Source: Variovorax paradoxus (lineage in GTDB: Bacteria > Pseudomonadota > Gammaproteobacteria > Burkholderiales > Burkholderiaceae_C). From it: a stretch of DNA of 64,000 nucleotides. A model generated the notes under the pieces. It saw nothing but the letters and a program-made list of their open reading frames with translations, was not told where the DNA came from and did not search any database. The stretch covers positions 928,001 through 992,000 of the forward strand of contig NZ_CP102931.1 in the NCBI RefSeq assembly GCF_024734665.1. Direction: 5' to 3'. Of the stretch, positions 1-64,000 are shown piece by piece. A program made the translations under genes and the position numbers. Numbering within the stretch: the stretch's first letter is position 1; every line of letters starts with the position of its first letter.

Positions 1-20
1 GCGCCTGACCGCTACCAGTT

Positions 21-692
21 TCAATTCGCGCAGCGTGCCTCGAGAGCGTCGAGGAAGGAGCGGTCCCAGCGGCCTTCCTTCATCGCCTGGATCGTGCGCG
101 CTTCCGTTTCCAGGTGCGCGCGGGCCTTCTCGATCAGCAGCTCAGCCTCGTCGGGCGAGAAGGCGAGCAGCCCGTCCTGGTCGCCCACCACGATGTCGCC
201 CGGGTTCACGATCATGCCGCCGACCGACACCGGCACGTTGATCTCGCCGGGGCCATCTTTATATGGGCCGCGATGGTTCACGCCGCGCGCGTACACCGGG
301 TAGTCGCGCTCGCGGATCTCGGCCACGTCGCGGATGGCGCCGTCGAGCACCAGGCCTGCGGTGCCGATGGTCGCGGTATAGAACGACAGGATGCCGCCGA
401 TCACGGCGTTCGTGATGTCGCCGCCCGCGTCGATCACCAGCACGTCGCCGGGCCGGCAGAACTCGAAGGCGCGCATCGGCGTGAGGTTGTCGCCGCCGCG
501 CGTCTTCACGGTGACGGCAGTGCCCGCCATGGTCTTGTGTCCGGGGCGGTGGTAGGGCTGCAGGCCGACGCTGCCGATGTTGCGGTGCAGGTTGTCGCTG
601 AGCGCGGCCACCGGAATGTCCTGCAGCGCGGCGATGATGGCCGGCGCCACTTGCGGGGCCGACGGGTTCTTGCGGATGGCTTTGTAGGGCAT
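21..692 (-). CDS. RraA-family aldolase/decarboxylase-like protein
   Basis: A 223-residue protein of the RraA/HMG-aldolase family. Members cleave 4-hydroxy-4-methyl-2-oxoglutarate or decarboxylate oxaloacetate with a divalent metal; others only regulate RNase E. The GG...SFYTATIGTAGLVLDGAIRD stretch (around residues 115-140) carries the family glycine-rich loop and the Arg/Asp pair that binds substrate carboxylate and metal. The ATG at 692 matches the usual family N-terminus. It lies 29 bp after the aminotransferase gene on the same strand, so the two probably form one unit that takes an amino acid to a 2-oxo acid and then cleaves it. The actual substrate is not readable from sequence. Confidence 0.85.
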   Translation of the reverse strand: MPYKAIRKNPSAPQVAPAIIAALQDIPVAALSDNLHRNIGSVGLQPYHRPGHKTMAGTAVTVKTRGGDNLTPMRAFEFCRPGDVLVIDAGGDITNAVIGGILSFYTATIGTAGLVLDGAIRDVAEIRERDYPVYARGVNHRGPYKDGPGEINVPVSVGGMIVNPGDIVVGDQDGLLAFSPDEAELLIEKARAHLETEARTIQAMKEGRWDRSFLDALEARCAN

Positions 693-721
693 GACTGGTC
701 CTTGTGAGTTTTCAGCGCGCG

Positions 722-1936
722 TCAGCGCAGTGCGGCCACGGCACGCGCGATGCGCGTGCAGCCTTCTTCCAGCGTCTCGATCGACGTGGCAATGGAAAGA
801 CGGAAGTAGGGCGACAGGCCGTACGCAGTGCCCGCGACCACGGCAACGCCTTCGCTTTCGAGCAGGTACATCACCACGTCGCCGTCCTCGTTCAGGCGCT
901 TGCCCTCGGGCGTGGTCTTGCCGATGAGGCCGCCGCAGTTGATGTACAGGTAGAAGGCGCCGGGCGGCGTGGCGCAGCTCAGGCCGGGAATGTCGTTGAT
1001 GAGTGCCAGCGTGCGGTCGCGCCGCTGCTTGTACACGGCCACGCTCTCGGCCACGAAGCCCTGGTCGCCGTTCAGCGCCGCGGCCGCGGCTGCCTGGCTC
1101 ACCGAGCAGCAGTTGCCGGTGGACTGCGACAGCAGCGTGTCCAGCGCCTTGATCAGGTCCACCGGCCCGGCCGCATAGCCGATGCGCCAGCCGGTCATCG
1201 CATAGGTCTTGGAGACGCCGTTCACGATCAGCGTGCGATCGCGCAGGGCCGGTGCCACCGAAAGGATGTGCGGCAGCGGCTCGCCGTCGAAGCGGATGTG
1301 CTCGTAGATCTCGTCGGTCATCACCATCACGTGCGGATGGCGTTCCAGTACCTCGGCCAGCGCGCGGTATTCGGCCGCCGTGTAGCTCGCGCCGGTCGGG
1401 TTGCTCGGCGAATTGATCAGCAGCCAGCGCGTGCGCGGTGTGATGGCGGCCTCGAGCTGCGCGGGCGCGAGCTTGAAGCCCTGGGATTCGGGGCAGGCCA
1501 CGGTAACGGGCGTGCCCTCGCAGGCGAGCACCATGTCGGGGTACGACACCCAGTAGGGTGCGGGAATGATCACCTCGTCGCCCGGCTCCAGCGTGATCGC
1601 GAAGGCGTTGTAGATCGCACTTTTCGCGCCGCTGGTGGCAATGATCTCGTTCATCGCGTAGCGCAGGCCGTTCTCGCGTTCGAGCTTGGCGACGATGGCT
1701 TCGCGCAGCTCCACCGTGCCCGCCATCAGTGTGTAGCGCGTGGCACCGCGCTCGATGGCGGCGGCCGCGGCCTGGCGGATGTGGGGCGGCGTGTCGAAGT
1801 CGGGCTCGCCCACCACGAGGTTCACGATCGACTTGCCCTGCCTGCGCAGTTCGTTGGCGCGGTCGGCGGCCGAGGTGCTGGGCGAGGGCTTGATGCGCCG
1901 CACGCGGGCGGCAATGCGGGAGGTAGTGGCTTGCAT
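722..1936 (-). CDS. class I/II PLP-dependent aminotransferase (AspC-like)
   Basis: A 404-residue fold-type I aminotransferase. Visible landmarks are the SGAKSAIYN cofactor loop (about 102-110), the NSPSNPTG motif (175-182), the TDEIYEH Asp/Tyr pair that touches the pyridine ring, and VSKTYAMTGWRIGY with the Schiff-base lysine at K243. Length and motifs match the aspartate/aromatic aminotransferase subgroup; substrate range is uncertain. The gene is divergent from the Nac-like regulator, and a predicted promoter with a Nac-type site lies immediately upstream. The predicted transcript would start almost at the ATG, so translation may be leaderless. Confidence 0.9.
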   Translation of the reverse strand: MQATTSRIAARVRRIKPSPSTSAADRANELRRQGKSIVNLVVGEPDFDTPPHIRQAAAAAIERGATRYTLMAGTVELREAIVAKLERENGLRYAMNEIIATSGAKSAIYNAFAITLEPGDEVIIPAPYWVSYPDMVLACEGTPVTVACPESQGFKLAPAQLEAAITPRTRWLLINSPSNPTGASYTAAEYRALAEVLERHPHVMVMTDEIYEHIRFDGEPLPHILSVAPALRDRTLIVNGVSKTYAMTGWRIGYAAGPVDLIKALDTLLSQSTGNCCSVSQAAAAAALNGDQGFVAESVAVYKQRRDRTLALINDIPGLSCATPPGAFYLYINCGGLIGKTTPEGKRLNEDGDVVMYLLESEGVAVVAGTAYGLSPYFRLSIATSIETLEEGCTRIARAVAALR

Positions 1937-1943
1937 GGACCGA

Positions 1944-1973
1944 ACGGTACGCACATCGAACAGCCGAGGCCAA
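1944..1973 (-). promoter_or_regulatory. predicted sigma-70 promoter of the aminotransferase operon
   Basis: Reading the minus strand, TTGGCC (1973-1968) is followed by an 18-bp spacer and TACCGT (1949-1944). The -35 lies 20 bp beyond the ATA-N9-TAT site, the same geometry as the promoters at 3066 and 8138. The expected transcription start (about 1937) abuts the ATG at 1936. Confidence 0.55.
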
Positions 1974-1993
1974 GACGACTTTTCACTGGTTGT

Positions 1994-2008
1994 ATAGGCG
2001 CAGCTTAT
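1994..2008. promoter_or_regulatory. Nac-type LysR operator, site A (ATA-N9-TAT)
   Basis: The 15-mer ATAGGCGCAGCTTAT fits the ATA-N9-TAT consensus known for enterobacterial Nac. It lies between the divergent aminotransferase and nac-like genes, centred 64 bp before the predicted aminotransferase start. It can serve activation of the aminotransferase operon and autoregulation of the LysR gene. Confidence 0.65.
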
Positions 2009-2072
2009 GGTGAGCCCCGATACCGGCCGCGCAGGGCCGGTGCTAGGCTTGGCTTTTGCTTGGGGACAAGGC

Positions 2073-3011
2073 GTGAACCTGCGACGCCTCAAATATTTCG
2101 TGAAGATCGTGGACATCGGCAGCCTGACGCAGGCGGCCGAGGTCCTTTTCATCGCCCAGCCTGCGTTGAGCCAGCAACTGGCCACGCTCGAGGGCGAAGT
2201 GCGCCAGCAGCTGCTGGTGCGCACCAAGCGCGGCGTGACGCCCACCGAAGCCGGCAAGGTGCTGTACCGCCATGCGCAGATCATCCTGCGCCAGTGCGAG
2301 CAGGCCCGCGTCGACATGGAGGCTGCCGGCGAAGGGCTCTCGGGCCAGGTGTCGGTGGGGCTGGCACCCGGCACGGCCGCGTCGGCGCTGTCGCTGCCGC
2401 TGCTGCGCACCGTGCGCGCGCGCCACCCGGGCATCCTGCTCTACCTGAACGAGAACTACGGCACCACGCTGAGCGAGCTCATCATGAACGGCCGCATGGA
2501 CCTGGCCGTGCTCTACGGCGACAAGGCCATCCATGGGCTCACCTTCCTGCCGCTGCTCAAGGAGCCGCTGTTCCTGGTCGGCCCCGCATCGATGCCGGCG
2601 CCCTCGCAGCCGGTGAAGCTGGCCGACCTGCGCGACATCGAACTCTTCCTGCCGCGCCCGTACAACGTGGTGCGCAAGCTGGTGGATGCGGCTTTCGTGC
2701 GCGCGGGCATGGTGCCGCGCGTGGTGGCGGAGATCGAATCGGCCTTTACCCTCACTGCGGCCATTGCCGACGGGCTGGGCGCCACCATCCTGCCGGCGTC
2801 GATGGCGCGCGAGGTGGTCGCGAGCTGCGGGGCCTGGCAATTCCCCATCGTCGACCCGGTCATCGAGGCGCCGCTGGCGCTGTGCCAGTCCGACCACCTG
2901 CCGCTGTCCGAACCCGCACAGGCGGTGAAAGACATCCTGCTCGAACTCGTGGTCGACCTGGCCCGCACCGTCGCATCGACGCCTGAACCCGAGCTCGCCG
3001 CCTTGTCTTGA
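2073..3011 (+). CDS. nac: Nac-like LysR-family transcriptional regulator
   Basis: A 312-residue LysR regulator. Its N-terminal winged helix (RRLKYFVKIVDIGSLTQAAE and the following IAQPALSQQ recognition helix) is almost identical to enterobacterial Nac, the nitrogen assimilation control protein. The similarity continues through the RTKRGVTPTEAGKVLY and SGQVSVGLAPGTAAS linker into the effector domain. I chose the GTG at 2073, preceded by a GGGGACAAG-type ribosome site. The longer ATG reading at 2007 would start inside operator site A and adds a non-homologous tail. Nac in enterics activates sigma-70 promoters from ATA-N9-TAT sites under nitrogen limitation; three such sites occur here in front of nitrogen-related operons. 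Confidence 0.9.
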   Translation: MNLRRLKYFVKIVDIGSLTQAAEVLFIAQPALSQQLATLEGEVRQQLLVRTKRGVTPTEAGKVLYRHAQIILRQCEQARVDMEAAGEGLSGQVSVGLAPGTAASALSLPLLRTVRARHPGILLYLNENYGTTLSELIMNGRMDLAVLYGDKAIHGLTFLPLLKEPLFLVGPASMPAPSQPVKLADLRDIELFLPRPYNVVRKLVDAAFVRAGMVPRVVAEIESAFTLTAAIADGLGATILPASMAREVVASCGAWQFPIVDPVIEAPLALCQSDHLPLSEPAQAVKDILLELVVDLARTVASTPEPELAALS

Positions 3012-3029
3012 GCTGATGGGCTGCCCGTC

Positions 3030-3044
3030 ATAAGGCGCCCTTAT
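3030..3044. promoter_or_regulatory. Nac-type LysR operator, site B
   Basis: ATAAGGCGCCCTTAT is a near-perfect palindrome and a full ATA-N9-TAT match. It lies between nac and the carboxylase/oxoprolinase operon. Its centre (3037) is 64 bp before the predicted start at about 3101. The block that follows (ACAGCCAATCCGTCTT) recurs after site C. Confidence 0.75.
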
Positions 3045-3065
3045 CCCGGCACAGCCAATCCGTCT

Positions 3066-3094
3066 TTGGCTTCGGGCCCGCGGCCCGTTACCTT
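3066..3094 (+). promoter_or_regulatory. predicted sigma-70 promoter of the accB-accC-pxp operon
   Basis: TTGGCT (3066-3071), a 17-bp spacer and TACCTT (3089-3094), 21 bp beyond Nac site B. The implied start near 3101 lies after the ATG at 3097, which argues that the first gene begins at 3148. Confidence 0.6.
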
Positions 3095-3147
3095 TCATGC
3101 ATGCCGTCACGCGTTCGCGGAATGCGTCGGCCATCACAGCCATCGGC

Positions 3148-3576
3148 ATGAAGCAGGAACAGATCAAGACGCTCATCGACGCTTTGGCCGCATCGGACCT
3201 GGCGGAACTGGAGTACAGCGAGAACGGCAGCACGCTGCGGCTGGTGAAGCTGTCGGCGCTGGGCGTCGCAACTGCCGTGCGAAGCCCGTCCGCTGCACGG
3301 AAGGCTCCGCGACAGGCTTTGGAAGAAACAACCGCGGTGGCCAACGCCGAATGCCTTGCACCGCTGTTCGGCGTGGTGCACCTGCAGCCCGCGCCCGGCG
3401 AGCCGCCCTTTGTGCAACCGGGGCAGGCTGTGGAAGCCGGCCAGCTGCTTTGCGTGATCGAGGCGATGAAGATGTTCAACGAAGTCCGCTCCGATCGTGC
3501 AGGCACCGTGCAGCAGGTGCTCGTGCATTCGGGCCAGGAAGTGGAAGCAGGGCAGCCCCTGTTCCGCTTCGGATGA
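3148..3576 (+). CDS. accB: biotin carboxyl carrier protein (BCCP)
   Basis: A 142-residue carrier with an N-terminal helix ([22 protein letters not shown]), a short linker, and a C-terminal biotinyl domain holding the EAMKM motif, biotinylation lysine K108. Its role is to carry carboxy-biotin between the biotin carboxylase encoded next and a carboxyltransferase. An ATG at 3097 is in frame but lies upstream of the predicted transcription start and gives a non-homologous tail, so I use 3148; neither has a strong ribosome site. No accA/accD is nearby. The neighbours are pxpB/pxpC, whose KipI/KipA folds form the carboxyltransferase of urea carboxylase, so a lactam or amide substrate is more likely than acetyl-CoA. 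Confidence 0.9.
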
Positions 3577-3589
3577 GGAGGCACGCGCG

Positions 3590-4942
3590 ATGTTCGACAC
3601 CGTGCTCATTGCCAACCGGGGTGAAATCGCCTTGCGCATCCAGCGCGCCTGCCGGGGCCTTGGCCTGCGAACGGTAGCCGTGTATTCGGAGGCCGACCGC
3701 GACGCGATGTATGTCGCGCAGGCTGACCAGGCGCTGTGCATCGGGCCGGCCGCACCGCGCCTGAGCTACCTCAACCAGTCCGCCATCCTGTTTGCCGCCG
3801 AGGTGAGCGGCGCGCAGGCAATCCATCCCGGCTACGGCTTTCTCTCGGAGAACGCAGGCTTCGCCGCGCGCGTCGAGCAGGCCGGCCTCGTGTTCGTCGG
3901 GCCCAGCGCCGCGTGCATCCGCACCATGGGCGACAAGGTCTCGGCCAAGCGCGCGATGCGCAAGGCTGGCGTGCCCTGCGTGCCCGGTCCCGACGAGGCG
4001 CTGCCGGACGACCCGGCCGCAGTGCTGGCCCTGGCGCGCGACATCGGCTATCCGGTGATCGTGAAGGCCGCGGGCGGGGGCGGCGGGCGCGGCATGCGCG
4101 TGGTGCACGAAGAGGCCGCGCTGCTCGACGCCATGGCGCTCACGCGCGAGGAAGCGCGCCAGGCCTTCGGCAACCCTGAGGTCTACATCGAGAAGTTCTT
4201 GCTGCATCCGCGGCATGTCGAAATCCAGGTGCTGGCCGACAGCCACGGCAACGCCGTGTGGCTGGGCAGCCGCGACTGTTCGCTGCAGCGCCGTCACCAG
4301 AAGGTGATCGAGGAGGCGCCCGCGCCCGGCATCGACGACGCGCTGATGGCCGAGGTGGGCGAGCGCTGCGCGGCTGCGTGCCGGCAGATCGGCTACTGCG
4401 GCGTTGGCACCTTCGAATTCCTGTACGAGAAGGGCGCCTTCTATTTCATCGAGATGAACACGCGCCTGCAGGTCGAGCACCCCGTGACCGAGATGACCAC
4501 CGGCATCGACATCGTGCAGCAGCAACTGCGCATGGCGCTCGGCGAGCGCCTGTCGCTCGCGCAGGCCGACGTGCGCTGCCAGGGCCACGCCATCGAGTGC
4601 CGCATCAATGCCGAGAACCCCGACACCTTCGCACCCGCGCCCGGTCGCATCACCGGCTGGCAGGTGCCCGGCGGCTTCGGCGTGCGCGTCGATTCGCACG
4701 CGGGCGCCGGCTACCGCGTACCGCCGTACTACGACTCGATGATCGCCAAGCTCATCGTGCACGGCGACACCCGCGCCGATGCGCTGGACCGCATGCGCCT
4801 GGCGCTGGCCGAGACGCATGTGGAAGGCATTGCCACCAACGTGCCGCTGCACCGCGCGCTGCTGCGCGACGACGGCTTTGCCGCCGGCGGCGTCGACATC
4901 CATCACCTCGAACGCTGGCTGCAGCAAAGGAGCGCGGCGTGA
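3590..4942 (+). CDS. accC: biotin carboxylase subunit
   Basis: A 450-residue ATP-grasp enzyme with the length of E. coli AccC (449). It begins with [17 protein letters not shown], has the Gly-rich ATP loop GGGGRGM near 160, the catalytic HPRHVEIQV and [17 protein letters not shown] segments, and [16 protein letters not shown]. It carboxylates biotin on BCCP with ATP and bicarbonate. A GAGGAGG ribosome site precedes the ATG at 3590, and its TGA overlaps the GTG of pxpB. Operon membership with oxoprolinase genes suggests it supplies activated carboxylate to them rather than to fatty-acid synthesis, though the protein alone cannot distinguish these. Confidence 0.93.
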
Positions 4943-5610
4943 ACGCACAGGCATCCCGTACCGAACCGTCCATCAGCCTTCTGGGCACCACCGCGTTGCT
5001 GTTCGAAGCGCCCGGCGACATGAACCTGCCGTCGCAGCAGCGCATCTGGGCGCTGGCGCACGAAGCCGAGAGCTGGCCCGAAGTGCGCGAGGCCGTGCCG
5101 GGCATGAACAACCTGATGCTCACCTTCACGCGCGCGCCGCGCCACCTCGATGCGCTGTGCGCGCGCCTGTGCGACGCCTGGAGCGCTGCCACCGCCGTGC
5201 CGCGCGAAGGCCGCGTGGTCGAGCTCCCCGTGGTCTACGGTGGCGAGGGCGGCCCGCACATGGCCGACGTGATGGCGCATACGGGCCTGAGCGTCGAGGC
5301 CATCGTCGAGCTGCACAGTGCGCCGCTCTATCCGGTGTATGCGCTCGGCAGTCATCCCGGCTACTGCTACCTGGGCGGCATGGACCCGCGCATCGCCACG
5401 CCGCGTCGCAAGACGCCGGTGCTCAGCATCCCGGGCGGCGCGGTGTCGATCGGCGGTGCGCAGACGGGTGTGTCGGCATCGGCCGGCCCCAGCGGCTGGA
5501 ACACCATCGGCAGCACCTCGATGGTGTTCTTCGATCCGGCGCAAGACCCGCCCGCCATGCTGCAGCCGGGCGACATGATCCGATTCCGCGTGGAGGGCAT
5601 CGTCCGATGA
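4939..5610 (+). CDS. pxpB: 5-oxoprolinase subunit PxpB (KipI-like)
   Basis: A 223-residue KipI/allophanate hydrolase subunit 1 protein. Hallmarks are the [13 protein letters not shown] segment and [20 protein letters not shown], followed by [16 protein letters not shown]. The GTG start overlaps the accC stop (GTGA), which implies translational coupling. With PxpC it forms the two-lobed partner of PxpA in ATP-dependent 5-oxoproline hydrolysis. The same two folds make up the carboxyltransferase domain of urea carboxylase. The stop overlaps the pxpC start (ATGA). Confidence 0.92.
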
Positions 5611-6590
5611 TCGAAATCCTTTCGTCCGCCGCGCTCGCCACCGTGCAGGACCTGGGCCGCACCGGCAGCCTGCGCTGGGGCGTCGGCACCTCGGGTGCCA
5701 TGGACAACCTCGCGCTGGCCGCCGGCAACCTGCTGCTGGGCAATGCACTCGGTGCGGCTGCCGTCGAGGTGCCGGTGTTCCCGTTCAAGGTGCGCTTCGA
5801 CGAAGACTGCGCCTTCGCACTGACCGGTGCCGACTGCGCCGCCAAGCTTGACGAGCAACCCCTGCTGCCCTGGTGGGTGCATCAGGCACGCGCCGGCCAG
5901 GTGCTCACGCTGGGCCTGCCGCAAGGCGGCGCGCAGCGCGGCAGCCGCGCAGTGCTGTGCGTGGCCGGCGGCATCGACGTGCCCGAGGTGCTGGGCTCGC
6001 GCAGCACCCAGCTGCGCGGCGCCTTCGGCGGCCACGAAGGGCGCGCACTGCGCCGCGGTGACGTGCTCCGCGCAGCCGATGCAGGCAATGCGTGCCGCAC
6101 CGGCTTCGGCCTCGTGCCGCCCGCGCTCGCACTGCCGCTGGAGCGCGATGGCGTGGCGGCCGTGCGCGTGCTGCCCGCGGCCGAGTACCTGGCCTTCGAG
6201 CCGACTTCGCGCGAGGCCTTCTGGTCCGGCGAATGGAAAATCACCTCCCAGAGCGACCGCTACGGCTACCGGCTCGACGGCGAGGCACTGCGGCCCATCG
6301 CACCGATGGAACTGCGCTCGCACGGCATCGTGCCCGGCGTGATCCAGGTGCCGCACAACGGGCAGCCCATCATCCAGATGCGCGACGCCCAGCCTTCGGG
6401 CGGTTACCCCAAGTTCGGCACCGTGATCGAGGCCGACATGTGGCGCCTCGGCCAGGCGCCCATCGGCAGCCGCATGCGTTTCATCGAAACCACCTGGGAA
6501 GAGGCGCTGGATGCGCTCGACGAAGTGCGCGCTTGGCTCGACAAGGTGGCGCGTGTGGTGGAACTGCATCGGGGGGCGCCTCATGTGTGA
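5607..6590 (+). CDS. pxpC: 5-oxoprolinase subunit PxpC (KipA-like)
   Basis: A 327-residue KipA/allophanate hydrolase subunit 2 protein of normal length. Landmarks are ATVQDLGRTGSLRWGVGTSGAMD at the N-terminus, CVAGGIDVPEVLGSRST, and the late signature SHGIVPGVIQVPHNGQPIIQMRDAQPSGGYPKFG. It starts inside the pxpB stop and probably works as a 1:1 complex with PxpB. The operon is interrupted after it by 272 bp holding two inverted structured repeats before the second BCCP-like gene. Confidence 0.92.
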   Translation: MIEILSSAALATVQDLGRTGSLRWGVGTSGAMDNLALAAGNLLLGNALGAAAVEVPVFPFKVRFDEDCAFALTGADCAAKLDEQPLLPWWVHQARAGQVLTLGLPQGGAQRGSRAVLCVAGGIDVPEVLGSRSTQLRGAFGGHEGRALRRGDVLRAADAGNACRTGFGLVPPALALPLERDGVAAVRVLPAAEYLAFEPTSREAFWSGEWKITSQSDRYGYRLDGEALRPIAPMELRSHGIVPGVIQVPHNGQPIIQMRDAQPSGGYPKFGTVIEADMWRLGQAPIGSRMRFIETTWEEALDALDEVRAWLDKVARVVELHRGAPHV

Positions 6591-6608
6591 GATTCGTTGT
6601 TCGGGGCG

Positions 6609-6704
6609 CGATCACGCCGACGGCGTGCTCTGCTCCGCGAATGTCCCCCGGCCTTCGGCCTCCTCCTTTATTTCGCTGCGCAGAGCACACCATCGACGTG
6701 ATCG
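6609..6704 (-). repeat. structured palindromic repeat, copy 1 (minus orientation)
   Basis: A 96-bp element with 25-bp outer arms (6609-6633 and 6680-6704) that pair with 22 Watson-Crick pairs. The three other positions are G-U on the minus strand and A-C on the plus strand. Arms enclose a 46-bp core that reads on the minus strand GCAGCGAAATAAAGGAGGAG..., with an inner GGCC-GAA-GGCC hairpin and a GCGAA/TTCGC stem. The core matches copy 2 but the arm sequence is unrelated. No U-tract follows, so it is not a normal terminator. Confidence 0.8.
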
Positions 6705-6748
6705 TTCAGCGCACTGGTTGATTGGCCAGCACGAGAGCCGCGCCCATT

Positions 6749-6842
6749 GTGCGAAGAGCACCGGGTGCTCCCCGCAGCGAAATAAAGGAGGAGCCGAAGG
6801 CGGGGGACATTCGCGGAGGGGAGTACCCGGTGTTCTTCGCAC
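6749..6842 (+). repeat. structured palindromic repeat, copy 2 (plus orientation)
   Basis: A 94-bp element, inverted relative to copy 1. Its 25-bp arms (6749-6773 and 6818-6842) have a sequence unrelated to copy 1 but pair with 23 Watson-Crick and 2 G-U pairs on the plus strand. The 44-bp core equals the copy 1 core except for loss of one G and one C that would pair in the inner hairpin. It lies 20 bp before the degenerate BCCP gene, within the operon transcript. Confidence 0.8.
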
Positions 6843-6862
6843 GCACCCCGGAAAAAACTGAC

Positions 6863-7258
6863 ATGCAGGACACCACACTGCGCACTCCGCAACTCGCCGC
6901 CTGGCTGGCAGGCACCGATATAGGCCTGCTGGAACTGCGCACGCCAGAAGGCACCTTGCGCCTCGGCCGGCAGGGCGACGAAATCGTGGAGCTGCCGGAT
7001 GAAGAAGCCGAGCCCGAGCTCCTGAATATCCACGCCCCTTCGCTCGGCGTATTCCTGCAAAGCCATCCAATGGCCACCACATCACTGGTGCGCATCGGCC
7101 AGCGCGTGGAAGCAGGCCAAATCGTCGGCCTGCTGAAGATCGGCCCGCTGCTGCTACCCGTGACGGCACCGCAAGCCGGCATCGTCGACAACATCCACGC
7201 GGACGATGCAACGGCCGTCGGCTACGGCGCACCGCTGTTCGACCTGCACCCCCTCTGA
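6863..7258 (+). CDS. biotinyl-domain protein lacking the biotinylation motif
   Basis: A 131-residue protein laid out like a BCCP: an N-terminal helical segment (LAAWLAGTDIGLLEL), an acidic linker, and a C-terminal lipoyl/biotinyl-like domain with the RVEAGQIVGLL and TAPQAGIVDNI turns. Aligning EAGQ with the first BCCP puts Pro95 where that protein has lysine K108, and EAMKM is absent. It therefore cannot be biotinylated in the usual way and may be a structural or docking subunit. ATG 6863 follows the second structured repeat, with no clear ribosome site. pxpA follows 21 bp later. Confidence 0.8.
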   Translation: MQDTTLRTPQLAAWLAGTDIGLLELRTPEGTLRLGRQGDEIVELPDEEAEPELLNIHAPSLGVFLQSHPMATTSLVRIGQRVEAGQIVGLLKIGPLLLPVTAPQAGIVDNIHADDATAVGYGAPLFDLHPL

Positions 7259-7279
7259 CGAACGAGACAAGGATTCACG

Positions 7280-8044
7280 ATGGACATCGATCTGAATGCA
7301 GACCTCGGCGAAGGCTTCGGCCCCTGGCGCATGGGCGAGGACGAAGCCCTGCTCGACATCGTCTCTTCCGCCAACGTGGCCTGCGGCTTCCACGCGGGCG
7401 ATCCGGTCATCATGGACCGCACCGTGCGCATGGCGCGCCAGCGTGGTGTCGACGTGGGTGCGCACGTGGGCTTTCCCGACCTCATGGGCTTCGGCCGCCG
7501 GCCGATGCAGATAGAGACCAAGGAACTTGTGGCGTACGTGCTCTACCAGCTGAGCGCGCTGGAAGGCATGGCGCGCACCGCCGGCCACCGCATGACGCAC
7601 ATGAGCTTTCACGGAGCGCTCGGCAACATGGCCGCGGCCGACGCCGCGCTGGCCGAGCCGCTGGTGCGCGCCGTGGCCGACTTCGATCCCTCGCTCACCG
7701 TCAGCACATCGGCCAGCCGCGCCATCGAGGGTGCGGCCGAGCGCTGCGGCCTGCGCGTGCGCACCACCTTCCTGGCCGATCGCGCCTGCGGCGACGACGG
7801 CCTGCTCGTGCCGCGCAAGCTGCCCGGCGCGGTCATCCACGAGCGCGACACGGTGCTGGCGCGCGTGCGCCAGCTTCTCGAAGAAGGCACCGTCACCAGC
7901 AGCACCGGCAAGAAGATCCCGATGCGCGTGCATTCGATCCTGCTGCACGGCGACACGCCCGGCGCCGTCGACCTGGCCCGCGCCGTGCGTGGTGTGGTCG
8001 AGAAGGCGGGGCGCGTGGTGCCCATCTCCAGGCAATCGACCTGA
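7280..8044 (+). CDS. pxpA: 5-oxoprolinase subunit PxpA (LamB/YcsF family)
   Basis: A 254-residue LamB/YcsF protein. It starts MDIDLNADLGEGFG and carries SSANVACGFHAGDP, VDVGAHVGFPD, SFHGALGN and ADRACGDDGLLVPRKLPGAVI. These hold the Asp/His cluster of this polysaccharide-deacetylase-like fold, which hydrolyses the lactam with PxpBC to give glutamate. Compared with the usual VKPHGALYN and ADRAYxDD motifs, a lysine and two tyrosines are replaced (SFHGALGN, ADRACGDD), so the substrate may differ from plain 5-oxoproline. An AAGGA ribosome site precedes the ATG. Last gene of its operon. Confidence 0.9.
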   Translation: MDIDLNADLGEGFGPWRMGEDEALLDIVSSANVACGFHAGDPVIMDRTVRMARQRGVDVGAHVGFPDLMGFGRRPMQIETKELVAYVLYQLSALEGMARTAGHRMTHMSFHGALGNMAAADAALAEPLVRAVADFDPSLTVSTSASRAIEGAAERCGLRVRTTFLADRACGDDGLLVPRKLPGAVIHERDTVLARVRQLLEEGTVTSSTGKKIPMRVHSILLHGDTPGAVDLARAVRGVVEKAGRVVPISRQST

Positions 8045-8102
8045 TGCATCGGGGCACGAACATGGTGCTTACCCTTACTCATATGCACAGATGCCGGGCG
8101 AC

Positions 8103-8117
8103 ATAAGGGGGGCTTAT
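8103..8117. promoter_or_regulatory. Nac-type LysR operator, site C
   Basis: ATAAGGGGGGCTTAT fits ATA-N9-TAT. Six bases further on it is followed by ACAGTCAATCCGTCTT, the same block (one mismatch) that follows site B at the same distance. Its centre (8110) is 64 bp before the predicted start near 8174 of the SDR/ABC operon. Confidence 0.75.
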
Positions 8118-8137
8118 CGCTCCACAGTCAATCCGTC

Positions 8138-8167
8138 TTGGCGCCGCCCGCAGGCGCTGGCTACAGT
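8138..8167 (+). promoter_or_regulatory. predicted sigma-70 promoter of the SDR/ABC transporter operon
   Basis: TTGGCG (8138-8143), an 18-bp spacer and TACAGT (8162-8167), 20 bp beyond Nac site C. The rest of 8045-8209 has no gene. Confidence 0.6.
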
Positions 8168-8209
8168 GAAATCCAGGCAGTCATCTGCCCCTTAACGAAA
8201 GAACCCGAT

Positions 8210-8962
8210 ATGCCGTTTTCCGACTACAAGACCGCGCTGGTGACCGGAGCCTCTTCAGGCATCGGCGCCGCCGTCGTCGAGCGCCTGAGCAAGGAAGGTC
8301 TGAAGGTCCATGCGCTGGCGCGCAGCGCCGACAAGCTGGCCGACCTGGCCGCGCGCACCGGCTGCATTCCGCACGCCATCGATGTGAGCGACCTCGCCGC
8401 CGTCACGCGCCTCGCGAAAGAAGTCGAGTTCGACGTGCTGGTCAACAACGCCGGCGTGGACCGCCCCGGCTCCATCCTCAAGGCCGACGCCGAGGGCATC
8501 GACCTGCTGGTGGACGTCAACCTGCGCGCCGTGCTGCACCTGTGCCGGCTCGTGGTGCCCGGCATGGCGGTGCGCGACCGCGGCCATGTGGTGAACATCA
8601 GCTCCATAGCCGCGGCCTACAACTTCGGCGGCAACAGCACCTACCACGCGACCAAGGCGGCCGTGAGCATGCTGTCGCGCCAGCTGCGCATCGACTGCTT
8701 CGGCAAGCGCGTGCGCGTCACCGAAATCTGCCCGGGCCGCGTGGCCACCGACATCTTCGCGCACGTGCACGGCGACTCCGAAGACACCTACAAGCGCTTC
8801 GTCGAAGGCTACGAACTGCCGCAGGCCGAAGACATCGCCAATGCCATCGCCTTCGCCATTGCCGCGCCCATCGCGGTGAACGTGGGCCACATGGAAATCA
8901 CGCCCACGCTGCAGGTGCCCGGCGGCCTCTCGACCACGCGGCCGGAAACGCCGCGCGACTGA
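8210..8962 (+). CDS. short-chain dehydrogenase/reductase
   Basis: A 250-residue classical SDR with the NAD(P)-binding TGASSGIG at 12-19, the NNAG motif, and a complete catalytic set NISS...YHATK. It heads the operon that continues with a polar amino-acid ABC importer, under Nac site C, so it probably oxidises or reduces a product derived from the imported substrate. Sequence does not give the substrate. ATG 8210 was chosen over an in-frame ATG at 8138 that lies inside the -35 element. Confidence 0.88.
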   Translation: MPFSDYKTALVTGASSGIGAAVVERLSKEGLKVHALARSADKLADLAARTGCIPHAIDVSDLAAVTRLAKEVEFDVLVNNAGVDRPGSILKADAEGIDLLVDVNLRAVLHLCRLVVPGMAVRDRGHVVNISSIAAAYNFGGNSTYHATKAAVSMLSRQLRIDCFGKRVRVTEICPGRVATDIFAHVHGDSEDTYKRFVEGYELPQAEDIANAIAFAIAAPIAVNVGHMEITPTLQVPGGLSTTRPETPRD

Positions 8963-8999
8963 GCCCCCGGCCCATGCACGCCACGCAAAGGAACAGCGC

Positions 9000-9701
9000 A
9001 TGAAGGACTTCGACCTGCTGGCGATCCTGCTGAAGCCGGAGTTCGGCGACATGCTGCTGCACGGCATGCTGGAGACGCTGAAGATCGCGGCCGGCTCCTG
9101 GTTGCTGGCGATGACCATGGCTGTCGTGCTGCTGGTGGTGCGGCTCACGCCGAACCGCATTGCCGAGCGCATCGTGGCCGGCTATGTCTCCTATCACCGC
9201 AACGTGCCCACGCTGGTGCAGCTCATGTTCTGGTACTTCGGCATCTTCAGCCTGCTGCCCGATGCGCTGCAGGGCTGGCTGTCGGTGCACAACGCCGAGA
9301 GGTTGCTGTCGATCGTCGCGCTGGGCCTGTGCCAGGCCGCCTACTTCAGCGAAGACATGCGCTCGGGCCTGCGCGCCATTCCGTCGGGGCAGGCCGAGGC
9401 CGCGCGTGCGCTCGGCCACGGCTACATCGGCTCGATGCGCCACGTGATGCTGCCGCAGGCCATCCGCAACGCTGTGCCGGCGCTGGTGAACCACAGTGTG
9501 TCGCTCTTCAAGAACAGCAGCCTGGCCATGGCTATCGGCGTGGCCGAGCTGACGCACGCGGTGAAGGAAATCGAGAGCCAGAGCTTTCGCACCTTCGAGG
9601 CCTACAGCGTGGCCACCGTGCTGTACCTGGTGTGCTCGCTGCTCATCATGGCGGTGGGTGGCTGGCTGTCGCGGCGCTATCGCATCGTCGGTGCACGTTA
9701 A
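9000..9701 (+). CDS. polar amino-acid ABC transporter permease (HisM/GltJ type)
   Basis: A 233-residue inner-membrane permease with about five hydrophobic segments. The EAA loop [21 protein letters not shown], which docks to the ATPase, lies around 118-140. Family signatures [17 protein letters not shown] and [22 protein letters not shown] match glutamate/aspartate-type permeases. It is paired with the next permease to form the heterodimeric channel of the importer. Confidence 0.92.
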
Positions 9702-9713
9702 GCAGGAGCCACG

Positions 9714-10472
9714 ATGTTCAGCGTCTACGAAATCCTCCGCGACAACTGGCTGCTGCTGCTGGTCGGCCAGTACCCCACCGGACCGCTCGGCGGCATCGTT
9801 GCCACCCTGATCCTGTCGGTGCTCGGCATCGTGCTGGCCTTTCCGCTGTCGGTGCTGCTTGCGCTGGCGCGGCTCTCGCCCTGGCGCCTGCTGCGCTGGC
9901 CCGCCACCGTGCTGGTGTACGTGGTGCGCGGCGTGCCGCTGCTGATGGTGATCCTGTGGGTCTACTTCCTGGTGCCCATCCTCATCGGGCGCGAGGTGTC
10001 GGGCTTCACCACCATGCTGTGTACCTTGGTGATCTACGAGGGCGCCTACCTCTCCGAGGTGGTGCGCGCCGGCATCCAGTCGCTGCCCAAGGGCCAGAGC
10101 GAGGCGGCGCGCGCGCTCGGCCACAGCCACCTGAGCACCATGTGGTTCGTGATCCTGCCGCAGGCGCTCTACAACATGCTGCCGAGCATGCTGAGCCAGT
10201 TCATCTCCACCATCAAGGAGACCACGCTGGGCTACGTGATCAATGTGCAGGAACTCACCTTCGCGGCCAACCAGATCAACAACCAGCTTCTGACCAAACC
10301 GTTCCAGGTGTTCTTCATCCTGGCGATGACGTACTACGTGGTCTGCTTCAGCCTGACGCAACTGGCGCAATGGCTGGAGCGGCGCATCGCGCACAAGCGG
10401 CTCGGCGCTGCGCCGGTGAAGGCCGCCGAAGACGGCGTGCCGCTTCCAACCCCTGTGGTGACCCAGCCATGA
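9714..10472 (+). CDS. polar amino-acid ABC transporter permease (GltK type)
   Basis: A 252-residue second permease, with [17 protein letters not shown] near the N-terminal half, the EAA loop [21 protein letters not shown], and [20 protein letters not shown]. It starts 12 bp after the first permease, and its stop overlaps the ATPase ATG. Its longer N-terminus and C-terminal basic tail fit the family. Confidence 0.92.
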
Positions 10473-11260
10473 CAACGCCCGCTCCACACCCCGCAGGGCG
10501 GCCCGTGGCCGCCAAGGACGACACCATGATCCTGTTCTCGAACATCAACAAGTGGTACGGCGACTACCAGGCGCTGGCCGACATCAATGCCGAGGTGAAG
10601 AAGGGCGAGGTCGTGGTGGTCTGCGGGCCCTCGGGCTCCGGCAAGTCCACGCTGATCCGCACCGTGAACCGGCTGGAAGAAGTGAAGTCGGGGCAGCTGC
10701 TTTTCGACGGCCACGACATCCATGCGCCCATGGGCAGCGCGGCGCTGAACAAGCTGCGCAGCCGCATCGGATTCGTGTTCCAGAGCTTCAACCTGTTCCC
10801 GCACCTGTCGGTGCTGGAGAACATCATGCTGTCGCCGATGCGCGTGCTCGGCGTGAAGCGCGCCGACGCGAAGGCCAAGGCCGGGCAGCTGCTCGAACGT
10901 GTCGGGTTGTCGAACAAGGCGGGCGCGTACCCGGCGCAGCTCTCGGGTGGTCAGCAGCAGCGCGTGGCGATTGCCCGCGCGCTGGCGATGGAGCCGCCGG
11001 CCATGCTCTTCGACGAGCCCACCAGCGCGCTCGACCCCGAGATGGTGGGCGAGGTGCTGTCGGTGATGCGCGGGCTTGCCAACGACGGCATGACCATGAT
11101 GTGCGTCACCCACGAAATGAACTTCGCCCGCGAAGTGGCCGACCGCGTCTGGTTCATGGATGCGGGCCGCATCCTCGAGAAGGCCGACCCCGAGACCTTC
11201 TTCGGCAGTCCGCAGCATCCGCGCGCGCAGCGCTTCCTGTCGGATCTGCGCGCGCATTGA
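10469..11260 (+). CDS. polar amino-acid ABC transporter ATP-binding protein (GlnQ/GltL type)
   Basis: A 263-residue ATPase with Walker [11 protein letters not shown]-loop [11 protein letters not shown], signature [15 protein letters not shown], Walker [15 protein letters not shown] and the switch histidine in CVTHEMNFA. The ATG overlaps the permease stop (ATGA). An internal ATG at 10526 would remove a 19-residue tail and is a possible alternative start. It powers import with the two upstream permeases and the binding protein encoded next. Confidence 0.94.
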
Positions 11261-11304
11261 TTTCTTCCGTCGTTCACCTTTTCGCAATCTCCCAGGAGCT
11301 CACC

Positions 11305-12147
11305 ATGTCGAACAAGACCGTCTTCCGCCTCGCCATTCTTGGCACCTGTCTCAGCGCGGCCTCGCTGCTCGCGCATGCCGACCAGTGGAGCGACATCAGC
11401 CAGCGCAAGGAGCTCAAGTGCGGCACCTTCGCCGACGTGCCCCCCTTCGCGGCACCCGACCCCAAGACGCGCGAGATGGTGGGCCACGACGTCGACCTGT
11501 GCAACGCGCTTGCCAAGGAGCTGGGCCTCACCGCCAAGGTCACGCCGCTGTCGGTGGAAGCGCGCGTGCCCGAAGTGAAGCTCGGCCGTGTCGACGTGAC
11601 CATCGCCAATCTGGCCTACACCAAGAGCCGCGGCGAGCAGATCCAGTTCAGCGACCCGTACTACGTGGCCAAGGAAATGCTGGCCGTGAAGGCTTCCGAC
11701 CCCGGCACGGTCAAGGCCGACTTCAAAGGCAAGCGCCTGAGCTCGACCAAGGGCTCCACCTCCGAGATGTCGATCAAGATGAACGGCTCGGAGCCGGTCA
11801 CGTTCCAGGACACGGGCTCGGCCTTCATGGCGGTGCAGCAGAACAAGTCGGTCGGCATGGTCGCCAACACCATGACCATCACCAAGTTGGTCAACCAGTC
11901 GAAGACCGAAGGCGTCGCGCTGAAGATGATCAAGGACCCGATGGTGCTCCAGCCCATCGGCATCGGCATGAAGAAGGACGAGCCCGTGCTGCTGTCCAAG
12001 GTAAACGCTGCCCTCTACGCGCTGGAGAAGTCGGGCGAGCTCGACCGCCTCTGGGCCAGGTGGCTGGGCCCGAACACCGAATACAAGATGGTGCGCGAAG
12101 AGAAGGTCATGCCGTTGGCCGAACTCAAGTTCGAACTGCTGCCCTGA
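11305..12147 (+). CDS. periplasmic amino-acid-binding protein of the ABC transporter
   Basis: A 280-residue family 3 solute-binding protein with a Sec signal peptide (cleavage after AHA, about residue 25). The mature part shows GHDVDLCNALAKELG, PEVKLGRVDVTIANLAYTKSR and FSDPYYVAKEM. These belong to the glutamate/polar amino-acid group. A strong CCAGGAG ribosome site precedes the ATG. It is the last gene of the SDR/ABC operon, and only 16 bp separate it from the convergent lptD-like gene, with no obvious terminator. Confidence 0.9.
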   Translation: MSNKTVFRLAILGTCLSAASLLAHADQWSDISQRKELKCGTFADVPPFAAPDPKTREMVGHDVDLCNALAKELGLTAKVTPLSVEARVPEVKLGRVDVTIANLAYTKSRGEQIQFSDPYYVAKEMLAVKASDPGTVKADFKGKRLSSTKGSTSEMSIKMNGSEPVTFQDTGSAFMAVQQNKSVGMVANTMTITKLVNQSKTEGVALKMIKDPMVLQPIGIGMKKDEPVLLSKVNAALYALEKSGELDRLWARWLGPNTEYKMVREEKVMPLAELKFELLP

Positions 12148-12163
12148 ACCGGCCTGAAGCCCC

Positions 12164-14548
12164 TCAGTCGTAGTTCGTGAACCGGCTCGGCTCCTGAGTG
12201 GGAGCATTCAGTGGCTGGTAGCCCTGGATGTTCTGCAGCAGCGTGCTCGTCGGGTTCGAGCCGATGTTGCCGAAGCCGTTGAACTGGATCTGGAACATCA
12301 GCCGCGTGTCGGGCGTCGTGCGGCCCGACACGAGGCGCTCGAGCACGATGCGGCCCACCCAGCAGCAGGCGTTGTATTCCGCGCCGATCAGGCTGTCGGA
12401 CATCGCGTGGTCGTGCAGGCTGTAGCTCAGCCGCCCCACCGCATACCAGCGCCCCGGGTCCGTGGGCGACTTGTTGCCGAAGAGGCCTCTCGTCAGCTCG
12501 CTCAGCGGCCACTGCCAGTTGAAGTCCACCGTCTTCGTGCCGTCGTCCGCGGTCGAGCTGCTGTCCGCCTGGTAGCGGAAGGCCGCGGTGAGCGTGTGGT
12601 ACGGCGCAGGCGTGTAGCGCAGGGTGAGTGCGTCGCGCGAGCTCTTGCCGTTGTCCATGTTGTATTGCGCGATGCCGTCCACGCTCCATTTCGGGTTCCA
12701 GTGGACCAGCCCGCCGACGATGAAGTCGCCCGTACGGTCGGTCACGGCGGTGCCGCTGGGCAGCGTGACGTTCTGGTCGCTGAAGCGAAAGCGCTGCGCG
12801 ATGCCGAAGCGAGCTGACTCGGCGCCCGTGGCCGGGTCGATCAGGCGCGTGCTCACGCCCGTGGTCAGGGTGTTGGTGTCCGAGACGCGGTCGTTGCCCG
12901 AGAACGCGTTCTCGGTGTAGAGCGTGGCAAAGCTGATGTCATTGGCGGCCGTGTCGTACACCGGCAGCTGGCTCTGGTCGCGGTAGGGCGTGTGCACGTA
13001 GTAGGCGCGCGGCTCCAGTGTCTGGCGCCATGCGCGCCCGAACAGATTGGTGTCGCGCTCGAACACCAGGCCGCTGTCGAGGCTCACGGTCGGCACCACG
13101 CTGGTGATGGAGGTCGCGCCGCTGGCCAGCGCCGAATCGAGCTGGTAGGCGGCGGTGTGAAGCAGCAGCTTCGGAATCACGTAGCCGCCCGGCGTGACCC
13201 ACGGCCGGCTGATCTGCAGGTTGCCGACCATGCGCTCGCCGTTGGGCTGCTTGATGCCGTTGAGCGTGGGCGAGTAGGCGGAATCGATCTCGAAGCGCGT
13301 GTAGTCCAGCGTGCCCGACACGTCGAAGCCGTGCCAGTCGTACTTGTTGTAGTTGGCCGTGATTTGCGGCACGCGGTTGTACGAAGGCGTGATGGGCGAG
13401 GCCGCGTACTGCAGCGTCTGGTAGGCGAGGGTGCGCGCCTGGCCGCTCCAGTCGCCCTTGGTCCAGTTCAGGTCGAACTCGTTCGTGAGCGTGCGCGAGG
13501 TCAGCGTGGGCGTGTGCGAGAAGTCGCGCCAGTAGTCGTCGTCGCTCACCCGGTTGATGTTGAACGAGGTGCTGAGCGAATCGAGCCCGAAGGGCTTGGG
13601 ATCCAACTGCTGGTTGTGCTGAGCCCACAGGCCCCAGCGGTTGATGCCGCGCAGGCTGTCGCTGGGCATTTCGTCCACGCGTATCTGACCGCTGTAGGTT
13701 TTCTCGAGGTAGCGGAACTCGGTGCCCAGGTTCACGCCGCGGTTGGTCATGATCTCGGGGTACAGCGTGAGGTCGCGGTTGGGTGCGATGTTCCAGTAGT
13801 AGGGCTGCAGGTACTCGAAGCCGTTGGTGGTGTCGTAGCCGATCACCGGCGGCAGCAGGCCGCTCTGGCGCGCGTTGCTCAGCGGAAAGCTCACCGACGG
13901 TATCGAGGGCGTGGTCACGCCGAGGAAGCTGATCTGCGCGTCGGTGGCTGTCGCGAGGTTGGTGTCGGTGTCGGTGGTCATCGTCACGGCCGTGAGCATC
14001 CACGCAGGCACCCAGCTCGAGTAGTTGTCGCGCAGGCAGGTGGTGTAGGTGGCGTGCCGCGCGATCGACACCTTCGGGTCGACGAAGTCGATGCGATCGG
14101 CCTCGCCATGCCCGCCGTTGGCCAGCAGCGTGTAGCGCACGTGGTTGAAGAAGCCCTCGAAGCTCTCGACCTTCAGGTGCAGCTCAGGGCCTTCGTACAC
14201 GTTGCCGGCCTGGTTCAGGTGCACGTTGCCGGTGGCCGTGGCCAGGTCACCCGGCGGCTGGTATTCGAGCCTGTCGGCCGTGATGCGCGTGTCGCCGCGC
14301 CGCAATGAGGCATTGCCCTCGACCACTACTTCGAGATCGGGCCGGCCGCTGAGCTTGTCACCGTCGACCAGGCTGGGGCGCGTGCTGCGCTCGGTCGGTG
14401 CGATGGTCTCCACGAGCTCTGGCGTGCGGCGCAGCGTCATCGGCGCCTCGGTCCATGTTTCCTGTGCCGGGGCTGTTTGCGCACGCAGCAGAAGCAGCGA
14501 CAGCAACACCATCGGCGGCCGCGGAAAACCGCGCCAGCGTAATTTCAT
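12164..14548 (-). CDS. lptD: LptD-like LPS-assembly outer membrane protein (paralogue)
   Basis: A 794-residue protein with a signal peptide (cleaved near APAQ), an N-terminal OstA/LptA-like jelly-roll (residues about 72-160, with TRITADRLEYQP), then the large LptD barrel ending NIQGYQP...RFTNYD. It inserts LPS into the outer leaflet. It has only three cysteines (C171 and an adjacent CC pair near the C-terminus). The N-terminal cysteine matching E. coli C31 is missing, so one of the two inter-domain disulfides cannot form. It lies downstream of an orphan response regulator rather than near surA/pdxA, suggesting a second, regulated copy; whether the genome has another lptD is not visible here. 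Confidence 0.85.
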   Translation of the reverse strand: MKLRWRGFPRPPMVLLSLLLLRAQTAPAQETWTEAPMTLRRTPELVETIAPTERSTRPSLVDGDKLSGRPDLEVVVEGNASLRRGDTRITADRLEYQPPGDLATATGNVHLNQAGNVYEGPELHLKVESFEGFFNHVRYTLLANGGHGEADRIDFVDPKVSIARHATYTTCLRDNYSSWVPAWMLTAVTMTTDTDTNLATATDAQISFLGVTTPSIPSVSFPLSNARQSGLLPPVIGYDTTNGFEYLQPYYWNIAPNRDLTLYPEIMTNRGVNLGTEFRYLEKTYSGQIRVDEMPSDSLRGINRWGLWAQHNQQLDPKPFGLDSLSTSFNINRVSDDDYWRDFSHTPTLTSRTLTNEFDLNWTKGDWSGQARTLAYQTLQYAASPITPSYNRVPQITANYNKYDWHGFDVSGTLDYTRFEIDSAYSPTLNGIKQPNGERMVGNLQISRPWVTPGGYVIPKLLLHTAAYQLDSALASGATSITSVVPTVSLDSGLVFERDTNLFGRAWRQTLEPRAYYVHTPYRDQSQLPVYDTAANDISFATLYTENAFSGNDRVSDTNTLTTGVSTRLIDPATGAESARFGIAQRFRFSDQNVTLPSGTAVTDRTGDFIVGGLVHWNPKWSVDGIAQYNMDNGKSSRDALTLRYTPAPYHTLTAAFRYQADSSSTADDGTKTVDFNWQWPLSELTRGLFGNKSPTDPGRWYAVGRLSYSLHDHAMSDSLIGAEYNACCWVGRIVLERLVSGRTTPDTRLMFQIQFNGFGNIGSNPTSTLLQNIQGYQPLNAPTQEPSRFTNYD

Positions 14549-14583
14549 GTGAGAGGATTTCCAGGAAGCAAGCCGGCGTCGGG

Positions 14584-15273
14584 TCAGGCGTCTTGCCTGG
14601 CCTGCGATTCCCATGCAAAGCCGACGCCATAGACCGAGCGGATCCAGTCGTGCTCGGTCGAGACGGTGGCCAGCTTCTTTCTGAGGTTCTTGATGTGGGT
14701 GTCGACCACGCGTTCGTTGACGTCGAGCGCCTCCGGGAACGCGGCCTCGAGCAGCTTCGAGCGCGTCAGCACCCGTCCCGGCTCCTGCGAAAGCGCGCGC
14801 AGCAGCAGCGATTCGCGGCGCGTCAGCGGCAGGTAGTGGCCGTCGAGAATCGCGCAGCCGCGCACGGCCCCGAAGGTGATCGGCACCGAAGGGCGCGCGA
14901 CGATGCGGCGCTGCGCATAGCGCCGCAGCACCGTGTGGATGCGCACCACGACTTCCCTCGGAGAAAAGGGTTTGCACACGTAGTCGTCCGCGCCGAGCTC
15001 GAAGCCGCGCAGCCTGTCGGCTTCGTGTGCGAGCGCCGTCAGCATGATGATCGGGTGGTCGCTGCGCGCGCGGATCTTCTCCAGTATCTGCAGGCCACTG
15101 ACGTGCGGCAGCTGAACATCGAGCAGGGTGAGCGCGGGCGGCGAGGTCAGGATGCGATGGAGCGCGACCGCGCCGTCATCGATATGGTCGACCTCGTGCC
15201 CGGCGCGATGCAGTTCGTCCAGCAGCACCGACGCGGCGTCGCGCCCTTCCTCCACCAGCAGGATCCGGCTCAT
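14584..15273 (-). CDS. orphan OmpR/BaeR-type response regulator
   Basis: A 229-residue response regulator. The receiver has the phospho-acceptor in LLDVQLP (about D52) and the conserved lysine in CKPFSP; its acidic pocket is EE rather than the usual ED/DD. The C-terminal winged helix ends HDWIRSVYGVGFAWES. No kinase gene is adjacent. It closely resembles the regulators at 57987-58676 and 61493-62179. It sits 4 bp after the NERD gene and 35 bp before lptD, all on the minus strand, so it probably co-regulates envelope genes in its own operon. Confidence 0.9.
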   Translation of the reverse strand: MSRILLVEEGRDAASVLLDELHRAGHEVDHIDDGAVALHRILTSPPALTLLDVQLPHVSGLQILEKIRARSDHPIIMLTALAHEADRLRGFELGADDYVCKPFSPREVVVRIHTVLRRYAQRRIVARPSVPITFGAVRGCAILDGHYLPLTRRESLLLRALSQEPGRVLTRSKLLEAAFPEALDVNERVVDTHIKNLRKKLATVSTEHDWIRSVYGVGFAWESQARQDA

Positions 15274-15277
15274 CGCG

Positions 15278-16039
15278 TCATTGCAGCTTCAGGACGCCCG
15301 GGTGCGCAGGCCTAACCGGAGCCTGCGCGCTCTTTTCGCGGCTGTTCCTCATGTGGTCGTCGACCGTCAGGTTGCCCTGCAGGCCGGTCAGCAGCCGCAG
15401 CGTGCGGTCGATGGCGTCGTCGTCGAGCATCGGATAGCCCTGCTCGGTGCGCCCGTTGTTGCGCGCCACGCGCGCGATGTAGGGCAGGTCCTGCGGCGTG
15501 ATGACCACGGACGGCATCACGCCCTGCAGCTCCACGCCCTCGAACGGCAGGAGCACGAAGTACTGCACCCGCAGGTCGGGCGGCAGCAGGCTGCGCAGGT
15601 GTGTGGTCTTGCGACCGCACTGCCAGGCCGGGTCTTTCACCTCGCGCGCCAGCGAATGCCCGTTCTGGCGCAGGAACCAGCGCGGCAGCGCCTGGGCGGC
15701 GGTCTTGCGATACACCACTGCGTTGCGCCAGCCCTTCACCTCGAACAGGTACACGCCGGCCTCGCACACCAGTGCCACGTCGAAGCGGGCCGTGGGCACG
15801 GCGCTGCCTTCGTACATGGGGATGACGAGGTCCCGAAGCACATGCATCCGGTCGAATGAGGGCTGGAACGCGCTCACGAGTTGCTGGATGGCCAGCGTGG
15901 TCGCCGTGGTGTTGTTCGCCTGCTCGCCATCCGCGGAGCACGCGCGGCGCACGGGTGCGGCAGTGTCGGGCTTCGGGTGTCCGTGGCCGGCCAGTTTCAG
16001 CACGGGGCGGGTGGGGACTTTATGCAAGGCAGTGGTCAT
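15278..16039 (-). CDS. NERD-domain protein (nuclease-related)
   Basis: A 253-residue protein whose central part matches the nuclease-related domain: RFDVALVCEAGVYLFEVKGWRNAVVY holds the D...E-x-K triad of the restriction-endonuclease-like fold. A basic, proline-rich N-terminus and a C-terminal helical part (DDDAIDRTLRLLTGLQGNL) flank it. There is no signal peptide or membrane segment. NERD proteins are thought to act on DNA, but their role is rarely known. Its place between a TolC-like gene and an envelope regulator is unexplained. Confidence 0.7.
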   Translation of the reverse strand: MTTALHKVPTRPVLKLAGHGHPKPDTAAPVRRACSADGEQANNTTATTLAIQQLVSAFQPSFDRMHVLRDLVIPMYEGSAVPTARFDVALVCEAGVYLFEVKGWRNAVVYRKTAAQALPRWFLRQNGHSLAREVKDPAWQCGRKTTHLRSLLPPDLRVQYFVLLPFEGVELQGVMPSVVITPQDLPYIARVARNNGRTEQGYPMLDDDAIDRTLRLLTGLQGNLTVDDHMRNSREKSAQAPVRPAHPGVLKLQ

Positions 16040-16057
16040 GTAAGGCTCCTTCGAACT

Positions 16058-17143
16058 TCAAGGATTGCGCAACTTTCGGGAGACTTTGTGCAGAAACGGC
16101 AATTGATCCGTTTGTTCGGCCTGTGCGGATTGCGGGCCCGCGATCGAGTCGATCGACGGGCTGTTTCCGATGCTTCCCATGAAGACGACCCATGCAAGCG
16201 CCAGCTCGCCGTTGGCCGCGGCCAGCACGTGCAGGTCGAGCAGCAGGCCCTGGAAGTCCTCCATCAGCTGCACTTCGGAGATCTCGCCGCGGTCGCGGCG
16301 CTGCTTCGACGATTCGAACTCGACCCTTGCATTCGCAACGCGCGCGTACGCGGTGTTCGCGATGTCGCTCTGCGCCTGCAGGCGGCGCAGTGCCTCTGAA
16401 ACCTGCTCTCGTGCCTGCGCAACCGCATGCACGTAGAAGGGATTGCCGGGCACGTCGATGCTCTGTTGCCCTTCGTTCGTCGCCTCGTTCGTCGCTTCGA
16501 TCACGCCGTCGGGCATCGCGCTCGGATCGGCGCCGTAGAGTGCGGCGGCCAGGTTGACGTCGTTCCTGTTGGCAAGCACCGCCATCGGGAGCTCGCGCGG
16601 CACCTCGGCTGCGAAGCGGGGCAGCGACTTGTCCTGCAATGCGTCGGCGAGCATTTCGTTCAATGCGGCTTCCGACATGTGGCACTGCTTTGCCAGATAG
16701 GAGATGTAGCTTGCGCGCTGCGCCTGCAGCTTGCCGATGGTCGTTTCCGCGCTGGCGTGCCGTGCCGCGAGCTGCTTCGCAAAGTCGTCGTACGGCTGCG
16801 TGGTGCCCTGGATGAGCATGGTTTGCCGCACGACGGCGGAGCGCGTGTTCTCCAGATAGAGCAACTCGAGCGTCTTTACCTTGAGCGCGATGTAGGTTGC
16901 GGCCACGCCCGATTCGTTGGCGTTGCCCGATGCGGCCATCAGCCGGTTCATCGCCGTGTCCTCGAAGCTGGCCCACCAGTGTTGCTGCTGCGTGTTTGCC
17001 TGCGCCTGCGTGCGCACCTTGTGGTCGACGAACATGCTCGCCGCAAGCACGGAGGTGGAGTGAACCATTGCGATGCTCGTGCTGGCGCATGCGATGGCCA
17101 AGGCACCGCAAATCGCCGCCATCAGGATTCGTGAGCGCTTCAC
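16058..17143 (-). CDS. short TolC/NodT-like outer membrane efflux protein
   Basis: A 361-residue exported protein resembling outer-membrane efflux factors. It has an N-terminal signal/TM segment (ILMAAICGALAIACASTSIAM), then a WWASFEDTAMNRLMAASGNAN segment like the WW...F.D..L motif, a VPRELPMAVLANRNDVNLAAALYGADPSAM segment like the P..L..RPDv..AE motif, and a late helical hairpin RGEISEVQLMEDFQGLL. It is about 100 residues shorter than typical members and seems to have lost beta-barrel segments, so export function is doubtful. I use the GTG at 17143, preceded by CTGGAGACTCACAG. First gene of the likely four-gene operon ending with lptD. Confidence 0.65.
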   Translation of the reverse strand: MKRSRILMAAICGALAIACASTSIAMVHSTSVLAASMFVDHKVRTQAQANTQQQHWWASFEDTAMNRLMAASGNANESGVAATYIALKVKTLELLYLENTRSAVVRQTMLIQGTTQPYDDFAKQLAARHASAETTIGKLQAQRASYISYLAKQCHMSEAALNEMLADALQDKSLPRFAAEVPRELPMAVLANRNDVNLAAALYGADPSAMPDGVIEATNEATNEGQQSIDVPGNPFYVHAVAQAREQVSEALRRLQAQSDIANTAYARVANARVEFESSKQRRDRGEISEVQLMEDFQGLLLDLHVLAAANGELALAWVVFMGSIGNSPSIDSIAGPQSAQAEQTDQLPFLHKVSRKLRNP

Positions 17144-17190
17144 CTGTGAGTCTCCAGCTTCGTCATGCGTGGATCTTTTCAGGCGATCTG

Positions 17191-17200
17191 GGAGAAATTT
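17191..17200 (+). promoter_or_regulatory. GGAGAAATTT motif, candidate response-regulator half-site
   Basis: This 10-mer lies in the 231-bp divergent region between the TolC-like operon and the porin. It matches the GGAGRAAWTT half-sites in front of the BaeSR-like operon at 60389-60425. A second one lies at 17290-17299 on the opposite strand. The rest of 17144-17374 shows no gene. Confidence 0.3.
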
Positions 17201-17289
17201 GAAGGACGGTGCAATGGCCCTGCCGCATGAGGCTTGTGCGTGTGTGATGTACGCGCACAACACTCGAAGCTGCAGAAAACGGAACCACC

Positions 17290-17299
17290 AAATTCCTCC
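17290..17299 (-). promoter_or_regulatory. GGAGGAATTT motif on the minus strand, candidate response-regulator half-site
   Basis: Minus-strand GGAGGAATTT, identical to one half-site at 60400-60409, about 76 bp before the porin start. It is a single half-site without an adjacent 11-bp repeat. Confidence 0.3.
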
Positions 17300-17374
17300 T
17301 GATTTGGGCGAAACCATGCGTACAGCCGGTCGATACCGAACGGCCGCATCAGACCTGAAACTGGAGAACCCTGA

Positions 17375-18535
17375 ATGAAGAAAACCCTCACGGCATTCGC
17401 TGCCCTGGCCGTCTGCGGCCTGGCTTCTGCCCAATCGTCCGTCACGTTGTTCGGCGTCGTGGACGCTGGCCTGACCTACCAGTCGAGCACCTCGCGCGAC
17501 ACGACCACCGGCGCGTCGGTCAAGCAAAGCAAGACGAGCCTGGGCAACTCGGCCTACAACTCCAGCCGCATCGGCTTTCGCGGCACCGAGGACCTCGGCG
17601 GCGGGCTGGCAGCGAGCTTCTGGCTCGAAGCGCCCATCACCAACGACGACGGCGCCACCGGCGTGTCCACCTTCAGCCGCCGCTCCACCGTGAGCCTGTC
17701 GGGTGGCTTCGGCGAACTGCGCCTGGGCCGCGACTACACCGCCACCTTCTGGAACGACACCGTGTTCGATCCGTTCGGCACCAACGGCTCGGGCACCAAC
17801 GTCATCAGCACCGTCAGCGGCAACACCACCATCAACAACGCCAACTACGTGCGTGCCAGCAACTCGATCGGCTACTTCCTGCCGCCGAACCTGGGTGGTT
17901 TCTACGGCCAGGTGCAGTACAGCCTGCACGAGAACGCCAGCACCGACGCCACCAGCACGACGGCCGCCTCCAGCAGCACGGCTGGCCGCTACGTCGGTGG
18001 CCGCTTCGGCTACGCCAACGGTCCCCTGGACGTGGCACTGGCCGTGGGCCAGAGCACCGTCGTGGACACCACCGCGCTGGAGCGCAGGGTGCAGACCATC
18101 AACCTGGGCGCTTCGTACGACTTCGGTCCCGTCAAGCTGTTCGGCGAGCTGTCGAACGTGAAGAACAAGTTCGACTACGCGGCAGCGGCTGACACGCACG
18201 ACACCTACAACGGCTACCTGATCGGTGCGACCGTGCCGGTGGGCGCAGGCCTGATCCGCGTGGCGTACTCGCAAGTGCGCTACAACGAAGGCACGGCCGG
18301 CATCACGGGCGAAGACCCGATGGCACGCAAGTTCGCAGTTGGCTACGTGCACAACCTGTCCAAGCGCACGGCGCTGTATGCGACGGTGGCGCGCGTGAAC
18401 AACCGCAACGACGTGAACTACACGGGCAGCCTGGTGTCGGCCAGCACCACGGGCTACGGCAGCACGGGCACGGCCTACACGGGCCTGCCGCGCTCTTCCA
18501 CCGGCTACGACTTCGGTATCCGCCACGCGTTCTGA
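17375..18535 (+). CDS. Gram-negative trimeric porin (Burkholderiales type)
   Basis: A 386-residue general porin. The signal peptide MKKTLTAFAALAVCGLASA is cleaved before QSSVTLFGVVDAGLTYQ, the classic first strand of this family. Internal signatures are NSSRIGFRGTEDLGGGLAASFWLE and RRSTVSLSGGFGELRLGRDYT (the PEFGGD-like region). The C-terminal strand SSTGYDFGIRHAF ends in Phe, the signal for BamA recognition. It forms a 16-strand diffusion pore. The start is preceded by CTGGAGAACCC. Confidence 0.93.
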   Translation: MKKTLTAFAALAVCGLASAQSSVTLFGVVDAGLTYQSSTSRDTTTGASVKQSKTSLGNSAYNSSRIGFRGTEDLGGGLAASFWLEAPITNDDGATGVSTFSRRSTVSLSGGFGELRLGRDYTATFWNDTVFDPFGTNGSGTNVISTVSGNTTINNANYVRASNSIGYFLPPNLGGFYGQVQYSLHENASTDATSTTAASSSTAGRYVGGRFGYANGPLDVALAVGQSTVVDTTALERRVQTINLGASYDFGPVKLFGELSNVKNKFDYAAAADTHDTYNGYLIGATVPVGAGLIRVAYSQVRYNEGTAGITGEDPMARKFAVGYVHNLSKRTALYATVARVNNRNDVNYTGSLVSASTTGYGSTGTAYTGLPRSSTGYDFGIRHAF

Positions 18536-18554
18536 TGACGTGAGGACGTGACGG

Positions 18555-18587
18555 GGGCAGCGCGGCCGACAAGCCGCCGCGCTGCCC
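18555..18587 (+). terminator. GC-rich hairpin downstream of the porin gene
   Basis: An 11-bp perfect stem GGGCAGCGCGG / CCGCGCTGCCC with an 11-base loop, starting 19 bp after the porin stop. No U-tract follows, so it is either a weak terminator or an mRNA 3'-stabilising structure before pilQ. Confidence 0.45.
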
Positions 18588-18688
18588 GCTCCCGCTGCGC
18601 ATGGACTGCGCGGCGCCGGAGCATCGCTGCGCTCGGGAGGGACCTCAGGGCAGCGAGGAGATGGAGCCGCAGTTTCAAGGCAGGTGAA

Positions 18689-20809
18689 ATGAAAAAACAG
18701 TCATTCGTGCTCGCGCGCTGGTTGCGCGCGTCCGTCTTTTTGCTCGTTGCCTTCGGGTCGCTCGCAGCGGCACAGGCACAGAACAGAATCGAATCAGTCA
18801 CGGGCTCCGTGCAGGCAGGCAGCGAAGTGCTGCGTGTCGATTTTTCCGAACCGTTGGCAGCAGCGCCCAACGGCTTCGCCATCCAGTCGCCGGCGCGCAT
18901 CGCGCTCGACTTTCCTGGCATGACCAGCAGCCTGGGCCGGGAAGCCATCGACATCAGCCAGGGCAACCTTCGCTCCGTCAACGTGGTGCAGGCGGGCGAG
19001 CGCTCGCGCCTCGTGCTCAACCTGAAGCAGGCGACCGCTTACACGACCGAGCTGCGCGGCAAGTCGCTGCTGGTGGTGCTGCAGCCCGCGGCGGGCCCCG
19101 CGCTGGTGGCCTCCACGCCCTTCGAGTTTGCCGAGAACCGCAACCGCGACGTGCTGCCATTGCGCGACGTCGATTTCCGGCTGGGCAGCGAGGGTGCCGG
19201 CCGCGTGATCGTGTCGCTGCCCAACGACCAGGTGGGCGTGGATATTCGCCAGCAGGGCAAGGGCCTCGTGGTCGAGTTCACCAAGTCGTCGCTGCCCGAG
19301 GGGATGAACCGCCGGCTCGACGTGTCCGATTTCGGCACGCCGGTTCAGTCGGTGAGCATGCAGCAGTCAGGCGACCGCGTGCGCATGGTGATCGACCCGC
19401 GCGGCGAATGGGAGCACAGCGCCTACCAGAGCAACAGCCAGTTCGTGGTGGAGGTGCGTCCGCGCAAGGAAAACCCCAACAAGCTCGCGCAAGGCACGGG
19501 CTATAGCGGCGAGAAGCTGTCGCTGAACTTCCAGAACATCGAGATCCGCTCGCTGCTGCAGGTGATTGCGGACTTCACCAACTTCAACATCGTCACTTCC
19601 GACTCCGTCAGCGGCACGCTCACGCTGCGCCTGAAGGACGTGCCCTGGGACCAGGCGCTCGAGATCATCCTGGAGGCGAAGAACCTCGGCATGCGCAAGA
19701 GCGGCAGCGTGCTGCGCATCGCGCCTGAAGACGAGCTCAACGCCAAGGAAAAGATCAAGTACGAGGCGCAGGCCACGCTGCAGGGGCTGGAACAGCTGCG
19801 CACGCAGTCCTTCCAGCTCAACTATGCGAAGGCCGCCACGGTGGCGCAGGGCCTTACCGGCACCGGAAGCAGCGGAGGCGGCGGTGGCAGCTCGGGCTCG
19901 ACCACCCGCATCCTGAGTTCGCGCGGCAGCGTGCTGGCCGAGGTGCGCACCAACCAGCTCTTCGTGACCGACATTCCTTCGCGGCTGTCGCAGGTGGCTG
20001 ACCTCCTGCAGAAGCTCGACGTGCCGGTACGCCAGGTGCTGATCGAGGCGCGCTTCGTCGAGGCGACCGACACCTTCAGCAAGTCGCTGGGTGTCAAGCT
20101 CGGCGGCGGCTCCGTCAATTCGAACTCGTCGGTGGGCGTGACGCCTTCCGTCAGTTCGACCACGACCGGCGGCGTGACCACCACCACCAGCACAAACACC
20201 TATTCGAGCACCAGCTTCGTCAACCTGCCGGCTACCAGCACGACTGGCGATGCAGTCGGCACCTTCGCGCTGTCGCTGTTCAACTCGAGCCTGACGAAGA
20301 TGCTCAACCTCGAAATCTCCGCGCTGGAGGCGGACGGCAAGGGCAAGGTGGTGTCGAGCCCGCGCGTGGTGACGGCCGACCAGACCAAGGCGCTGATCGA
20401 GCAGGGCACCGAGCTGCCCTACCAGGTAGCTACATCGAGCGGCGCCACGTCCATTGCGTTCCGCAAGGCCAACCTCAAGCTCGAGGTAACGCCGCAGATA
20501 ACGCCCGAGGGCAACATCATCCTGGCGCTCGACGTCAACAAGGACACGGTGGGCCAATCGACCACCGCGGGCTACGCCATCAACACCAAGCACATCCAGA
20601 CCGAAGTGCTGGTGGAGAACGGCGGCACCGTCGTCATCGGCGGGGTCTTCGAGCTGACGGACACCAATTCGGAATCGCGCGTGCCGGTGCTGGGCGAACT
20701 GCCGGTGGTCGGCGCTCTGTTTCGCACCCGCAGCCGGGTCAACAACAAGACCGAGATGCTGATCTTCATCAGCCCGAAGATGATTTCGGATCGGAACGCG
20801 GCGCGTTGA
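18689..20809 (+). CDS. pilQ: type IV pilus secretin PilQ
   Basis: A 706-residue secretin. After a signal peptide (ending AAAQAQ) come two AMIN domains (about 30-130 and 150-250) that bind peptidoglycan. Then there is the STN/N0 region (GYSGEKLSLNFQNIEIRSLLQVIADFTNFNIV), an N1 domain with a Gly/Ser loop, and the secretin barrel with VLIEARFVEATDTFSKSLG and VPVLGELPVVGALFRTRSR. It forms the outer-membrane pore for the pilus. ATG 18689 is just after an AGGTGAA ribosome site. PilQ is normally last in pilMNOPQ, but here it stands alone after a porin, so it is a relocated or second secretin. Confidence 0.92.
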   Translation: MKKQSFVLARWLRASVFLLVAFGSLAAAQAQNRIESVTGSVQAGSEVLRVDFSEPLAAAPNGFAIQSPARIALDFPGMTSSLGREAIDISQGNLRSVNVVQAGERSRLVLNLKQATAYTTELRGKSLLVVLQPAAGPALVASTPFEFAENRNRDVLPLRDVDFRLGSEGAGRVIVSLPNDQVGVDIRQQGKGLVVEFTKSSLPEGMNRRLDVSDFGTPVQSVSMQQSGDRVRMVIDPRGEWEHSAYQSNSQFVVEVRPRKENPNKLAQGTGYSGEKLSLNFQNIEIRSLLQVIADFTNFNIVTSDSVSGTLTLRLKDVPWDQALEIILEAKNLGMRKSGSVLRIAPEDELNAKEKIKYEAQATLQGLEQLRTQSFQLNYAKAATVAQGLTGTGSSGGGGGSSGSTTRILSSRGSVLAEVRTNQLFVTDIPSRLSQVADLLQKLDVPVRQVLIEARFVEATDTFSKSLGVKLGGGSVNSNSSVGVTPSVSSTTTGGVTTTTSTNTYSSTSFVNLPATSTTGDAVGTFALSLFNSSLTKMLNLEISALEADGKGKVVSSPRVVTADQTKALIEQGTELPYQVATSSGATSIAFRKANLKLEVTPQITPEGNIILALDVNKDTVGQSTTAGYAINTKHIQTEVLVENGGTVVIGGVFELTDTNSESRVPVLGELPVVGALFRTRSRVNNKTEMLIFISPKMISDRNAAR

Positions 20810-20818
20810 GGCGGATCG

Positions 20819-21601
20819 CTACAGGCGCATCAGGGATCGCTTCTGGCTCTCGGCCTTCTTCGCGGCCTGCAGTCTCAGGCCCAACGCTGTCGCCTGGGCT
20901 GCAATCTGGTCTCTCAGGGCCCTCACCCGGTCCCTGAGCGCGACGAGATTCGCCGTGATGGTGGCGCGGCGCACGGGGTCGGCGCCGTCGACCAGGCGGC
21001 ACACGTTTTCTATGCCCGACAAGAGGCCTTCCAGCTGGGTGATGAGGAACAGGCATTCCTTGCGCAGCAAAGTGAGCTTCTTCACCAGCGCCTTGAGGGT
21101 CTGCAGGTTCCCCGTCAACGTCACCGCGAGCTGTTGTGTGATCTCTGTCGCATGTGGCTGCCACTGCGTCTGGAATCTGAAGAGCACGTTGGTGAAGATC
21201 GGTACGGTCGCCAGATGCATGTCGGACCCCAGTGCCAGCTGGGTCAGGTGGCGCGTCCGTTGGCTCGTTCGGCGCAGCGCGCCCAGTACCGGCACCAGCC
21301 CGGGTCCGATGTTGGTCAGGATCAGGTGGAGTATTTCCACGGGCATCGACAGCAGGCCGACCGGCATGGGCTGGTGTGCGATGGGAACTATCGTGATGGT
21401 GTTGGAGGCGGACTGAACAGCCACTGAGCCGCCTGGGGGCGGTGGCAGATCGGGAGGCGGGTGAGGAGAGTCGGGCGCCAAGTCCTCCGGCAGAGTGCCT
21501 TCGTCAACAAAGGGGCCGCACCTTGGGCGCTGCGTGCAATAGACCGGGGGAGTGTGCGGGTCCCAGCATTTCAGACCGCAGCTGCAGACGTAGGGTGGCA
21601 T
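20819..21601 (-). CDS. unknown protein with Cys-rich N-terminus and F-box-like segment
   Basis: A 260-residue protein I do not recognise. Residues 1-30 hold five cysteines (6, 8, 12, 22, 28) in a zinc-ribbon-like spacing. A Pro-rich linker covers about 44-58. Residues 84-124 (SMPVEILHLILTNIGPG, then VPVLGALRRTSQRTRHL) have the hydrophobic pattern of a eukaryotic-type F-box: LP-x-E-hh-x-x-Ih-x-x-h, then a helix ending in R-x-W/R-R. The C-terminal half is helical with coiled-coil character. There is no signal peptide or TM segment. The F-box reading rests on pattern only. It converges on pilQ with a 9-bp gap. Confidence 0.6.
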   Translation of the reverse strand: MPPYVCSCGLKCWDPHTPPVYCTQRPRCGPFVDEGTLPEDLAPDSPHPPPDLPPPPGGSVAVQSASNTITIVPIAHQPMPVGLLSMPVEILHLILTNIGPGLVPVLGALRRTSQRTRHLTQLALGSDMHLATVPIFTNVLFRFQTQWQPHATEITQQLAVTLTGNLQTLKALVKKLTLLRKECLFLITQLEGLLSGIENVCRLVDGADPVRRATITANLVALRDRVRALRDQIAAQATALGLRLQAAKKAESQKRSLMRL

Positions 21602-21674
21602 CGCTGTTCTCCTCGAAGTGCGATGGAGGCCGTCGTTCCGCTCGCAATTCTCGAAGAGTGCCGTCCGTCTGCAA

Positions 21675-21971
21675 TCACCCGATCATGTGATCCGCCCCTG
21701 GTGCCTGCCGGATGGCCATCCCGCCCGGCGCTGCCTCGGCTTCTTCCTGCTCCACCCAATGCGTCCCTGCACCGTGAGCCCTGTTGCCGGCCTCCACGGC
21801 CGCCTGGAACGCGGCACGCACCGACGGCGTGTCGGGCTCCCACAGCCAGTGCCCCTCGACAGGGTGCCCGAACAGGCCCACGCACGGCAACCGCCAGCGC
21901 AGGCGGATCCATGGGCGCGAAGCTGCGGGAGTGCACATGCCGGCGAGTCTGCGCGGCGATGTGGGAGACAT
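21675..21971 (-). CDS. small hypothetical protein
   Basis: A 98-residue reading frame of unknown function, Trp/Pro-rich at the centre (LPCVGLFGHPVEGHWLWEPD) with an Ala/Glu-rich helix after it (SVRAAFQAAVEAGNRAHG). Composition looks protein-like, unlike the Arg-rich overlapping frames. An internal ATG at 21938 is an alternative start. No good ribosome site is visible. It is the only plausible gene between 21602 and 22012. Confidence 0.4.
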   Translation of the reverse strand: MSPTSPRRLAGMCTPAASRPWIRLRWRLPCVGLFGHPVEGHWLWEPDTPSVRAAFQAAVEAGNRAHGAGTHWVEQEEAEAAPGGMAIRQAPGADHMIG

Positions 21972-22012
21972 CTTGAGGGGGCCGCCTTGCTTGCAGTCGG
22001 CAATGCTCTTCT

Positions 22013-25000
22013 TTACTGCCCATCGGTCAGCCGCCGCCACGAGAGGCGGCGTGTGCTGCTCGAGGAGGAGACCGGAATGGTGGTTGTCGTCACGGCACCG
22101 GTGGAGTCCTTGGTGGTGGCGACGGTCTTGCCGCTGCTGGTTACCGCGAGCGCAGCCGAACTCGACAAGCCCGAACTCGACAGCAGCACGCCCGTATTGC
22201 TGGCGCCCGACACCGCGAGGCCAGTGGCGTAGTTGACGTAGTTGATGTAGCTGGAGCCGCCGGTGCTGCAGGCGCCCGAGGTGCTGGGCGTGTTGGAGAC
22301 GTAGACCAGCGTGCCGGAAGAAAGCACCGGGTCTTCGTCGACGCGTTCGCCCGACTCGGGCATGTCCACGAACCAGCCGTACATGGTGCTGAAATTGGTG
22401 GTGTAGCTCACTGAACTGGCAGCCGTGCGCACCCCGGAGGAATCGGTGAGCGTCAGCTTGACGAAGCAGTTGGTCACCGTTCCCGTGCCGCATGCATTGC
22501 TGCGCGGGTTGCTGTAGATGGCGCTGGTGGTGGAGCTGCCGCTCAGCGAGTCCTTGATGGCGTACATGGACTGCACCTGTGTCGTCGTGATATCGGTCAC
22601 GCCCAGGTAGGAGCCGGTGCCCACGAAGACCACGTGCTGGCTGCTCACCAGCCCTAGTTCCGGCGCGGTGGTGATGGGCTGGCGGGTGCCCGAGCTGTCC
22701 GACAGCGTGGCCAGAAGTTGCACCGTGGCGCTGCCGCTGCTGGAGGCCAGGGCGCTGATGTCGAAGCGCCAGAGATTGCCGAACAGGTCGCCGCCGTAAA
22801 GCTGGGTGGTCGTGTTGTCGGTGGAGCTGCTGGTCCAGCCGCTGATCTTCGCCAGGCCGCTGGGGCAAGGCGCGACGGAACAGCCGGTCACCGTGCCACC
22901 GCTGGAGGTGGTGCCCATGCCGTTGTCGATCTTCTTGATCAGCGCGCCGGTCATGGCGTTTCTCACCCACAGGTGGCCTTCGCCGTCGCCGTCGGAGACG
23001 TTGTTGTAGCCGGAGCTGAGGATGACCGCCCAGGTCCCGTCCGACAGCTTGGTGATCACCGGGGCGCCATAGGTGTAGCCCAGGTCCACGTCGTACAGAT
23101 TGGGCGTGAGCGTGCTGCTCGAGCTGAACTCCCACAGCACCGTCGGAGAGGCCGGGTTCGTCACGTCCAGCGCGTAGTACGCGCGGCCGCCATCGCCCAG
23201 GCCGCCCACGATGATGGTGTGCCAGGCACTGTTGTAGTAGACGTCGGCCTGCGTGATCTGGCCGTCCACGAAGTAGACGTGGTTGGACGCATAGTTCTTG
23301 TCCGCCAGCTTGTACAGATTGGGCAGCAGAACCGAGGGAATGTACGCCCAGGTCTCGGCGCCCGTGTCGGCGTTGAAGGCATGCAGCATGCCGTCGTTGG
23401 AGCCCACATAGACCATGCCCTGGCGCGAGGCGTAGGTGGACTTGAAGGTGGCATAACCCGAGTCGCTGTAGCTGCGCGAGGGGGCCTTGATGTACACCGG
23501 CGTGGAGTTGACGACGTCGCCCAGGACGTGGGTGCGCGAACGGTAGTACTTGGTGTTGGTGGAGCCTTCGTTGCTGCGGTCGCCACGCAGGTAGTTCACC
23601 AGGTTCACTGCGCCCGCGCCGGTGGTGGTGCCGGCGGTGGAACTGTCCACCTGGGATGCCGTCGCCAGACAGGCGCTGCCTGAACTACACAGCTGGGACA
23701 GCGTGCTGATCGACGCGATCTTGAAGTAGCCCTGCATCGTTGTCGTGAGCGCATCCCAGGAAAAACTGAGCTTCGTCGCGGTGCTGGGGTCGTAGGTGAA
23801 GATGGTGCGCGAGGCGTAGCCGACGTTGTCCAGCAGTGCCGTGGTGGTGAGGCTGCCCGAAGTGCTCGAGCAGTCGGAGCCCGCGCCCGACTCGGCCCAG
23901 TCCGCCGTGGTGGAGGTGACCCCGGTGCTGGAATTGACTGCATAGCGCGCCAATTCGCCAAACCACTTGCCGGAACAATAGGTGGTCGAGAAGGTGTAGC
24001 CAGTCGAGGTGGAGGTCAGCACGGCGGCGCTTTGCGTGACCGCTGCGGAGCTGCTGGTCGTGGCGTCCACGGTATTGAGGAAGTTGGTCAGGCTGGTCTT
24101 GATGTCGGATGCATTCGAGGCGCTGTAGTAGCCGCCCCGGCCGTTGACGGCGGCATGCCAGAGGTCGTCGATGGCGGTTTGAGTGTTGCTGACCGGCGTG
24201 GGCCAGTTGCAGCTGCCGGAACTCTGCCAGTTGCATACCCCCGCAGCCTGCGTCGTGCTGCTGGTAGCGGTGCCGTTGGCGATGTCGTAGTAGTCGCCGC
24301 TCGTGGCGTTCGCATAGTCCGCGTCGAACAGCATGTAGCCCGAGGCACCCAGGCCGATGGTGGATGTCACCATGTTCTGGCGCTTGTTGGAATAGCTGTT
24401 GCTGGAGACGTCCGTGCCGCTCGTGTTTGTTGCGTTGCTCAGGGAGGATGAGCGCAGATCGGTGACGTAGTAGTACTCCGCCGTGTCGGCCAAGGTGTTG
24501 GACACCGCATTGCCATCGAGATAGGGGCGGGACTCACTGCCGTCCTGATCGCCGATGGCGGTCGTGCCGTCGACCTTGTAGGGCGTTGCGGTCTCGTTCC
24601 AGTAGCCGTCGGTCGACAGCAGCGTGTAGTTGCGCTGGCAGGCGTACTGCATCGGGTCGGTGGTCGTGACACCATTGATGGAGGAAACCTTGGCGGCGTA
24701 GTAGCGGCCGGCATTCGACAGTGCGGTGCGAAGCGGCGTGGTGCCGCTGGCCTGGGCCGCCAGGAGCTTGCCGTACCACAGCGACTTCTGCCCGCCGCTG
24801 GTGGTGGTGTTGTCGGCGATGTTCAGGAAATCCGTCGAACTGCTGACCTTGTTGATGGTCATGTAGCCCAGCCGGTAGCTGGAAGTCAGCCCGCTGAAGG
24901 CGAGGGTCGTGGCGCTCTTCATCGCTTGCATGCGCGTGTGGTAGTAAGCCCACCAGTTGGCGAAGTTGGTCATCTCCTCCGCATAGGTGCAGGTGGTGCT

Positions 25001-26083
25001 GTTGGTGGTGCAGTCGGTGCGCGTCGTGGAGCGGGCGCTCGTGCCGGGGTAGGCATAGGACGTTGTGCTGCTGCTGATGGTGGTCTGCACCCAACTGCCT
25101 GGCGTGCCTCCGCTGAAGGCGGTGACGGTGGCCGTCATGCTGCCGGATTGCGTGACCACGGGCGAATAGCCATAGGCATCGGCGCCTTTGGGCGAGGTAA
25201 TGGTCACGGTGCTGCCGCTGCGGCTGGCGCTGTAGCCGGCAATGCCGCAGTTGCCGGTCTTGCTGCTGGTGCAGTTGTTGATGGCAGTGACGATGTTGGT
25301 GGCCACCGTGGTGGACGACGTGCTGGCCGAGGTCGTGGCCGAGAGAATCTGCACGCCGTTGACCGTGATGCCGCTGATACTCGTGCTGCCCGATCCGCTG
25401 ATGACGATCGTTGCGGTGGAGCTTATGCCCGGATACCGCGGGTACTTGTAGGTGGCCGGTGCGGAGGTGCTGTCGACGTAGACGGCCTGGCAGGTGCTCA
25501 GTGCGGACGTGGTGCACCAGCGCAGGTAGGCCGGGTAGGCATAGGCGGTGGTGGCCGCGCTCTGCTTGTTGCAGGTGCGCAGGTTGGCCGAGGAGCAGTA
25601 CTCGCCAGGAATGAAGGTGTAGTACGTGGCGGGGGTGCTTGTTCCCGTGAGGTCGGTCGTGCCCGTGGAGATGATGCCGAAGCCGTCGGTTGGCACCTTG
25701 GCCCATGCCGACGTGTTGGCCGAGGTCATGCTGGTGTAGCTGGTGCTGGCGTAGTTGACAGGCGGTGTATAGGTGACCGACGGGTCGTAGTAAATGCCGT
25801 TGAAGCGGCTGTTGCGGTAGAGGTACGGATAGCTGCTGGCGCTGTAGTCGTCTGCCCAGTCCGGGAGGTAGGCAGAGCTCATGCTGCCGGAGTTGTCCAG
25901 GATGAACATGATGTTGGGCTTGACCAGCGTGGCCGAGGATGTTTCCAGCGGGGCCGTGGCCAGGTCGGTGAGAGCACCGAAGGCGGGTGCTCCGAGGATC
26001 AGCGCCAGGGCGCCTACACAGGCGCCCACATGGGCACGCCAGCAGCCGGCGATCGACCTGCGGCCGGGAAGAAACATATTCAT
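22013..26083 (-). CDS. pilY1: PilY1 type IV pilus tip-associated adhesin/assembly factor
   Basis: A 1356-residue exported protein. The signal peptide ends near GAPAFGA. An N-terminal von Willebrand A domain has the metal-binding DNSGSM (D63, S65, S67). A long Ser/Thr-rich middle follows, and the C-terminal third is the PilY1 beta-propeller (GMVYVGSNDGMLHAFNADTG, TIIVGGLGDGGRAYYALDVTNP, YGAPVITKLSDGTWAVILSSGYN). PilY1 promotes pilus extension, adhesion and surface sensing. Its ATG overlaps the pilX stop, and it ends the minor-pilin operon. Simple Ser/Thr-rich coding (many agc/acc/gtg codons) makes this stretch look unlike its neighbours. Confidence 0.93.
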   Translation of the reverse strand: MNMFLPGRRSIAGCWRAHVGACVGALALILGAPAFGALTDLATAPLETSSATLVKPNIMFILDNSGSMSSAYLPDWADDYSASSYPYLYRNSRFNGIYYDPSVTYTPPVNYASTSYTSMTSANTSAWAKVPTDGFGIISTGTTDLTGTSTPATYYTFIPGEYCSSANLRTCNKQSAATTAYAYPAYLRWCTTSALSTCQAVYVDSTSAPATYKYPRYPGISSTATIVISGSGSTSISGITVNGVQILSATTSASTSSTTVATNIVTAINNCTSSKTGNCGIAGYSASRSGSTVTITSPKGADAYGYSPVVTQSGSMTATVTAFSGGTPGSWVQTTISSSTTSYAYPGTSARSTTRTDCTTNSTTCTYAEEMTNFANWWAYYHTRMQAMKSATTLAFSGLTSSYRLGYMTINKVSSSTDFLNIADNTTTSGGQKSLWYGKLLAAQASGTTPLRTALSNAGRYYAAKVSSINGVTTTDPMQYACQRNYTLLSTDGYWNETATPYKVDGTTAIGDQDGSESRPYLDGNAVSNTLADTAEYYYVTDLRSSSLSNATNTSGTDVSSNSYSNKRQNMVTSTIGLGASGYMLFDADYANATSGDYYDIANGTATSSTTQAAGVCNWQSSGSCNWPTPVSNTQTAIDDLWHAAVNGRGGYYSASNASDIKTSLTNFLNTVDATTSSSAAVTQSAAVLTSTSTGYTFSTTYCSGKWFGELARYAVNSSTGVTSTTADWAESGAGSDCSSTSGSLTTTALLDNVGYASRTIFTYDPSTATKLSFSWDALTTTMQGYFKIASISTLSQLCSSGSACLATASQVDSSTAGTTTGAGAVNLVNYLRGDRSNEGSTNTKYYRSRTHVLGDVVNSTPVYIKAPSRSYSDSGYATFKSTYASRQGMVYVGSNDGMLHAFNADTGAETWAYIPSVLLPNLYKLADKNYASNHVYFVDGQITQADVYYNSAWHTIIVGGLGDGGRAYYALDVTNPASPTVLWEFSSSSTLTPNLYDVDLGYTYGAPVITKLSDGTWAVILSSGYNNVSDGDGEGHLWVRNAMTGALIKKIDNGMGTTSSGGTVTGCSVAPCPSGLAKISGWTSSSTDNTTTQLYGGDLFGNLWRFDISALASSSGSATVQLLATLSDSSGTRQPITTAPELGLVSSQHVVFVGTGSYLGVTDITTTQVQSMYAIKDSLSGSSTTSAIYSNPRSNACGTGTVTNCFVKLTLTDSSGVRTAASSVSYTTNFSTMYGWFVDMPESGERVDEDPVLSSGTLVYVSNTPSTSGACSTGGSSYINYVNYATGLAVSGASNTGVLLSSSGLSSSAALAVTSSGKTVATTKDSTGAVTTTTIPVSSSSSTRRLSWRRLTDGQ

Positions 26084-26694
26084 AGGGCGACCATGGCTTG
26101 CGTGAAAGAGACGGTATTGCGCGGCCCGCTCACCTTGACGGTGATGCGGTAATAGACCTGGGTACTGGACGTTTGGGTGCTGCCAGACTTTTTGCTTCCG
26201 CCGGTGTTCACGCTCATGGGTGAACTGCCACAACCGTTGGTGGATGACGCATCGCCTGTGCTGGCGCACATGCGCTGGATCAGGTAGGCAGCGGTATTGC
26301 CCGAGCTGTCCTGGCTCAGCTGGATGGCGGTGTAACCCGCACTGACCAATTGGGTCCACAGCTGCGACCAGGACTGCGTGCTGCTGGGGTCGGTGCGCGT
26401 GGCGGCGTAGCCATGACTCGCCTGGTTGCAGGCCAGCACGGAGGTTCCTGTCGAACAAGTGCTGGCGGTGCTGGAACTGGTCTGTCCGCTGTTGTTCTCC
26501 AGCCAGGTCACCGCCGTCTCCACCGCCTGGTCGGCAGAGGTGGAAGCCGCCTGTTCGAAGGCCAGGTTGCCGGCGATGCTCGCCGAGCTGGAGACGGTGC
26601 GCATGAGGCCGATCGCGGCCATGCTCATGATCGCCAGTGCAATCAGGACGATGATCATGACGAAGCCACTCTGCCTGCGCTGCGGGCTCAGCAT
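26080..26694 (-). CDS. pilX: minor pilin PilX
   Basis: A 204-residue minor pilin. It has a short basic leader ending QSG, then FVMIIVLIALAIMSMAAIGLM as the hydrophobic N-helix. Position 5 of the mature helix is Ile instead of Glu, as in tip-type (GspK-like) pseudopilins. The C-terminal part is Ser/Thr-rich with paired cysteines. It is probably part of the tip complex with PilY1, PilW and PilV. It overlaps both pilW (7 bp) and pilY1 (4 bp). Confidence 0.88.
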   Translation of the reverse strand: MLSPQRRQSGFVMIIVLIALAIMSMAAIGLMRTVSSSASIAGNLAFEQAASTSADQAVETAVTWLENNSGQTSSSTASTCSTGTSVLACNQASHGYAATRTDPSSTQSWSQLWTQLVSAGYTAIQLSQDSSGNTAAYLIQRMCASTGDASSTNGCGSSPMSVNTGGSKKSGSTQTSSTQVYYRITVKVSGPRNTVSFTQAMVAL

Positions 26695-27872
26695 GCGACG
26701 TCTCCGCTCTGGTAGGTGACCTGGTTGCCGTTCCAGATGATGTCGCGCAGCGGCACCGTGGTCTCGATGGTCTTGTAGCGGTAGTGTTTCCAATCCGAGT
26801 TGGCGCTGAGGTCGATCGCCAGAGCGGTAGGCGTCACGGTGGTCAGCGTGCTGGTAGTGCTGGTGTTGGCACTGCTGCCGGACCAGGTGGGTGCGGTGGT
26901 GGTGACCGTGTCCTTGTCGTATTGCTGGCTGCGCGTGACCACCGCGAGCCGCAGGCCAACCACTCGCAGCCAGCCACAGTAGCTGGACAGGCCCGAGGTA
27001 TCGCTCGTGCTGCCGGGGGTGGTCTGGTCGTAGCTGTCGACCACGCCGTCCATCTTCGGCGTGCTCAGGTCGCTGGTGTCGCGGCCGTACTGGGCCCGCA
27101 GGCTGGCGACGTGGCTGGCCACCGGGACCCAGACGCTGCTGTTGAGCGTGGTGGTGTAGCTGGTGTCGCCGCAGTTGTAGACCGCGTAGTCGCACACAGT
27201 GAGGTTGCCGTTGCGGATCGCATAGGCATGGATGACCGGGGCGGCCCCCAGGTTGTAGACGGCGGCCTCCGCAGCCGCCAGGCCCGCGGTGCCGCTGGAC
27301 ACAGTCAGCACATAGCTCGCAATGGCAGTCACCTTGCCGAGAGTCATGGCGCAGGAAGAGGTGCTGTCGCGTGTGGTCGAGGCGGCCATCACCCAGTCGC
27401 CCGTGGCGAAGGACGACGGGGTGGTCACGGTGTAGCTGGTGGCGGTGCTGGTGCCCGCGAGGGCGTCCCCCTCGGTGGGGCTGGCCGAGCTGCCGCTGAC
27501 GACAAGGAGCGTGTCGGTGCCGGTGTCACCCGCGGGTACCAGCGAAGTGCCTGGATTGATAGTGACCGGGGCCAGCGATGACAGCGTAACGCTCTTGCTG
27601 TCCGAGGTCGTGGTGTACGTGAGACTGCAGCCCAGCAGCGTATAGGCACTGATGCCCAGGCCGGCCTGGCTCAGTTCACGCGTCAGGATGTGAGTGGCCG
27701 TGGCGGCGTTGATTTCAGCGTCGCCGCTGGTACTGGTCAGCCGCTGCTGTGTGCTTGTGGAGTACAGCAACTGCACAACGATCAGCACTGCCAGCATGCC
27801 GACCAGCAGGCCGACCATGAGTTCGATGATGCTGAAACCGTGCTGGCTGCGAATGGGGTGTGGGGCGGGCAT
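26688..27872 (-). CDS. pilW: minor pilin PilW
   Basis: A 394-residue minor pilin with the prepilin cleavage site QHG/FSIIELMVGLLVGMLAVLIVVQLL, including Glu5. A large C-terminal globular domain carries scattered cysteines. It takes part in pilus priming with FimT, PilV, PilX and PilE. An in-frame GTG at 27884 overlaps the pilV stop and is an alternative start; I use ATG 27872, which gives the shorter usual leader. Confidence 0.9.
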   Translation of the reverse strand: MPAPHPIRSQHGFSIIELMVGLLVGMLAVLIVVQLLYSTSTQQRLTSTSGDAEINAATATHILTRELSQAGLGISAYTLLGCSLTYTTTSDSKSVTLSSLAPVTINPGTSLVPAGDTGTDTLLVVSGSSASPTEGDALAGTSTATSYTVTTPSSFATGDWVMAASTTRDSTSSCAMTLGKVTAIASYVLTVSSGTAGLAAAEAAVYNLGAAPVIHAYAIRNGNLTVCDYAVYNCGDTSYTTTLNSSVWVPVASHVASLRAQYGRDTSDLSTPKMDGVVDSYDQTTPGSTSDTSGLSSYCGWLRVVGLRLAVVTRSQQYDKDTVTTTAPTWSGSSANTSTTSTLTTVTPTALAIDLSANSDWKHYRYKTIETTVPLRDIIWNGNQVTYQSGDVAC

Positions 27873-27880
27873 GAAGGTTC

Positions 27881-28339
27881 TCACGGCTTCATCTGCGCCA
27901 TGGCCACGTACTGGTGGGCGCTGCTGTCGCCCGGGCCCTTCCAGTAGATGGTGATGGTGGCCAGACTGCTGCTGACGGCCGAGCTGCCGCCGCCGGCTAC
28001 CGTGCTGAAAGTGACGGTCGGCGGCAGGCTGCTGATGCCCGGCAGGTTCGATTTGTCGACGGTGGCCTTCCAGCTCGTGTAGCCCGTGCCGGCGGCAGTG
28101 CTCCCGTAGTTGGCCTGGAGGGTGGCTGCCGTGCGGTCGCTCATCCACATGCGGCTGATCAGGTCGCTGGCGAGCATGGCGGCGGTTGTACGGAATTCGG
28201 CACCAGTAGCAGTGCGCGCTGCGCTGGCGTAGAGGCCGGTGATGCCCAGCAGGCCGATGGCGAAGATGAGCAGCGCAGCCATCACCTCGATGAGGGTGAA
28301 GCCGCCCATGGCGGATGAAGGTGTTTGGCGGCGCGGCAT
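27881..28339 (-). CDS. pilV: minor pilin PilV
   Basis: A 152-residue minor pilin with leader MPRRQTPSSAMGG cleaved before FTLIEVMAALLIFAIGLLGI (Glu5 present). The rest resembles PilV (EFRTTAAMLASDLISRMWMSDRTAA). It lies 2 bp after fimT in the minor-pilin operon and contributes to the initiation complex. Confidence 0.9.
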   Translation of the reverse strand: MPRRQTPSSAMGGFTLIEVMAALLIFAIGLLGITGLYASAARTATGAEFRTTAAMLASDLISRMWMSDRTAATLQANYGSTAAGTGYTSWKATVDKSNLPGISSLPPTVTFSTVAGGGSSAVSSSLATITIYWKGPGDSSAHQYVAMAQMKP

Positions 28340-28341
28340 GG

Positions 28342-28962
28342 TCAGCAGGTCATGGGGTCGGTGCTCCCGCTGCGCGCGGGGTCGCAGATGCGGGCATCAC
28401 CGCCCGGCGAGACGATCACGTTCAGGCACCGCACCGAACCACCAGAGGCGACGCAGGTGCTGCTGGCGCTGGTCAGCTGCACCGTCAGCGTGGCGATCGA
28501 CGTGGTCGGGTTGCTCGTGGCCGACTGGCGGCCCAGTGCATCGAAGCCCACGGTGCTGCGCGATGCGGTGAGCACCAGATCCGAGCTCTTGCTGGATTCG
28601 ATCGGGCTCTTGCTGATCAGGTAGGGCGTACTGGTGGCGCTCGGGGCATTGCCGCAGGCGCCGGCCGGTGTCTGGGAGATGCCGGCGTTCACCACCCAGA
28701 TCGCCACGCTGGTACTCAACGCGCAACTGGCGTCCAGTGAGCTGACGAACTGCAATCGCGTGCCGGTGTTGCGGCGGATGGCTTCCGCCCGGGCCGTCTG
28801 CAGATCGGAGCGCAGCGACTCGGCCGTGCTGCGCAGGCGGTTGTTGCGTGTCCAGTCACTGAACCCGGGTGCGGCCAGCAAAGTCAGGATCGCCAGGATC
28901 GTGATAGCCACCATCAACTCGATCAAGCTGAATCCCGCCGACGAAGGCTGCCGCGTGCGCAT
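28342..28962 (-). CDS. fimT: minor pilin FimT/GspH-like
   Basis: A 206-residue pseudopilin with cleavage site SAG/FSLIELMVAITILAILTLLA, then the GspH/FimT domain signature RNNRLRSTAESLRSDLQTARAEAIRRN and late VRCLNVIVSPGGDARICD with a probable disulfide. The start overlaps the pilE stop (TGATG). FimT-type minor pilins have DNA-binding roles in natural transformation in some bacteria; that role here is only possible. Confidence 0.88.
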   Translation of the reverse strand: MRTRQPSSAGFSLIELMVAITILAILTLLAAPGFSDWTRNNRLRSTAESLRSDLQTARAEAIRRNTGTRLQFVSSLDASCALSTSVAIWVVNAGISQTPAGACGNAPSATSTPYLISKSPIESSKSSDLVLTASRSTVGFDALGRQSATSNPTTSIATLTVQLTSASSTCVASGGSVRCLNVIVSPGGDARICDPARSGSTDPMTC

Positions 28963-29432
28963 CAGCAGCTCCCGCCCCTGGTTGTGATCCAGCAGCTCGA
29001 CGAGGTTGCGGTCCATCCCGACACGCCGGTGATGGTGGTAGTCCGCGTGCCGTCCTGGTCGATGGTGTAGACGAAGCCAGCCATGGCAGACGTGCCGGTG
29101 GCGGTGATGGTGTAGCTCGTGGACGAACTGGGCGAGCAGGTGAGCGTGAAGTACTTCAGGTTGGTATTCGAGATGCTCACGCCGCATGCACTGGTGGAGC
29201 CGGTGGCGTAGTAGCTCTTGGCATCCTGGAACCACTGCTCCATCTTTGCGTTGCTGGCGGAGAGATTGGAGGTCGCCTCCGGAATGCGGCCGCGCCGCAC
29301 GTAGTCCGTGTAGGAGGGCAGGGCGAGGGACGCCAGGATCGCCACGATCGCCACGGTGACCATCACCTCGATCAAGGTGAAGCCGAGCACTCGCGCACGG
29401 AGCTCTTGAGGCTTCTTCTGCAGCCGCGTCAT
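28962..29432 (-). CDS. pilE: minor pilin PilE
   Basis: A 156-residue pilin-like protein. Leader MTRLQKKPQELRARVLG is cleaved before FTLIEVMVTVAIVAILASLALPSYTDYVRRGRI, then a small globular domain with a C-terminal cysteine pair. It is the first gene of the minor-pilin operon, with a good GAGGAGAAG ribosome site at the ATG. Its operon position marks it as PilE rather than the major subunit. Confidence 0.9.
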   Translation of the reverse strand: MTRLQKKPQELRARVLGFTLIEVMVTVAIVAILASLALPSYTDYVRRGRIPEATSNLSASNAKMEQWFQDAKSYYATGSTSACGVSISNTNLKYFTLTCSPSSSTSYTITATGTSAMAGFVYTIDQDGTRTTTITGVSGWTATSSSCWITTRGGSC

Positions 29433-29628
29433 GGTGGTTCTTCTCCTCGTGTAACCGGAAGCAATCAGAAACTTCCTGGACGCCGAGTCGAACATGCAAT
29501 TTAGGAGAAAGCTGGCTGATGCGTTGGGGTTTGTGTGCGCGTGGGTGCAGTGAATCCGACGTTTCTCCGACTTTGTTGTCGAGCATCGCTGCTGCATCGG
29601 ATCGACCGATGTTCAGGAGAAGTGATCG

Positions 29629-29922
29629 ATGAAAAAGAAGATGTTGCTGTCCCTCGGGATGGCGTGTCTGGTGGGCTGTTCGGCCGCGGCGTGGGCTGCA
29701 TCGAAGACCACGGAAAGCAGCAGCGCAAGCACCAGCAGCACTGGCGGCAACTCGGCCGTTGATGCCGCATTGAAGACCTGCGCGGCCAGCGTGGCCAAGG
29801 ATTCGAATGGCGGCCCCGACGAGACCGCGATGACCGCGTGCATGACCAAGGCGGGCTTCACCAAGCCCGCGCAGGACGGCGGCAGGCCACCACCACCCCC
29901 TGGCAGTGCACCCCGGAAATGA
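29629..29922 (+). CDS. small exported protein of unknown function
   Basis: A 97-residue protein with a clear signal peptide (MKKKMLLSLGMACLVGCSAAAWA). The mature part is low-complexity (Ser/Thr/Gly) followed by KTCAASVAKDSNGGPDETAMTACMTKAGF, a two-cysteine motif, and a Pro-rich tail. A strong AGGAGAAG ribosome site precedes the ATG. Its stop overlaps the next ATG (ATGA). It heads a three-gene unit lying between two pilin operons. Function unknown. Confidence 0.7.
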   Translation: MKKKMLLSLGMACLVGCSAAAWAASKTTESSSASTSSTGGNSAVDAALKTCAASVAKDSNGGPDETAMTACMTKAGFTKPAQDGGRPPPPPGSAPRK

Positions 29923-30500
29923 CGGTACGGCAGCGGTTGCCTCGCAGCAGCCGACGCCGGAAGGCGACTGAGAGCGAGACGTTGCCGCATGTGCACGACG
30001 GCCTCGCACCCGAGGGCGGCCCGGAACTGAGGTCGGATGCCATCAGCCTCGAGGCCGCCATCGCGATGACCGGCATCAGCAAGCGCACGCTGTGGCGTCG
30101 CGTGTCCGACGGCACCATCGCCAAGCACAAGGAAGACGCGCGGGGACGGGCGATGCTCGCCTTTGCGCAGATCGCCGGTCTGATCAAGCTCGAGCTGTCC
30201 GATGAAGACCTGCACATGATCGTGAAGGCCGACAGCGGCGATGCGAACGCGCAAGCCGATGTTGGCGAGATGTTCTTCGTCGCGGGCCGCTTCGATGCGG
30301 CCGTCTACTGGCTCGATCTGGCGGCCGCGCAAGGTAATGCCGACGCCATGCAGTGGCTCGGCAACTGCCATGCATCGGGCCTGGGCGTGCCGAAGGACGA
30401 CAGCCTCGCGATCATGTGGATCGCCAAGGCGGCTTCGCTGGGGCATCCGGTGGCCTGCCAGCAGATTCAGGGCATGAGGGCGGGATGCGGCGAGCCGTAG
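29919..30500 (+). CDS. HTH plus Sel1-repeat protein
   Basis: A 193-residue cytoplasmic protein. Residues about 40-80 (ISLEAAIAMTGISKRTLWRRVSDGTIAKHKEDARGRAML) look like a MerR/excisionase-type helix-turn-helix. The C-terminal half has Sel1/TPR-like repeats (AGRFDAAVYWLDLAAAQGNADAMQWLGNCHASGLGVPKDDSLAIMWIAKAASLGH). The combination of a DNA-binding head and a protein-interaction repeat tail suggests a regulator or adaptor. It is translationally coupled to both neighbours. Confidence 0.7.
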   Translation: MTVRQRLPRSSRRRKATESETLPHVHDGLAPEGGPELRSDAISLEAAIAMTGISKRTLWRRVSDGTIAKHKEDARGRAMLAFAQIAGLIKLELSDEDLHMIVKADSGDANAQADVGEMFFVAGRFDAAVYWLDLAAAQGNADAMQWLGNCHASGLGVPKDDSLAIMWIAKAASLGHPVACQQIQGMRAGCGEP

Positions 30501-30853
30501 GCGTCCGGTTGTCTGCGTGGATTGTTTGCCCTGCACTCGTGCTCACAGTACTGGCAGCTTGCGTAGGCTCACGTAGGCCTGGTGATGAGCCGGCCGATTT
30601 CGGTGCGGATGTCGCGGTGCGCAGCATGATCGTCGCGCAGCAGAAATGCAATGCGGCGGGAGTGCCGGATCTCTACGAGTGTGCTGAAGCGCCGCCTTCG
30701 TCAACAGGTGAGCGACTGGCGGCTCGCGCGGCGCTCGATATGTATCAGCTCTTTCAGCGAGGCTGTCTCGATACCACGGGTGCGGGGCAGTGCGAGGCGC
30801 TGGTGGAGGCCGCATACCGCAAGGCCAGCGCGCAACAGATCTCGTCGCCCTGA
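30485..30853 (+). CDS. putative lipoprotein of unknown function
   Basis: A 122-residue protein with an N-terminal hydrophobic stretch ending in a lipobox (VLTVLAAC). The mature region has four further cysteines and ends ASAQQISSP. The ATG lies inside the previous gene, overlapping it by 16 bp, so it belongs to the same operon. It is probably anchored in the envelope. I recognise no family. Confidence 0.6.
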   Translation: MRRAVGVRLSAWIVCPALVLTVLAACVGSRRPGDEPADFGADVAVRSMIVAQQKCNAAGVPDLYECAEAPPSSTGERLAARAALDMYQLFQRGCLDTTGAGQCEALVEAAYRKASAQQISSP

Positions 30854-30862
30854 CGCAGACGC

Positions 30863-30887
30863 AAAAAAAGCCGCCATAAGGCGGCTT
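30863..30887 (-). terminator. rho-independent terminator of pilA
   Basis: On the minus strand an 8-bp stem AAGCCGCC-TTAT-GGCGGCTT runs into a T-tract (seven Ts in all). It lies 21 bp after the pilA stop. On the plus strand the hairpin could also end the unknown three-gene operon, though without a U-tract. Confidence 0.85.
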
Positions 30888-30908
30888 GCGTTAAGCGATG
30901 CGGCTGAA

Positions 30909-31394
30909 TCAGGTGCCGTTAGGGCAGCCCGCCGGTGCGTACTTCGAGTCAGCTGTAGTTGCGCAGGTCCAGCTGCCCGCGGTGCTTCGAGTCCAGGTGA
31001 TCGTGTAGGGCGTCGCTTTCAGCGTTGCAGCCGCACTGCCGGCGAATGTGGCTGAAATGGTGCCGCTAGTAGTCAGCGCGACAGTATTGGTGGTCGTGCT
31101 AAGTGCCGTGCCAGCAGTCGAAGCCAGGGGGGATGTATAGCTCAAGATGTTGGAGCTGGTAGCGCCGAGGTCGCAAGCGGCCGCATCAGTCTTTCCATTG
31201 TTCAGGCAATCTTCATACGCCGTCTTCAGGGCGCCGGTTTCGCCCATGGCGCGAGCCACTTGCGACTTGGCGATGTAGGTCTGGTACTGCGGAATCGCAA
31301 TAGCAGCCAGAATGCCGATGATCGCCACGACGATCATCAACTCGATGAGGGTGAAACCCTTTTGCACATTGCGTGCGAAGGAACGATGGTTCAT
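30909..31394 (-). CDS. pilA: major type IV pilin PilA
   Basis: A 161-residue type IVa pilin. Leader [13 protein letters not shown] is cleaved at G13 before F14, followed by the canonical [37 protein letters not shown] helix with Glu5. A globular domain follows with cysteines in [19 protein letters not shown] and AGCPNG that would close the D-loop. AGGAG precedes the ATG. It is monocistronic, with its own sigma-54 type promoter upstream and terminator downstream, as expected for a highly expressed pilin. Confidence 0.95.
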
Positions 31395-31455
31395 TGTGAA
31401 ACTCCTGCAGTTGAGAAAGTGCGCCCGGAAAAACTCACCGGGACGAGCTTCTTTC

Positions 31456-31471
31456 TGCAGTCCGCATGCCA
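31456..31471 (-). promoter_or_regulatory. sigma-54 promoter of pilA
   Basis: Minus strand TGGCATGCGGACTGCA has the -24 GG and -12 GC separated by exactly 10 bases, close to the TGGCACG-N4-TTGCA consensus. It lies about 62 bp before the pilA ATG. Sigma-54/PilR control of pilA is established in other bacteria; no pilSR genes are in this window. Confidence 0.7.
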
Positions 31472-31618
31472 CCCGTCTTGCGGTGGTTCATGCGTGTTTT
31501 GACAGGTGTTTCAGGAGGTAAAGGCGCGGACCTGTTCGTGCCGCTTCGTCATGACGCGCGGCGGCGCGTGCCATGGCATCTGAAGGGTGGTGTCATCGCG
31601 CGTGTGCGCGGGCTTTGC

Positions 31619-33820
31619 TCAGTGCGCCGCAGACGCCAGCCGTTGCGCCTCGAGCGCCAGAGGCACGCGAACCTGCGCAACAAGCCCATGCGAGCCGGAC
31701 CTCAGCACGACGTCGCCGCCGTGCGCGCGCGCGATGGAGCGGCACACAGCCAGACCGAGGCCGCTGCCTGCAGCACGCGAGGACCGCGCCTGTGCCGTCC
31801 GATAGAACGGCTTGAACACCTGCTCGATTTCGTTTGTGGGCAGCCCCGGCCCACGGTCGCCGATCTCGACCACTGCGTCGTGCCCATCGGTGAACAGCCG
31901 CACGCGTGCCAGGTGCCCGTACTTGACGGCGTTCTCGATCAGGTTGTCGAGCACGCGGCGCATGCCGATCGGGTCGACCTCCACCTGCGCGCTCTCGACG
32001 CGTCGCAACTGCACGTTCTTGCCGACGAACACGGCCTGCTCGACCACGTCCTCGACAAGGCTCGAGAGGTCCATGCGTTCGCGCGCGCTCACCACCGAGG
32101 CATCGCGGATGAAGCTGAGCACGGAGCCGATCATCAACTCCATCTCCTGGACGTCTTCGAGCATGCCGGCGCGCACGTCGTCGGGCACGTCCTCGATGCG
32201 AAAGCGCAGCCGCGTGAGGGGCGTGCGCAGGTCGTGGCTGATGGCGCCGATCATCACCGTGCGGTCGTCTACGAAGCTGCGCAGCCGCGCCTGCATGCGG
32301 TTGAAGGCCTGTGCTGCGCGGCCGATTTCGGCGGGGCCCTCCAGTGCCAGCACCGGCGCCGCAGGGTCGCGGCCCAGTTGGTCGGCTGCGCGCGCGAAGC
32401 CGGCAATCGGCCGCACCAGCCGGCGCGAGAACAGCCAGCCCGCAGGGGCGACGATTGCGGCAGCGATCAGGAACCACAGCAGCACGCGGCGCTGCCACGC
32501 GTTCGGAAAAGACTCGGGCACCGGCTGCACCACCACCCAGCTGCCTTCGGGCGTGTAGACCGCGGCGATGAAGTCGCCTTCGACGAATGGCGCGGGCGCG
32601 AGCCCGAAGAGGCCGCGCGCGGCGGGGCGTTCGTTGTCAGTGGTGGCGATGGGTGTCGTGATCGTCGTGTCGGTGTCTCTGGACGCGTGGGGCGGTTCGA
32701 CAGGGGCGACGACGCGCGGCGGTGCAGTCGCGGTCACAGGTGGCGTACTGGCCGAAGACGGCCGCGTGGCGGGCTCGGCGCGCGGCGATTGCGCGGTAGG
32801 GGGGGCAACGGGTGCCTCGGCCCTGGCAGGGGCCTCGCGGCGTGGTGGGCTTTCGATGACCGGCGGCAAGGCTCGCATGGAGGGCCCTGACTGTATTGAG
32901 GGGGCTCCGGGCTGGCCTTGGGCGGGGCCCGATGGTGGCGCTGCGGACGAGAGGCCCGGTGGAGGGGCGGCACCGGGCGCGCCCGGCGCAGTCGTTGAGC
33001 CTGGTGCGGTCGCCGAGCCCGGCGCGGCCGTCGTGCTCGGTGTCGCCGACCCGGGCGATGGCGGTGTGCCGGCGGGGCCTGCACCGCTACCGGGGGAAGC
33101 CGTTGCCGTGCTGCCCGGAGGGTTTCCGGCCGCGGGCGTGGGCGTGGATGGACCGCCCGACGCGTCCGGCGTAGTGGCCGGCGCATTGCCCGTCGCGGGA
33201 TTCGTTGTCACGCTGCCGGGTGGTGGTGACGGCGGAGAAGTGCCCATCTGGTTTCCCCTCGGGCCTCCCATTCCCCCGGGGAATCCCATGCCTCCAGGCC
33301 CACCGGGTCCTCCCGGTCCGCCGCCGCCTCCGCCGCCCCCCGGCCCACCTCTCGCCTGGACCCGCAGAAAGCCCGCTCCAGCAAAGGTGTTGGCGATGCG
33401 GCGCGGCACTGGCTGCGCTGCGTCATGCCCGTCTTCCGTTGCCGCGACAGGGCCCGTGGTGCCCGCGAACGGCAGCGGCGTGAAGAAGTACAGCCGCACC
33501 TCGGCCTCGTCGCGCGTCAGCAGTTGCGCCAGGTCGCGCCGCGAGCGTTCGGAGGTCAGCCAGCCTTGCCCCTTGGGTTGGGGCGCGTTCGCCTGCAGCG
33601 TGCGCTGCAGCAGGTTCGCGTTGCGGCCTTCGGCGCTTCGGCCAGACAGCACGCGCGCAATGTCGCCCATCTCCCATTGGCGCTGTGGTTGCGGCGGGAG
33701 AAGCACGGTCAGCGCCAGTGTCACGACTTGCGCCACCACCAGCCCGCCCAGCAGCAGGCCCATGATTTGCCACGCGAGCGGCGGGCCCGACCAGCGGCGC
33801 GCGGTACCTTGGGAGTTCAT
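31619..33820 (-). CDS. EnvZ-like sensor histidine kinase with giant Gly/Pro-rich periplasmic insert
   Basis: A 733-residue membrane kinase. TM1 is about 19-40 and TM2 about 446-465; a HAMP region follows, then the phospho-acceptor H529 in GAISHDLRTPLTRLRF and an ATPase domain with NLIENAVKYG, GDRGPGLP and GSGLGLAVCRSIARAHGG. The periplasmic loop carries about 240 residues of low complexity (158-400): a Gly-rich collagen-like run then Pro/Ser/Thr/Ala-rich sequence. This makes the protein roughly 250 residues longer than usual EnvZ-type kinases. It is divergent from its probable partner regulator at 34043. Confidence 0.9.
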   Translation of the reverse strand: MNSQGTARRWSGPPLAWQIMGLLLGGLVVAQVVTLALTVLLPPQPQRQWEMGDIARVLSGRSAEGRNANLLQRTLQANAPQPKGQGWLTSERSRRDLAQLLTRDEAEVRLYFFTPLPFAGTTGPVAATEDGHDAAQPVPRRIANTFAGAGFLRVQARGGPGGGGGGGGPGGPGGPGGMGFPGGMGGPRGNQMGTSPPSPPPGSVTTNPATGNAPATTPDASGGPSTPTPAAGNPPGSTATASPGSGAGPAGTPPSPGSATPSTTAAPGSATAPGSTTAPGAPGAAPPPGLSSAAPPSGPAQGQPGAPSIQSGPSMRALPPVIESPPRREAPARAEAPVAPPTAQSPRAEPATRPSSASTPPVTATAPPRVVAPVEPPHASRDTDTTITTPIATTDNERPAARGLFGLAPAPFVEGDFIAAVYTPEGSWVVVQPVPESFPNAWQRRVLLWFLIAAAIVAPAGWLFSRRLVRPIAGFARAADQLGRDPAAPVLALEGPAEIGRAAQAFNRMQARLRSFVDDRTVMIGAISHDLRTPLTRLRFRIEDVPDDVRAGMLEDVQEMELMIGSVLSFIRDASVVSARERMDLSSLVEDVVEQAVFVGKNVQLRRVESAQVEVDPIGMRRVLDNLIENAVKYGHLARVRLFTDGHDAVVEIGDRGPGLPTNEIEQVFKPFYRTAQARSSRAAGSGLGLAVCRSIARAHGGDVVLRSGSHGLVAQVRVPLALEAQRLASAAH

Positions 33821-34042
33821 GGGTTGATGCTGGCACGGACGGGAAGCGATGTCACGCCACCGTGGCTCGATCTTTGCGTTCCCATCTTTTTTCTCCCAGC
33901 TGTCAGCGCGAATGCGCGAGGCCAGGGCATGCGCAAACGTTCGAGCGTACGAGTCTGTGAAGCGGATGTTGCAGCCGGATTTCAGCGTATTGCAATTTAT
34001 TTCACGGCTCGCGGGGCTTCGGACGGAGGCCGCGCCCGGCCT

Positions 34043-34852
34043 ATGATCCGCTACCCGATCCGCCGTAACGTGAACCTGTCTACCCGAATCCTCATCGTCG
34101 ACGACGACGCCGGCATCCGCAGCCTGGTGGCGTCCTTCCTGGAGAAGCACGGCTTCCATGTCGATGCGGCTGGCCATCCCGCGGAAATGCGCGAGCGGCT
34201 CGCGCAGGCCGACTACGCGCTGATCGTGCTCGACGTGATGATGCCCGGCGAAGACGGCCTGAGCGCGCTGCGCGAGCTGCAGCGCATCGGCGGGCCGCCG
34301 GTCATCATGCTGTCGGCCGTGGGCACGGACATCGACCGCATCGTGGGCCTGGAGATCGGCGCCGAAGACTACCTGGCCAAGCCCTGCAATCCGCGCGAGC
34401 TGCTGGCGCGCATCCGCACCGTGCTGCGGCGCACCGCGCACGCGGCCGCTGTCGGGCTGCCGGCGCAACAACCCGTGCCGCCGCCGCTTTCCGGCGCGGC
34501 CGCAGCGCAAGAGGCGCAGCAGCCCACGGTGCTGCACTTCGCGGGCTGGCGCATGGACCTCGAAACCCGGCTGCTGCATGACCCGCAAGACCGCCCGGTG
34601 GACCTCTCCGACGGCGAATTCCGCCTGCTGCGCGCGCTGGTGCAGCACCCACGGCGGGTGCTCACGCGCGACCAGCTGGTGCAGTACGCGCTCGGCGCCG
34701 AGAGTGATTCGTACGACCGCGCCATCGACGTGCAGATCAGCCGCCTGCGACGCAAGCTGGCCTTTGGCGAGACGCGCGCCGACCTGATCCGCACCGTGCG
34801 CAACGAGGGCTACATGTTCGTGCCCGCCGTAACGCGCACGCGCGAAGCCTGA
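34043..34852 (+). CDS. OmpR-family response regulator
   Basis: A 269-residue regulator. The receiver starts TRILIVDDDAGIRSL, with the phospho-acceptor Asp in VLDVMMPGEDG and the lysine in LAKPCNPREL. An Ala/Pro/Gln-rich linker (about 135-165) leads to a winged-helix domain ending DLIRTVRNEGYMFVP. It closely resembles OmpR. An in-frame GTG at 34070 is an alternative start; neither has a clear ribosome site. It is divergently transcribed from the kinase, unlike the usual ompR-envZ operon; the 222 bp between must hold both promoters. Confidence 0.9.
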   Translation: MIRYPIRRNVNLSTRILIVDDDAGIRSLVASFLEKHGFHVDAAGHPAEMRERLAQADYALIVLDVMMPGEDGLSALRELQRIGGPPVIMLSAVGTDIDRIVGLEIGAEDYLAKPCNPRELLARIRTVLRRTAHAAAVGLPAQQPVPPPLSGAAAAQEAQQPTVLHFAGWRMDLETRLLHDPQDRPVDLSDGEFRLLRALVQHPRRVLTRDQLVQYALGAESDSYDRAIDVQISRLRRKLAFGETRADLIRTVRNEGYMFVPAVTRTREA

Positions 34853-34887
34853 ACCGCGATCACCGCAACACGGTGAAATTCGCAGGC

Positions 34888-34920
34888 AATGCGAAGACCT
34901 CAGTCTCGGGGCTTCGCATT
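34888..34920 (+). terminator. hairpin after the OmpR-like gene
   Basis: A 9-bp perfect stem AATGCGAAG / CTTCGCATT around a 15-base loop, 36 bp after the stop. There is no long U-tract, so it is a possible terminator or stability hairpin. Confidence 0.45.
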
Positions 34921-34938
34921 CATCACCTCTACCGACTC

Positions 34939-35172
34939 ATGACTTCGTTCGACTGGCTGTGGGACTGGCGCACCCTGATCGCGCTGGCCGTGTGCGACGT
35001 CGTGCTGCTGGCGATGTTCCTGGCCTGGGATGCCCGGCGCCTGGCGTTCCTCCTTGCCCGGCGGTGCATCGTCGAGCACGAGCTGCCGCGCGAGAAGAAG
35101 CGTCTTCGTGTCGGCGTCAGCCTGGAAGACCGTGGCGTGTTCCCTCGGGAATCGCCGGGGTCGGGGATCTGA
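34939..35172 (+). CDS. small single-TM hypothetical protein
   Basis: A 77-residue frame with a Trp-rich start (MTSFDWLWDWR), one predicted membrane helix (TLIALAVCDVVLLAMFLAW) and a basic cytoplasmic tail. Its 3' end overlaps the convergent small gene by 56 bp, so one of the two may be wrong. Function unknown. Confidence 0.4.
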   Translation: MTSFDWLWDWRTLIALAVCDVVLLAMFLAWDARRLAFLLARRCIVEHELPREKKRLRVGVSLEDRGVFPRESPGSGI

Positions 35173-35434
35173 GCTCGAGCTTGCGGAAGGCGTCGGCGCA
35201 GATTGGCACCGTCAGCGTCTCGACGAACACCAGGTCGAAGGACAGCGTGGCCAGCATCGCATCGGCCTCTTCGCGCGCGGGCACAAACACCACGCACCGT
35301 CCCGGCGCGAGGACCTCCAGGACGCTATTCAGGCGGCTCGCGACAGCGGGATCGCTTTCCACCACAAGTGCACCGAAGAAAGGCTGTGGCCGGAACATTC
35401 CCGAGGCGCCGCCAGGGAGCTTGGTGTCGAACAC
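35117..35434 (-). CDS. small receiver-like hypothetical protein
   Basis: A 105-residue frame whose middle (FFGALVVESDPAVASRLNSVLEVLAPG, then SFDLVFVETL) follows the alternation of a response-regulator receiver fold. The phospho-acceptor position is Glu (VFVETL), and there is no output domain. GTG 35434 has GAAGAAAG upstream; ATG 35398 is an alternative. If real, it is a degenerate stand-alone receiver. Confidence 0.4.
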   Translation of the reverse strand: MFDTKLPGGASGMFRPQPFFGALVVESDPAVASRLNSVLEVLAPGRCVVFVPAREEADAMLATLSFDLVFVETLTVPICADAFRKLELRSPTPAIPEGTRHGLPG

Positions 35435-35477
35435 GGATGTGCTTTCTTCGGGAGTGGGCCGTCGCGAGCGGGGCGTG

Positions 35478-35858
35478 CTAGAGCATCGTCTTCGGATGCT
35501 CGAGGCGGCCCGGCCCCTGCTTGCGCTTGCAACCGCCGCCGGCCGATGTGATCGGTGCGAGCGTCGATTGGCTGTAGTTGCCCGAAGCGCCGGTGTCACG
35601 CGCTGCGCAGCCAGTGTCGCTCGCGGCCACGAAGACACCGAACGCCAGTGCGCCGAAGGCCAGCAGGCCCGCGAGAAGCGACAGCCAGAAGGACTTCTTC
35701 AGCCGCGGCGCAGCGACGAGGGCGGGCTGTGTTCTGCGCCAGCGTGCTTGCATGGTGAGTTCCGGGAAGTGGCGATCCGCATGCGCCAACGCCGGCAGGC
35801 CGGTGAAGCGCAGCGCGTGCGATGCACCGTGCGGGTTGCGATGCGGGGTGGTGTTCAT
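35478..35858 (-). CDS. small membrane-anchored hypothetical protein
   Basis: A 126-residue frame with a basic N-terminal half, one TM helix (FWLSLLAGLLAFGALAFGVFVAA) and a short Cys-containing tail that would be periplasmic. It lies downstream of the TonB-dependent receptor on the same strand (139-bp gap), so it may be co-expressed under iron control. It could start further in at MQARWRRT. No family recognised. Confidence 0.45.
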   Translation of the reverse strand: MNTTPHRNPHGASHALRFTGLPALAHADRHFPELTMQARWRRTQPALVAAPRLKKSFWLSLLAGLLAFGALAFGVFVAASDTGCAARDTGASGNYSQSTLAPITSAGGGCKRKQGPGRLEHPKTML

Positions 35859-35997
35859 GAACCGTATCGTGAACTTCAAAGGGGGAGAAAAATTGGATGC
35901 GGACCCCTTCGATGGCCATCGGCTGCCGCAGAAATTCAAAAGCCGGCGCGCCGTCGAAGACGGCGGCCGGCCAAGGAAGCAGAGACTGCGAGAAGGC

Positions 35998-38184
35998 CTA
36001 GAAGTCGAGCTTGGCGCTCAGGCTGAAGGTGCGCGGGTCGCCGGGCTTGATGTAGTTGTCGTACTGGTATTCCCAGTACTTCCGGTTCGCCACGTTGTTG
36101 ATGGCCGCGCGGAAGGTCGTGTTGCGCCCGCCGATGCGCGTCGTGTAGCTCGCGCCGATGTTGGCGATGGTGTAGCCGGGCACGGTCAGCTGGTTCGCCG
36201 CGTTCAGCATGGTGTTGCCCGTGTACTTCATGTCGGCCGACAGCTTGAGGCCGGGCACTTGCGCCACCGTGTACGACACCTGCGCGGTCGCCACCAGCTT
36301 CGGCGCGCCCGCCACGCGGTTGCCGACGTAGCTGCTGCCGCGCTCGTACGAGCTGTCGAGCAGCATCAGGTTGCCGCCGATCTGCCACTGCGAGCCCAGC
36401 CGTGTGGAAGCGCCGAGCTCCAGGCCCTGGTAGATCGACTGGCCGTCCTGCACCAGCACGTTGGAGCTGTTGGCGTATTCGGCGCCGCGCTCGATGCGGA
36501 ACAGCGCGGCCGTGGCGCTCCAGCGTTCGCGTTCGGTCTTCACGCCCAGTTCGTACTGGCGGCTCTTCAGCGGGTTGAGCAGTGCGCCGTCGTTGGCGTA
36601 GAGGTTGCTCACGGTGCTGCCGGGCTCCAGCGATTCGACATAGCTGGTGTACAGCGTGGTGTCGGGCGCGGGTTTGTACATGAGCGCCAGCGTGGGCGTG
36701 ATCACGCCGCTCTTGCGGTAGGTGGAATTCTGCAGGCCGGTGGTGTCGTAGCCGACCTGTTCGTAGGTGGTGCTGCGCAGGCCGGCCAGCACCGACCACT
36801 TTTCGGACAGCTTCATCGTGTCGCTCGCGAATACTGCGCGCTGCGTGATGTCGCTGTTGCGGTAGGGCGTGAGGTTCGTCACGCTGTTGTAGCTGTTGGT
36901 GTTCTGCCCGAAGATGCTGCCGGTGCCCACCAGCTGGTAGACGGCGTTGCTGCTGTAGTAGTTGACCTGCTTTTGCCACGACGCGCCCAGCGTCACCTGG
37001 TGCTCGAAGTCGCCGGTGCGCAGCTTGCCCGTGGCCATGGCCTGCCACTGGTTGAAGCGATGGCCTTCCTCGCTGTCGGAGCGGTAGTCGTCATAGCTGC
37101 CGCTTGCGTCCTGCAGGTAGGAGATGCCTTCGTTGCGGCTGCGTGTGGCACTGCTGTGGCTGTAGCTGGTGCTGAGCGTCCAGTCAGGCGACAGCTGGTA
37201 TTGCAGGCCGGTCGAATAGAGCCTGAAGTCGGTGGCCAGGTGCTGGCCGGGGCCCACAAGGCTCGCGTTGTTGGCGCTGATCGTGGACGGCAGGCTCGTG
37301 CCCGTGTAGCTGCCCAGGTAGATCGATGGCGTCTGGCCTGTGGAGGTGCGCTTCTGGTAGAGCGAGTCGAAGGTCCAGGTGAGCCTGTCGGTGAGCTTCG
37401 CGTCGAGCCCGAGCGACACCGAGTCGCGGCGGATGTTGCCGTCGTTGTAGGTCTTGCCCTCCTCGTGCGTGGCATTGAGCCGGTAGCCGAAACGGTCGTC
37501 GGTGCCGAAGCGCCCGCCCAGGTCGACGTGCTCGCTCCAGATGCCGGCGGTCTTGTAGCCGACCTCGATGCTGCGCACCGGCGTGTCGGTCGGCTTCTTC
37601 GTCACGTAGTTGACGATGCCGCCCGGCGAGCCAAAGCCGTACATGAAGCCCGACGAGCCCTTGAGCAGCTCGATCTGCTCGAAGTGTTCATAGGGCATGG
37701 TGATGGCGTAGCTGAGAAAGGGCTGGCCGTTGATGCGGTAGGCGTTCTGCCAGTCCAGCGGCAGGCCGCGCACCGTGATGTAGCTGGCCCAGCTGCTGTA
37801 GGCACCGCTGTTGTCGGATACCGATGCGTCGAGCGCGAACACGTCGCCCAGCTTCGACACCTGGCGCTCGGCCATGTCCTCGCTGGTCACGACGGTGGTG
37901 GAGAAGGGCGTTTCAAGTTGCGAGCGAGCACCGAGCGCGCCGCTGCTCACCTTGGCGCCGAGGTGCTGCTGCGAATCGTCCTGCGATTCGGCCGTGACCG
38001 TGACGGTCGGCAGCGAGGAGGTTTCTTTGTTTTGCGCCTCCTGTGCATGTGCGCGGCCAATCTGGGCGGCCGCCCACAGCACCAGCAGCGTGGCGCGCGC
38101 GGGCGGGCCGAATGCGCTGCGCCTGAATGAAGTCGGGGAGGGGACCGTGACGGTGCCGGCGGTGTTCTGGCGTCCAGGATTCAA
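35998..38184 (-). CDS. TonB-dependent siderophore receptor
   Basis: An outer-membrane receptor of about 729 residues. A signal peptide ends near GRAHA. A short TonB-box region (SLPTVTVTAES) follows, then the plug domain (TPFSTTVVTSEDMAERQVSKLGDVF, ITVRGLPLDWQNAYRINGQPF, IELLKGSSGFMYGFGSPGGIVNYVTKKP). A 22-strand barrel ends NIGASYTTRI...FSLSAKLDF with C-terminal Phe. Plug motifs match ferric-siderophore receptors. A Fur box lies just upstream. I use TTG 38184, with GAAGTGAG upstream, because the in-frame TTG at 38202 lies inside the Fur box. No ATG is available near the signal peptide. Confidence 0.88.
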   Translation of the reverse strand: MNPGRQNTAGTVTVPSPTSFRRSAFGPPARATLLVLWAAAQIGRAHAQEAQNKETSSLPTVTVTAESQDDSQQHLGAKVSSGALGARSQLETPFSTTVVTSEDMAERQVSKLGDVFALDASVSDNSGAYSSWASYITVRGLPLDWQNAYRINGQPFLSYAITMPYEHFEQIELLKGSSGFMYGFGSPGGIVNYVTKKPTDTPVRSIEVGYKTAGIWSEHVDLGGRFGTDDRFGYRLNATHEEGKTYNDGNIRRDSVSLGLDAKLTDRLTWTFDSLYQKRTSTGQTPSIYLGSYTGTSLPSTISANNASLVGPGQHLATDFRLYSTGLQYQLSPDWTLSTSYSHSSATRSRNEGISYLQDASGSYDDYRSDSEEGHRFNQWQAMATGKLRTGDFEHQVTLGASWQKQVNYYSSNAVYQLVGTGSIFGQNTNSYNSVTNLTPYRNSDITQRAVFASDTMKLSEKWSVLAGLRSTTYEQVGYDTTGLQNSTYRKSGVITPTLALMYKPAPDTTLYTSYVESLEPGSTVSNLYANDGALLNPLKSRQYELGVKTERERWSATAALFRIERGAEYANSSNVLVQDGQSIYQGLELGASTRLGSQWQIGGNLMLLDSSYERGSSYVGNRVAGAPKLVATAQVSYTVAQVPGLKLSADMKYTGNTMLNAANQLTVPGYTIANIGASYTTRIGGRNTTFRAAINNVANRKYWEYQYDNYIKPGDPRTFSLSAKLDF

Positions 38185-38201
38185 CGTTGACTCACTTCGC
38201 A

Positions 38202-38220
38202 AATAAGAATGCTTCTCATT
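38202..38220. promoter_or_regulatory. Fur box
   Basis: AATAAGAATGCTTCTCATT is a 19-bp 9-1-9 imperfect inverted repeat matching the Fur consensus, 17 bp before the chosen receptor start. It predicts iron repression of the receptor. Confidence 0.8.
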
Positions 38221-38281
38221 TTAGAGTTGAATCTCGGAGAAATCTTGGAGGCCACCCGCCGTCGGGTGCTGCTTGCTCCCC

Positions 38282-38554
38282 TCAGTGCCCGTTGCCAGGC
38301 GCCGGCGCCAACCCGCGCTGCTTCAGGAAGTCGTAGAGGCTGACCGCGAGCACCTGCGCAATGGGTATCGGCAGCGTCACGCGCAGCACAGCGGCCCGAT
38401 GGACAGGGCACCGGTCGGAGCTGTGGTCGACGCGGCTGGCGTCGAAGGTGATGTGCACGCAGCCCGCGTTGACCCAGTATCCCGAGACTTCGTCCGCGAA
38501 CACCTGCGGGGCGTGCAGGTCGTCGATGTAGGTGGCTTGCGGAGGCTGGGACAT
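38282..38554 (-). CDS. DUF3467-like small protein
   Basis: A 90-residue soluble protein. The pattern YIDDLHAPQVFADEVSGYWVNAGCVHITFDASRVDH, then VLRVTLPIPIAQVLAVSLYDFLKQRG resembles small DUF3467-type proteins, in which a beta-rich sheet is followed by an aliphatic helix. Function unknown. It is 77 bp downstream of the FAH-family gene on the same strand, so it may share its transcript. Confidence 0.6.
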   Translation of the reverse strand: MSQPPQATYIDDLHAPQVFADEVSGYWVNAGCVHITFDASRVDHSSDRCPVHRAAVLRVTLPIPIAQVLAVSLYDFLKQRGLAPAPGNGH

Positions 38555-38631
38555 GGTGGCTCTGGAGATGCAGGAGCCCCGATGATCGGCACCAATCTGG
38601 TAGGAAAAATGGTGCGGCAGCCTACGCGCCC

Positions 38632-39423
38632 TCAGACGATCCGCACCGACAGCTCCGGCAGCCGGTCGATGTGGATCTCGATCAGGTCGCCGCGCACCAC
38701 GGGCCCGACGTTCTCCGGCGTACCCGAGTAGATGATGTCGCCCGGCTTCAGCTCGAAGGCCTGCGACAGCCGGCTGATCTGCTCGGCCACCGACCAGATC
38801 ATGTGCTTGAGCGTGGCGCTCTGCTTCGTCTGCCCGTTCACCTTGAGCCAGATAGCGCCGTCGGTGAAGTGCCCGACCTTCGCCACCGGGTGGATCGGCC
38901 CGATGGGCGCTGAATGATCGAAGCTCTTGCCGATTTCCCACGGCTTCTTCTGGTCGCCCATCTCGCGCTGCAGGTCGCGGCGCGTCATGTCGAGACCGAG
39001 CGAATAGCCGTACACGTAGTCGAGCGCCGAGCTCGCCGGAATGTTGCGCCCGCCCTTGGCCAGCGCCACCACCAGTTCCACTTCGTAGTGGTAGTTCTTC
39101 GTGAGCGACGGGTAGGGATGGTCGGCCACCACGCCGGGCGTCACGACCTGGATCGCGTCGGCCGGCTTCTGGAAGAAGAAGGGCGGCTCGCGACTCGGGT
39201 CAGAACCCATCTCGCGCGCATGGGCCTCGTAGTTGCGGCCGATGCAGTAGATGCGGCGCACCGGATAGACCTGCTCGCTGCCGACGATCGGGATGGTCGA
39301 TGCAGAGACATCGAACGGCGTTGCCTGTGTGCGGCTGGCGCCGGCGGGCAATGCACAACCGGCAATGGCGCCCGTGGCCATGGCAGCGGAACCGGCCAGC
39401 AGGCCGCGACGGGAAGTGAGCAT
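38632..39423 (-). CDS. Tat-exported fumarylacetoacetate hydrolase-family protein
   Basis: A 263-residue FAH-superfamily enzyme (fumarylpyruvate hydrolase-like). The catalytic domain starts IYCIGRNYEAHAREMG and carries the metal ligands in YHYEVELVVAL (Glu-x-Glu) and YSLGLDMTRRDLQ (Asp), then KSFDHSAPIGP and PGDIIYSGTPENVGPV. Unusually, it is preceded by a twin-arginine-like leader MLTSRRGLLAGSAAMATGAIAGCA with a possible lipobox Cys. FAH enzymes are normally cytoplasmic. AAGGAG precedes the ATG. It is divergent from the LysR gene at 39614, its likely regulator. Confidence 0.88.
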   Translation of the reverse strand: MLTSRRGLLAGSAAMATGAIAGCALPAGASRTQATPFDVSASTIPIVGSEQVYPVRRIYCIGRNYEAHAREMGSDPSREPPFFFQKPADAIQVVTPGVVADHPYPSLTKNYHYEVELVVALAKGGRNIPASSALDYVYGYSLGLDMTRRDLQREMGDQKKPWEIGKSFDHSAPIGPIHPVAKVGHFTDGAIWLKVNGQTKQSATLKHMIWSVAEQISRLSQAFELKPGDIIYSGTPENVGPVVRGDLIEIHIDRLPELSVRIV

Positions 39424-39613
39424 GAGGGTCTCCTTGGTTTTATGAAGAAACGCGAAGAAGCGCCAGGAAAGGCGCACGCCGTACCTCGCACGGCAGCTTC
39501 ATTCTGGGACGGCGAACCGCCGCGCAACCGTGCGCATCTACGCAAAAACAGGACAGAACCCACCACTGCAGAATCGGCGTACAGGCCGCGGCACTGGCCA
39601 GCAGGACGTTCCC

Positions 39614-40528
39614 ATGCTCACCCACAAACAGCTCCGCTATTTCGTCGACATCGTCGACGCGGGCAGCTTCAGCCTCGCGGCCGAGCGCCTCTTCATTGCG
39701 CAGTCGGCCCTGAGCCGGCAGGTCAAGGAGATGGAGCGCCATCTGCAGGTGCCGCTGCTGGAGCGCGACGCGCGGCATCTGGAGATGACGCCTGCGGGCC
39801 GTTCGCTGTACGGCGATGCGCGGCGCATTCTTGCCGCCCTCGAGAGCGCGGCCGTGGGCGCGCGACATGCGCAGCGCGGCATCGAGGGCACTGTGCAGTT
39901 GCTGCATTCGAGCTCGGTGCCCCTGACGCATGGCTTGCTCGAATGCCTGAAGGACCATGCGCAGCGCCATCCAGGCGTTTCCATCGAGGTGTCGCAGCGC
40001 GCATCGGAACATCAGGCGCAGGACATCGAGCAAGGCAATGCCGACGTCGGCTTGGCGCGCGAACCGGTGCTGCGCCGCTACCCAGGCGTGCGACAGGCGC
40101 CGCTCTTCTCGGAACCGCTGGTGGTTGCCGTGCCGGCCGCGCATGCCCTGGCGGGCCGCGAGCACGTGGCCATCGCCGAACTGCGCCACGAGCCCTTCGT
40201 TGCGACACCGCATCTCGAACGCGGCGGCCTGAGCCATCGCGTGGCCGAGCTATGCCGCGCGCAGGGCTACCACCCGACCAGCGCGCAGGTGCGTTCGCGC
40301 AAATGGTCGCAGCTGGCGCTGGTGCAGGCGGGCTTCGGCATCGCGATCGTGCCCGAGTCGATGGGACGCATGGCGCCCGAGGGCGTGAAGCTGCTTGTGC
40401 TGGACGGCGACGATGCCAGCACCACCGTGCTGGTGCTGTGGCGCGCCGACGATGCCACGCGGCTTGCGCAAGACCTGGTCGGTTCGCTGTGTGCCGCCAT
40501 GCAGGCACCGCGCGGCGGAGCCAGCTGA
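39614..40528 (+). CDS. LysR-family transcriptional regulator
   Basis: A 304-residue LysR protein. Its N-terminal winged helix is MLTHKQLRYFVDIVDAGSFSLAAERLFIAQSALSRQVKEME and its effector domain is periplasmic-binding-like (GVSIEVSQRAS..., GFGIAIVPESMGRM). It is divergent from the FAH gene, the standard layout for a LysR regulator and its target. A TGCG-N6-CGCA dyad at 39531-39544 in the shared intergenic region is a weak operator candidate. Effector unknown. Confidence 0.92.
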   Translation: MLTHKQLRYFVDIVDAGSFSLAAERLFIAQSALSRQVKEMERHLQVPLLERDARHLEMTPAGRSLYGDARRILAALESAAVGARHAQRGIEGTVQLLHSSSVPLTHGLLECLKDHAQRHPGVSIEVSQRASEHQAQDIEQGNADVGLAREPVLRRYPGVRQAPLFSEPLVVAVPAAHALAGREHVAIAELRHEPFVATPHLERGGLSHRVAELCRAQGYHPTSAQVRSRKWSQLALVQAGFGIAIVPESMGRMAPEGVKLLVLDGDDASTTVLVLWRADDATRLAQDLVGSLCAAMQAPRGGAS

Positions 40529-40595
40529 TTTCGAGATCGAAGGGCGCCCCATTCGGCATTGGCGCGCAAGGCACGAAGCCTCTAGATTCGCAGGC

Positions 40596-41360
40596 ATGGA
40601 TTCCTTCTTCGGCGCCTTGCCGGTCACGCCCCATCAGTTCGCCGTTGTCTGCGCGGGTGTCGTTGCCGCCTACGTCATCTTCGGCATTGCGGGCTTCGGC
40701 ACTGCGTTGATCGCGGGGCCGGTGCTGGCCAACTTCATTCCGGTGGCCAGCGTCGTGCCCTTGCTGGCGCTGCTCGACTTCTTCGCGGCCGTGGTCAACG
40801 TGAGCCGCGATGCGCGTTCGGCTGACACCAGCGAACTGCGGCGGCTGGTGCCGGTGATGGCGCTGGGCAGCCTTGTCGGCGCGGCGTTGCTGCTGCTCGG
40901 GCGGCCGCAGGTGATGCTGCTGGCGCTGGGCATCTTCGCGGTGGCCTATGCGCTGTATTCGCTCAGCGGCATCAAGCCTGTTTCCAGGCTGTCGCCGCGC
41001 GCGGCCGTGCCCTTCGGCTTCGTGGGCGGCATCTTCTCGGCAATGTTCGGCAGCGGCGGCTTCATCTACGCGATCTACCTGTCGGGGCGCATCGCGGCGA
41101 AGGAGCAGATCCGCGTGACCCAATCGACGCTGATCGGGCTCAGCACACTCACGCGAGCCCTGCTTTTCCTGCTGGCCGGCGTGTACGCGCAGACGTCGAT
41201 CCTGTGGCTGGCAGCGCTGTTGTTCCCGGCCATGCTCGTGGGCACGGCGGTCGGGCGGCGCATCACGCTGCGGCTGTCGCGTGAGCAGTTTCTCAGGGTG
41301 GTGGCGCTCGCCGTGCTGTGTTCTGGCGCCTTCCTGATCTACCGCTATGTCGCGGCCTGA
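40596..41360 (+). CDS. TauE/SafE-family membrane transporter
   Basis: A 254-residue inner-membrane protein with about eight TM helices in two repeats (AAYVIFGIAGFGTALIAGPVLA and PFGFVGGIFSAMFGSGGFIYAIYL, both with the family Gly-x-x-Gly turns). TauE/SafE proteins export sulfite or organosulfur anions, but substrates vary. It follows the LysR gene by 67 bp on the same strand. Its 3' end overlaps the convergent ABA4-like gene by 16 bp. Confidence 0.88.
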   Translation: MDSFFGALPVTPHQFAVVCAGVVAAYVIFGIAGFGTALIAGPVLANFIPVASVVPLLALLDFFAAVVNVSRDARSADTSELRRLVPVMALGSLVGAALLLLGRPQVMLLALGIFAVAYALYSLSGIKPVSRLSPRAAVPFGFVGGIFSAMFGSGGFIYAIYLSGRIAAKEQIRVTQSTLIGLSTLTRALLFLLAGVYAQTSILWLAALLFPAMLVGTAVGRRITLRLSREQFLRVVALAVLCSGAFLIYRYVAA

Positions 41361-42571
41361 ACGCCTAGCGCAATCAGTGGCACGCCCGCATAGGCCAGAC
41401 TGAACATCCGCAGGATCAGCGCCGCGTAGAGGCCTGTCAGGAGCCAGACTGCCGCGCGGCCCCATGGCATGAGCGACACGCTGATGAGCGCGCCCGCCAG
41501 CGGCAGCAACTGCTGTGCGTGCACGCCGAGGAAGTGAGGCACGCGCAGATCACCGCCGGTGGCCGACCAGCCGAACAGGGGGAGCGTTGCGCTGCCTGAG
41601 ATGGCGCCGATGGTCGATCCGCCGTGCTGGCTGATCGCGATGCCCGCGCCCGCACCGGCGACGAAGGTCAGGACCAGCCCCAGCACCACGGCCAGCCTGT
41701 AAGGCGCCGCCAGCGCGTAGCCGTGGCGCGCGAACAGCCACGCGAGCGGCAATGCCGTGGCGTTGAGCGACAGCGCCCCCACGCCCATCAGGCTGTACAT
41801 GACGATGTGGAAGGTCGAGTCTTCATTGAAATGCGAGGCCTGCCCGAGGGCGCCTTGCAGCGTGATGTAGCCGACCTCGAAGACGCCCGTGGCGATCACC
41901 ACCGCGACGATGGCGCGTTCGATGCGGCCGCCGCGTCGCTCGCGCGGCAGGTCACCGAGCAGCCATGCGGTGGTCAATGCATAGAGGCTGACCGAAGCCA
42001 TGAACTTCAGCGGCTTGACCCAGACGCCGACGCCGTTCAGCGTGCGCGGATCGAGCCATGCAGCCACGAGGGCAGGCACCATCACCGCGAGCAGCAGGCC
42101 ACCGAACTTCGCCAACTGCGGTTGCCGCCGATGCACCTCGCGCGCCAGCGCCATGCATGCGGGCGCGACCCGCAACGCCAGGAAGGCCAGCAGGCCGACC
42201 GGCCCGAACAGGAATGTGAGGGCGAAGCAGGGAATGAGGAGCACTGGCGCGATGCCTGCGCGCTCCCCCTCGCGCGCGATCCACGTGCCCACGAACAGGT
42301 CGAAGGCGAGGTAGTGGAACCATCCGGCGGTGAGCAGGCCCGGATGCTGGAACAGCGCGTGCACCGCCGACAGCGAGCTGTAGCCGCCACCGGCCGCGGA
42401 CCAGTACGTCGCCATCAGCCACCAGTACGCCAGCCCGAGGCCAACGGGAATGACGATGCCCGTCGTTGCCCATATCACCGGCTTGGCACGCCCGAGCCAC
42501 GGGGCCGCGCCGAGCGCCGCCCAGGCAGGAAGGGCGACGGTGCTGCCTGCGCTGAAAAGTGAGTCGAACAT
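41345..42571 (-). CDS. ABA4-like (DUF4281) membrane protein with extra C-terminal membrane domain
   Basis: A 408-residue membrane protein. Residues 1-145 form an ABA4-like domain (GWFHYLAFDLFVGTWIAREGER, then PVLLIPCFALTFLFGPVGLLAFLALR). The rest is an unnamed hydrophobic domain of about seven TM helices (KPLKFMASVSLYALTTAWLLG, FHIVMYSLMGVGALSLNATALPLAWLFARHG). The fusion is not a standard family known to me. It is divergent from a TetR regulator with a palindrome between them, so it is probably the repressed target. Confidence 0.75.
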   Translation of the reverse strand: MFDSLFSAGSTVALPAWAALGAAPWLGRAKPVIWATTGIVIPVGLGLAYWWLMATYWSAAGGGYSSLSAVHALFQHPGLLTAGWFHYLAFDLFVGTWIAREGERAGIAPVLLIPCFALTFLFGPVGLLAFLALRVAPACMALAREVHRRQPQLAKFGGLLLAVMVPALVAAWLDPRTLNGVGVWVKPLKFMASVSLYALTTAWLLGDLPRERRGGRIERAIVAVVIATGVFEVGYITLQGALGQASHFNEDSTFHIVMYSLMGVGALSLNATALPLAWLFARHGYALAAPYRLAVVLGLVLTFVAGAGAGIAISQHGGSTIGAISGSATLPLFGWSATGGDLRVPHFLGVHAQQLLPLAGALISVSLMPWGRAAVWLLTGLYAALILRMFSLAYAGVPLIALGVQAAT

Positions 42572-42622
42572 GGAAGAGCCTCGCGTTCAAAAAAAAGGCA
42601 TGCCGGGATTGGCATGGCATAA

Positions 42623-42639
42623 TCTTTACACTGTTTAGA
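42623..42639. promoter_or_regulatory. candidate TetR operator
   Basis: TCTTTACACTGTTTAGA is a 17-bp near-palindrome (dyad centre at the C of ACACTGT) in the 135-bp divergent gap between the ABA4-like gene and the TetR gene. Its AT-rich flanks contain likely -10 elements. Confidence 0.55.
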
Positions 42640-42706
42640 TAAAAACACCAGCAGATTCTTTAGAAGGTAGAGTCCCCCCTTTGAAGACCGAAAGCAGCAA
42701 CCAGCC

Positions 42707-43333
42707 ATGGCGGCAAAGAAAACAGAGGAAGCCCCCGCGCCCTATCACCACGGCGATCTGCACGCGGCGCTGATCGGGGCTACCGAAGCCCTGCTGGCCG
42801 AGCGCGGCATCGAGGGCTTCACCCTGCGCGAGGCAGCGCGGCGCGCCGGCGTGTCGGCGGCCGCGCCCATGCATCACTTCGGCAGCGCAGCCGGGTTGTT
42901 GACCGAGGTGGCGATCCTGGGTTTCGAGGAACTCACACGCTGCCTGCGCGCCGGCACCGAAACGGGTGGTACCGACCCCGCGCGTCGCTTGCGCGGGCAG
43001 GGCATGGGATATGTGCGGTTCGCGCTGGCCTACCCGGCGCGCTTTCAGCTCATGTTCCGCAAGGACCGGTTGACGCAAGACCTCCGGCTGCAGGCGGCCG
43101 GCGATGCGGCATTTGCCGAGCTGGAGCAGGCAGTGCGCGACTACAACGGCTGGAGCAGCAAGAAGACGCCAAACCGCGCGATGCAGGCCGCCGCATTGGG
43201 CGCCTGGTCCGTCGTGCACGGCTTTGCGCATCTTGCGCTGGACGAGAAGTTCGGCGAGCAGGCCGGCAACGCGTGCACGAACGATTTTGTCGAGGGCATG
43301 CTGCCGGAAATACTGAAGCAGTTCTGGCCCTGA
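42707..43333 (+). CDS. TetR/AcrR-family regulator (WHG-domain type)
   Basis: A 208-residue regulator. HTH: YHHGDLHAALIGATEALLAERGIEGFTLREAARRAGVSAAAPMHHFGSAAGLL. The C-terminal ligand domain of the WHG type contains YVRFALAYPARFQLMFR and AAALGAWSVVHGFAHLAL. It probably represses the divergent ABA4-like membrane gene and itself through the palindrome at 42623. Ligand unknown. Confidence 0.9.
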   Translation: MAAKKTEEAPAPYHHGDLHAALIGATEALLAERGIEGFTLREAARRAGVSAAAPMHHFGSAAGLLTEVAILGFEELTRCLRAGTETGGTDPARRLRGQGMGYVRFALAYPARFQLMFRKDRLTQDLRLQAAGDAAFAELEQAVRDYNGWSSKKTPNRAMQAAALGAWSVVHGFAHLALDEKFGEQAGNACTNDFVEGMLPEILKQFWP

Positions 43334-43352
43334 CCTTTATTCATCCATTTAT

Positions 43353-43796
43353 TCATTGAGCCGGAAAGGGCGGCAGCCGCCTGCGGATCGTCTGCGCCTT
43401 CACGATGGAGGTGTTGGTCTCGGCCTTGCTCGCGATGCGGTCGAGAATGCCGTCGAGCTGCTCGAACGATTGCAAAAACAGCCGCGCGACGAAGCAGTCT
43501 TCGCCCGTGACCTTGTCGCACTCGCAGAACTCGGGCGTGGCCTCGATCAGCTTCTGCACCGCCTGCAATTGCCCCGGCAATGGGCGGATGCGCACGATGG
43601 CCTGGAACTGGTAGCCCAGCGCCTTCGGGTTCACGTCCAGCGTGTAGCCGCGGATCACGTCGCGCTCTTCGAGCCGTCGCAGCCGCTCCGACACGCTGGG
43701 CGACGACAGCCCCACGTGGTGGGCCAGTTCTTTCAGGGACATCCGCGCATTGCCGGCCAATGCCTGCACGATGGTTTCGTCGATTGCGTCGAGCAT
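43353..43796 (-). CDS. Lrp/AsnC-family regulator
   Basis: A 147-residue Lrp/AsnC protein. N-terminal HTH (LDAIDETIVQALAGNARMSLKELAHHVGLSSPSVSERLRRLEERDVI) and C-terminal RAM ligand domain with YTLDVNPKALGYQFQAIVRIRP and TGEDCFVARLFLQSFEQLD. GGAG precedes the ATG. It is divergent from an EamA exporter, a common pairing in which Lrp-type proteins sense the amino acid that the exporter removes. Confidence 0.92.
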   Translation of the reverse strand: MLDAIDETIVQALAGNARMSLKELAHHVGLSSPSVSERLRRLEERDVIRGYTLDVNPKALGYQFQAIVRIRPLPGQLQAVQKLIEATPEFCECDKVTGEDCFVARLFLQSFEQLDGILDRIASKAETNTSIVKAQTIRRRLPPFPAQ

Positions 43797-43840
43797 GTTG
43801 TCGATCTCCAGTGGCTGGCCCACGATGGCTTGTTTTGAAA

Positions 43841-43860
43841 GGCAATTAGCGGTAATTGCC
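43841..43860. promoter_or_regulatory. candidate Lrp-family operator
   Basis: GGCAATTAGCGGTAATTGCC has perfect 8-bp arms (GGCAATTA/TAATTGCC) around a 4-bp centre. It lies between the divergent lrp-like and eamA genes, 45 bp before the regulator ATG. Confidence 0.7.
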
Positions 43861-43932
43861 TTATTCAAAGCATATCCAATCCGCGCAGGAAGTGGCACGC
43901 TTGCTCCTTCCTTTCTGCCATTCGAAACAGAC

Positions 43933-44835
43933 ATGCAGACACAGCTTCGCGGCGCGCTGGAGATGAGCGCGGCCATGGTGATTTCCGGAACCATCGGATG
44001 GTTCGTCGTGCGCTCCGGCCAGCCGCTACCCGACCTGCTGTTCTGGCGCTGCGTGTTCGGTGCGGCCACGCTGCTCGTCGTTTGCCTTGCGCTGGGCCTG
44101 CTGCGACGCGGCCTGACGCTGCGCAGCTTTGCGCTGGCCGCATTGGGCGGCGTGGCGCTGGTCGTCAACTGGGTGCTGATCTTCGCGTCCTTCTCGCGCG
44201 CGTCGATCTCGATTGCCACGGCGGTCTACAACACGCAGCCCTTCATGCTGGTCGCGCTTGGAGCGCTGCTGCTGTCGGAACGGCTGACCGCGATGAAGGC
44301 CGTGTGGCTGTGCATCGCGTTCGCCGGTGTGGTGCTGGTGGCGCAGGCCAAGCCCGGCGGCGGGGCCGACGGTTCGGCCTATTTCGTCGGCGTGCTGATG
44401 GCACTGGGCGCGGCCTTCTGCTACGCGTTGGCGGCCTTCATCGCGAAGAAGCTCGACGGCATTGCGCCGCATCTCATCGCGCTGATCCAGGTCTGCGTGG
44501 GCATCGTGATGCTCGCGCCGTTCGCGCATTTGAAGACGCTGCCCACCGATGCGGCCACGTGGGGCGTGCACCTGGCCATGGGCGTGGTCTACACGGGGCT
44601 GGTGTTCGTGCTGCTGTACGGGGCGCTGCAGAAGCTGTCGACGCCCGTGGCCGGCGCGCTGTCGTTCATCTATCCGCTGGTGGCCATCGGCGTCGACTAC
44701 GTCGCCTTCGGCCAGCGGCTGGGCGCATTGCAGGTGGTAGGCGCCGCGGCCATTCTGATAGCCGCGGCTGGCATGACCTTCGGGTGGACCCTGCCGGGCG
44801 TGCCGAGGCGCTCGCCCGCTACCGAAGAGCGTTGA
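43933..44835 (+). CDS. EamA/DMT-family transporter
   Basis: A 300-residue protein with ten TM helices in two EamA repeats (TIGWFVVRSGQPLPDLLFWRCVFGAATLL... and GVLMALGAAFCYALAAFIAKKLDGI...). The family exports amino acids and metabolites. Its start is set by the divergent promoter region containing the Lrp-type palindrome, which suggests control by the adjacent regulator. Substrate unknown, probably an amino acid. Confidence 0.9.
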   Translation: MQTQLRGALEMSAAMVISGTIGWFVVRSGQPLPDLLFWRCVFGAATLLVVCLALGLLRRGLTLRSFALAALGGVALVVNWVLIFASFSRASISIATAVYNTQPFMLVALGALLLSERLTAMKAVWLCIAFAGVVLVAQAKPGGGADGSAYFVGVLMALGAAFCYALAAFIAKKLDGIAPHLIALIQVCVGIVMLAPFAHLKTLPTDAATWGVHLAMGVVYTGLVFVLLYGALQKLSTPVAGALSFIYPLVAIGVDYVAFGQRLGALQVVGAAAILIAAAGMTFGWTLPGVPRRSPATEER

Positions 44836-44904
44836 GTCAGGACGTCGTCGCGTGCGGCCGCGCCGGGCGACCGCATGGTCCGTGATGGCGTTGGCTGGCT
44901 GAAG

Positions 44905-45447
44905 CTAGCTGGCGCTTTGCTGACGCCGTCCCAGTGCGAACACCGAATTCGGCGCGTCGACCACAAAAGGCTTGCGCGTGGCTGGCTGGCCGGTCGGCGT
45001 GCGCCGGGTTTCGGTCCGTACCGCGGCTTGCACGCCCTTGGCCTTTTGTTCGTCGACCAGGCTTTGCAGCGAGATCGACCTGAGGAACTCGACCGCCCGC
45101 AGGTTCACGGTGGCCCAGAGCTCGTCGATTTCGCAGCGGCCGGTCTCGCCCTGCGCGTCGGCATCGCGCCGGCGGGTGGATTCGGCATCGTGTTCCTCGA
45201 TCGAGAGGACGATGTCGGCCACGGAAATCTCCGCCGCCTTGCGGCTGAGCGAATAGCCGCCGCCGGGGCCGCGGGTCGATTCGACCAGGCTGGCGCGCCG
45301 CAGCTTGCCGAACAGCAACTCCAGGTACGACAGCGACACGCGCTGGCGCAGGCTGATCGAGGCCAGCGTGACGGGGCCCGAACGGCCGTGCAGGGCGATG
45401 TCGATCATCGCGGTGACCGCGAAGCGGCCCTTGGTGGTGAGACGCAT
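44905..45447 (-). CDS. Rrf2-family (IscR-like) regulator lacking Fe-S ligands
   Basis: A 180-residue Rrf2 protein. The N-terminal winged helix MRLTTKGRFAVTAMIDIALH...VSLSYLELLFGKLRRASLVESTRGPGGGY is typical of IscR, and the dimer helix ends LW. IscR binds [2Fe-2S] through three Cys and one His. Here the segment (residues 88-111) has a single cysteine, C105, and Asp at the His position, so a normal cluster cannot form. A C-terminal extension (about 145-180) is basic and Pro/Thr-rich. It lacks the isc operon neighbours; a BI-1 gene lies upstream on the same strand (31-bp gap). Confidence 0.88.
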   Translation of the reverse strand: MRLTTKGRFAVTAMIDIALHGRSGPVTLASISLRQRVSLSYLELLFGKLRRASLVESTRGPGGGYSLSRKAAEISVADIVLSIEEHDAESTRRRDADAQGETGRCEIDELWATVNLRAVEFLRSISLQSLVDEQKAKGVQAAVRTETRRTPTGQPATRKPFVVDAPNSVFALGRRQQSAS

Positions 45448-45478
45448 GGGATTGTTCCTTTCCTTCCTTCGTGGGGAA

Positions 45479-46177
45479 TTACTCGTCCCGGCCGCCCGCG
45501 ATGCCCAGAAGGGCCAGCAGTGACTGGAAGACGTTGTAGATGCTGAGATACACACCCAGCGTGGCGGAGATGTAGTTGGTTTCCAGGCCGTCCTTCACGC
45601 GCTTGAGGTCGTGCAGGATGAAGGCCGAGAAGATGCCGATGGCCGCGACCGACAGCGTCATCATCAGCGCGCTCGACTGGATGAAGAAGTTGGCGATGCC
45701 AGCCACCAGCAGCAGGATCGCGCCGATGAAGAGCCACTTGCCCATGGCCGACAGGTCGCGCTTGATGACCGACGACAGCGTGGCCATGCCGAAGAAGATC
45801 GCGCCGGTGCCGGCGAACGCCGTCATCACCAGGCTGGCGCCGTTGGCCAGGCCGAGCACGGAGCCCACCAGGCGCGACAGCATCAGGCCCATGAAGAAGG
45901 TGAAGGCCAGCAGCACCGGCACGCCGGCGGCCGATTCCTTGGTTTTCTCGATGGCGTACATGAAGCCGAAGGCACCGCCGAGGAACACCATCAGGCCGAT
46001 GCCCGGCGACATGGCGCGCGAGAAGCCGGTGGAAACGCCGATCCAGGCGCCCAGAACGGTGGGCACCATCGACAGCGCGAGCAGCCAGTAGGTGTTGCGC
46101 AGCACGCGGTTGCGCTCCTGCGGCGAGGCGAGCGGAAGGGCGAAGCCGTCGTGATAGGTGGAGGGACTGTTGTTCAT
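45479..46177 (-). CDS. Bax inhibitor-1/YccA-family membrane protein
   Basis: A 232-residue protein with seven TM segments, family signatures PGIGLMVFLGGAFGFMYAIEK and the late FSAFILHDLKRVKDG with acidic residues of the Ca2+-leak channel fold, ending SIYNVFQSLLALLGIAGGRDE as in other YccA proteins. YccA interacts with FtsH in E. coli. It may be co-transcribed with the Rrf2 gene downstream. Confidence 0.92.
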   Translation of the reverse strand: MNNSPSTYHDGFALPLASPQERNRVLRNTYWLLALSMVPTVLGAWIGVSTGFSRAMSPGIGLMVFLGGAFGFMYAIEKTKESAAGVPVLLAFTFFMGLMLSRLVGSVLGLANGASLVMTAFAGTGAIFFGMATLSSVIKRDLSAMGKWLFIGAILLLVAGIANFFIQSSALMMTLSVAAIGIFSAFILHDLKRVKDGLETNYISATLGVYLSIYNVFQSLLALLGIAGGRDE

Positions 46178-46313
46178 TGTGTTGATTCCTTGAAGCTGGA
46201 CCGGTGCTGGCTGCGCGCAATGGCGCGCGCAAGGGGCACAGGGCCGGAAATGAGAGATGTCGTTGCTGCGATGCGGGTGCCGCCGGATGGCGGGAAGCCC
46301 GGATCGAAAGGGC

Positions 46314-46332
46314 GGGAGCCGTGGCGGCTCCC
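46314..46332 (-). terminator. hairpin downstream of the small His-motif protein gene
   Basis: An 8-bp stem GGGAGCCG / CGGCTCCC with a 3-base loop, 24 bp beyond the stop at 46356 on the minus strand, followed by a short T-containing run. Weak rho-independent terminator. The rest of 46178-46355 shows no gene. Confidence 0.5.
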
Positions 46333-46355
46333 GGTCGCGCTAAGCCTTTGGGGGC

Positions 46356-46721
46356 CTAGGCGACGAAGGACGCGGCGCGGGGTGGCCGCTTGGGTCGCGC
46401 GAGGAACGGCGCGACGGAGGTGGTCAGGCCGAGTTTCGGCGGCTGTTCCGTGAAGCGCAGCAGCGCGGGGGCGCCGTTGCGCGCGTCGACCAGTTCGGCG
46501 TGCTCGGAGCCGGCTTCGTCGACGGAGAGGGAGTCGTCCGATGTCTTGTCGGCATCGCTTGCCGGCGTTGCTGCATCGGAGAAGTCAGCACTGACAACCA
46601 GCGCGGACTCCTGCTGTTCGCCGTGCGAATGGCCGCCACCGATCACGCTGTGTGCAAGCACGGCAAAGCCGTAGCAGGACAGCATGATGGACAGGACAGT
46701 GGCGACAAACCAGCGGGACAT
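46356..46721 (-). CDS. small exported protein with His/acidic motifs
   Basis: A 121-residue protein with a signal peptide (MSRWFVATVLSIMLSCYGFAVLAHS), then GGGHSHGEQQ, an acidic stretch rich in Asp/Ser/Ala and a basic C-terminus. The His cluster and layout resemble small periplasmic proteins found with metal-resistance loci, but no such genes are adjacent. Function unknown. Confidence 0.55.
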   Translation of the reverse strand: MSRWFVATVLSIMLSCYGFAVLAHSVIGGGHSHGEQQESALVVSADFSDAATPASDADKTSDDSLSVDEAGSEHAELVDARNGAPALLRFTEQPPKLGLTTSVAPFLARPKRPPRAASFVA

Positions 46722-46800
46722 GTAGGGGTAATCTTACCTGCCGCGCCGTGGGGTGTTCGCGGCGGGCGCTTTCAACCGACCGGATCGCATGGATGTTCGC

Positions 46801-49029
46801 TCAGGCTGGCGCGGTCGTGGTTTCGCTGCCTTCGGACTGCAGCCATTCGCGTGCATGGGTGCGCAACGCGTCTATCTGCAGCCAGATCAGACCGAGTTCG
46901 GTGTGAAAAGTTCGCGCCTGCGGGTCGCCGCCGTCCCCGTTCTCGCCGCTGGCGGCAACGGCCTGCGCCAGTTCGGCGCGCGCGATTGATTCCGCAACTG
47001 CATCGCCCGGCGCCTCGATCACGCCCTTTTCCAGTCCGGCCGCCAGCCCTTCCAGCGCTGCAATTGCCCCTTCGGCGGCCGTGCGCAGCACCGCCATCTG
47101 TGCCGAATCGGGCAGCGCCGCGCGGTGGGCGCCCAGGGCCGAGAGATAACTCAGCAGCGTGTGGGAGCGGATCAGGAAGCGCAGCGCCACCCCCGCGCGC
47201 GGCCGCACGTAGCCTGGCTCGCGGAACATGTCCGACACGGCCGTGGACAGAGCCGCATCCGCGTTGTGGTCGTTGCGCCGCGCCAGCCGGTAGTCGAGGT
47301 GGTCGCGCGCGCCGGTGCGGTACTGCCCGACGATCTGCCGCAGGTAGCCGGCATGGCCGCGCATCGCAGCCGCCGCCAGTTCGTTGATGCGCCGCGCCTG
47401 CCAGTGCGGCAGCACCAGCAGCACGGCCAGCCCGGCAATGGCGCTGCCGATGGCGGTGTCGACCAGCCGCGGCACCAGCAGCACGCCGCTGTCGCCGACC
47501 TGGTTGAAGCACATCAGCACCAGCAGCGTCATCGAGGCGGTGGCCAGCAGGTAGCGCGTGGTGCGGGTCGCGAAGAACAGCACGCCCGCCACCACCGCGA
47601 TCACCGACTGCACCAGCGGCTGCGGAAACAGCTGCAGCAGCGCCCATCCGGCCACCACGCCCAGCGCGGTGCCGGCAATGCGCTGCCCCATGCGCGAAAT
47701 GGTGTCGCCATAAGTCTGCTGGCAGACGAACAGCGTGGTCAGCAAGATCCAGTAGCCCTGCGCCGGGTGAATGGCGTGCATCACGCCATAGCCCACCACC
47801 AGCGCCACCGACAGCCGCAGCGCATGGCGAAACAGCGGCGAGCGCGTGGTGAGCTGCCGCCGCACGCGCTCGACCGCGTCGCGCCACGAGCGCGGCGAGC
47901 GGTCGAACAGGCCCATCTCCGTGCGGCCTGCGCGCGCCGATGGCTGGCTGGCCCCGGCCAGTTGCCCGTCGAGCAGCGCGAGGTTGCGTGCCAGCGCCTC
48001 GACCGATGCCAGCAGCGCCAGTCGCCCGGGTGTATCGGCCCGCGCGCGCTCGTGCTCGATGGCGCTGCGCAGGTCGGCCAGCGCCTGCACCGTCTCCGTG
48101 CCCACGTCGAAAGGCTCGCGCCGCGCGATCGAATCGGCCAGCCGCTGGCAGGCCAGCCCCTGCAGGCCCAGCAAGCGCTGGCAGCGGTAGAGCAGGTCGC
48201 TGTGGAAGAAAGCGTCGGCCAGCGCGTTGTAGTCGTCGTGCGAGGAGCTGGCGCGCTCGTGCACGTCTTGCGCGATCAGGTAGAGCCCGCGGTAGCGCGA
48301 GAGGCGCCCGGTCGGCGCGCGCGCGCCGATGCGCAGGAAGATGCTTTCCTTCGCGGCGTTGAGCTCCGTCACCACCTCGGCATTGAGTTGCGCCAGCGCG
48401 AGCCGCTTGCGTTCGATATCGATGCCGCGCAGCGGCTCGAACAGCGATGCCTTGAAGCGCACGAAATTGCCCAGCACCGCAAACAGCGTGACCAGCCGCG
48501 CCTGCACCGGCTGCGCCGGAAAGGCTGCGCACCACAAAACCGAGAACACGCCATACCAGGCCGCACCCGCCAGCAGCAGCAAGGGCTCGCGCCCGCGATG
48601 GGCCCCGCCGTGCGCGCCCATGTTCTCGATGCCGAGCGTGGCGTACATCGCGAGGATCAGCGTCGCATACGCAATCGCCTTGTAGCGCGCGCCCACCGCC
48701 CCGAGCATCGTGAGGCAGAAGGCCGCGAGCGCAAGCCCGGTGATGAACAGCAGCGGCAAGCCGAACGCCGCCTCCACCGCGAACGCAATGGCCGCGAAGC
48801 AGCCAAGCGTGACCACCTGCGCACGCAGCCGGCCGCGCCAGCTGTCGTCGGTCTCGGCGAGCGCGCTGGCGATGGCGCCGAGGAACAGGGGAATCACCGC
48901 ATCGGGGTGGCCGGTCCAGGCGCAGGCCGCCATGAGGCTGCCGAGGGTGAGAAGAATGCGAACGGGTTGCGCGCGGGAAGCGAAAGACCGCAGCCGCTGG
49001 CGCAGCGCGTCGGGAGACAGGGGAAGCAT
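46801..49029 (-). CDS. FUSC/YccS-family inner membrane protein
   Basis: A 742-residue protein with two membrane blocks (residues about 20-165 and 395-515), each of about six TM helices, alternating with cytoplasmic domains. The second block HALRLSVALVVGYGVMHAIHPAQGYWILLTTLFVCQQTYGDTISRMGQRIAGTALGVVAGW is the FUSC signature, related to fusaric-acid/aromatic acid efflux proteins (YccS/YhfK). ATG 49029 was chosen because an earlier in-frame ATG at 49125 falls inside the neighbouring coding gene. No partner MFP gene is nearby. Confidence 0.9.
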   Translation of the reverse strand: MLPLSPDALRQRLRSFASRAQPVRILLTLGSLMAACAWTGHPDAVIPLFLGAIASALAETDDSWRGRLRAQVVTLGCFAAIAFAVEAAFGLPLLFITGLALAAFCLTMLGAVGARYKAIAYATLILAMYATLGIENMGAHGGAHRGREPLLLLAGAAWYGVFSVLWCAAFPAQPVQARLVTLFAVLGNFVRFKASLFEPLRGIDIERKRLALAQLNAEVVTELNAAKESIFLRIGARAPTGRLSRYRGLYLIAQDVHERASSSHDDYNALADAFFHSDLLYRCQRLLGLQGLACQRLADSIARREPFDVGTETVQALADLRSAIEHERARADTPGRLALLASVEALARNLALLDGQLAGASQPSARAGRTEMGLFDRSPRSWRDAVERVRRQLTTRSPLFRHALRLSVALVVGYGVMHAIHPAQGYWILLTTLFVCQQTYGDTISRMGQRIAGTALGVVAGWALLQLFPQPLVQSVIAVVAGVLFFATRTTRYLLATASMTLLVLMCFNQVGDSGVLLVPRLVDTAIGSAIAGLAVLLVLPHWQARRINELAAAAMRGHAGYLRQIVGQYRTGARDHLDYRLARRNDHNADAALSTAVSDMFREPGYVRPRAGVALRFLIRSHTLLSYLSALGAHRAALPDSAQMAVLRTAAEGAIAALEGLAAGLEKGVIEAPGDAVAESIARAELAQAVAASGENGDGGDPQARTFHTELGLIWLQIDALRTHAREWLQSEGSETTTAPA

Positions 49030-49076
49030 GGGCTGATCTTGCACGATGCATGCCACGGCCGTGTGGCGCCTTGTGG

Positions 49077-50411
49077 CTAAGAACCGGGTCGACTGCGCAG
49101 GAAGCCGTGGCGGGGGGCGATCCACCGGGCTTGGGCGTTGTCGGCTGCGGGGGCAACCCCTGTGAGCAGCATCTCGTCCTCAACTTGCAGGAACTGACGG
49201 GATTGCGCCCCGTCCGTGCCTGGCAGCACGCGCAGCGTGGCGTCGCCAAGGTCGATCCGTTCACCCGGCGCGGGCAACACGGCGGAGGCATCGGGCCAGA
49301 TGTCGTGCAGGCCGTCGAGGGCGCCCATGGCTTCTTCCGACGACGCCTGCGTCGACAGGATCCATCGCACGCGCCCGGGCGCCGCTGTAACGAGGGCCGC
49401 GATGTGCCCAGGGCTCGCGGGCAACGCATCGACCAACGCGCAATCGCCGCCCGCAGCTCCCACGAAGTAGCTGTGCGCCAGCTCGCCCGATGCTTCGCCC
49501 GTAACCCGCAGAACCCGCGCCGACAGCCGCGTCACCAGCCCGGCCTCGTGCGCATAGCGGCCACCGCCCTTGCCGTCCGGGTCGAGATGCGCGACTTCCT
49601 CATACGCCGGCTCGTCCATGTTCACCGGCCGTCGTCCCGCGGGCCCGTCCGCCAGCCGGGGCATGACGCGCGGAATGTGCTTCAGGCCGCGCGCATGAGT
49701 CATGAGTTCGGCCGTGCTTGTGAACTGCGCGAGCTGCTCGAGGATGCGGCGCGTCACGTTCATCAGCTTGAGCCCGCGCGCCGGGTCCACGGCCTCGGCG
49801 GGGCGCAGCCACATGTGCTCGACCGTCTCGCGGCCATCGGGCTGCACGCTCTGGGCCTCGGGCATCGGCGCGATGAAGAAGCGCGTGTCGAAGCGGCGCG
49901 GCATGCCCGGCGGCGTGAGCCAGTAAGCGAAATAGGCGAGCCGGTCGGCTGCGAGCCGCCAGCCGTGCCGATCACACAGCGAGAGCAGCGCATCGGTGCC
50001 TTGCTCCGCCGCATGGCGCATGGCAGCGAGCTGGTCGGGTGGCAGGCTGTCCAGCGTCACCAGCCGGCCGGTGTCGTCGGTAGCGAACAGCACGCCGGCT
50101 TCCTCGAAGCACTCGCGGATCGCGGCTGCGTAGTAGTCGAGCCCGCCTTCCGGCACCGCAAGGCGTTCGCTCGCGGCCCTGTCGTCGAGGCCGCCGCAGT
50201 GCCCGTGCAGGCCGCGATCGTGCGCATCGATCACGCCGCCCGGAAACACGCTGGCCCCGCTGTTCTGGTCGTTGGCCTTCTCGGCCCGCCGCAGCATCAG
50301 TACCTCGAGGCCGTGGCTTGCGTCGCGCAGAACGATCAGGGTGGCCGCCGAGCGCACGGGGCGCGGCGGCGAAGCGGGTTGTGGCGTGGCATCCGGAGTG
50401 CTGGCTGTCAT
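49077..50411 (-). CDS. NUDIX hydrolase fused to a degenerate metallo-beta-lactamase domain
   Basis: A 444-residue fusion. The N-terminal half is a NUDT19-like NUDIX domain: VFPGGVID with an insertion, then [15 protein letters not shown] (REcfEEaG at 99-105), catalytic for nucleoside-diphosphate or CoA derivatives. From about 245 on, the sequence follows an MBL/LACTB2-type fold ([20 protein letters not shown], then [18 protein letters not shown]). The metal motif that should read T-H-x-H-x-D-H is STQASSE (354-360), so metal binding is lost. An acyl-CoA dehydrogenase gene is divergent, so a CoA-related role is plausible. Confidence 0.8.
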
Positions 50412-50542
50412 GCACGCATTGTCGCGCCGGCGGCTGCTGCGAAGGCGACAGCAGGGGCACCCGGCTGTCGCGCGGAAGACCGTCCGGAATGCGGTGCGCG
50501 ACGTACCTTCAAGGCACATCGACTGTTGCTGAAGGACGCACC

Positions 50543-51760
50543 ATGCATTTCGAATTCACACCCAGGGTGATCGCGCTGCGCGAGGAACTGCTCAAGTTCA
50601 TGGACGAGTTCGTCTACCCGAATGAAAAACGCCATGAAGAAGAACTGGCCGCCAACGCCCGCGCAGGCCGCCCCTACGCCGAGCTGCCGATGATGGCCGG
50701 CCTCAAGGCTAAGGCGCGCGACCGCGGGCTGTGGAACCTGTTCCTGCCTGAGTCGGAGCATGGCCCGGGGCTGAGCAACGTCGAATACGCGCCGCTGTGC
50801 GAGATCATGGGCCGGCGCTACTGGAGTTCGGAAATCTTCAACTGCTCCGCGCCCGACACCGGCAACATGGAAGTGCTGGCGCGCTACGGCACCAAGGCCC
50901 AGCAGGAGCGCTGGCTCACACCGCTGCTGGCCGGCGAGATCCGCTCTTCCTTCGCGATGACCGAGCCCGAGGTGGCTTCGAGCGACGCCACCAACATCCG
51001 CTGCAGCATCCGCCGCGAAGGCAATGAGTACGTCATCAACGGCCGCAAGTGGTACATCACCGGCGCGATGAACGAGCGCTGCGAAATCTTCGTGCTGATG
51101 GGCAAGACCGACCCCGACAACGCAGACCGCCACAAGCAGCAGTCGATGATCCTCGTGCCGAAGAACACGCCCGGCGTGACCATCGTGCGCGACATGGCGC
51201 TGCTTGGCGTGTACGACCCGCCGTTCGGCCACCCCGAGATCGTGTTCGACAACGTGCGCGTACCCGTCGAGAACATCCTGCTCGGCGAAGGTCGCGGCTT
51301 TGAAATCGCACAGGGCCGCCTCGGGCCGGGGCGCATTCATCACTGCATGCGCGCCATCGGCATGGCCGAGGCCGCGCTGGAAATGATGTGCCAGCGCCTC
51401 GTGTCGCGCGTCGCATTTCACAAGCCGCTGGCGGAGCAGGGCGTGTGGCGCGAGCGCATTGCCGAGTCGCGCATGCTCATCGAGCAGTCGCGCTGGATGG
51501 TGCTCAACGCCGCCTACCGCATGGACACGGTGGGCAACAAGGTCGCCGCGAAGGAGATCGCGATGATCAAGGTGCTCACGCCCAACAACTGCGTGAAGGT
51601 GGTCGACTGGGCCATGCAGGCCTTCGGCGCCATGGGCCTGAGCCAGGACACGCTGCTCACGCACTTCTACGCCTACGAGCGCCACCTGCGCGTGGCCGAC
51701 GGCCCCGACGAGGTGCACCGCAACGCGATCGCCAAGCAGGAGTTGGCGGCGTACCAGTAA
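50543..51760 (+). CDS. acyl-CoA dehydrogenase (ACAD10/11-like)
   Basis: A 405-residue FAD enzyme with the usual ACAD order: helical N-domain, beta domain with [18 protein letters not shown] and [12 protein letters not shown], and C-terminal helical domain with [24 protein letters not shown] and the closing [42 protein letters not shown]. Sequence style matches the ACAD10/11 group, which handles branched or hydroxylated acyl-CoAs. GAAGGA precedes the ATG. It is divergent from the NUDIX-MBL gene. Confidence 0.93.
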
Positions 51761-51781
51761 GGCAGGACCGGCCGTGCTGCT

Positions 51782-52639
51782 TCAGGGGCGGTCCATTGCG
51801 GCGTCGCCGCCCACCCAGCAGCCTTCCTGCGCCATCGCCTCCAAAGGCAGTTCGACGTGGATGGCGGATGGCGACCCCATGGCCTCGCCCTGGCGAACTG
51901 TCACCGACAGCGCTTCGTGGCCGACCAGGCCCAGATGGCGCAGACCCCACGCGAGCGCGGCCGCGGCGATGCCCGTGGCCGCGTCTTCCGGATAGCCCGA
52001 AGACTTCGGAAACTGCCGAGCGCTGACCGTGTCGGTCGCGTCCTGCGCCATCGCATAGGGATACAGCCCGGTGGACCCGAGCCGCTCGCACAGCGATTCG
52101 ACGCGCGAAAAATCCACGCGCAAGCCATGCAACTGCGCCGTGTCCGCCAGCCGCACCAGCGTCTTCACGCGGCTGGTGGCTGCATTGAGCACCGGCCCCG
52201 CGATCTGCGATGCGTCGATGCCCAGGCACTGCGCGATCTCTTCGACCAGCGCCCGTTGCGTCACCTCTTGCACCACCGCGCGCGGCTGGCTGATCTGCAC
52301 CGTGCCATCGATACGCCGGCCCGTCACGGTGCCGCTCAGCGTCTCGATGGCGACCGGTGCGCCGTCCCATTCGCCGCGCTGGTGCAGCAGCCACAGTGCG
52401 CCGACCGTGGCATGGCCGCACATTTCCATTTCATGGTTCGGCACGAAGTAGCGCATGCGCAGGGCATGCGCGGCCGTCGCGGGCTTCAGCACGAACACAG
52501 ATTCGTGCCCGCTGAGCCGTGTGTATTCCTGCATCTGCGCGCTCGTGAGTGCGTCGGCATCGAGCCACACCGGCGCGGGATTGCCACCGGTCGCCGGGTC
52601 GGGCCCCACGAAGACGCGAATGTTGTGAACGGCGGCCAT
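51782..52639 (-). CDS. PhzF-family isomerase/epimerase-like protein
   Basis: A 285-residue protein of the PhzF/diaminopimelate-epimerase-like fold. The conserved glutamate E46 (GHESVFVL) and the MEMCGHATVGALWLL and YPEDAATGIAAAALAWGL motifs of both half-domains are present. Family members isomerise small metabolites such as trans-2,3-dihydro-3-hydroxyanthranilate; most bacterial ones are uncharacterised. It starts 2 bp after the Bug-type binding protein gene, so the two are co-transcribed and may handle the same carboxylate. Confidence 0.88.
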   Translation of the reverse strand: MAAVHNIRVFVGPDPATGGNPAPVWLDADALTSAQMQEYTRLSGHESVFVLKPATAAHALRMRYFVPNHEMEMCGHATVGALWLLHQRGEWDGAPVAIETLSGTVTGRRIDGTVQISQPRAVVQEVTQRALVEEIAQCLGIDASQIAGPVLNAATSRVKTLVRLADTAQLHGLRVDFSRVESLCERLGSTGLYPYAMAQDATDTVSARQFPKSSGYPEDAATGIAAAALAWGLRHLGLVGHEALSVTVRQGEAMGSPSAIHVELPLEAMAQEGCWVGGDAAMDRP

Positions 52640-52641
52640 CG

Positions 52642-53622
52642 TCAATCGGCCCTCGCTTTCACCGAGCGCGCGATGCCGCCCCAGAGCTTGATGTCGCCAC
52701 GTATCTGCGCAAGGAACACGTCGGGCTGCACGTTCCACGGCGTCACGCCCTTGGCCAGCATGTCGGCGCGCAGGGCCGGGTCGCGCAAGGCGGTGTCGAG
52801 CGCCGCGCGCAGGCGCTGCACCACCGGCTGCGGCGTGGCTGCCGGAGCCATCAGGCCGTACCAGAGTTGGGGCTTGAAGTCCTTGATGCCGGCCTGCTCG
52901 AAAGTGGGCACGCCGTCGAAGCCGGCCGAGGGCTCGCTGATGGCCAGCGCCCGCATGCGGCCGCCGCGTACCTGCGCGAGTAGCGCGGGCGGGTTGTCGA
53001 ACAGCGCCTGGATCTGCCCCGCCATCAGGTCGGCCTGCGCGGGCGCCGCGCCGCGGTAGGGCACATGCGTCATCTCGATGCCGGTGCGCTGCTTGAAGAG
53101 TTCGCCCGCCAGATGGCTCAGGCTGCCGTTGCCGATGCTGCCGTAGTTGAGCGCCTGGGGGTGGGCCTTGGCGTAATCGATGAAGCCCTTCACGTCGCGC
53201 GCCTCCAGCGAAGGCGTCACCACCAGCACGAAGGGCGTGGTGCCGATGGTGCCGACCGGCACCAGGTCCTTGATCGGGTCGTAGGGCAGCTTCGGGTACA
53301 CCGCGTCGGCCGATGCGATGGTCGACGTGGTGGCCGCCACGAGCGTGTAGCCATCGGGATTCGCCTTCGCGCCGAAGCCTGTGCCCACGGTGCCGCCCGC
53401 GCCAGAGCGGTTGTCGATGATCACCGACACGCCGAGCGCGGCCTGCAGCCGCTGCTGCACCGAGCGGAAGATCACGTCCGTGCCGCCGCCGGCGGGGAAG
53501 GGTACGATGATCGTGACCGGCTTGTTCGGATAGTCCGGGGCTGCCCATGAGGCTGCAGGGCCGTACAGGAGCCCGGCGGCTGCCAGACCGAGGAGCGCGC
53601 GGCGCAGAGGTTTTGGGGTCAT
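52642..53622 (-). CDS. Bug-type tricarboxylate-transporter substrate-binding protein
   Basis: A 326-residue exported protein with a signal peptide ending AASWAAPDYP, then PNKPVTIIVPFPAGGGTDVIFR, the canonical TctC/Bug start, VIIDNRSGAGGTVG, LNYGSIGNGSLSHLAGELF and VPYRGAAPAQADLMAGQIQ. Bug proteins bind carboxylates and are very numerous in Burkholderiales; no tctAB membrane genes are adjacent, as is common. It is divergent from the AraC gene at 53738, its likely regulator. Confidence 0.93.
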   Translation of the reverse strand: MTPKPLRRALLGLAAAGLLYGPAASWAAPDYPNKPVTIIVPFPAGGGTDVIFRSVQQRLQAALGVSVIIDNRSGAGGTVGTGFGAKANPDGYTLVAATTSTIASADAVYPKLPYDPIKDLVPVGTIGTTPFVLVVTPSLEARDVKGFIDYAKAHPQALNYGSIGNGSLSHLAGELFKQRTGIEMTHVPYRGAAPAQADLMAGQIQALFDNPPALLAQVRGGRMRALAISEPSAGFDGVPTFEQAGIKDFKPQLWYGLMAPAATPQPVVQRLRAALDTALRDPALRADMLAKGVTPWNVQPDVFLAQIRGDIKLWGGIARSVKARAD

Positions 53623-53686
53623 GCTTCTTGCTTGCGGGAGTGGTGTTTCCCGATTCTGTTGAGCGTGCGCAAACGCGCGCGACCGA

Positions 53687-53727
53687 TTGCGACATGCACG
53701 AATTCAATTGCGACAAGGACTGCGACA
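53687..53727 (+). promoter_or_regulatory. direct repeats upstream of the AraC gene
   Basis: ATTGCGACA occurs twice with a 21-bp period (53687 and 53708), and a third TGCGACA follows 12 bp later (53721). The 21-bp spacing matches tandem half-sites bound by AraC-type regulators; the repeats lie between the divergent bug and araC-like genes. Confidence 0.5.
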
Positions 53728-53737
53728 AGGAGTGGCC

Positions 53738-54595
53738 ATGCACCTGAACAACGCGCCCCCGACGCCCCGCCAGTCGCTGTTCGTCGAGCGGCTGTCGCAC
53801 CACGCCACCATGGTCGCGAGCACCCGCGATCGCTATGCGACCGACACCCACGTGCACGATTGCGACATGCTGTTCGTGCCCCTCGCGGGGCGCTTCAGCG
53901 TCGGCGACGCGCGGGGCGAGGCGCAGCGTCTCGGTCCCGGGCACTTCGTGTGGTTTGCGGCGGGGAGCGCGCATTCGACGACCACGCTTACCGCAGGGCA
54001 GACGCACATCGCGGTCTACGTCGATCCCGCGCTGTGGGCGACCGCGTTGCAGGCGCAGGGTGTCTCGGAGCCGCCGCAGGGCATGCGCGCGGGCAGCACT
54101 GCGCTGCGAGCACTGTCGCAGCGGATGTTCGAGTCCGCGAAGACCGGCGCTGGCGAAAACTACGCGCTGTGCGGCGCGCTCGTCATGGAGGCTGCGCGGC
54201 TCAGCGGCAACCCGCTGTCCGATGGCGATCCGTCATCGGACCTGCTGGTGGCCGAACTGCTGGCCGAAGCCATCGAAAGCGACCTGGCAGAGCCCCTGTC
54301 GCTGGAAGCCTTTGCCCAGCAGCACCGCCTCTCGCGCCGCCAGGTGGAGCGCATCTTCCGAGCGAAGTACGGCGTGTCGCCGCTGGCCTGGCTGCAGCGC
54401 CGGCGCCTGGAGCGCGCGGCCTACCTGCTGACGCACACGAGGGAGTCGGTGCTGTCCATTGCCCTGCAGGTGGGCTGGGAGTCGGGTTCGTACCTGTCGC
54501 GGATGCTGGAGAAGACCTGGGCGAAGACCGCGACGCAGATCCGCGCCTCGGGGCCCGCCCCGGCCTTCTACAGCGTCATTCCCCCGTCGACATGA
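53738..54595 (+). CDS. AraC-family transcriptional regulator
   Basis: A 285-residue regulator. The N-terminal cupin sensor ([40 protein letters not shown]) and C-terminal double HTH ([77 protein letters not shown]) are both complete. AAGGAG precedes the ATG. It probably controls the divergent bug-phzF operon. Its last 28 bp overlap the convergent SDR gene. Confidence 0.92.
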
Positions 54596-55305
54596 ATCAC
54601 CTGTCCTGTGATGAAGGCTGCCGCCGGACTCAACAGGAAGGCAATCGGGGCCGCGATGTCGTCGGGGGTCGCCAGCCTGCCCATGGGCACCTGTGCCAGG
54701 GCCGCTTTCCATTGATGCTCGTTGAGCGCACCGGCCTTCGCGCTGTCTTTCCGCACATAGCCCGGCGCCACGGCATTGACGGTCACGCCGCGCGGCGCCA
54801 TTTCGGCGGCTGCGGCTTTCACCAGCGCTTCCACGCCCGCCTTGGCAGCGGCCGTCGCGGGAAATGTGGAACTGCCCAGACGGAAGCGATGTGCGACGAA
54901 CGAACTCACCGCAACGAAGCGACCCTGCCCGCTCGCCTCCAGCAGAGGCAGGCTCCTGCGCAGGAGGTGCGCTAGCGAAACGACCATGACGTGCAGCGAG
55001 CGCTCGACGATGTCGTCATCCAGCTCAGCGAGCGAACGCCTGTCCGCGAAGCCGGCATTGGCCACCACGCCGCGAAGGCCGCCCTGGGCTTGTGCGGCAT
55101 CGAGCAGGGCGTCGATCGTCTGCGGCGTGCCGATATCTCCGACCACGACGGTGCTTCGCACCGCGCCGCATTGCTGTGCCACCGCTTCGGCCGCCGCACG
55201 GTTGCTGCCGGTGTGAATCACAAGGTCGACGCCCTGTGTTGAAAGGAGCCGGCAGGTTGCGGCGCCGATGCCCGAGCCCGCGCCGGTCACGATGACGGTG
55301 TTCAT
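54568..55305 (-). CDS. short-chain dehydrogenase-like protein lacking the catalytic tyrosine
   Basis: A 245-residue SDR-fold protein with a good cofactor motif VTGAGSGIG and the NAG motif (VANAG). The active-site YxxxK is replaced by T151-A-A-A-K155 ([16 protein letters not shown]), so the catalytic Tyr is absent although Ser (VSSF) and Lys remain. The C-terminal DGG...L matches the family. It forms an operon with the upstream enolase-superfamily gene (15-bp gap). Altered chemistry or a non-enzymatic role is likely. Confidence 0.85.
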
Positions 55306-55320
55306 GCCAAAGCCGGCGCT

Positions 55321-56436
55321 TCAGGCCGAGAACGCGATGCGTTGCTTCTCGACGATCTTCCAGTCGATCTCGACACCGATGCCCGGGCCGCTCGGCACAT
55401 GCACGTGCCCCGCTTCCGCCGGCGTCATGCGGACCAGGATGTCTTCCTGGAAAACATACTTCGGCATGTAGAACTCGCAGCCCAGAGAGACGTTGGCACT
55501 TGCCGCAATGAAGTGCGACGCCGCTGCCAGTGCAACGCCGCCCTCCCACAGCGTGCCACCGTAGCAAGGAAGACCCGCCGCCTCGGCGATCGCGTTCACC
55601 TTCATGGCCTTGCCGATGCCACCGGCCTTCATGAGCTTGATGCTGATGATGTCGGCGGCGCGCTCCTGCACCGTGCGCAGCGCCTCGGCCGGGGAGAACA
55701 CGCTTTCGTCGGCCATGATCGGCGTGTCGAGTGCCGCTGCAATCTGCGCCATGGCCGCGATGGCGTCTCGCGGCACCGGTTGTTCGATGAAGGTGGGCTT
55801 GAACTGCTCGACGTCACGCAGCTGCTGCAGCGCGTTGTAGGGCTGCAGGCCCTGGTTGTAGTCGATGCGCAAATCGAACTCGAAGCCCAGATGCTCTCTC
55901 AGCAGCGAGAGCCGGCGCATGTCTTCCGCATGCGAGGCAAAGCCCGTCTTCACCTTGAAGATGCGATGCCCGGCGCTGAGCATCTGCTTGGCGAGCTCGA
56001 TGTCGGCGTCAATGTCGGGATTGGCGATGGAGAAAGAAAAGGGAATCCTGTCGCGCACCTTGCCGCCGATCAGCGAATACAGCGGCAGGTTGGCCGCCTT
56101 GCCGCACAGGTCGAACAGGGCCATCTCCACCGCGGCCTTGGCTTCGGGGCTGCCGACCAGCGCCCGGTCGCAATCGGCCATGCGCTGCGGAATGTCGCGC
56201 GGGTCTGTGCCCAGGAGCACGGGGCGCAGGTACTGCGCAATGCCGTGGAACAGGTTCTCGTTGGTGCCCGAGAACACCTCCCACGCCTGCCCCTCGCCGA
56301 TGCCATCGATGCCCTGGTCGGTTCGCACGCGGACCACCACGCGCTTGATGGAGGCCTGGATGCTTCCCACGCCCTGCGATCGCTTCATCTTGATGGGCGA
56401 TTCGAGCAGGTGCACTTCAATGTTCTGGATCTTCAT
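55321..56436 (-). CDS. enolase-superfamily enzyme (muconate cycloisomerase subgroup)
   Basis: A 371-residue MLE-subgroup protein with all metal/acid-base positions: KVK (K161, K163), metal ligands D192, E218 and D243, and the opposite lysine K267. Members are cycloisomerases, dipeptide epimerases or o-succinylbenzoate synthases; the genomic neighbour here (SDR, periplasmic binding protein) does not settle which. Translation start MKIQNIEVHLLESPIK is typical. It is in one transcription unit with the binding-protein gene upstream and the SDR downstream. Confidence 0.9.
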   Translation of the reverse strand: MKIQNIEVHLLESPIKMKRSQGVGSIQASIKRVVVRVRTDQGIDGIGEGQAWEVFSGTNENLFHGIAQYLRPVLLGTDPRDIPQRMADCDRALVGSPEAKAAVEMALFDLCGKAANLPLYSLIGGKVRDRIPFSFSIANPDIDADIELAKQMLSAGHRIFKVKTGFASHAEDMRRLSLLREHLGFEFDLRIDYNQGLQPYNALQQLRDVEQFKPTFIEQPVPRDAIAAMAQIAAALDTPIMADESVFSPAEALRTVQERAADIISIKLMKAGGIGKAMKVNAIAEAAGLPCYGGTLWEGGVALAAASHFIAASANVSLGCEFYMPKYVFQEDILVRMTPAEAGHVHVPSGPGIGVEIDWKIVEKQRIAFSA

Positions 56437-56460
56437 GATGATCGTGCTCGGGAGTGATCG

Positions 56461-57291
56461 TCAGACCTTGATCTGCGGCGGGATCTTGTCTTCGCTGACG
56501 CCCCCGACAGACTTGAGGTTCGAGATGAAGGTCTTGCGGATGTTTCCGCTTGCGCGTTCGCTGGCGAGCCATCCGTTGACGTGCTTGAGCCAACGCGTGT
56601 CGGCCTCCTTGCGAACGCCGCCATTGGAGGTTGCGACTTCTTCGGGCGTCAGGATGACCACCTGGCCCACCGCGGGGTTCTTGCTGGCCAGGCTCAGAGC
56701 CAGCGGCAGGACGAGGATCTGCGCGTCGGCGCGCCCGACCTGCAGCGCCAGCGTTGCATCGACGGCGCTGTCCAGCCGGGTGATCTCCGCGTTCTTGAGC
56801 AGGCGTGTGGCGAGCGTGTCGTGCGAAGAGCCCTTGTCGACCACGACGCGGATCGTGGGCTGGTCTAGCTCTGCCCAGGTCTTGGGCGCATAGCCCTTCT
56901 TGCAGACCGCGGCAAAGGCGATGTTCAAAACCGGGTCAGTGAAGTCGATCACCTGCAGGCGCGCGGGCGTCGGGTTCAGGCCGAAGAAGATGTCGATCTT
57001 TTGCGATTGCAACTCGAGCACGGAATTGCCCCAGCTGGTGGGCGTGATGTCGAGCTTTGCGTCCAGGCTCTTGGCCAGGCCGCGATAGAAATCGGCCATG
57101 CAGCCGAGCCACTCCCCGCTCACCATGTCCTTCTTGTAATAGGGCAGTCCGCCATCGACCGCGCCGACGCGCATGACCTTGGTGCGCGTTACGCGCTCCC
57201 ATGTCGATTCGCTCGCCTGCGCCAACGCGGTCGCCCACGGAGCGGCACCCGCCGCCAACATTGAACCAGCAACAAAATCGCGACGCTTCAT
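56461..57291 (-). CDS. periplasmic family 3 substrate-binding protein
   Basis: A 276-residue exported protein. It has a Tat-like leader (MKRRDFVAGSMLAAGAAPWATALAQA), then a family 3 solute-binding domain: MRVGAVDGGLPYYKKD, DFYRGLAKSLDAKLDITPTSWGNSVLELQSQKIDIFFGLNPTP, VVVDKGSSHDTLATRLLKN. It probably binds an amino-acid-like ligand for a permease encoded elsewhere, feeding the enolase-superfamily enzyme and SDR that follow. Two dyads in the upstream 316-bp gap are operator candidates. Confidence 0.9.
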   Translation of the reverse strand: MKRRDFVAGSMLAAGAAPWATALAQASESTWERVTRTKVMRVGAVDGGLPYYKKDMVSGEWLGCMADFYRGLAKSLDAKLDITPTSWGNSVLELQSQKIDIFFGLNPTPARLQVIDFTDPVLNIAFAAVCKKGYAPKTWAELDQPTIRVVVDKGSSHDTLATRLLKNAEITRLDSAVDATLALQVGRADAQILVLPLALSLASKNPAVGQVVILTPEEVATSNGGVRKEADTRWLKHVNGWLASERASGNIRKTFISNLKSVGGVSEDKIPPQIKV

Positions 57292-57379
57292 GATGAATAC
57301 TCCGTTTTCAGGGCTCGGGGGAGGGGGAAAAAAGGCATCGGCTTCGACTTGAAGCGATGACAGTCTTCGGTGGATGTGA

Positions 57380-57452
57380 TCGTAGGTACGACAGGAGACC
57401 GAAGGTAGAGACCAGATCGTCGAAAGAACACTCGATCTCGTCGTTTCGACGA
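57380..57452. promoter_or_regulatory. two dyads upstream of the binding-protein operon
   Basis: TCGTAGGTACGA (57380-57391) is a 5-2-5 palindrome of the kind bound by GntR-type repressors. Nine-bp arms TCGTCGAAA (57417-57425) and TTTCGACGA (57444-57452) form a wider inverted repeat. No other gene is visible in 57292-57607, and no GntR gene lies in the window. Confidence 0.35.
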
Positions 57453-57607
57453 CGGCGGATGCCGATATGCGATCCCTGGGGATGAGCAAGTCACAAGGGT
57501 GTCGAGCAAGAAGCTTGCCATTGCAACGATGGATTACTGGCTGGCTGGCAGTCAGGAAGCGCCGCCCCCGGGGCCCTTACATTCACACGAACCACTGAAA
57601 GCTCCCC

Positions 57608-57979
57608 ATGCCCCGCCCCGTTCTCGAAGAAGCCCGCATCCACCCCGCCATCCGCGCAAGGCTGGCCGACAGCCGCCAGACCTTCGTGCGTGAGGTCATG
57701 GCGGCAGTCGCGAGTCACGACGTGGTCGTGGTCGGCATGGGCATCAATCCGTTCCCGAAGAAAGCGCGCCAGGCCCTCGACCGGATCGGGCAGCCGTACA
57801 AGTACCTCGGGTACGGCAGCTACCTGAGCCAATGGCGCGACCGCAACGCGCTCAAGATGTGGACCGGGTGGCCGACCTTTCCGATGGTGTTCGTCAAAGG
57901 CATGCTGGTCGGCGGCGCCACGGACTTGCAGAAGCTCATCGACAGCGGCGAGCTCAAGACGCTTCTCGCCAGCCAATAG
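57608..57979 (+). CDS. cysteine-free glutaredoxin-like protein
   Basis: A 123-residue thioredoxin-fold protein of the monothiol-glutaredoxin type. The region after the first strand reads VVGMGINPFPKKARQAL, so the active-site CPFC/CGFS is N47-P-F-P50. There is no cysteine anywhere in the protein. The cis-Pro loop (WPTFPMVFVKG) and GSH-binding GGATDL motif are kept. It may bind glutathione or a partner without thiol chemistry. It converges on the response regulator gene (7-bp gap). Confidence 0.85.
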   Translation: MPRPVLEEARIHPAIRARLADSRQTFVREVMAAVASHDVVVVGMGINPFPKKARQALDRIGQPYKYLGYGSYLSQWRDRNALKMWTGWPTFPMVFVKGMLVGGATDLQKLIDSGELKTLLASQ

Positions 57980-57986
57980 CCACCGG

Positions 57987-58676
57987 CTAGCCCGGCACTT
58001 CCCACGCAAAGCCGACGCCGTACACCGACCGTATCCAGTCGTGCTCGGGCGTGACCGAGCCGAGCTTGCGGCGCAGGTTCTTCACGTGGCTGTCGATGGC
58101 GCGTTCGGTCACGTCCACCGTGTCGTCATAAGCCAGCTCGAGCAGGCGGGAGCGCGAGAAGATGCGCCCCGGGTGCCGCGACAGCACCTGCAGCAGCCCG
58201 AACTCGCGCCGCGTGAGGTTCAGCGGCGTGCCTTCGAGTGACGCGCGCCAGTGCACGTCGTCGAGCACCAGCCCCGGCGCGTCGCTCTGCGAGGCCGAGC
58301 CCTGGGCCAGTCCGGGTGCGGTGCGCCGCAGCACGGCGCGCACGCGCGCCACCAGCTCGCGCGGCGAGAAGGGCTTGCACACGTAGTCGTCGGCGCCCAG
58401 CTCCAGGCCCAGCAACCGGTCGACCTCCTCGATGCGCGCGGTCAGCATGATGATCGGGTGCGCCGTGTGCTCGCGCGCGCGGCGCAGCACCTCGATGCCA
58501 TCGAGCCGCGGCAGCATGATGTCGAGCAGTGTGAGGTCGGGCGGTGCGGCGACGATGCTTTCCAGCGCGCTTTGCCCGTCGGTGAAGTGCTCGGTTTCGT
58601 AGCCCGCGTGGCGCAGGTAGTCCTGCACCACCGAGGCGATGTCGGTTTCGTCTTCGACGATGACGATGCGTGTCAT
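57987..58676 (-). CDS. BaeR-like response regulator
   Basis: A 229-residue OmpR-family regulator. Receiver MTRIVIVEDETDIAS, phospho-acceptor Asp in LLDIMLPRLDG, lysine in CKPFSPREL; winged helix ends HDWIRSVYGVGFAWEV. Its ATG overlaps the kinase stop (ATGA), so it forms an operon with the kinase upstream. It is closely related to the two orphan regulators at 14584 and 61493. Confidence 0.93.
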   Translation of the reverse strand: MTRIVIVEDETDIASVVQDYLRHAGYETEHFTDGQSALESIVAAPPDLTLLDIMLPRLDGIEVLRRAREHTAHPIIMLTARIEEVDRLLGLELGADDYVCKPFSPRELVARVRAVLRRTAPGLAQGSASQSDAPGLVLDDVHWRASLEGTPLNLTRREFGLLQVLSRHPGRIFSRSRLLELAYDDTVDVTERAIDSHVKNLRRKLGSVTPEHDWIRSVYGVGFAWEVPG

Positions 58677-60292
58677 GAGGATGTCGCCAGTGGAAGGGTG
58701 ATGGTCACGCGCAGCCCGCCCAGGGGCGAGGCTGACGCATCGATGGTGCCGCCGTGCGTCTCGATGGTCGCGCGGCAGATCGAAAGGCCGAGCCCGGAGC
58801 CACCGTGTTCGCGGCTGCGCGAGGCCTCGCCGCGGAACAGGCGGTCGAACAGGCGCGGCAGTTCGGCCTCGGGCACGCCCGGCGCGCTGTCGTCGAACAG
58901 CAGGGTGAGGCAGTTGCCGGTCCATGCGCCCTCGACCGTGACGTCGATGCGCAGCTGGCCGCCCTGGTCGGTGTAGGCCAGTGTGTTCTCCAGCAGGTTC
59001 ATGAAGACCTGGTGCAGCCGGTGCGCGTCGCCGTCGATGGTCGGCTGCGCGGCGGCGCCGATGAGGTCGATCGCGCGCCGGTCCACCGTGATGCCACGCG
59101 CGGCGAAGCGGTCGCGCGTGTGGTCGAGGGCTTCTTTCAGCAGCGACAGCGGAAACACCGTGGCAGTGAGCAGGTCGCTCTGCGGCTCGCGCATGCTGCT
59201 GCGCAGGTCGTCGACCAGCTGGCCGAGCCGTATCACCTGCCGGTGCAGCCGCAGCGCGGTGCGTTCGTCAAAGGTGCGCACGCCGTCCTGCAGTGCCTCG
59301 ATTTCCGCGCGCATGGCGGCCAGCGGCGTGCGCAGCTCGTGCGCCGCATCGGCCAGCCAGGCGCGGCGCGAGGCTTCGACCGTGTCCAGGCGCTGCGCCA
59401 TGTCGTTGAAAGTGCGGCCGAGCAGCGCCAGCTCGTCCGAGCCCTGCACCGCGACGCGGGTGGAGAGCCGGCCGCGCGCCAGGTCTTGCGCGGCCTGCGT
59501 GAGTTCGTCGATGGGCTTGAACCAGCGGCGCGCCAGCAGCCACGACAGCACCAGCGCGAAGCCGAGGCCGCACAGGCCCGTGAGCACGATCACGCCCGAC
59601 TGCCGCGCCACGAAGGCGCGGTCGGCCTCGCTTTCGAGGCCCTGCAGCGGCGTGAGCGCCAGATAGCCGACGACCGTGCGGTCGCGCCGGATCGGCGTGC
59701 GCGCGGCGTTCGCCAGGTCGACGTCGGCGCCCACCACGCGCGCGCCGTGCGCGTCGAGCACGGCCAGCCGCTGGAAGATGGAGTCGGGCGATTCCCGTGG
59801 ATCGCGAAAGAACCACGGCGGCGGCATGGTCGGCAGCCGGCGCGGCATCAGGTCGAGCTGTGGTGACGACAGCGTCGTCTCCGATGGCGGCGGGGGGGGC
59901 GGGCTGCCGTCGGTGCCGTTGTCGTGCTGTGGAGGGGCGGAAGGATTGCCGCCGCGCATGGCGCGGTAGTCGTACCAGGGTGGCAGCCGCCGCTCGTCGC
60001 CGGCGTTGCTGCCGTTGCTGGTGCTGTCGAGCAGGGCAGCCATCCGGCCCATCTGCAGGCGGCGCCAGGCGTCGTCGTTGTCGTGCAGGCTCTTCCAGTC
60101 GCCGTTGGCGACGTAGTGCTTCAGCAGCAGGTCGGTGAGCCAGTCCATGCGCCGGATCTCGATCTCGGCCACGTAGGAGCCCAGGCCGCGTTGCAGCGCG
60201 ATGATCGACAGGCCCGCGAAGCTGATAAGCAGCACGATCAACAGGGCGGCCAGCGCCAGGAAAATCTTCCTGGAAAGTGTCAGGTGAGGCAT
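58673..60292 (-). CDS. BaeS-like sensor histidine kinase
   Basis: A 539-residue kinase. TM1 is near residues 8-32; a periplasmic domain follows with a Pro-rich stretch (SPPPPPPSE), then TM2 (SGVIVLTGLCGLGFALVLSWLLA), HAMP, the phospho-acceptor His in DAAHELRTPLAAMRAEIEAL, and an ATPase domain with NLLENTLAYT, DDSAPGVP and GSGLGLSICRATIETHGG. An in-frame ATG at 60331 is an alternative start. It overlaps the regulator gene by 4 bp. It is the only kinase near the three paralogous regulators. Confidence 0.9.
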   Translation of the reverse strand: MPHLTLSRKIFLALAALLIVLLISFAGLSIIALQRGLGSYVAEIEIRRMDWLTDLLLKHYVANGDWKSLHDNDDAWRRLQMGRMAALLDSTSNGSNAGDERRLPPWYDYRAMRGGNPSAPPQHDNGTDGSPPPPPPSETTLSSPQLDLMPRRLPTMPPPWFFRDPRESPDSIFQRLAVLDAHGARVVGADVDLANAARTPIRRDRTVVGYLALTPLQGLESEADRAFVARQSGVIVLTGLCGLGFALVLSWLLARRWFKPIDELTQAAQDLARGRLSTRVAVQGSDELALLGRTFNDMAQRLDTVEASRRAWLADAAHELRTPLAAMRAEIEALQDGVRTFDERTALRLHRQVIRLGQLVDDLRSSMREPQSDLLTATVFPLSLLKEALDHTRDRFAARGITVDRRAIDLIGAAAQPTIDGDAHRLHQVFMNLLENTLAYTDQGGQLRIDVTVEGAWTGNCLTLLFDDSAPGVPEAELPRLFDRLFRGEASRSREHGGSGLGLSICRATIETHGGTIDASASPLGGLRVTITLPLATSS

Positions 60293-60388
60293 GGACTGGG
60301 GGGAGGCATGGCCGCATTCTGCGGCATGCATGGCGGGCAGGCGAAGGGGTACTTCATGGGCAAGCGGCCGATCATTGCGGCCGAATGT

Positions 60389-60425
60389 GGAGGAAATTGG
60401 GAGGAATTTTCTCCACCATTTCTCC
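60389..60425. promoter_or_regulatory. double tandem response-regulator operator
   Basis: On the plus strand GGAGGAAATTG and GGAGGAATTTT repeat with an 11-bp period (60389, 60400). On the minus strand GGAGAAATGGT and GGAGAAAATTC repeat with an 11-bp period (60425, 60414). The two tandem pairs face each other. Tandem sites about one helical turn apart are typical of OmpR-family dimers. It lies between the divergent baeSR-like operon and the dioxygenase operon. Confidence 0.6.
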
Positions 60426-60441
60426 TGAATCGGCCCGCACG

Positions 60442-60609
60442 ATGCAGCCCATGACCCCCCACATGGACCTGCCGCTGCAGCTGGCGATCACGGTGTTTTT
60501 CTGGCTGATCGCCCAGGCGTGGACGCTGTTCGTCTTCTGGGCGGAGGGATGCGCCACGCGGCCCTCCGCGCCCGGCGCCGGACCGATCGACAAGGAAAAG
60601 ACACCATGA
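60442..60609 (+). CDS. small membrane peptide coupled to the dioxygenase gene
   Basis: A 55-residue protein with one strong TM helix (LQLAITVFFWLIAQAWTLFVFW) and a short soluble tail. Its stop overlaps the ATG of the Tat-exported dioxygenase (ATGA), so the two are translationally coupled. It starts 17 bp downstream of the response-regulator operator. No family recognised. Confidence 0.6.
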   Translation: MQPMTPHMDLPLQLAITVFFWLIAQAWTLFVFWAEGCATRPSAPGAGPIDKEKTP

Positions 60610-61457
60610 CATCCCCCGATTCGCTGCTCCCCGGGCGCCGCGGCCTGCTGGCCGCCCTCGGCGCCGCTGGCCTGTCGGCATCGGCAAGCCCGGCACTGGC
60701 CGCGCCGCGCCGCCTGCCGCTGACCGCGCAGGCCACCGAAGGGCCGTACTACCTCGACCTCGCACTGGAGCGCCGCGACATCACCGAAGGGCTCGACGGC
60801 GTGCCGCTGGACGTGCGCTTCACCGTGTGCGATGCGGCCGGCCGGCCGCTGCCCAAGCTGCGCGTGGACCTGTGGCACTGCGACGCGCTGGGGCGCTACT
60901 CGGGCTTCGGCGAGCAGGGCGACGACCGCGCCCAGTCGTTCGAAGGCAAGACCTTCCTGCGCGGCAGCCAGCACACCGACGGCGAAGGCGCCGTGTCCTT
61001 CGGCACCGTGTACCCGGGCTGGTATGCGGGGCGCACCACGCACATTCATTTCAAGGTGATCAAGGGCGCGCACGCCGTGCTCACCTCGCAGTTCTTCCTG
61101 CCCGATGCGCTGAGCGAGTTTCTCTACACGCAGATGCCGCTCTACCAACGCGCGCGCCTGCGCGACACGCTCAACAGCGTGGACGGCATCGCGCTGAAGG
61201 CCGGCGCAACGGTGCTCGGTGCGGTGCGCGAGGAGCGGCAGCGCTACGTTGCCACGCTCGCGCTGGTGGTGGACCCGGCGGCGACCCCGGTGGTCGACCG
61301 GCCGCCGCGGCCCGGTGCTGGCTTTGGGGGAGCTGGTGGCCCGCCGCCCGGTGGCATGCCGCCCCCTGGTGGCGGTGGCATGCGTCCGATGCGGCCCCGT
61401 GCGCTGGAAGGCACTGCGCGCGCCCGCGCGTTGGTGCCGCCGCGCGCCGAAGGCTGA
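60606..61457 (+). CDS. Tat-exported intradiol ring-cleavage dioxygenase-like protein
   Basis: A 283-residue protein of the intradiol dioxygenase family. It has a twin-arginine leader (GRRGLLAALGAAGLSASASPALA). Probable Fe(III) ligands are Y98 (LGRYSGF), Y136 or Y140 (VYPGWYAGR), H146 and H148 (THIHF). It has a Gly/Pro/Met-rich C-terminal tail (FGGAGGPPPGGMPPPGGGGM). Catechol dioxygenases are cytoplasmic; exported homologues of unknown substrate are known in several bacteria. It is divergent from the baeSR-like pair, probably under its control. Confidence 0.88.
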   Translation: MTSPDSLLPGRRGLLAALGAAGLSASASPALAAPRRLPLTAQATEGPYYLDLALERRDITEGLDGVPLDVRFTVCDAAGRPLPKLRVDLWHCDALGRYSGFGEQGDDRAQSFEGKTFLRGSQHTDGEGAVSFGTVYPGWYAGRTTHIHFKVIKGAHAVLTSQFFLPDALSEFLYTQMPLYQRARLRDTLNSVDGIALKAGATVLGAVREERQRYVATLALVVDPAATPVVDRPPRPGAGFGGAGGPPPGGMPPPGGGGMRPMRPRALEGTARARALVPPRAEG

Positions 61458-61492
61458 GCCTCGCAAGCCGCGCTTGCAGCGGGCGTGCGGGC

Positions 61493-62179
61493 TCAGGCCG
61501 GCCGCTCCGCGAAGCTGAAGCCCACGCCGTAGACCGAGCGGATCCAGTCGTGCGAGGGCACGGCGGCCGCGAGCTTCTTGCGCAGGTTCTTGATGTGCCC
61601 GTCGACCGCGCGCTCGTTGACGTCGAAGGCCTCCGGAAACGCGGCTTCGAGCAGCTTGGAGCGCGTGAACACCCGGCCGGGGTCGCGCGACAGCGCCCGC
61701 AACAGCAGCAGCTCGCGGCGCGTCAGCCTCAGCGCGCGACCCTCCAGGCAGGCGTTGCCGCGCGGATCGTCGAAGCGCACCGCTGTCGAGGGCCGGGCGG
61801 CCGTATCGCGCCACTGCGCATGCCGGCGCAGCACCGTGTGGATGCGCGCCACCACCTCGCGCGGCGAAAAGGGCTTGCAGACATAGTCGTCGGCGCCCAG
61901 GTCGAGCGCCAGCAGCCGGTCGGCCTCCTGCGCGCGCGCCGTCAGCATGATGATCGGGTGGTTGCCGTGCGAGCGCACCGTCTCCAGCACCTGGATGCCG
62001 TCGATGCGCGGCAGCACGATGTCGAGCAGGGTGAGCGCCGGCGGCATGCTCAGGATGCGCTCCAGCGCCGCCGAGCCGTCTTCGACCTGCTCGACCTCGT
62101 GGCCTGCGCCTTGCAGGTGGCCGAGCAGCAGCGGGGCGCTGCTGTCGCGCCCGTCTTCCACCAGCAGGATGCGAGCCAT
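61493..62179 (-). CDS. orphan OmpR/BaeR-type response regulator
   Basis: A 228-residue regulator with a normal receiver (ILLVEDG, phospho-acceptor Asp in LLDIVLPRIDG, lysine in CKPFSPREV) and winged helix ending HDWIRSVYGVGFSFAE. It is most similar to the orphan regulator at 14584 (shared FTRSKLLEAAFPEAFDVNER-type segment). No kinase is adjacent on its strand. It follows the BamA-like gene by 16 bp on the same strand, so it is co-transcribed with it. Confidence 0.9.
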   Translation of the reverse strand: MARILLVEDGRDSSAPLLLGHLQGAGHEVEQVEDGSAALERILSMPPALTLLDIVLPRIDGIQVLETVRSHGNHPIIMLTARAQEADRLLALDLGADDYVCKPFSPREVVARIHTVLRRHAQWRDTAARPSTAVRFDDPRGNACLEGRALRLTRRELLLLRALSRDPGRVFTRSKLLEAAFPEAFDVNERAVDGHIKNLRKKLAAAVPSHDWIRSVYGVGFSFAERPA

Positions 62180-62195
62180 GGCCAGGGCACTCCGC

Positions 62196-64000
62196 TCAGA
62201 AGGAGGTTCCGATCTGGAACTGGAAGCGCTGCGTGCGGTCGGCCGCGATGTTGTTGGCCGTGTCTTCCTTCTGGTAGATCAGCGGTACCGCATAGGCCAG
62301 CCGCAGCGGGCCCAGCGGCGAGATCCAGCTGATGCCGATGCCGGCAGATGCGCGAATGCGGTTCTGCGCCTTCCATTGCGCGTCCGTCAGGCTGGCGGTG
62401 CGGTCGGCGAACACGTTGCCCGCGTCGAAGAAGGTGTACATGCGCAGCGTCTTGTCGTTGCCTGCACCCGGGAATGGCGTGCTGAACTCCATGTTGAAGA
62501 TCGCCTTGCGCGTGCCGCCGAGCGCACCGGCCGTGACCGAGTCGAGCGGGCCGAGCGAGTTCTGCTCGAAGCCGCGGATCGAGCCCAGGCCGCCGGCGTA
62601 GAAGTTCTTGAAGATCGGGTAGGTGCTGTCGCCCAGCGCCCGCGCATAGCCGAGTTGGCCGTTGATGGCCAGCGTGTACTGCTTGGACAGCGGAAAGTAC
62701 TGCTGGTACTGGTAGTTGGTCTTCAGGTAGCGCAGTTCGCTGCCCACGCCGATTTCGAGGTTGGCGCTCTGCAGCCGGCCGCGCGTGGGCACCAGCGCGC
62801 TGTCGCGGTCGTCGCGCGACCAGCCCAGCGTGGCCGGGATGCCCACCACGCTCGACTTGGCGCAGGTCACGCTCGGCGCGGTGCCCGTGCACTTGAAGTA
62901 GTCCAGGTAGGCCTGCGGTGTCGCGGTGTACACGTACGAGCCGTCGACCAGCGTGTAGGTGCCGTTGGTGCCGGGGGTGAACGACCAGCGCTCCAGGCCG
63001 ATGCCGAGAAACACCGTGTCCTGCTCGCCCACCGGAAAGCCGAAGCGGATGGAGCCGCCTTCGCTCGCAAGCTTGTAGTTGCCGTCGGCCTCGTAGTACG
63101 GCCGCGTGGTGGTATGGAACACGTTGATCGTGCGCGAGATGCCGTCCTTGGTGAAGTACGGGTCGGTCGCCGTGACCGAGATGGTGCGGTTGTACGAGCT
63201 CGTGTTCACGTTCAGCCCCAGGTAGTTGCCGCTGCCGAAAACGTTCTCCTGCGTGATGCCGAAGCTCAGCGAGACCTTGTCGGTGGACGAGTAGCCCGCG
63301 CCCAGCTGCAGCGAGCCGGTCGGCTTCTCGGCCACGTTCACCACCAGGTCGACCTGGTCGGGCGAGCCGGGCACGTCGACGGTGTCGACATTCACCTCGG
63401 TGAAGAAGCCCAGGCGGTCGACCCGGTCACGCGAGGCGCGGATCTTGTTGCCGTCGTACCAGGCGCCTTCGTACTGGCGGAACTCGCGGCGGATCACCTC
63501 GTCGCGCGTGCGCGCATTGCCGCCGATGTTGATGCGCCGCACGTACGCACGGCGCGAGGACTCGGCCTTCAGCACCAGCGTGACGCGGTTGTTCTCGCGG
63601 TCGATCTCGGGCTCGGCCTTCACGCGTGCGAAGGCGTAGCCGAAGGTGCCGAAGTAGTCGCTAAAGGCCTTTGTGGTGGCGGCCACGTCTTCGCCGTTGT
63701 AGGGCGCGCCGGGGCGGATGGTCACCAGCGTCTTGAACTCGTCCTCGTGGCCCACATAGTCGCCCGCGAGCTTCACGCCGGCCACCACGAACTTCTGGCC
63801 TTCGATGATGTTGATGGTGAGGGTCAGCGTCTGCCGGTCAGGCGAGATGGCGACCTGCGTCGACTCGATGCGGAACTCCAGGTAGCCGCGCGTGATGTAG
63901 TAGGAGCGCAGCGTCTCCAGGTCGCCGTTGAACTTGGTGCGCGAGTACTGGTTGGACTTGGTGTACCAGTCGAGCCAGCCGCCGGTGTCCTGGTCGAACA
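62196..64000 (-). CDS. bamA: BamA-like outer membrane assembly protein (5' part outside the window)
   Basis: The C-terminal ~600 residues of a BamA-family protein; the reading frame runs open through the window end. POTRA repeats are visible (GYLEFRIESTQVAISPDRQTLTLTINIIEGQKF; GYAFARVKAEPEIDRENNRVTLVL; ARTRDEVIRREFRQYEGAWYD), then the 16-strand barrel with the IRGFEQNSLGP loop (RGF motif) and C-terminal Phe (QIGTSF). It inserts beta-barrel proteins into the outer membrane. The following gene is a response regulator, not skp/lpxD as at the usual bamA locus, so it may be a second copy; the missing 5' end and the rest of the genome prevent a firm decision. Confidence 0.85.
   Translation of the reverse strand, partial: FDQDTGGWLDWYTKSNQYSRTKFNGDLETLRSYYITRGYLEFRIESTQVAISPDRQTLTLTINIIEGQKFVVAGVKLAGDYVGHEDEFKTLVTIRPGAPYNGEDVAATTKAFSDYFGTFGYAFARVKAEPEIDRENNRVTLVLKAESSRRAYVRRINIGGNARTRDEVIRREFRQYEGAWYDGNKIRASRDRVDRLGFFTEVNVDTVDVPGSPDQVDLVVNVAEKPTGSLQLGAGYSSTDKVSLSFGITQENVFGSGNYLGLNVNTSSYNRTISVTATDPYFTKDGISRTINVFHTTTRPYYEADGNYKLASEGGSIRFGFPVGEQDTVFLGIGLERWSFTPGTNGTYTLVDGSYVYTATPQAYLDYFKCTGTAPSVTCAKSSVVGIPATLGWSRDDRDSALVPTRGRLQSANLEIGVGSELRYLKTNYQYQQYFPLSKQYTLAINGQLGYARALGDSTYPIFKNFYAGGLGSIRGFEQNSLGPLDSVTAGALGGTRKAIFNMEFSTPFPGAGNDKTLRMYTFFDAGNVFADRTASLTDAQWKAQNRIRASAGIGISWISPLGPLRLAYAVPLIYQKEDTANNIAADRTQRFQFQIGTSF

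Follow-up and report, generated by a model that had tools for sequence, protein, structure and literature searches.

In the window, by which we mean the whole 64,000-nucleotide stretch of Variovorax paradoxus DNA analysed here (positions 928001-992000 of a genome that forms a single 7.29-Mb contig), a pair of long inverted repeats joined head to head lies between two genes on the + strand. The upstream gene, named pxp in an earlier note on this DNA, ends with a stop codon at 6588-6590 according to the list of open reading frames, and the downstream, accB-like gene (open frame 6863-7258) starts within the string CTGA-C-ATG at 6858-6865; comparison of orthologous junctions indicates that the extra DNA starts directly after the stop codon and ends at this string. 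Each repeat unit is a long hairpin whose outer arms covary freely. Its inner loop is rich in purines and hardly varies, and its apical stem is variable and self-complementary; in each unit, one strand pairs better than the other, and this core strand reads GCAGCGAAATAAAGG.

The core strand of unit A is the − strand. Along it, the 5' arm (6677-6704) is followed by the 5' half of the core (6660-6676; GCGAAATAAAGGAGGAG, an exact match at genome positions 934660-934676), the apical stem, the 3' half of the core (6637-6649; GGGGGACATTCGC, from direct reading and family comparison) and the 3' arm (6609-6636), which pairs with 6677-6704. A linker that is near-palindromic in sequence (6705-6748) connects unit A head to head with unit B, which has the same parts on the + strand, i.e. 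a 5' arm (6749-6776), the 5' half of the core (6777-6793; GCGAAATAAAGGAGGAG, exact match at 934777-934793), the 3' half of the core (6802-6814; GGGGGACATTCGC, again from reading and family comparison) and a 3' arm (6815-6842). The doublet is bordered by outer end sequences that are inverted relative to each other, GTTCGGGGCG on the A side (6599-6608) and GCACCCCGGA on the B side (6843-6852). Direct reading of the sequence bore out the earlier note's description of two inverted repeats with self-complementary arms, whose cores are the same outside the apical stem (A has GGCCGAAGGCC and B has CCGAAGGC) and whose five non-Watson-Crick arm positions are all G-T on the core strand, three in A (on the − strand) and two in B (between its 3' and 5' arms). 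The same note took the two hairpins as the repeat unit, which is too small, as the repeated entity is the whole doublet with its flanking ends; an outer-end pattern, GC[AG]CCC[CT]GAA with at most one mismatch, adjoins 62 of the 67 hairpins found in this genome.

The fold of the doublet is not a product of chance, given the z-scores of the whole doublet stretch (−12.4 on the + strand and −11.7 on the − strand) and the absence of any equally good fold among 200 shuffles on either strand. When folded as RNA, the core strand of the unit A hairpin has a predicted energy of −66.2 kcal/mol compared to −53.5 kcal/mol for the opposite strand, and the respective values for unit B are −65.0 and −55.0 kcal/mol. 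The predicted minimum free energy structure of 6595-6860 as RNA is a cross-paired fold, core with core (−165.4 kcal/mol). Thus, the cross-pairing of the cores that had been proposed is energetically possible in one long strand; the accompanying claim, that a structure is selected in the pxp operon transcript, is not supported because the wobble-tolerant, more stable strand of unit A is the antisense strand of the operon. A search of 6400-7000 against Rfam yielded no family at its gathering score; among five weak matches, the best was to a microRNA model (E = 0.0015, 33.4 bits vs. a cut-off of 90).

Several features of the B end were noted by eye. This end often carries a purine-rich stretch resembling a ribosome-binding site directly before the next start codon (6843-6865 in the window, and other loci), and at some loci, it also has CTGA at this place, an arrangement that looks as though the downstream gene received its initiation region from the element. 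In the partial view available, a GCGCCC(C/T)GAACA-like unit is sometimes present in tandem in the B-side outer flank (L227, L250 and others).

Covariation of the arms and the inner loop

Covariation was analyzed in 317 unique arm pairs, chosen from all loci by the core only, which form 56 arm clusters (more than 15 differences in 50 positions between representatives); a few broken or recombined representatives (e.g. L135, L146, L306 and L352) were kept in the count. With the register counted from the core, 71% of the positions in the 56 representatives are Watson-Crick pairs and 9% are G-T pairs, i.e. 80% are paired, and shifting the arms by one or two positions lowers this share to 40-45%. 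The three innermost positions of the arms are usually A-G, C-G and G-A. In a version of the analysis that took the best of 20 offsets, 96% of the positions were paired in 285 units, compared to 67% when right arms were drawn from random other units.

The wobble pairs are strongly biased to G-T on the core strand, with 122 G-T and 36 A-C in the 56 representatives, and 729 G-T and 79 A-C in all 317 arm pairs, although the copies are related, so that these are not counts of independent events. In the host genome, arm pairs 4-26 of the A units comprise 606 Watson-Crick, 68 G-T, no A-C and 16 other combinations, and those of the B units 749 Watson-Crick, 88 G-T, 3 A-C and 11 others; the bias to G-T is seen in 30 of 30 A units and in 35 of 37 B units, the other two being equal. 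A strand-biased mutation process could be an added source of this bias. The compensatory change and strand-specific wobble described earlier for the two units of the window thus hold over the 67 hairpins of the genome and the 56 arm clusters. A genome-wide core search had been proposed, and the arms of the other copies indeed pair, apart from a minority of broken copies; equal wobble on both strands had been named as counterevidence, and the observed distribution is strongly one-sided (156 G-T vs. 3 A-C in this genome). The suggestion that each copy has unrelated arms of its own needs correction, as the arms in this genome belong to two standard types, A and B, with compensated sub-variants. 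When the window copy is compared to four orthologous copies, both sides have changed with pairing retained in 3-5 of the 23 arm pairs of A and in 1-3 of the 23 arm pairs of B, and 0-6 arm pairs are broken in the other copy. Such paired changes can be either in-place compensation or replacement by other copies.

The inner loop has the form 5' AAGG-N-GGAG … GG-N-GGACA 3'. In 298 hairpins with paired arms, the nearly invariant positions are T-x-AAGG-N-GGA (5' side) and G-N-GGACA (3' side), with both N varying between A and G; the invariance of the 5' side is partly built in because most loci were fetched by the exact 5' 17-mer, whereas the 3' side was not so selected. The two variable positions are coupled: the 5'/3' combination is A/G in 276 of the 298 hairpins, G/A in 7, A/A in 7 and G/G in none, with other changes in 8 (p = 10−10, Fisher test on the four combinations, kinship ignored). 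When cores with G at the 5' position were sought in 101 genomes of the same genus with the 3' position left free, 147 of the 150 matches listed had A and 3 had G, as counted by eye. The closing pairs of the core covary as well (GCGAA/TTCGC, GCGAC/GTCGC, GCGGC/GCCGC). Taken together, the coupled positions and the covarying closing pairs suggest that the inner loop most likely adopts a folded structure on the core strand. The standard energy model gave no sign of a quadruplex, the minimum free energy being the same with and without quadruplexes allowed.

Distribution, gene context and occupancy of junctions

When the region 6590-6862 was compared to its own genome, 81 matches were obtained, 25 of which, the window copy included, span nearly the whole query at 82-100% identity; none of the other copies exceeds 92% identity to that of the window, so that there is no sign of recent movement. 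The 17-mer GCGAAATAAAGGAGGAG is present in 63 exact copies and in 4 copies with one mismatch (within three mismatches, there were 37 + 32 matches compared to 6 + 3 for a reversed-pattern control, and two further three-mismatch matches were left out of the family). The 67 hairpins with the core are located at 41 loci, as 25 head-to-head doublets and 17 solo units (12 B and 5 A). With the units typed by the seven letters preceding the core, every one of the 25 doublets consists of one A and one B. A region of 1.66 Mb (2.67-4.33 Mb), roughly opposite dnaA (6.90 Mb), is free of family hairpins; the chance of such an empty stretch is about 2 × 10−5 if 42 units are evenly spread.

Within the bacterial family, 38 of 399 genomes (own genome included) contain the 17-mer, with no matches for the reversed control in the same 399. 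The hairpin pattern was detected in 26 of 30 chosen genomes, which were picked partly for having matches, in 4 of 398 genomes across the phylum (own genome included), and from 0 to 108 times per genome in 21 genomes of the same genus. Among 80 listed stretches, out of at least 120 with the core, most of the named records are Variovorax, and the core is also carried by Ramlibacter, Hydrogenophaga, Rhodoferax, Pseudorhodoferax and Xylophilus, as well as Lysobacter, Stenotrophomonas, Pseudoxanthomonas and Stagnimonas; in the contexts viewed, the hairpin surrounds the core in these genera. The doublet is present on three Variovorax replicons larger than 1.1 Mb that are listed as plasmids. A search for a phage origin produced no match in 50,697 phage records. 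In IMG/VR, the six matches to the 17-mer had no hairpin in the visible context and mostly resembled ribosome-binding sites before a start codon; the bare 17-mer is therefore no proof of a hairpin. Draft contigs seem to stop within about 130 bases of a hairpin at L084, L086, L088, L089, L091 and L105, and likewise at L109, L118, L129, L130, L141 and L147, so that the repeat may break short-read assemblies and copy numbers from drafts may be too low.

The spacing between head-to-head units is nearly constant, and in the own genome each such pair combines one A with one B. Among 150 unique core pairs less than 400 bp apart in all loci, 148 are head-to-head, 2 are direct and none are tail-to-tail, and in 123 of the 148 head-to-head pairs, the gap between core ends is 95-104 bp. 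The doublet is intergenic, and in co-directional gene pairs, A is located at the end of the upstream gene and B at the start of the next one. Genes were predicted with a crude codon score for which the window served as training set. With gene strands given in the direction from A to B, the AB doublets of the own genome lie in (+,+) pairs in 18 cases, (−,−) in 1 and (+,−) in 1, with one side uncalled in 5 and no divergent pairs. At other loci, 58 of 96 doublets were typed as AB by a looser rule, with 43 (+,+), 1 (−,−), 5 (+,−) and 9 in which one or both sides are uncalled; the 43 are not fully independent cases, as they may include the window copy again (L224) and up to four orthologues. The orientation bias of AB doublets between co-directional genes is thus 18:1 in the own genome and 43:1 at other loci. 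Outside typed AB doublets, the orientation bias is weaker and convergent sites are common: the remaining 38 doublets (17 untyped, 17 with one side typed, 2 AA and 2 BB) include 8 (+,+), 5 (−,−), 13 convergent and 2 divergent cases. In low-copy records and in other genera, the loci tend towards the 3' ends of genes, with 11 convergent, 3 divergent and 13 co-directional pairs among 27 loci with both sides called. An explanation of the orientation by replication strand was rejected, given ratios of 14:11 with the origin assumed at the contig start and 13:12 in a manual count that places dnaA at 6.90 Mb.

A given junction can carry the element in one species and be empty or decayed in another. By our own reading of the sequences, the junction of the window, between the upstream gene and the accB-like gene, is filled in 5 of 22 other genomes (L225-L229, where L229 is cut by a contig end and L228 has a damaged B end), decayed in 3 (L230, L233 and L234, the last retaining end-like sequence only) and empty in 14. 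The sequence CTGA immediately precedes the start codon in 9 of the 14 empty junctions and does so, among filled or decayed copies, in the window, L225, L226, L227 and L230. It follows the right end in all five copies that keep this end; it precedes the left end in only three of seven copies (L228, L229 and L230), with TTGA in L225, GTGA in the window and neither in L226 and L227. Only the decayed copy L230 has CTGA at both ends. Because its presence at the left end is inconsistent across copies, no target duplication is claimed. A second junction, which looks like sucC-sucD from the start of the protein, is filled in 5 of 11 other genomes (with a broken A arm in L335), damaged in 3 and empty in 3, and its left boundary is indistinct.

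Comparison with known repeats and the search for a mobilising enzyme

The palindromic repeats described in earlier papers are short and many are tied to Y1 enzymes (PMC2817692, PMC3733652, PMC3116915). Among these, the REPIN of Pseudomonas fluorescens SBW25 is a REP doublet that forms hairpins and occurs with RAYT, and Y1 enzymes are the proposed movers (PMC3116915). The hairpin family shares with REPINs the dispersed extragenic inverted doublets, compensatory changes, singlets as remnants and a proposed single-strand fold (PMC3116915); the 25 doublets of the own genome are inverted, palindromic, fixed in spacing and dispersed extragenically. In contrast to the short REPs, the hairpin units are about 95-100 nt long, and the invariant part is the inner loop rather than a terminal tag. 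Furthermore, each doublet has two arm types and no Y1 gene adjoins it in the loci examined. No conserved GTAG was seen by eye at the foot of the 67 own hairpins, and no associated Y1 gene flanked by the repeat was found in 30 genomes and 45 Y1 loci. Given this lack of a Y1 link, we call the family REPIN-like in behaviour and do not assign it to the REP/RAYT family.

GTAG/CGTC-tagged REPs and TIRtron/TIRYT elements are similar in forming head-to-head palindromic dimers with frequent G-T stem pairs, and the TIRYT motif GGGGWSAS is superficially like GGGGACA[T/G] of the hairpin family (PMC3733652). However, many of the Y1 genes examined are flanked by a different, AATTGGGGTCAGATTCCAATT-like sequence and none by the hairpin; GGGGWSAS does flank many of these genes, but in this other context. 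Such AATTGGGGTCAGATTCCAATT-like repeats fitting the TIRYT motif border many Y1 genes of Comamonadaceae and Xanthomonadales (L275-L294, L361-L384). ERIC, YPAL, NEMIS and similar elements are long imperfect palindromes of 100-200 bp that are intergenic, can be transcribed with operons and conserve their stem sequence; the hairpin family is like them in size and location, whereas it varies the stems and conserves the loop. In GGA-repeat quadruplexes with tetrad and heptad layers, GGNGG runs are likewise brought together, but the quadruplex of the hairpin family is putative and obtains no support from the energy model. No earlier description of the repeat was found in a search of open-licence papers.

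A Y1 partner of the RAYT or TIRYT kind did not emerge. The own genome has one PF01797 match, with no core near it. PF01797 is present in 25 of the 30 chosen genomes, including all 4 without the hairpin, and missing in 5 that have it; it is matched in 16 of 22 other core-holding genomes. In the 45 Y1 loci, a loose filter gave 7 candidate matches in 5 loci, none of which proved to be the hairpin on reading. Overall, no mobilising enzyme was found among the PF01797 searches and the neighbour-gene scans. Stretches of 4.9 kb (L254) and 0.7 kb (L064) between widely spaced cores, read by eye for an autonomous version, contained nothing transposase-like, and no common neighbour gene was apparent at 28 low-copy or distant loci, where 86 of 88 called neighbours were scanned and the first 25 of 126 families are metabolic, transport and regulatory. 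The 4.9-kb stretch (G215:C46:132800-138600), between head-to-head cores, holds a row of small open frames, several with a TVGQK/TVGHK-like stretch; as a guess, this could be an immunity-gene island.

Proposed origin and recognition of the doublet

The reading we favour, tentatively and at slightly less than an even chance, is that the doublet belongs to a dispersed family of two-hairpin repeats and that these are REPIN-like, non-autonomous mobile elements whose recognised form is single-stranded DNA. Under this proposal, the repeat would spread as a non-autonomous element of the REPIN type, and a putative enzyme would recognise the folded core strand as single-stranded DNA, reading the sequence of the loop but only the shape of the arms, so that the arms would be free to drift with compensation. 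The unlike arms of A and B would prevent a giant single inverted repeat, yet place one core on each DNA strand. The weakest step is the orientation bias, which might come from a polar target at stop/start junctions combined with loss of gene-breaking insertions. The reading draws support from the fixed-register covariation over 56 arm clusters, the head-to-head arrangement of 148 of 150 close pairs, the range of 0 to 108 pattern counts per genome, the mixture of filled, decayed and empty junctions, the independence of orientation from replication and the presence of the doublet on the three large replicons listed as plasmids. In addition, wobble favours the core strand in A units (68:0) as well as in B units (88:3), although the two are on opposite strands relative to transcription. 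This bias suggests that what is selected is either single-stranded DNA or RNA read outward from the middle, and as the favoured strand of A is antisense to the operon, the operon mRNA is not what selection sees in A. Several results weaken the mobile-element reading, namely, that neither a mobilising enzyme nor an autonomous version was found in the searches described above and that Y1 genes do not track the family; the lower orientation bias in doublets not typed as AB also counts against it, as does the identity of 92% or less between the window copy and the others in this genome. The target-site idea is weak, given the few copies with CTGA before the left end and the indistinct left boundary at the second junction.

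A further possibility, more specific and rather doubtful, is that the family represents an undescribed class of mobile DNA, with an inner-loop module in which GGNGG faces GGNGG, with coupled N, on one strand and between arbitrary stems. This module would be read by a putative non-Y1, single-strand-specific enzyme and, in Variovorax, would be placed precisely at stop/start junctions in one orientation. Possibly, it is a two-layer quadruplex or another non-canonical purine fold.

It seems unlikely, although G-U wobble is fully compatible with RNA, that the hairpins are structured RNAs, with core strands transcribed outward from the middle (or B alone in operon mRNA) that bind a protein or control mRNA ends. 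The core strand of B is the mRNA strand at co-directional junctions, and in the two units of the window, the core strand is predicted to fold better than the opposite strand by 10-13 kcal/mol; however, in the same doublets the core strand of A runs antisense to the operon, the Rfam search of 6400-7000 gave no family at its gathering score, and at orthologous junctions in relatives the copy can be missing or decayed.

Other intergenic repeats have been described as tuning mRNA stability or processing. A role of this kind, in which the reverse complement of A and B would cross-pair over the core in transcripts and tune intercistronic stability or processing, would agree with the cross-paired minimum free energy fold of the full-length RNA and with the strongly biased orientation of AB doublets relative to transcription (18:1 and 43:1). 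We nevertheless regard it as quite improbable, since a simple operon-mRNA role is disfavoured by the antisense strand of A and by copies decayed or missing at the same junctions in relatives. Moreover, the wobble bias of A is on the non-transcribed strand, the arms differ by type, the apical stems of A and B often differ within a doublet, and doublets also occur between convergent genes.

The outer inverted ends beside the hairpins (GTTCGGGGCG/CGCCCCGAAC, or a longer end with ACCTTGC) are what a MITE of a DDE transposase would have, with the hairpins as passengers, and CTGA, present at both ends in one decayed copy, is a hint in the same direction. This origin is very unlikely because there is no consistent target duplication, the core is common to Lysobacter, Stenotrophomonas and others whose viewed flanks lack these ends by eye, and strand-specific pairing is left unexplained. 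A bidirectional transcription terminator, consistent with the lean of low-copy and other-genus loci to gene 3' ends (11 convergent of 27), is most improbable, as the doublet in Variovorax lies immediately ahead of the next start codon within gene pairs for which co-transcription would be expected, and the outer flanks viewed show no T-run after the stem.

The repeat is large and conserves the loop rather than the stem. It is common to Comamonadaceae-type genera and Xanthomonadales, at up to about 100 hairpins per genome, with no mobiliser found. By comparing the strands in A with those in B, one can tell whether single-stranded DNA or operon mRNA is under selection, and the coupling of the two purines in the loop provides a precise structural prediction.
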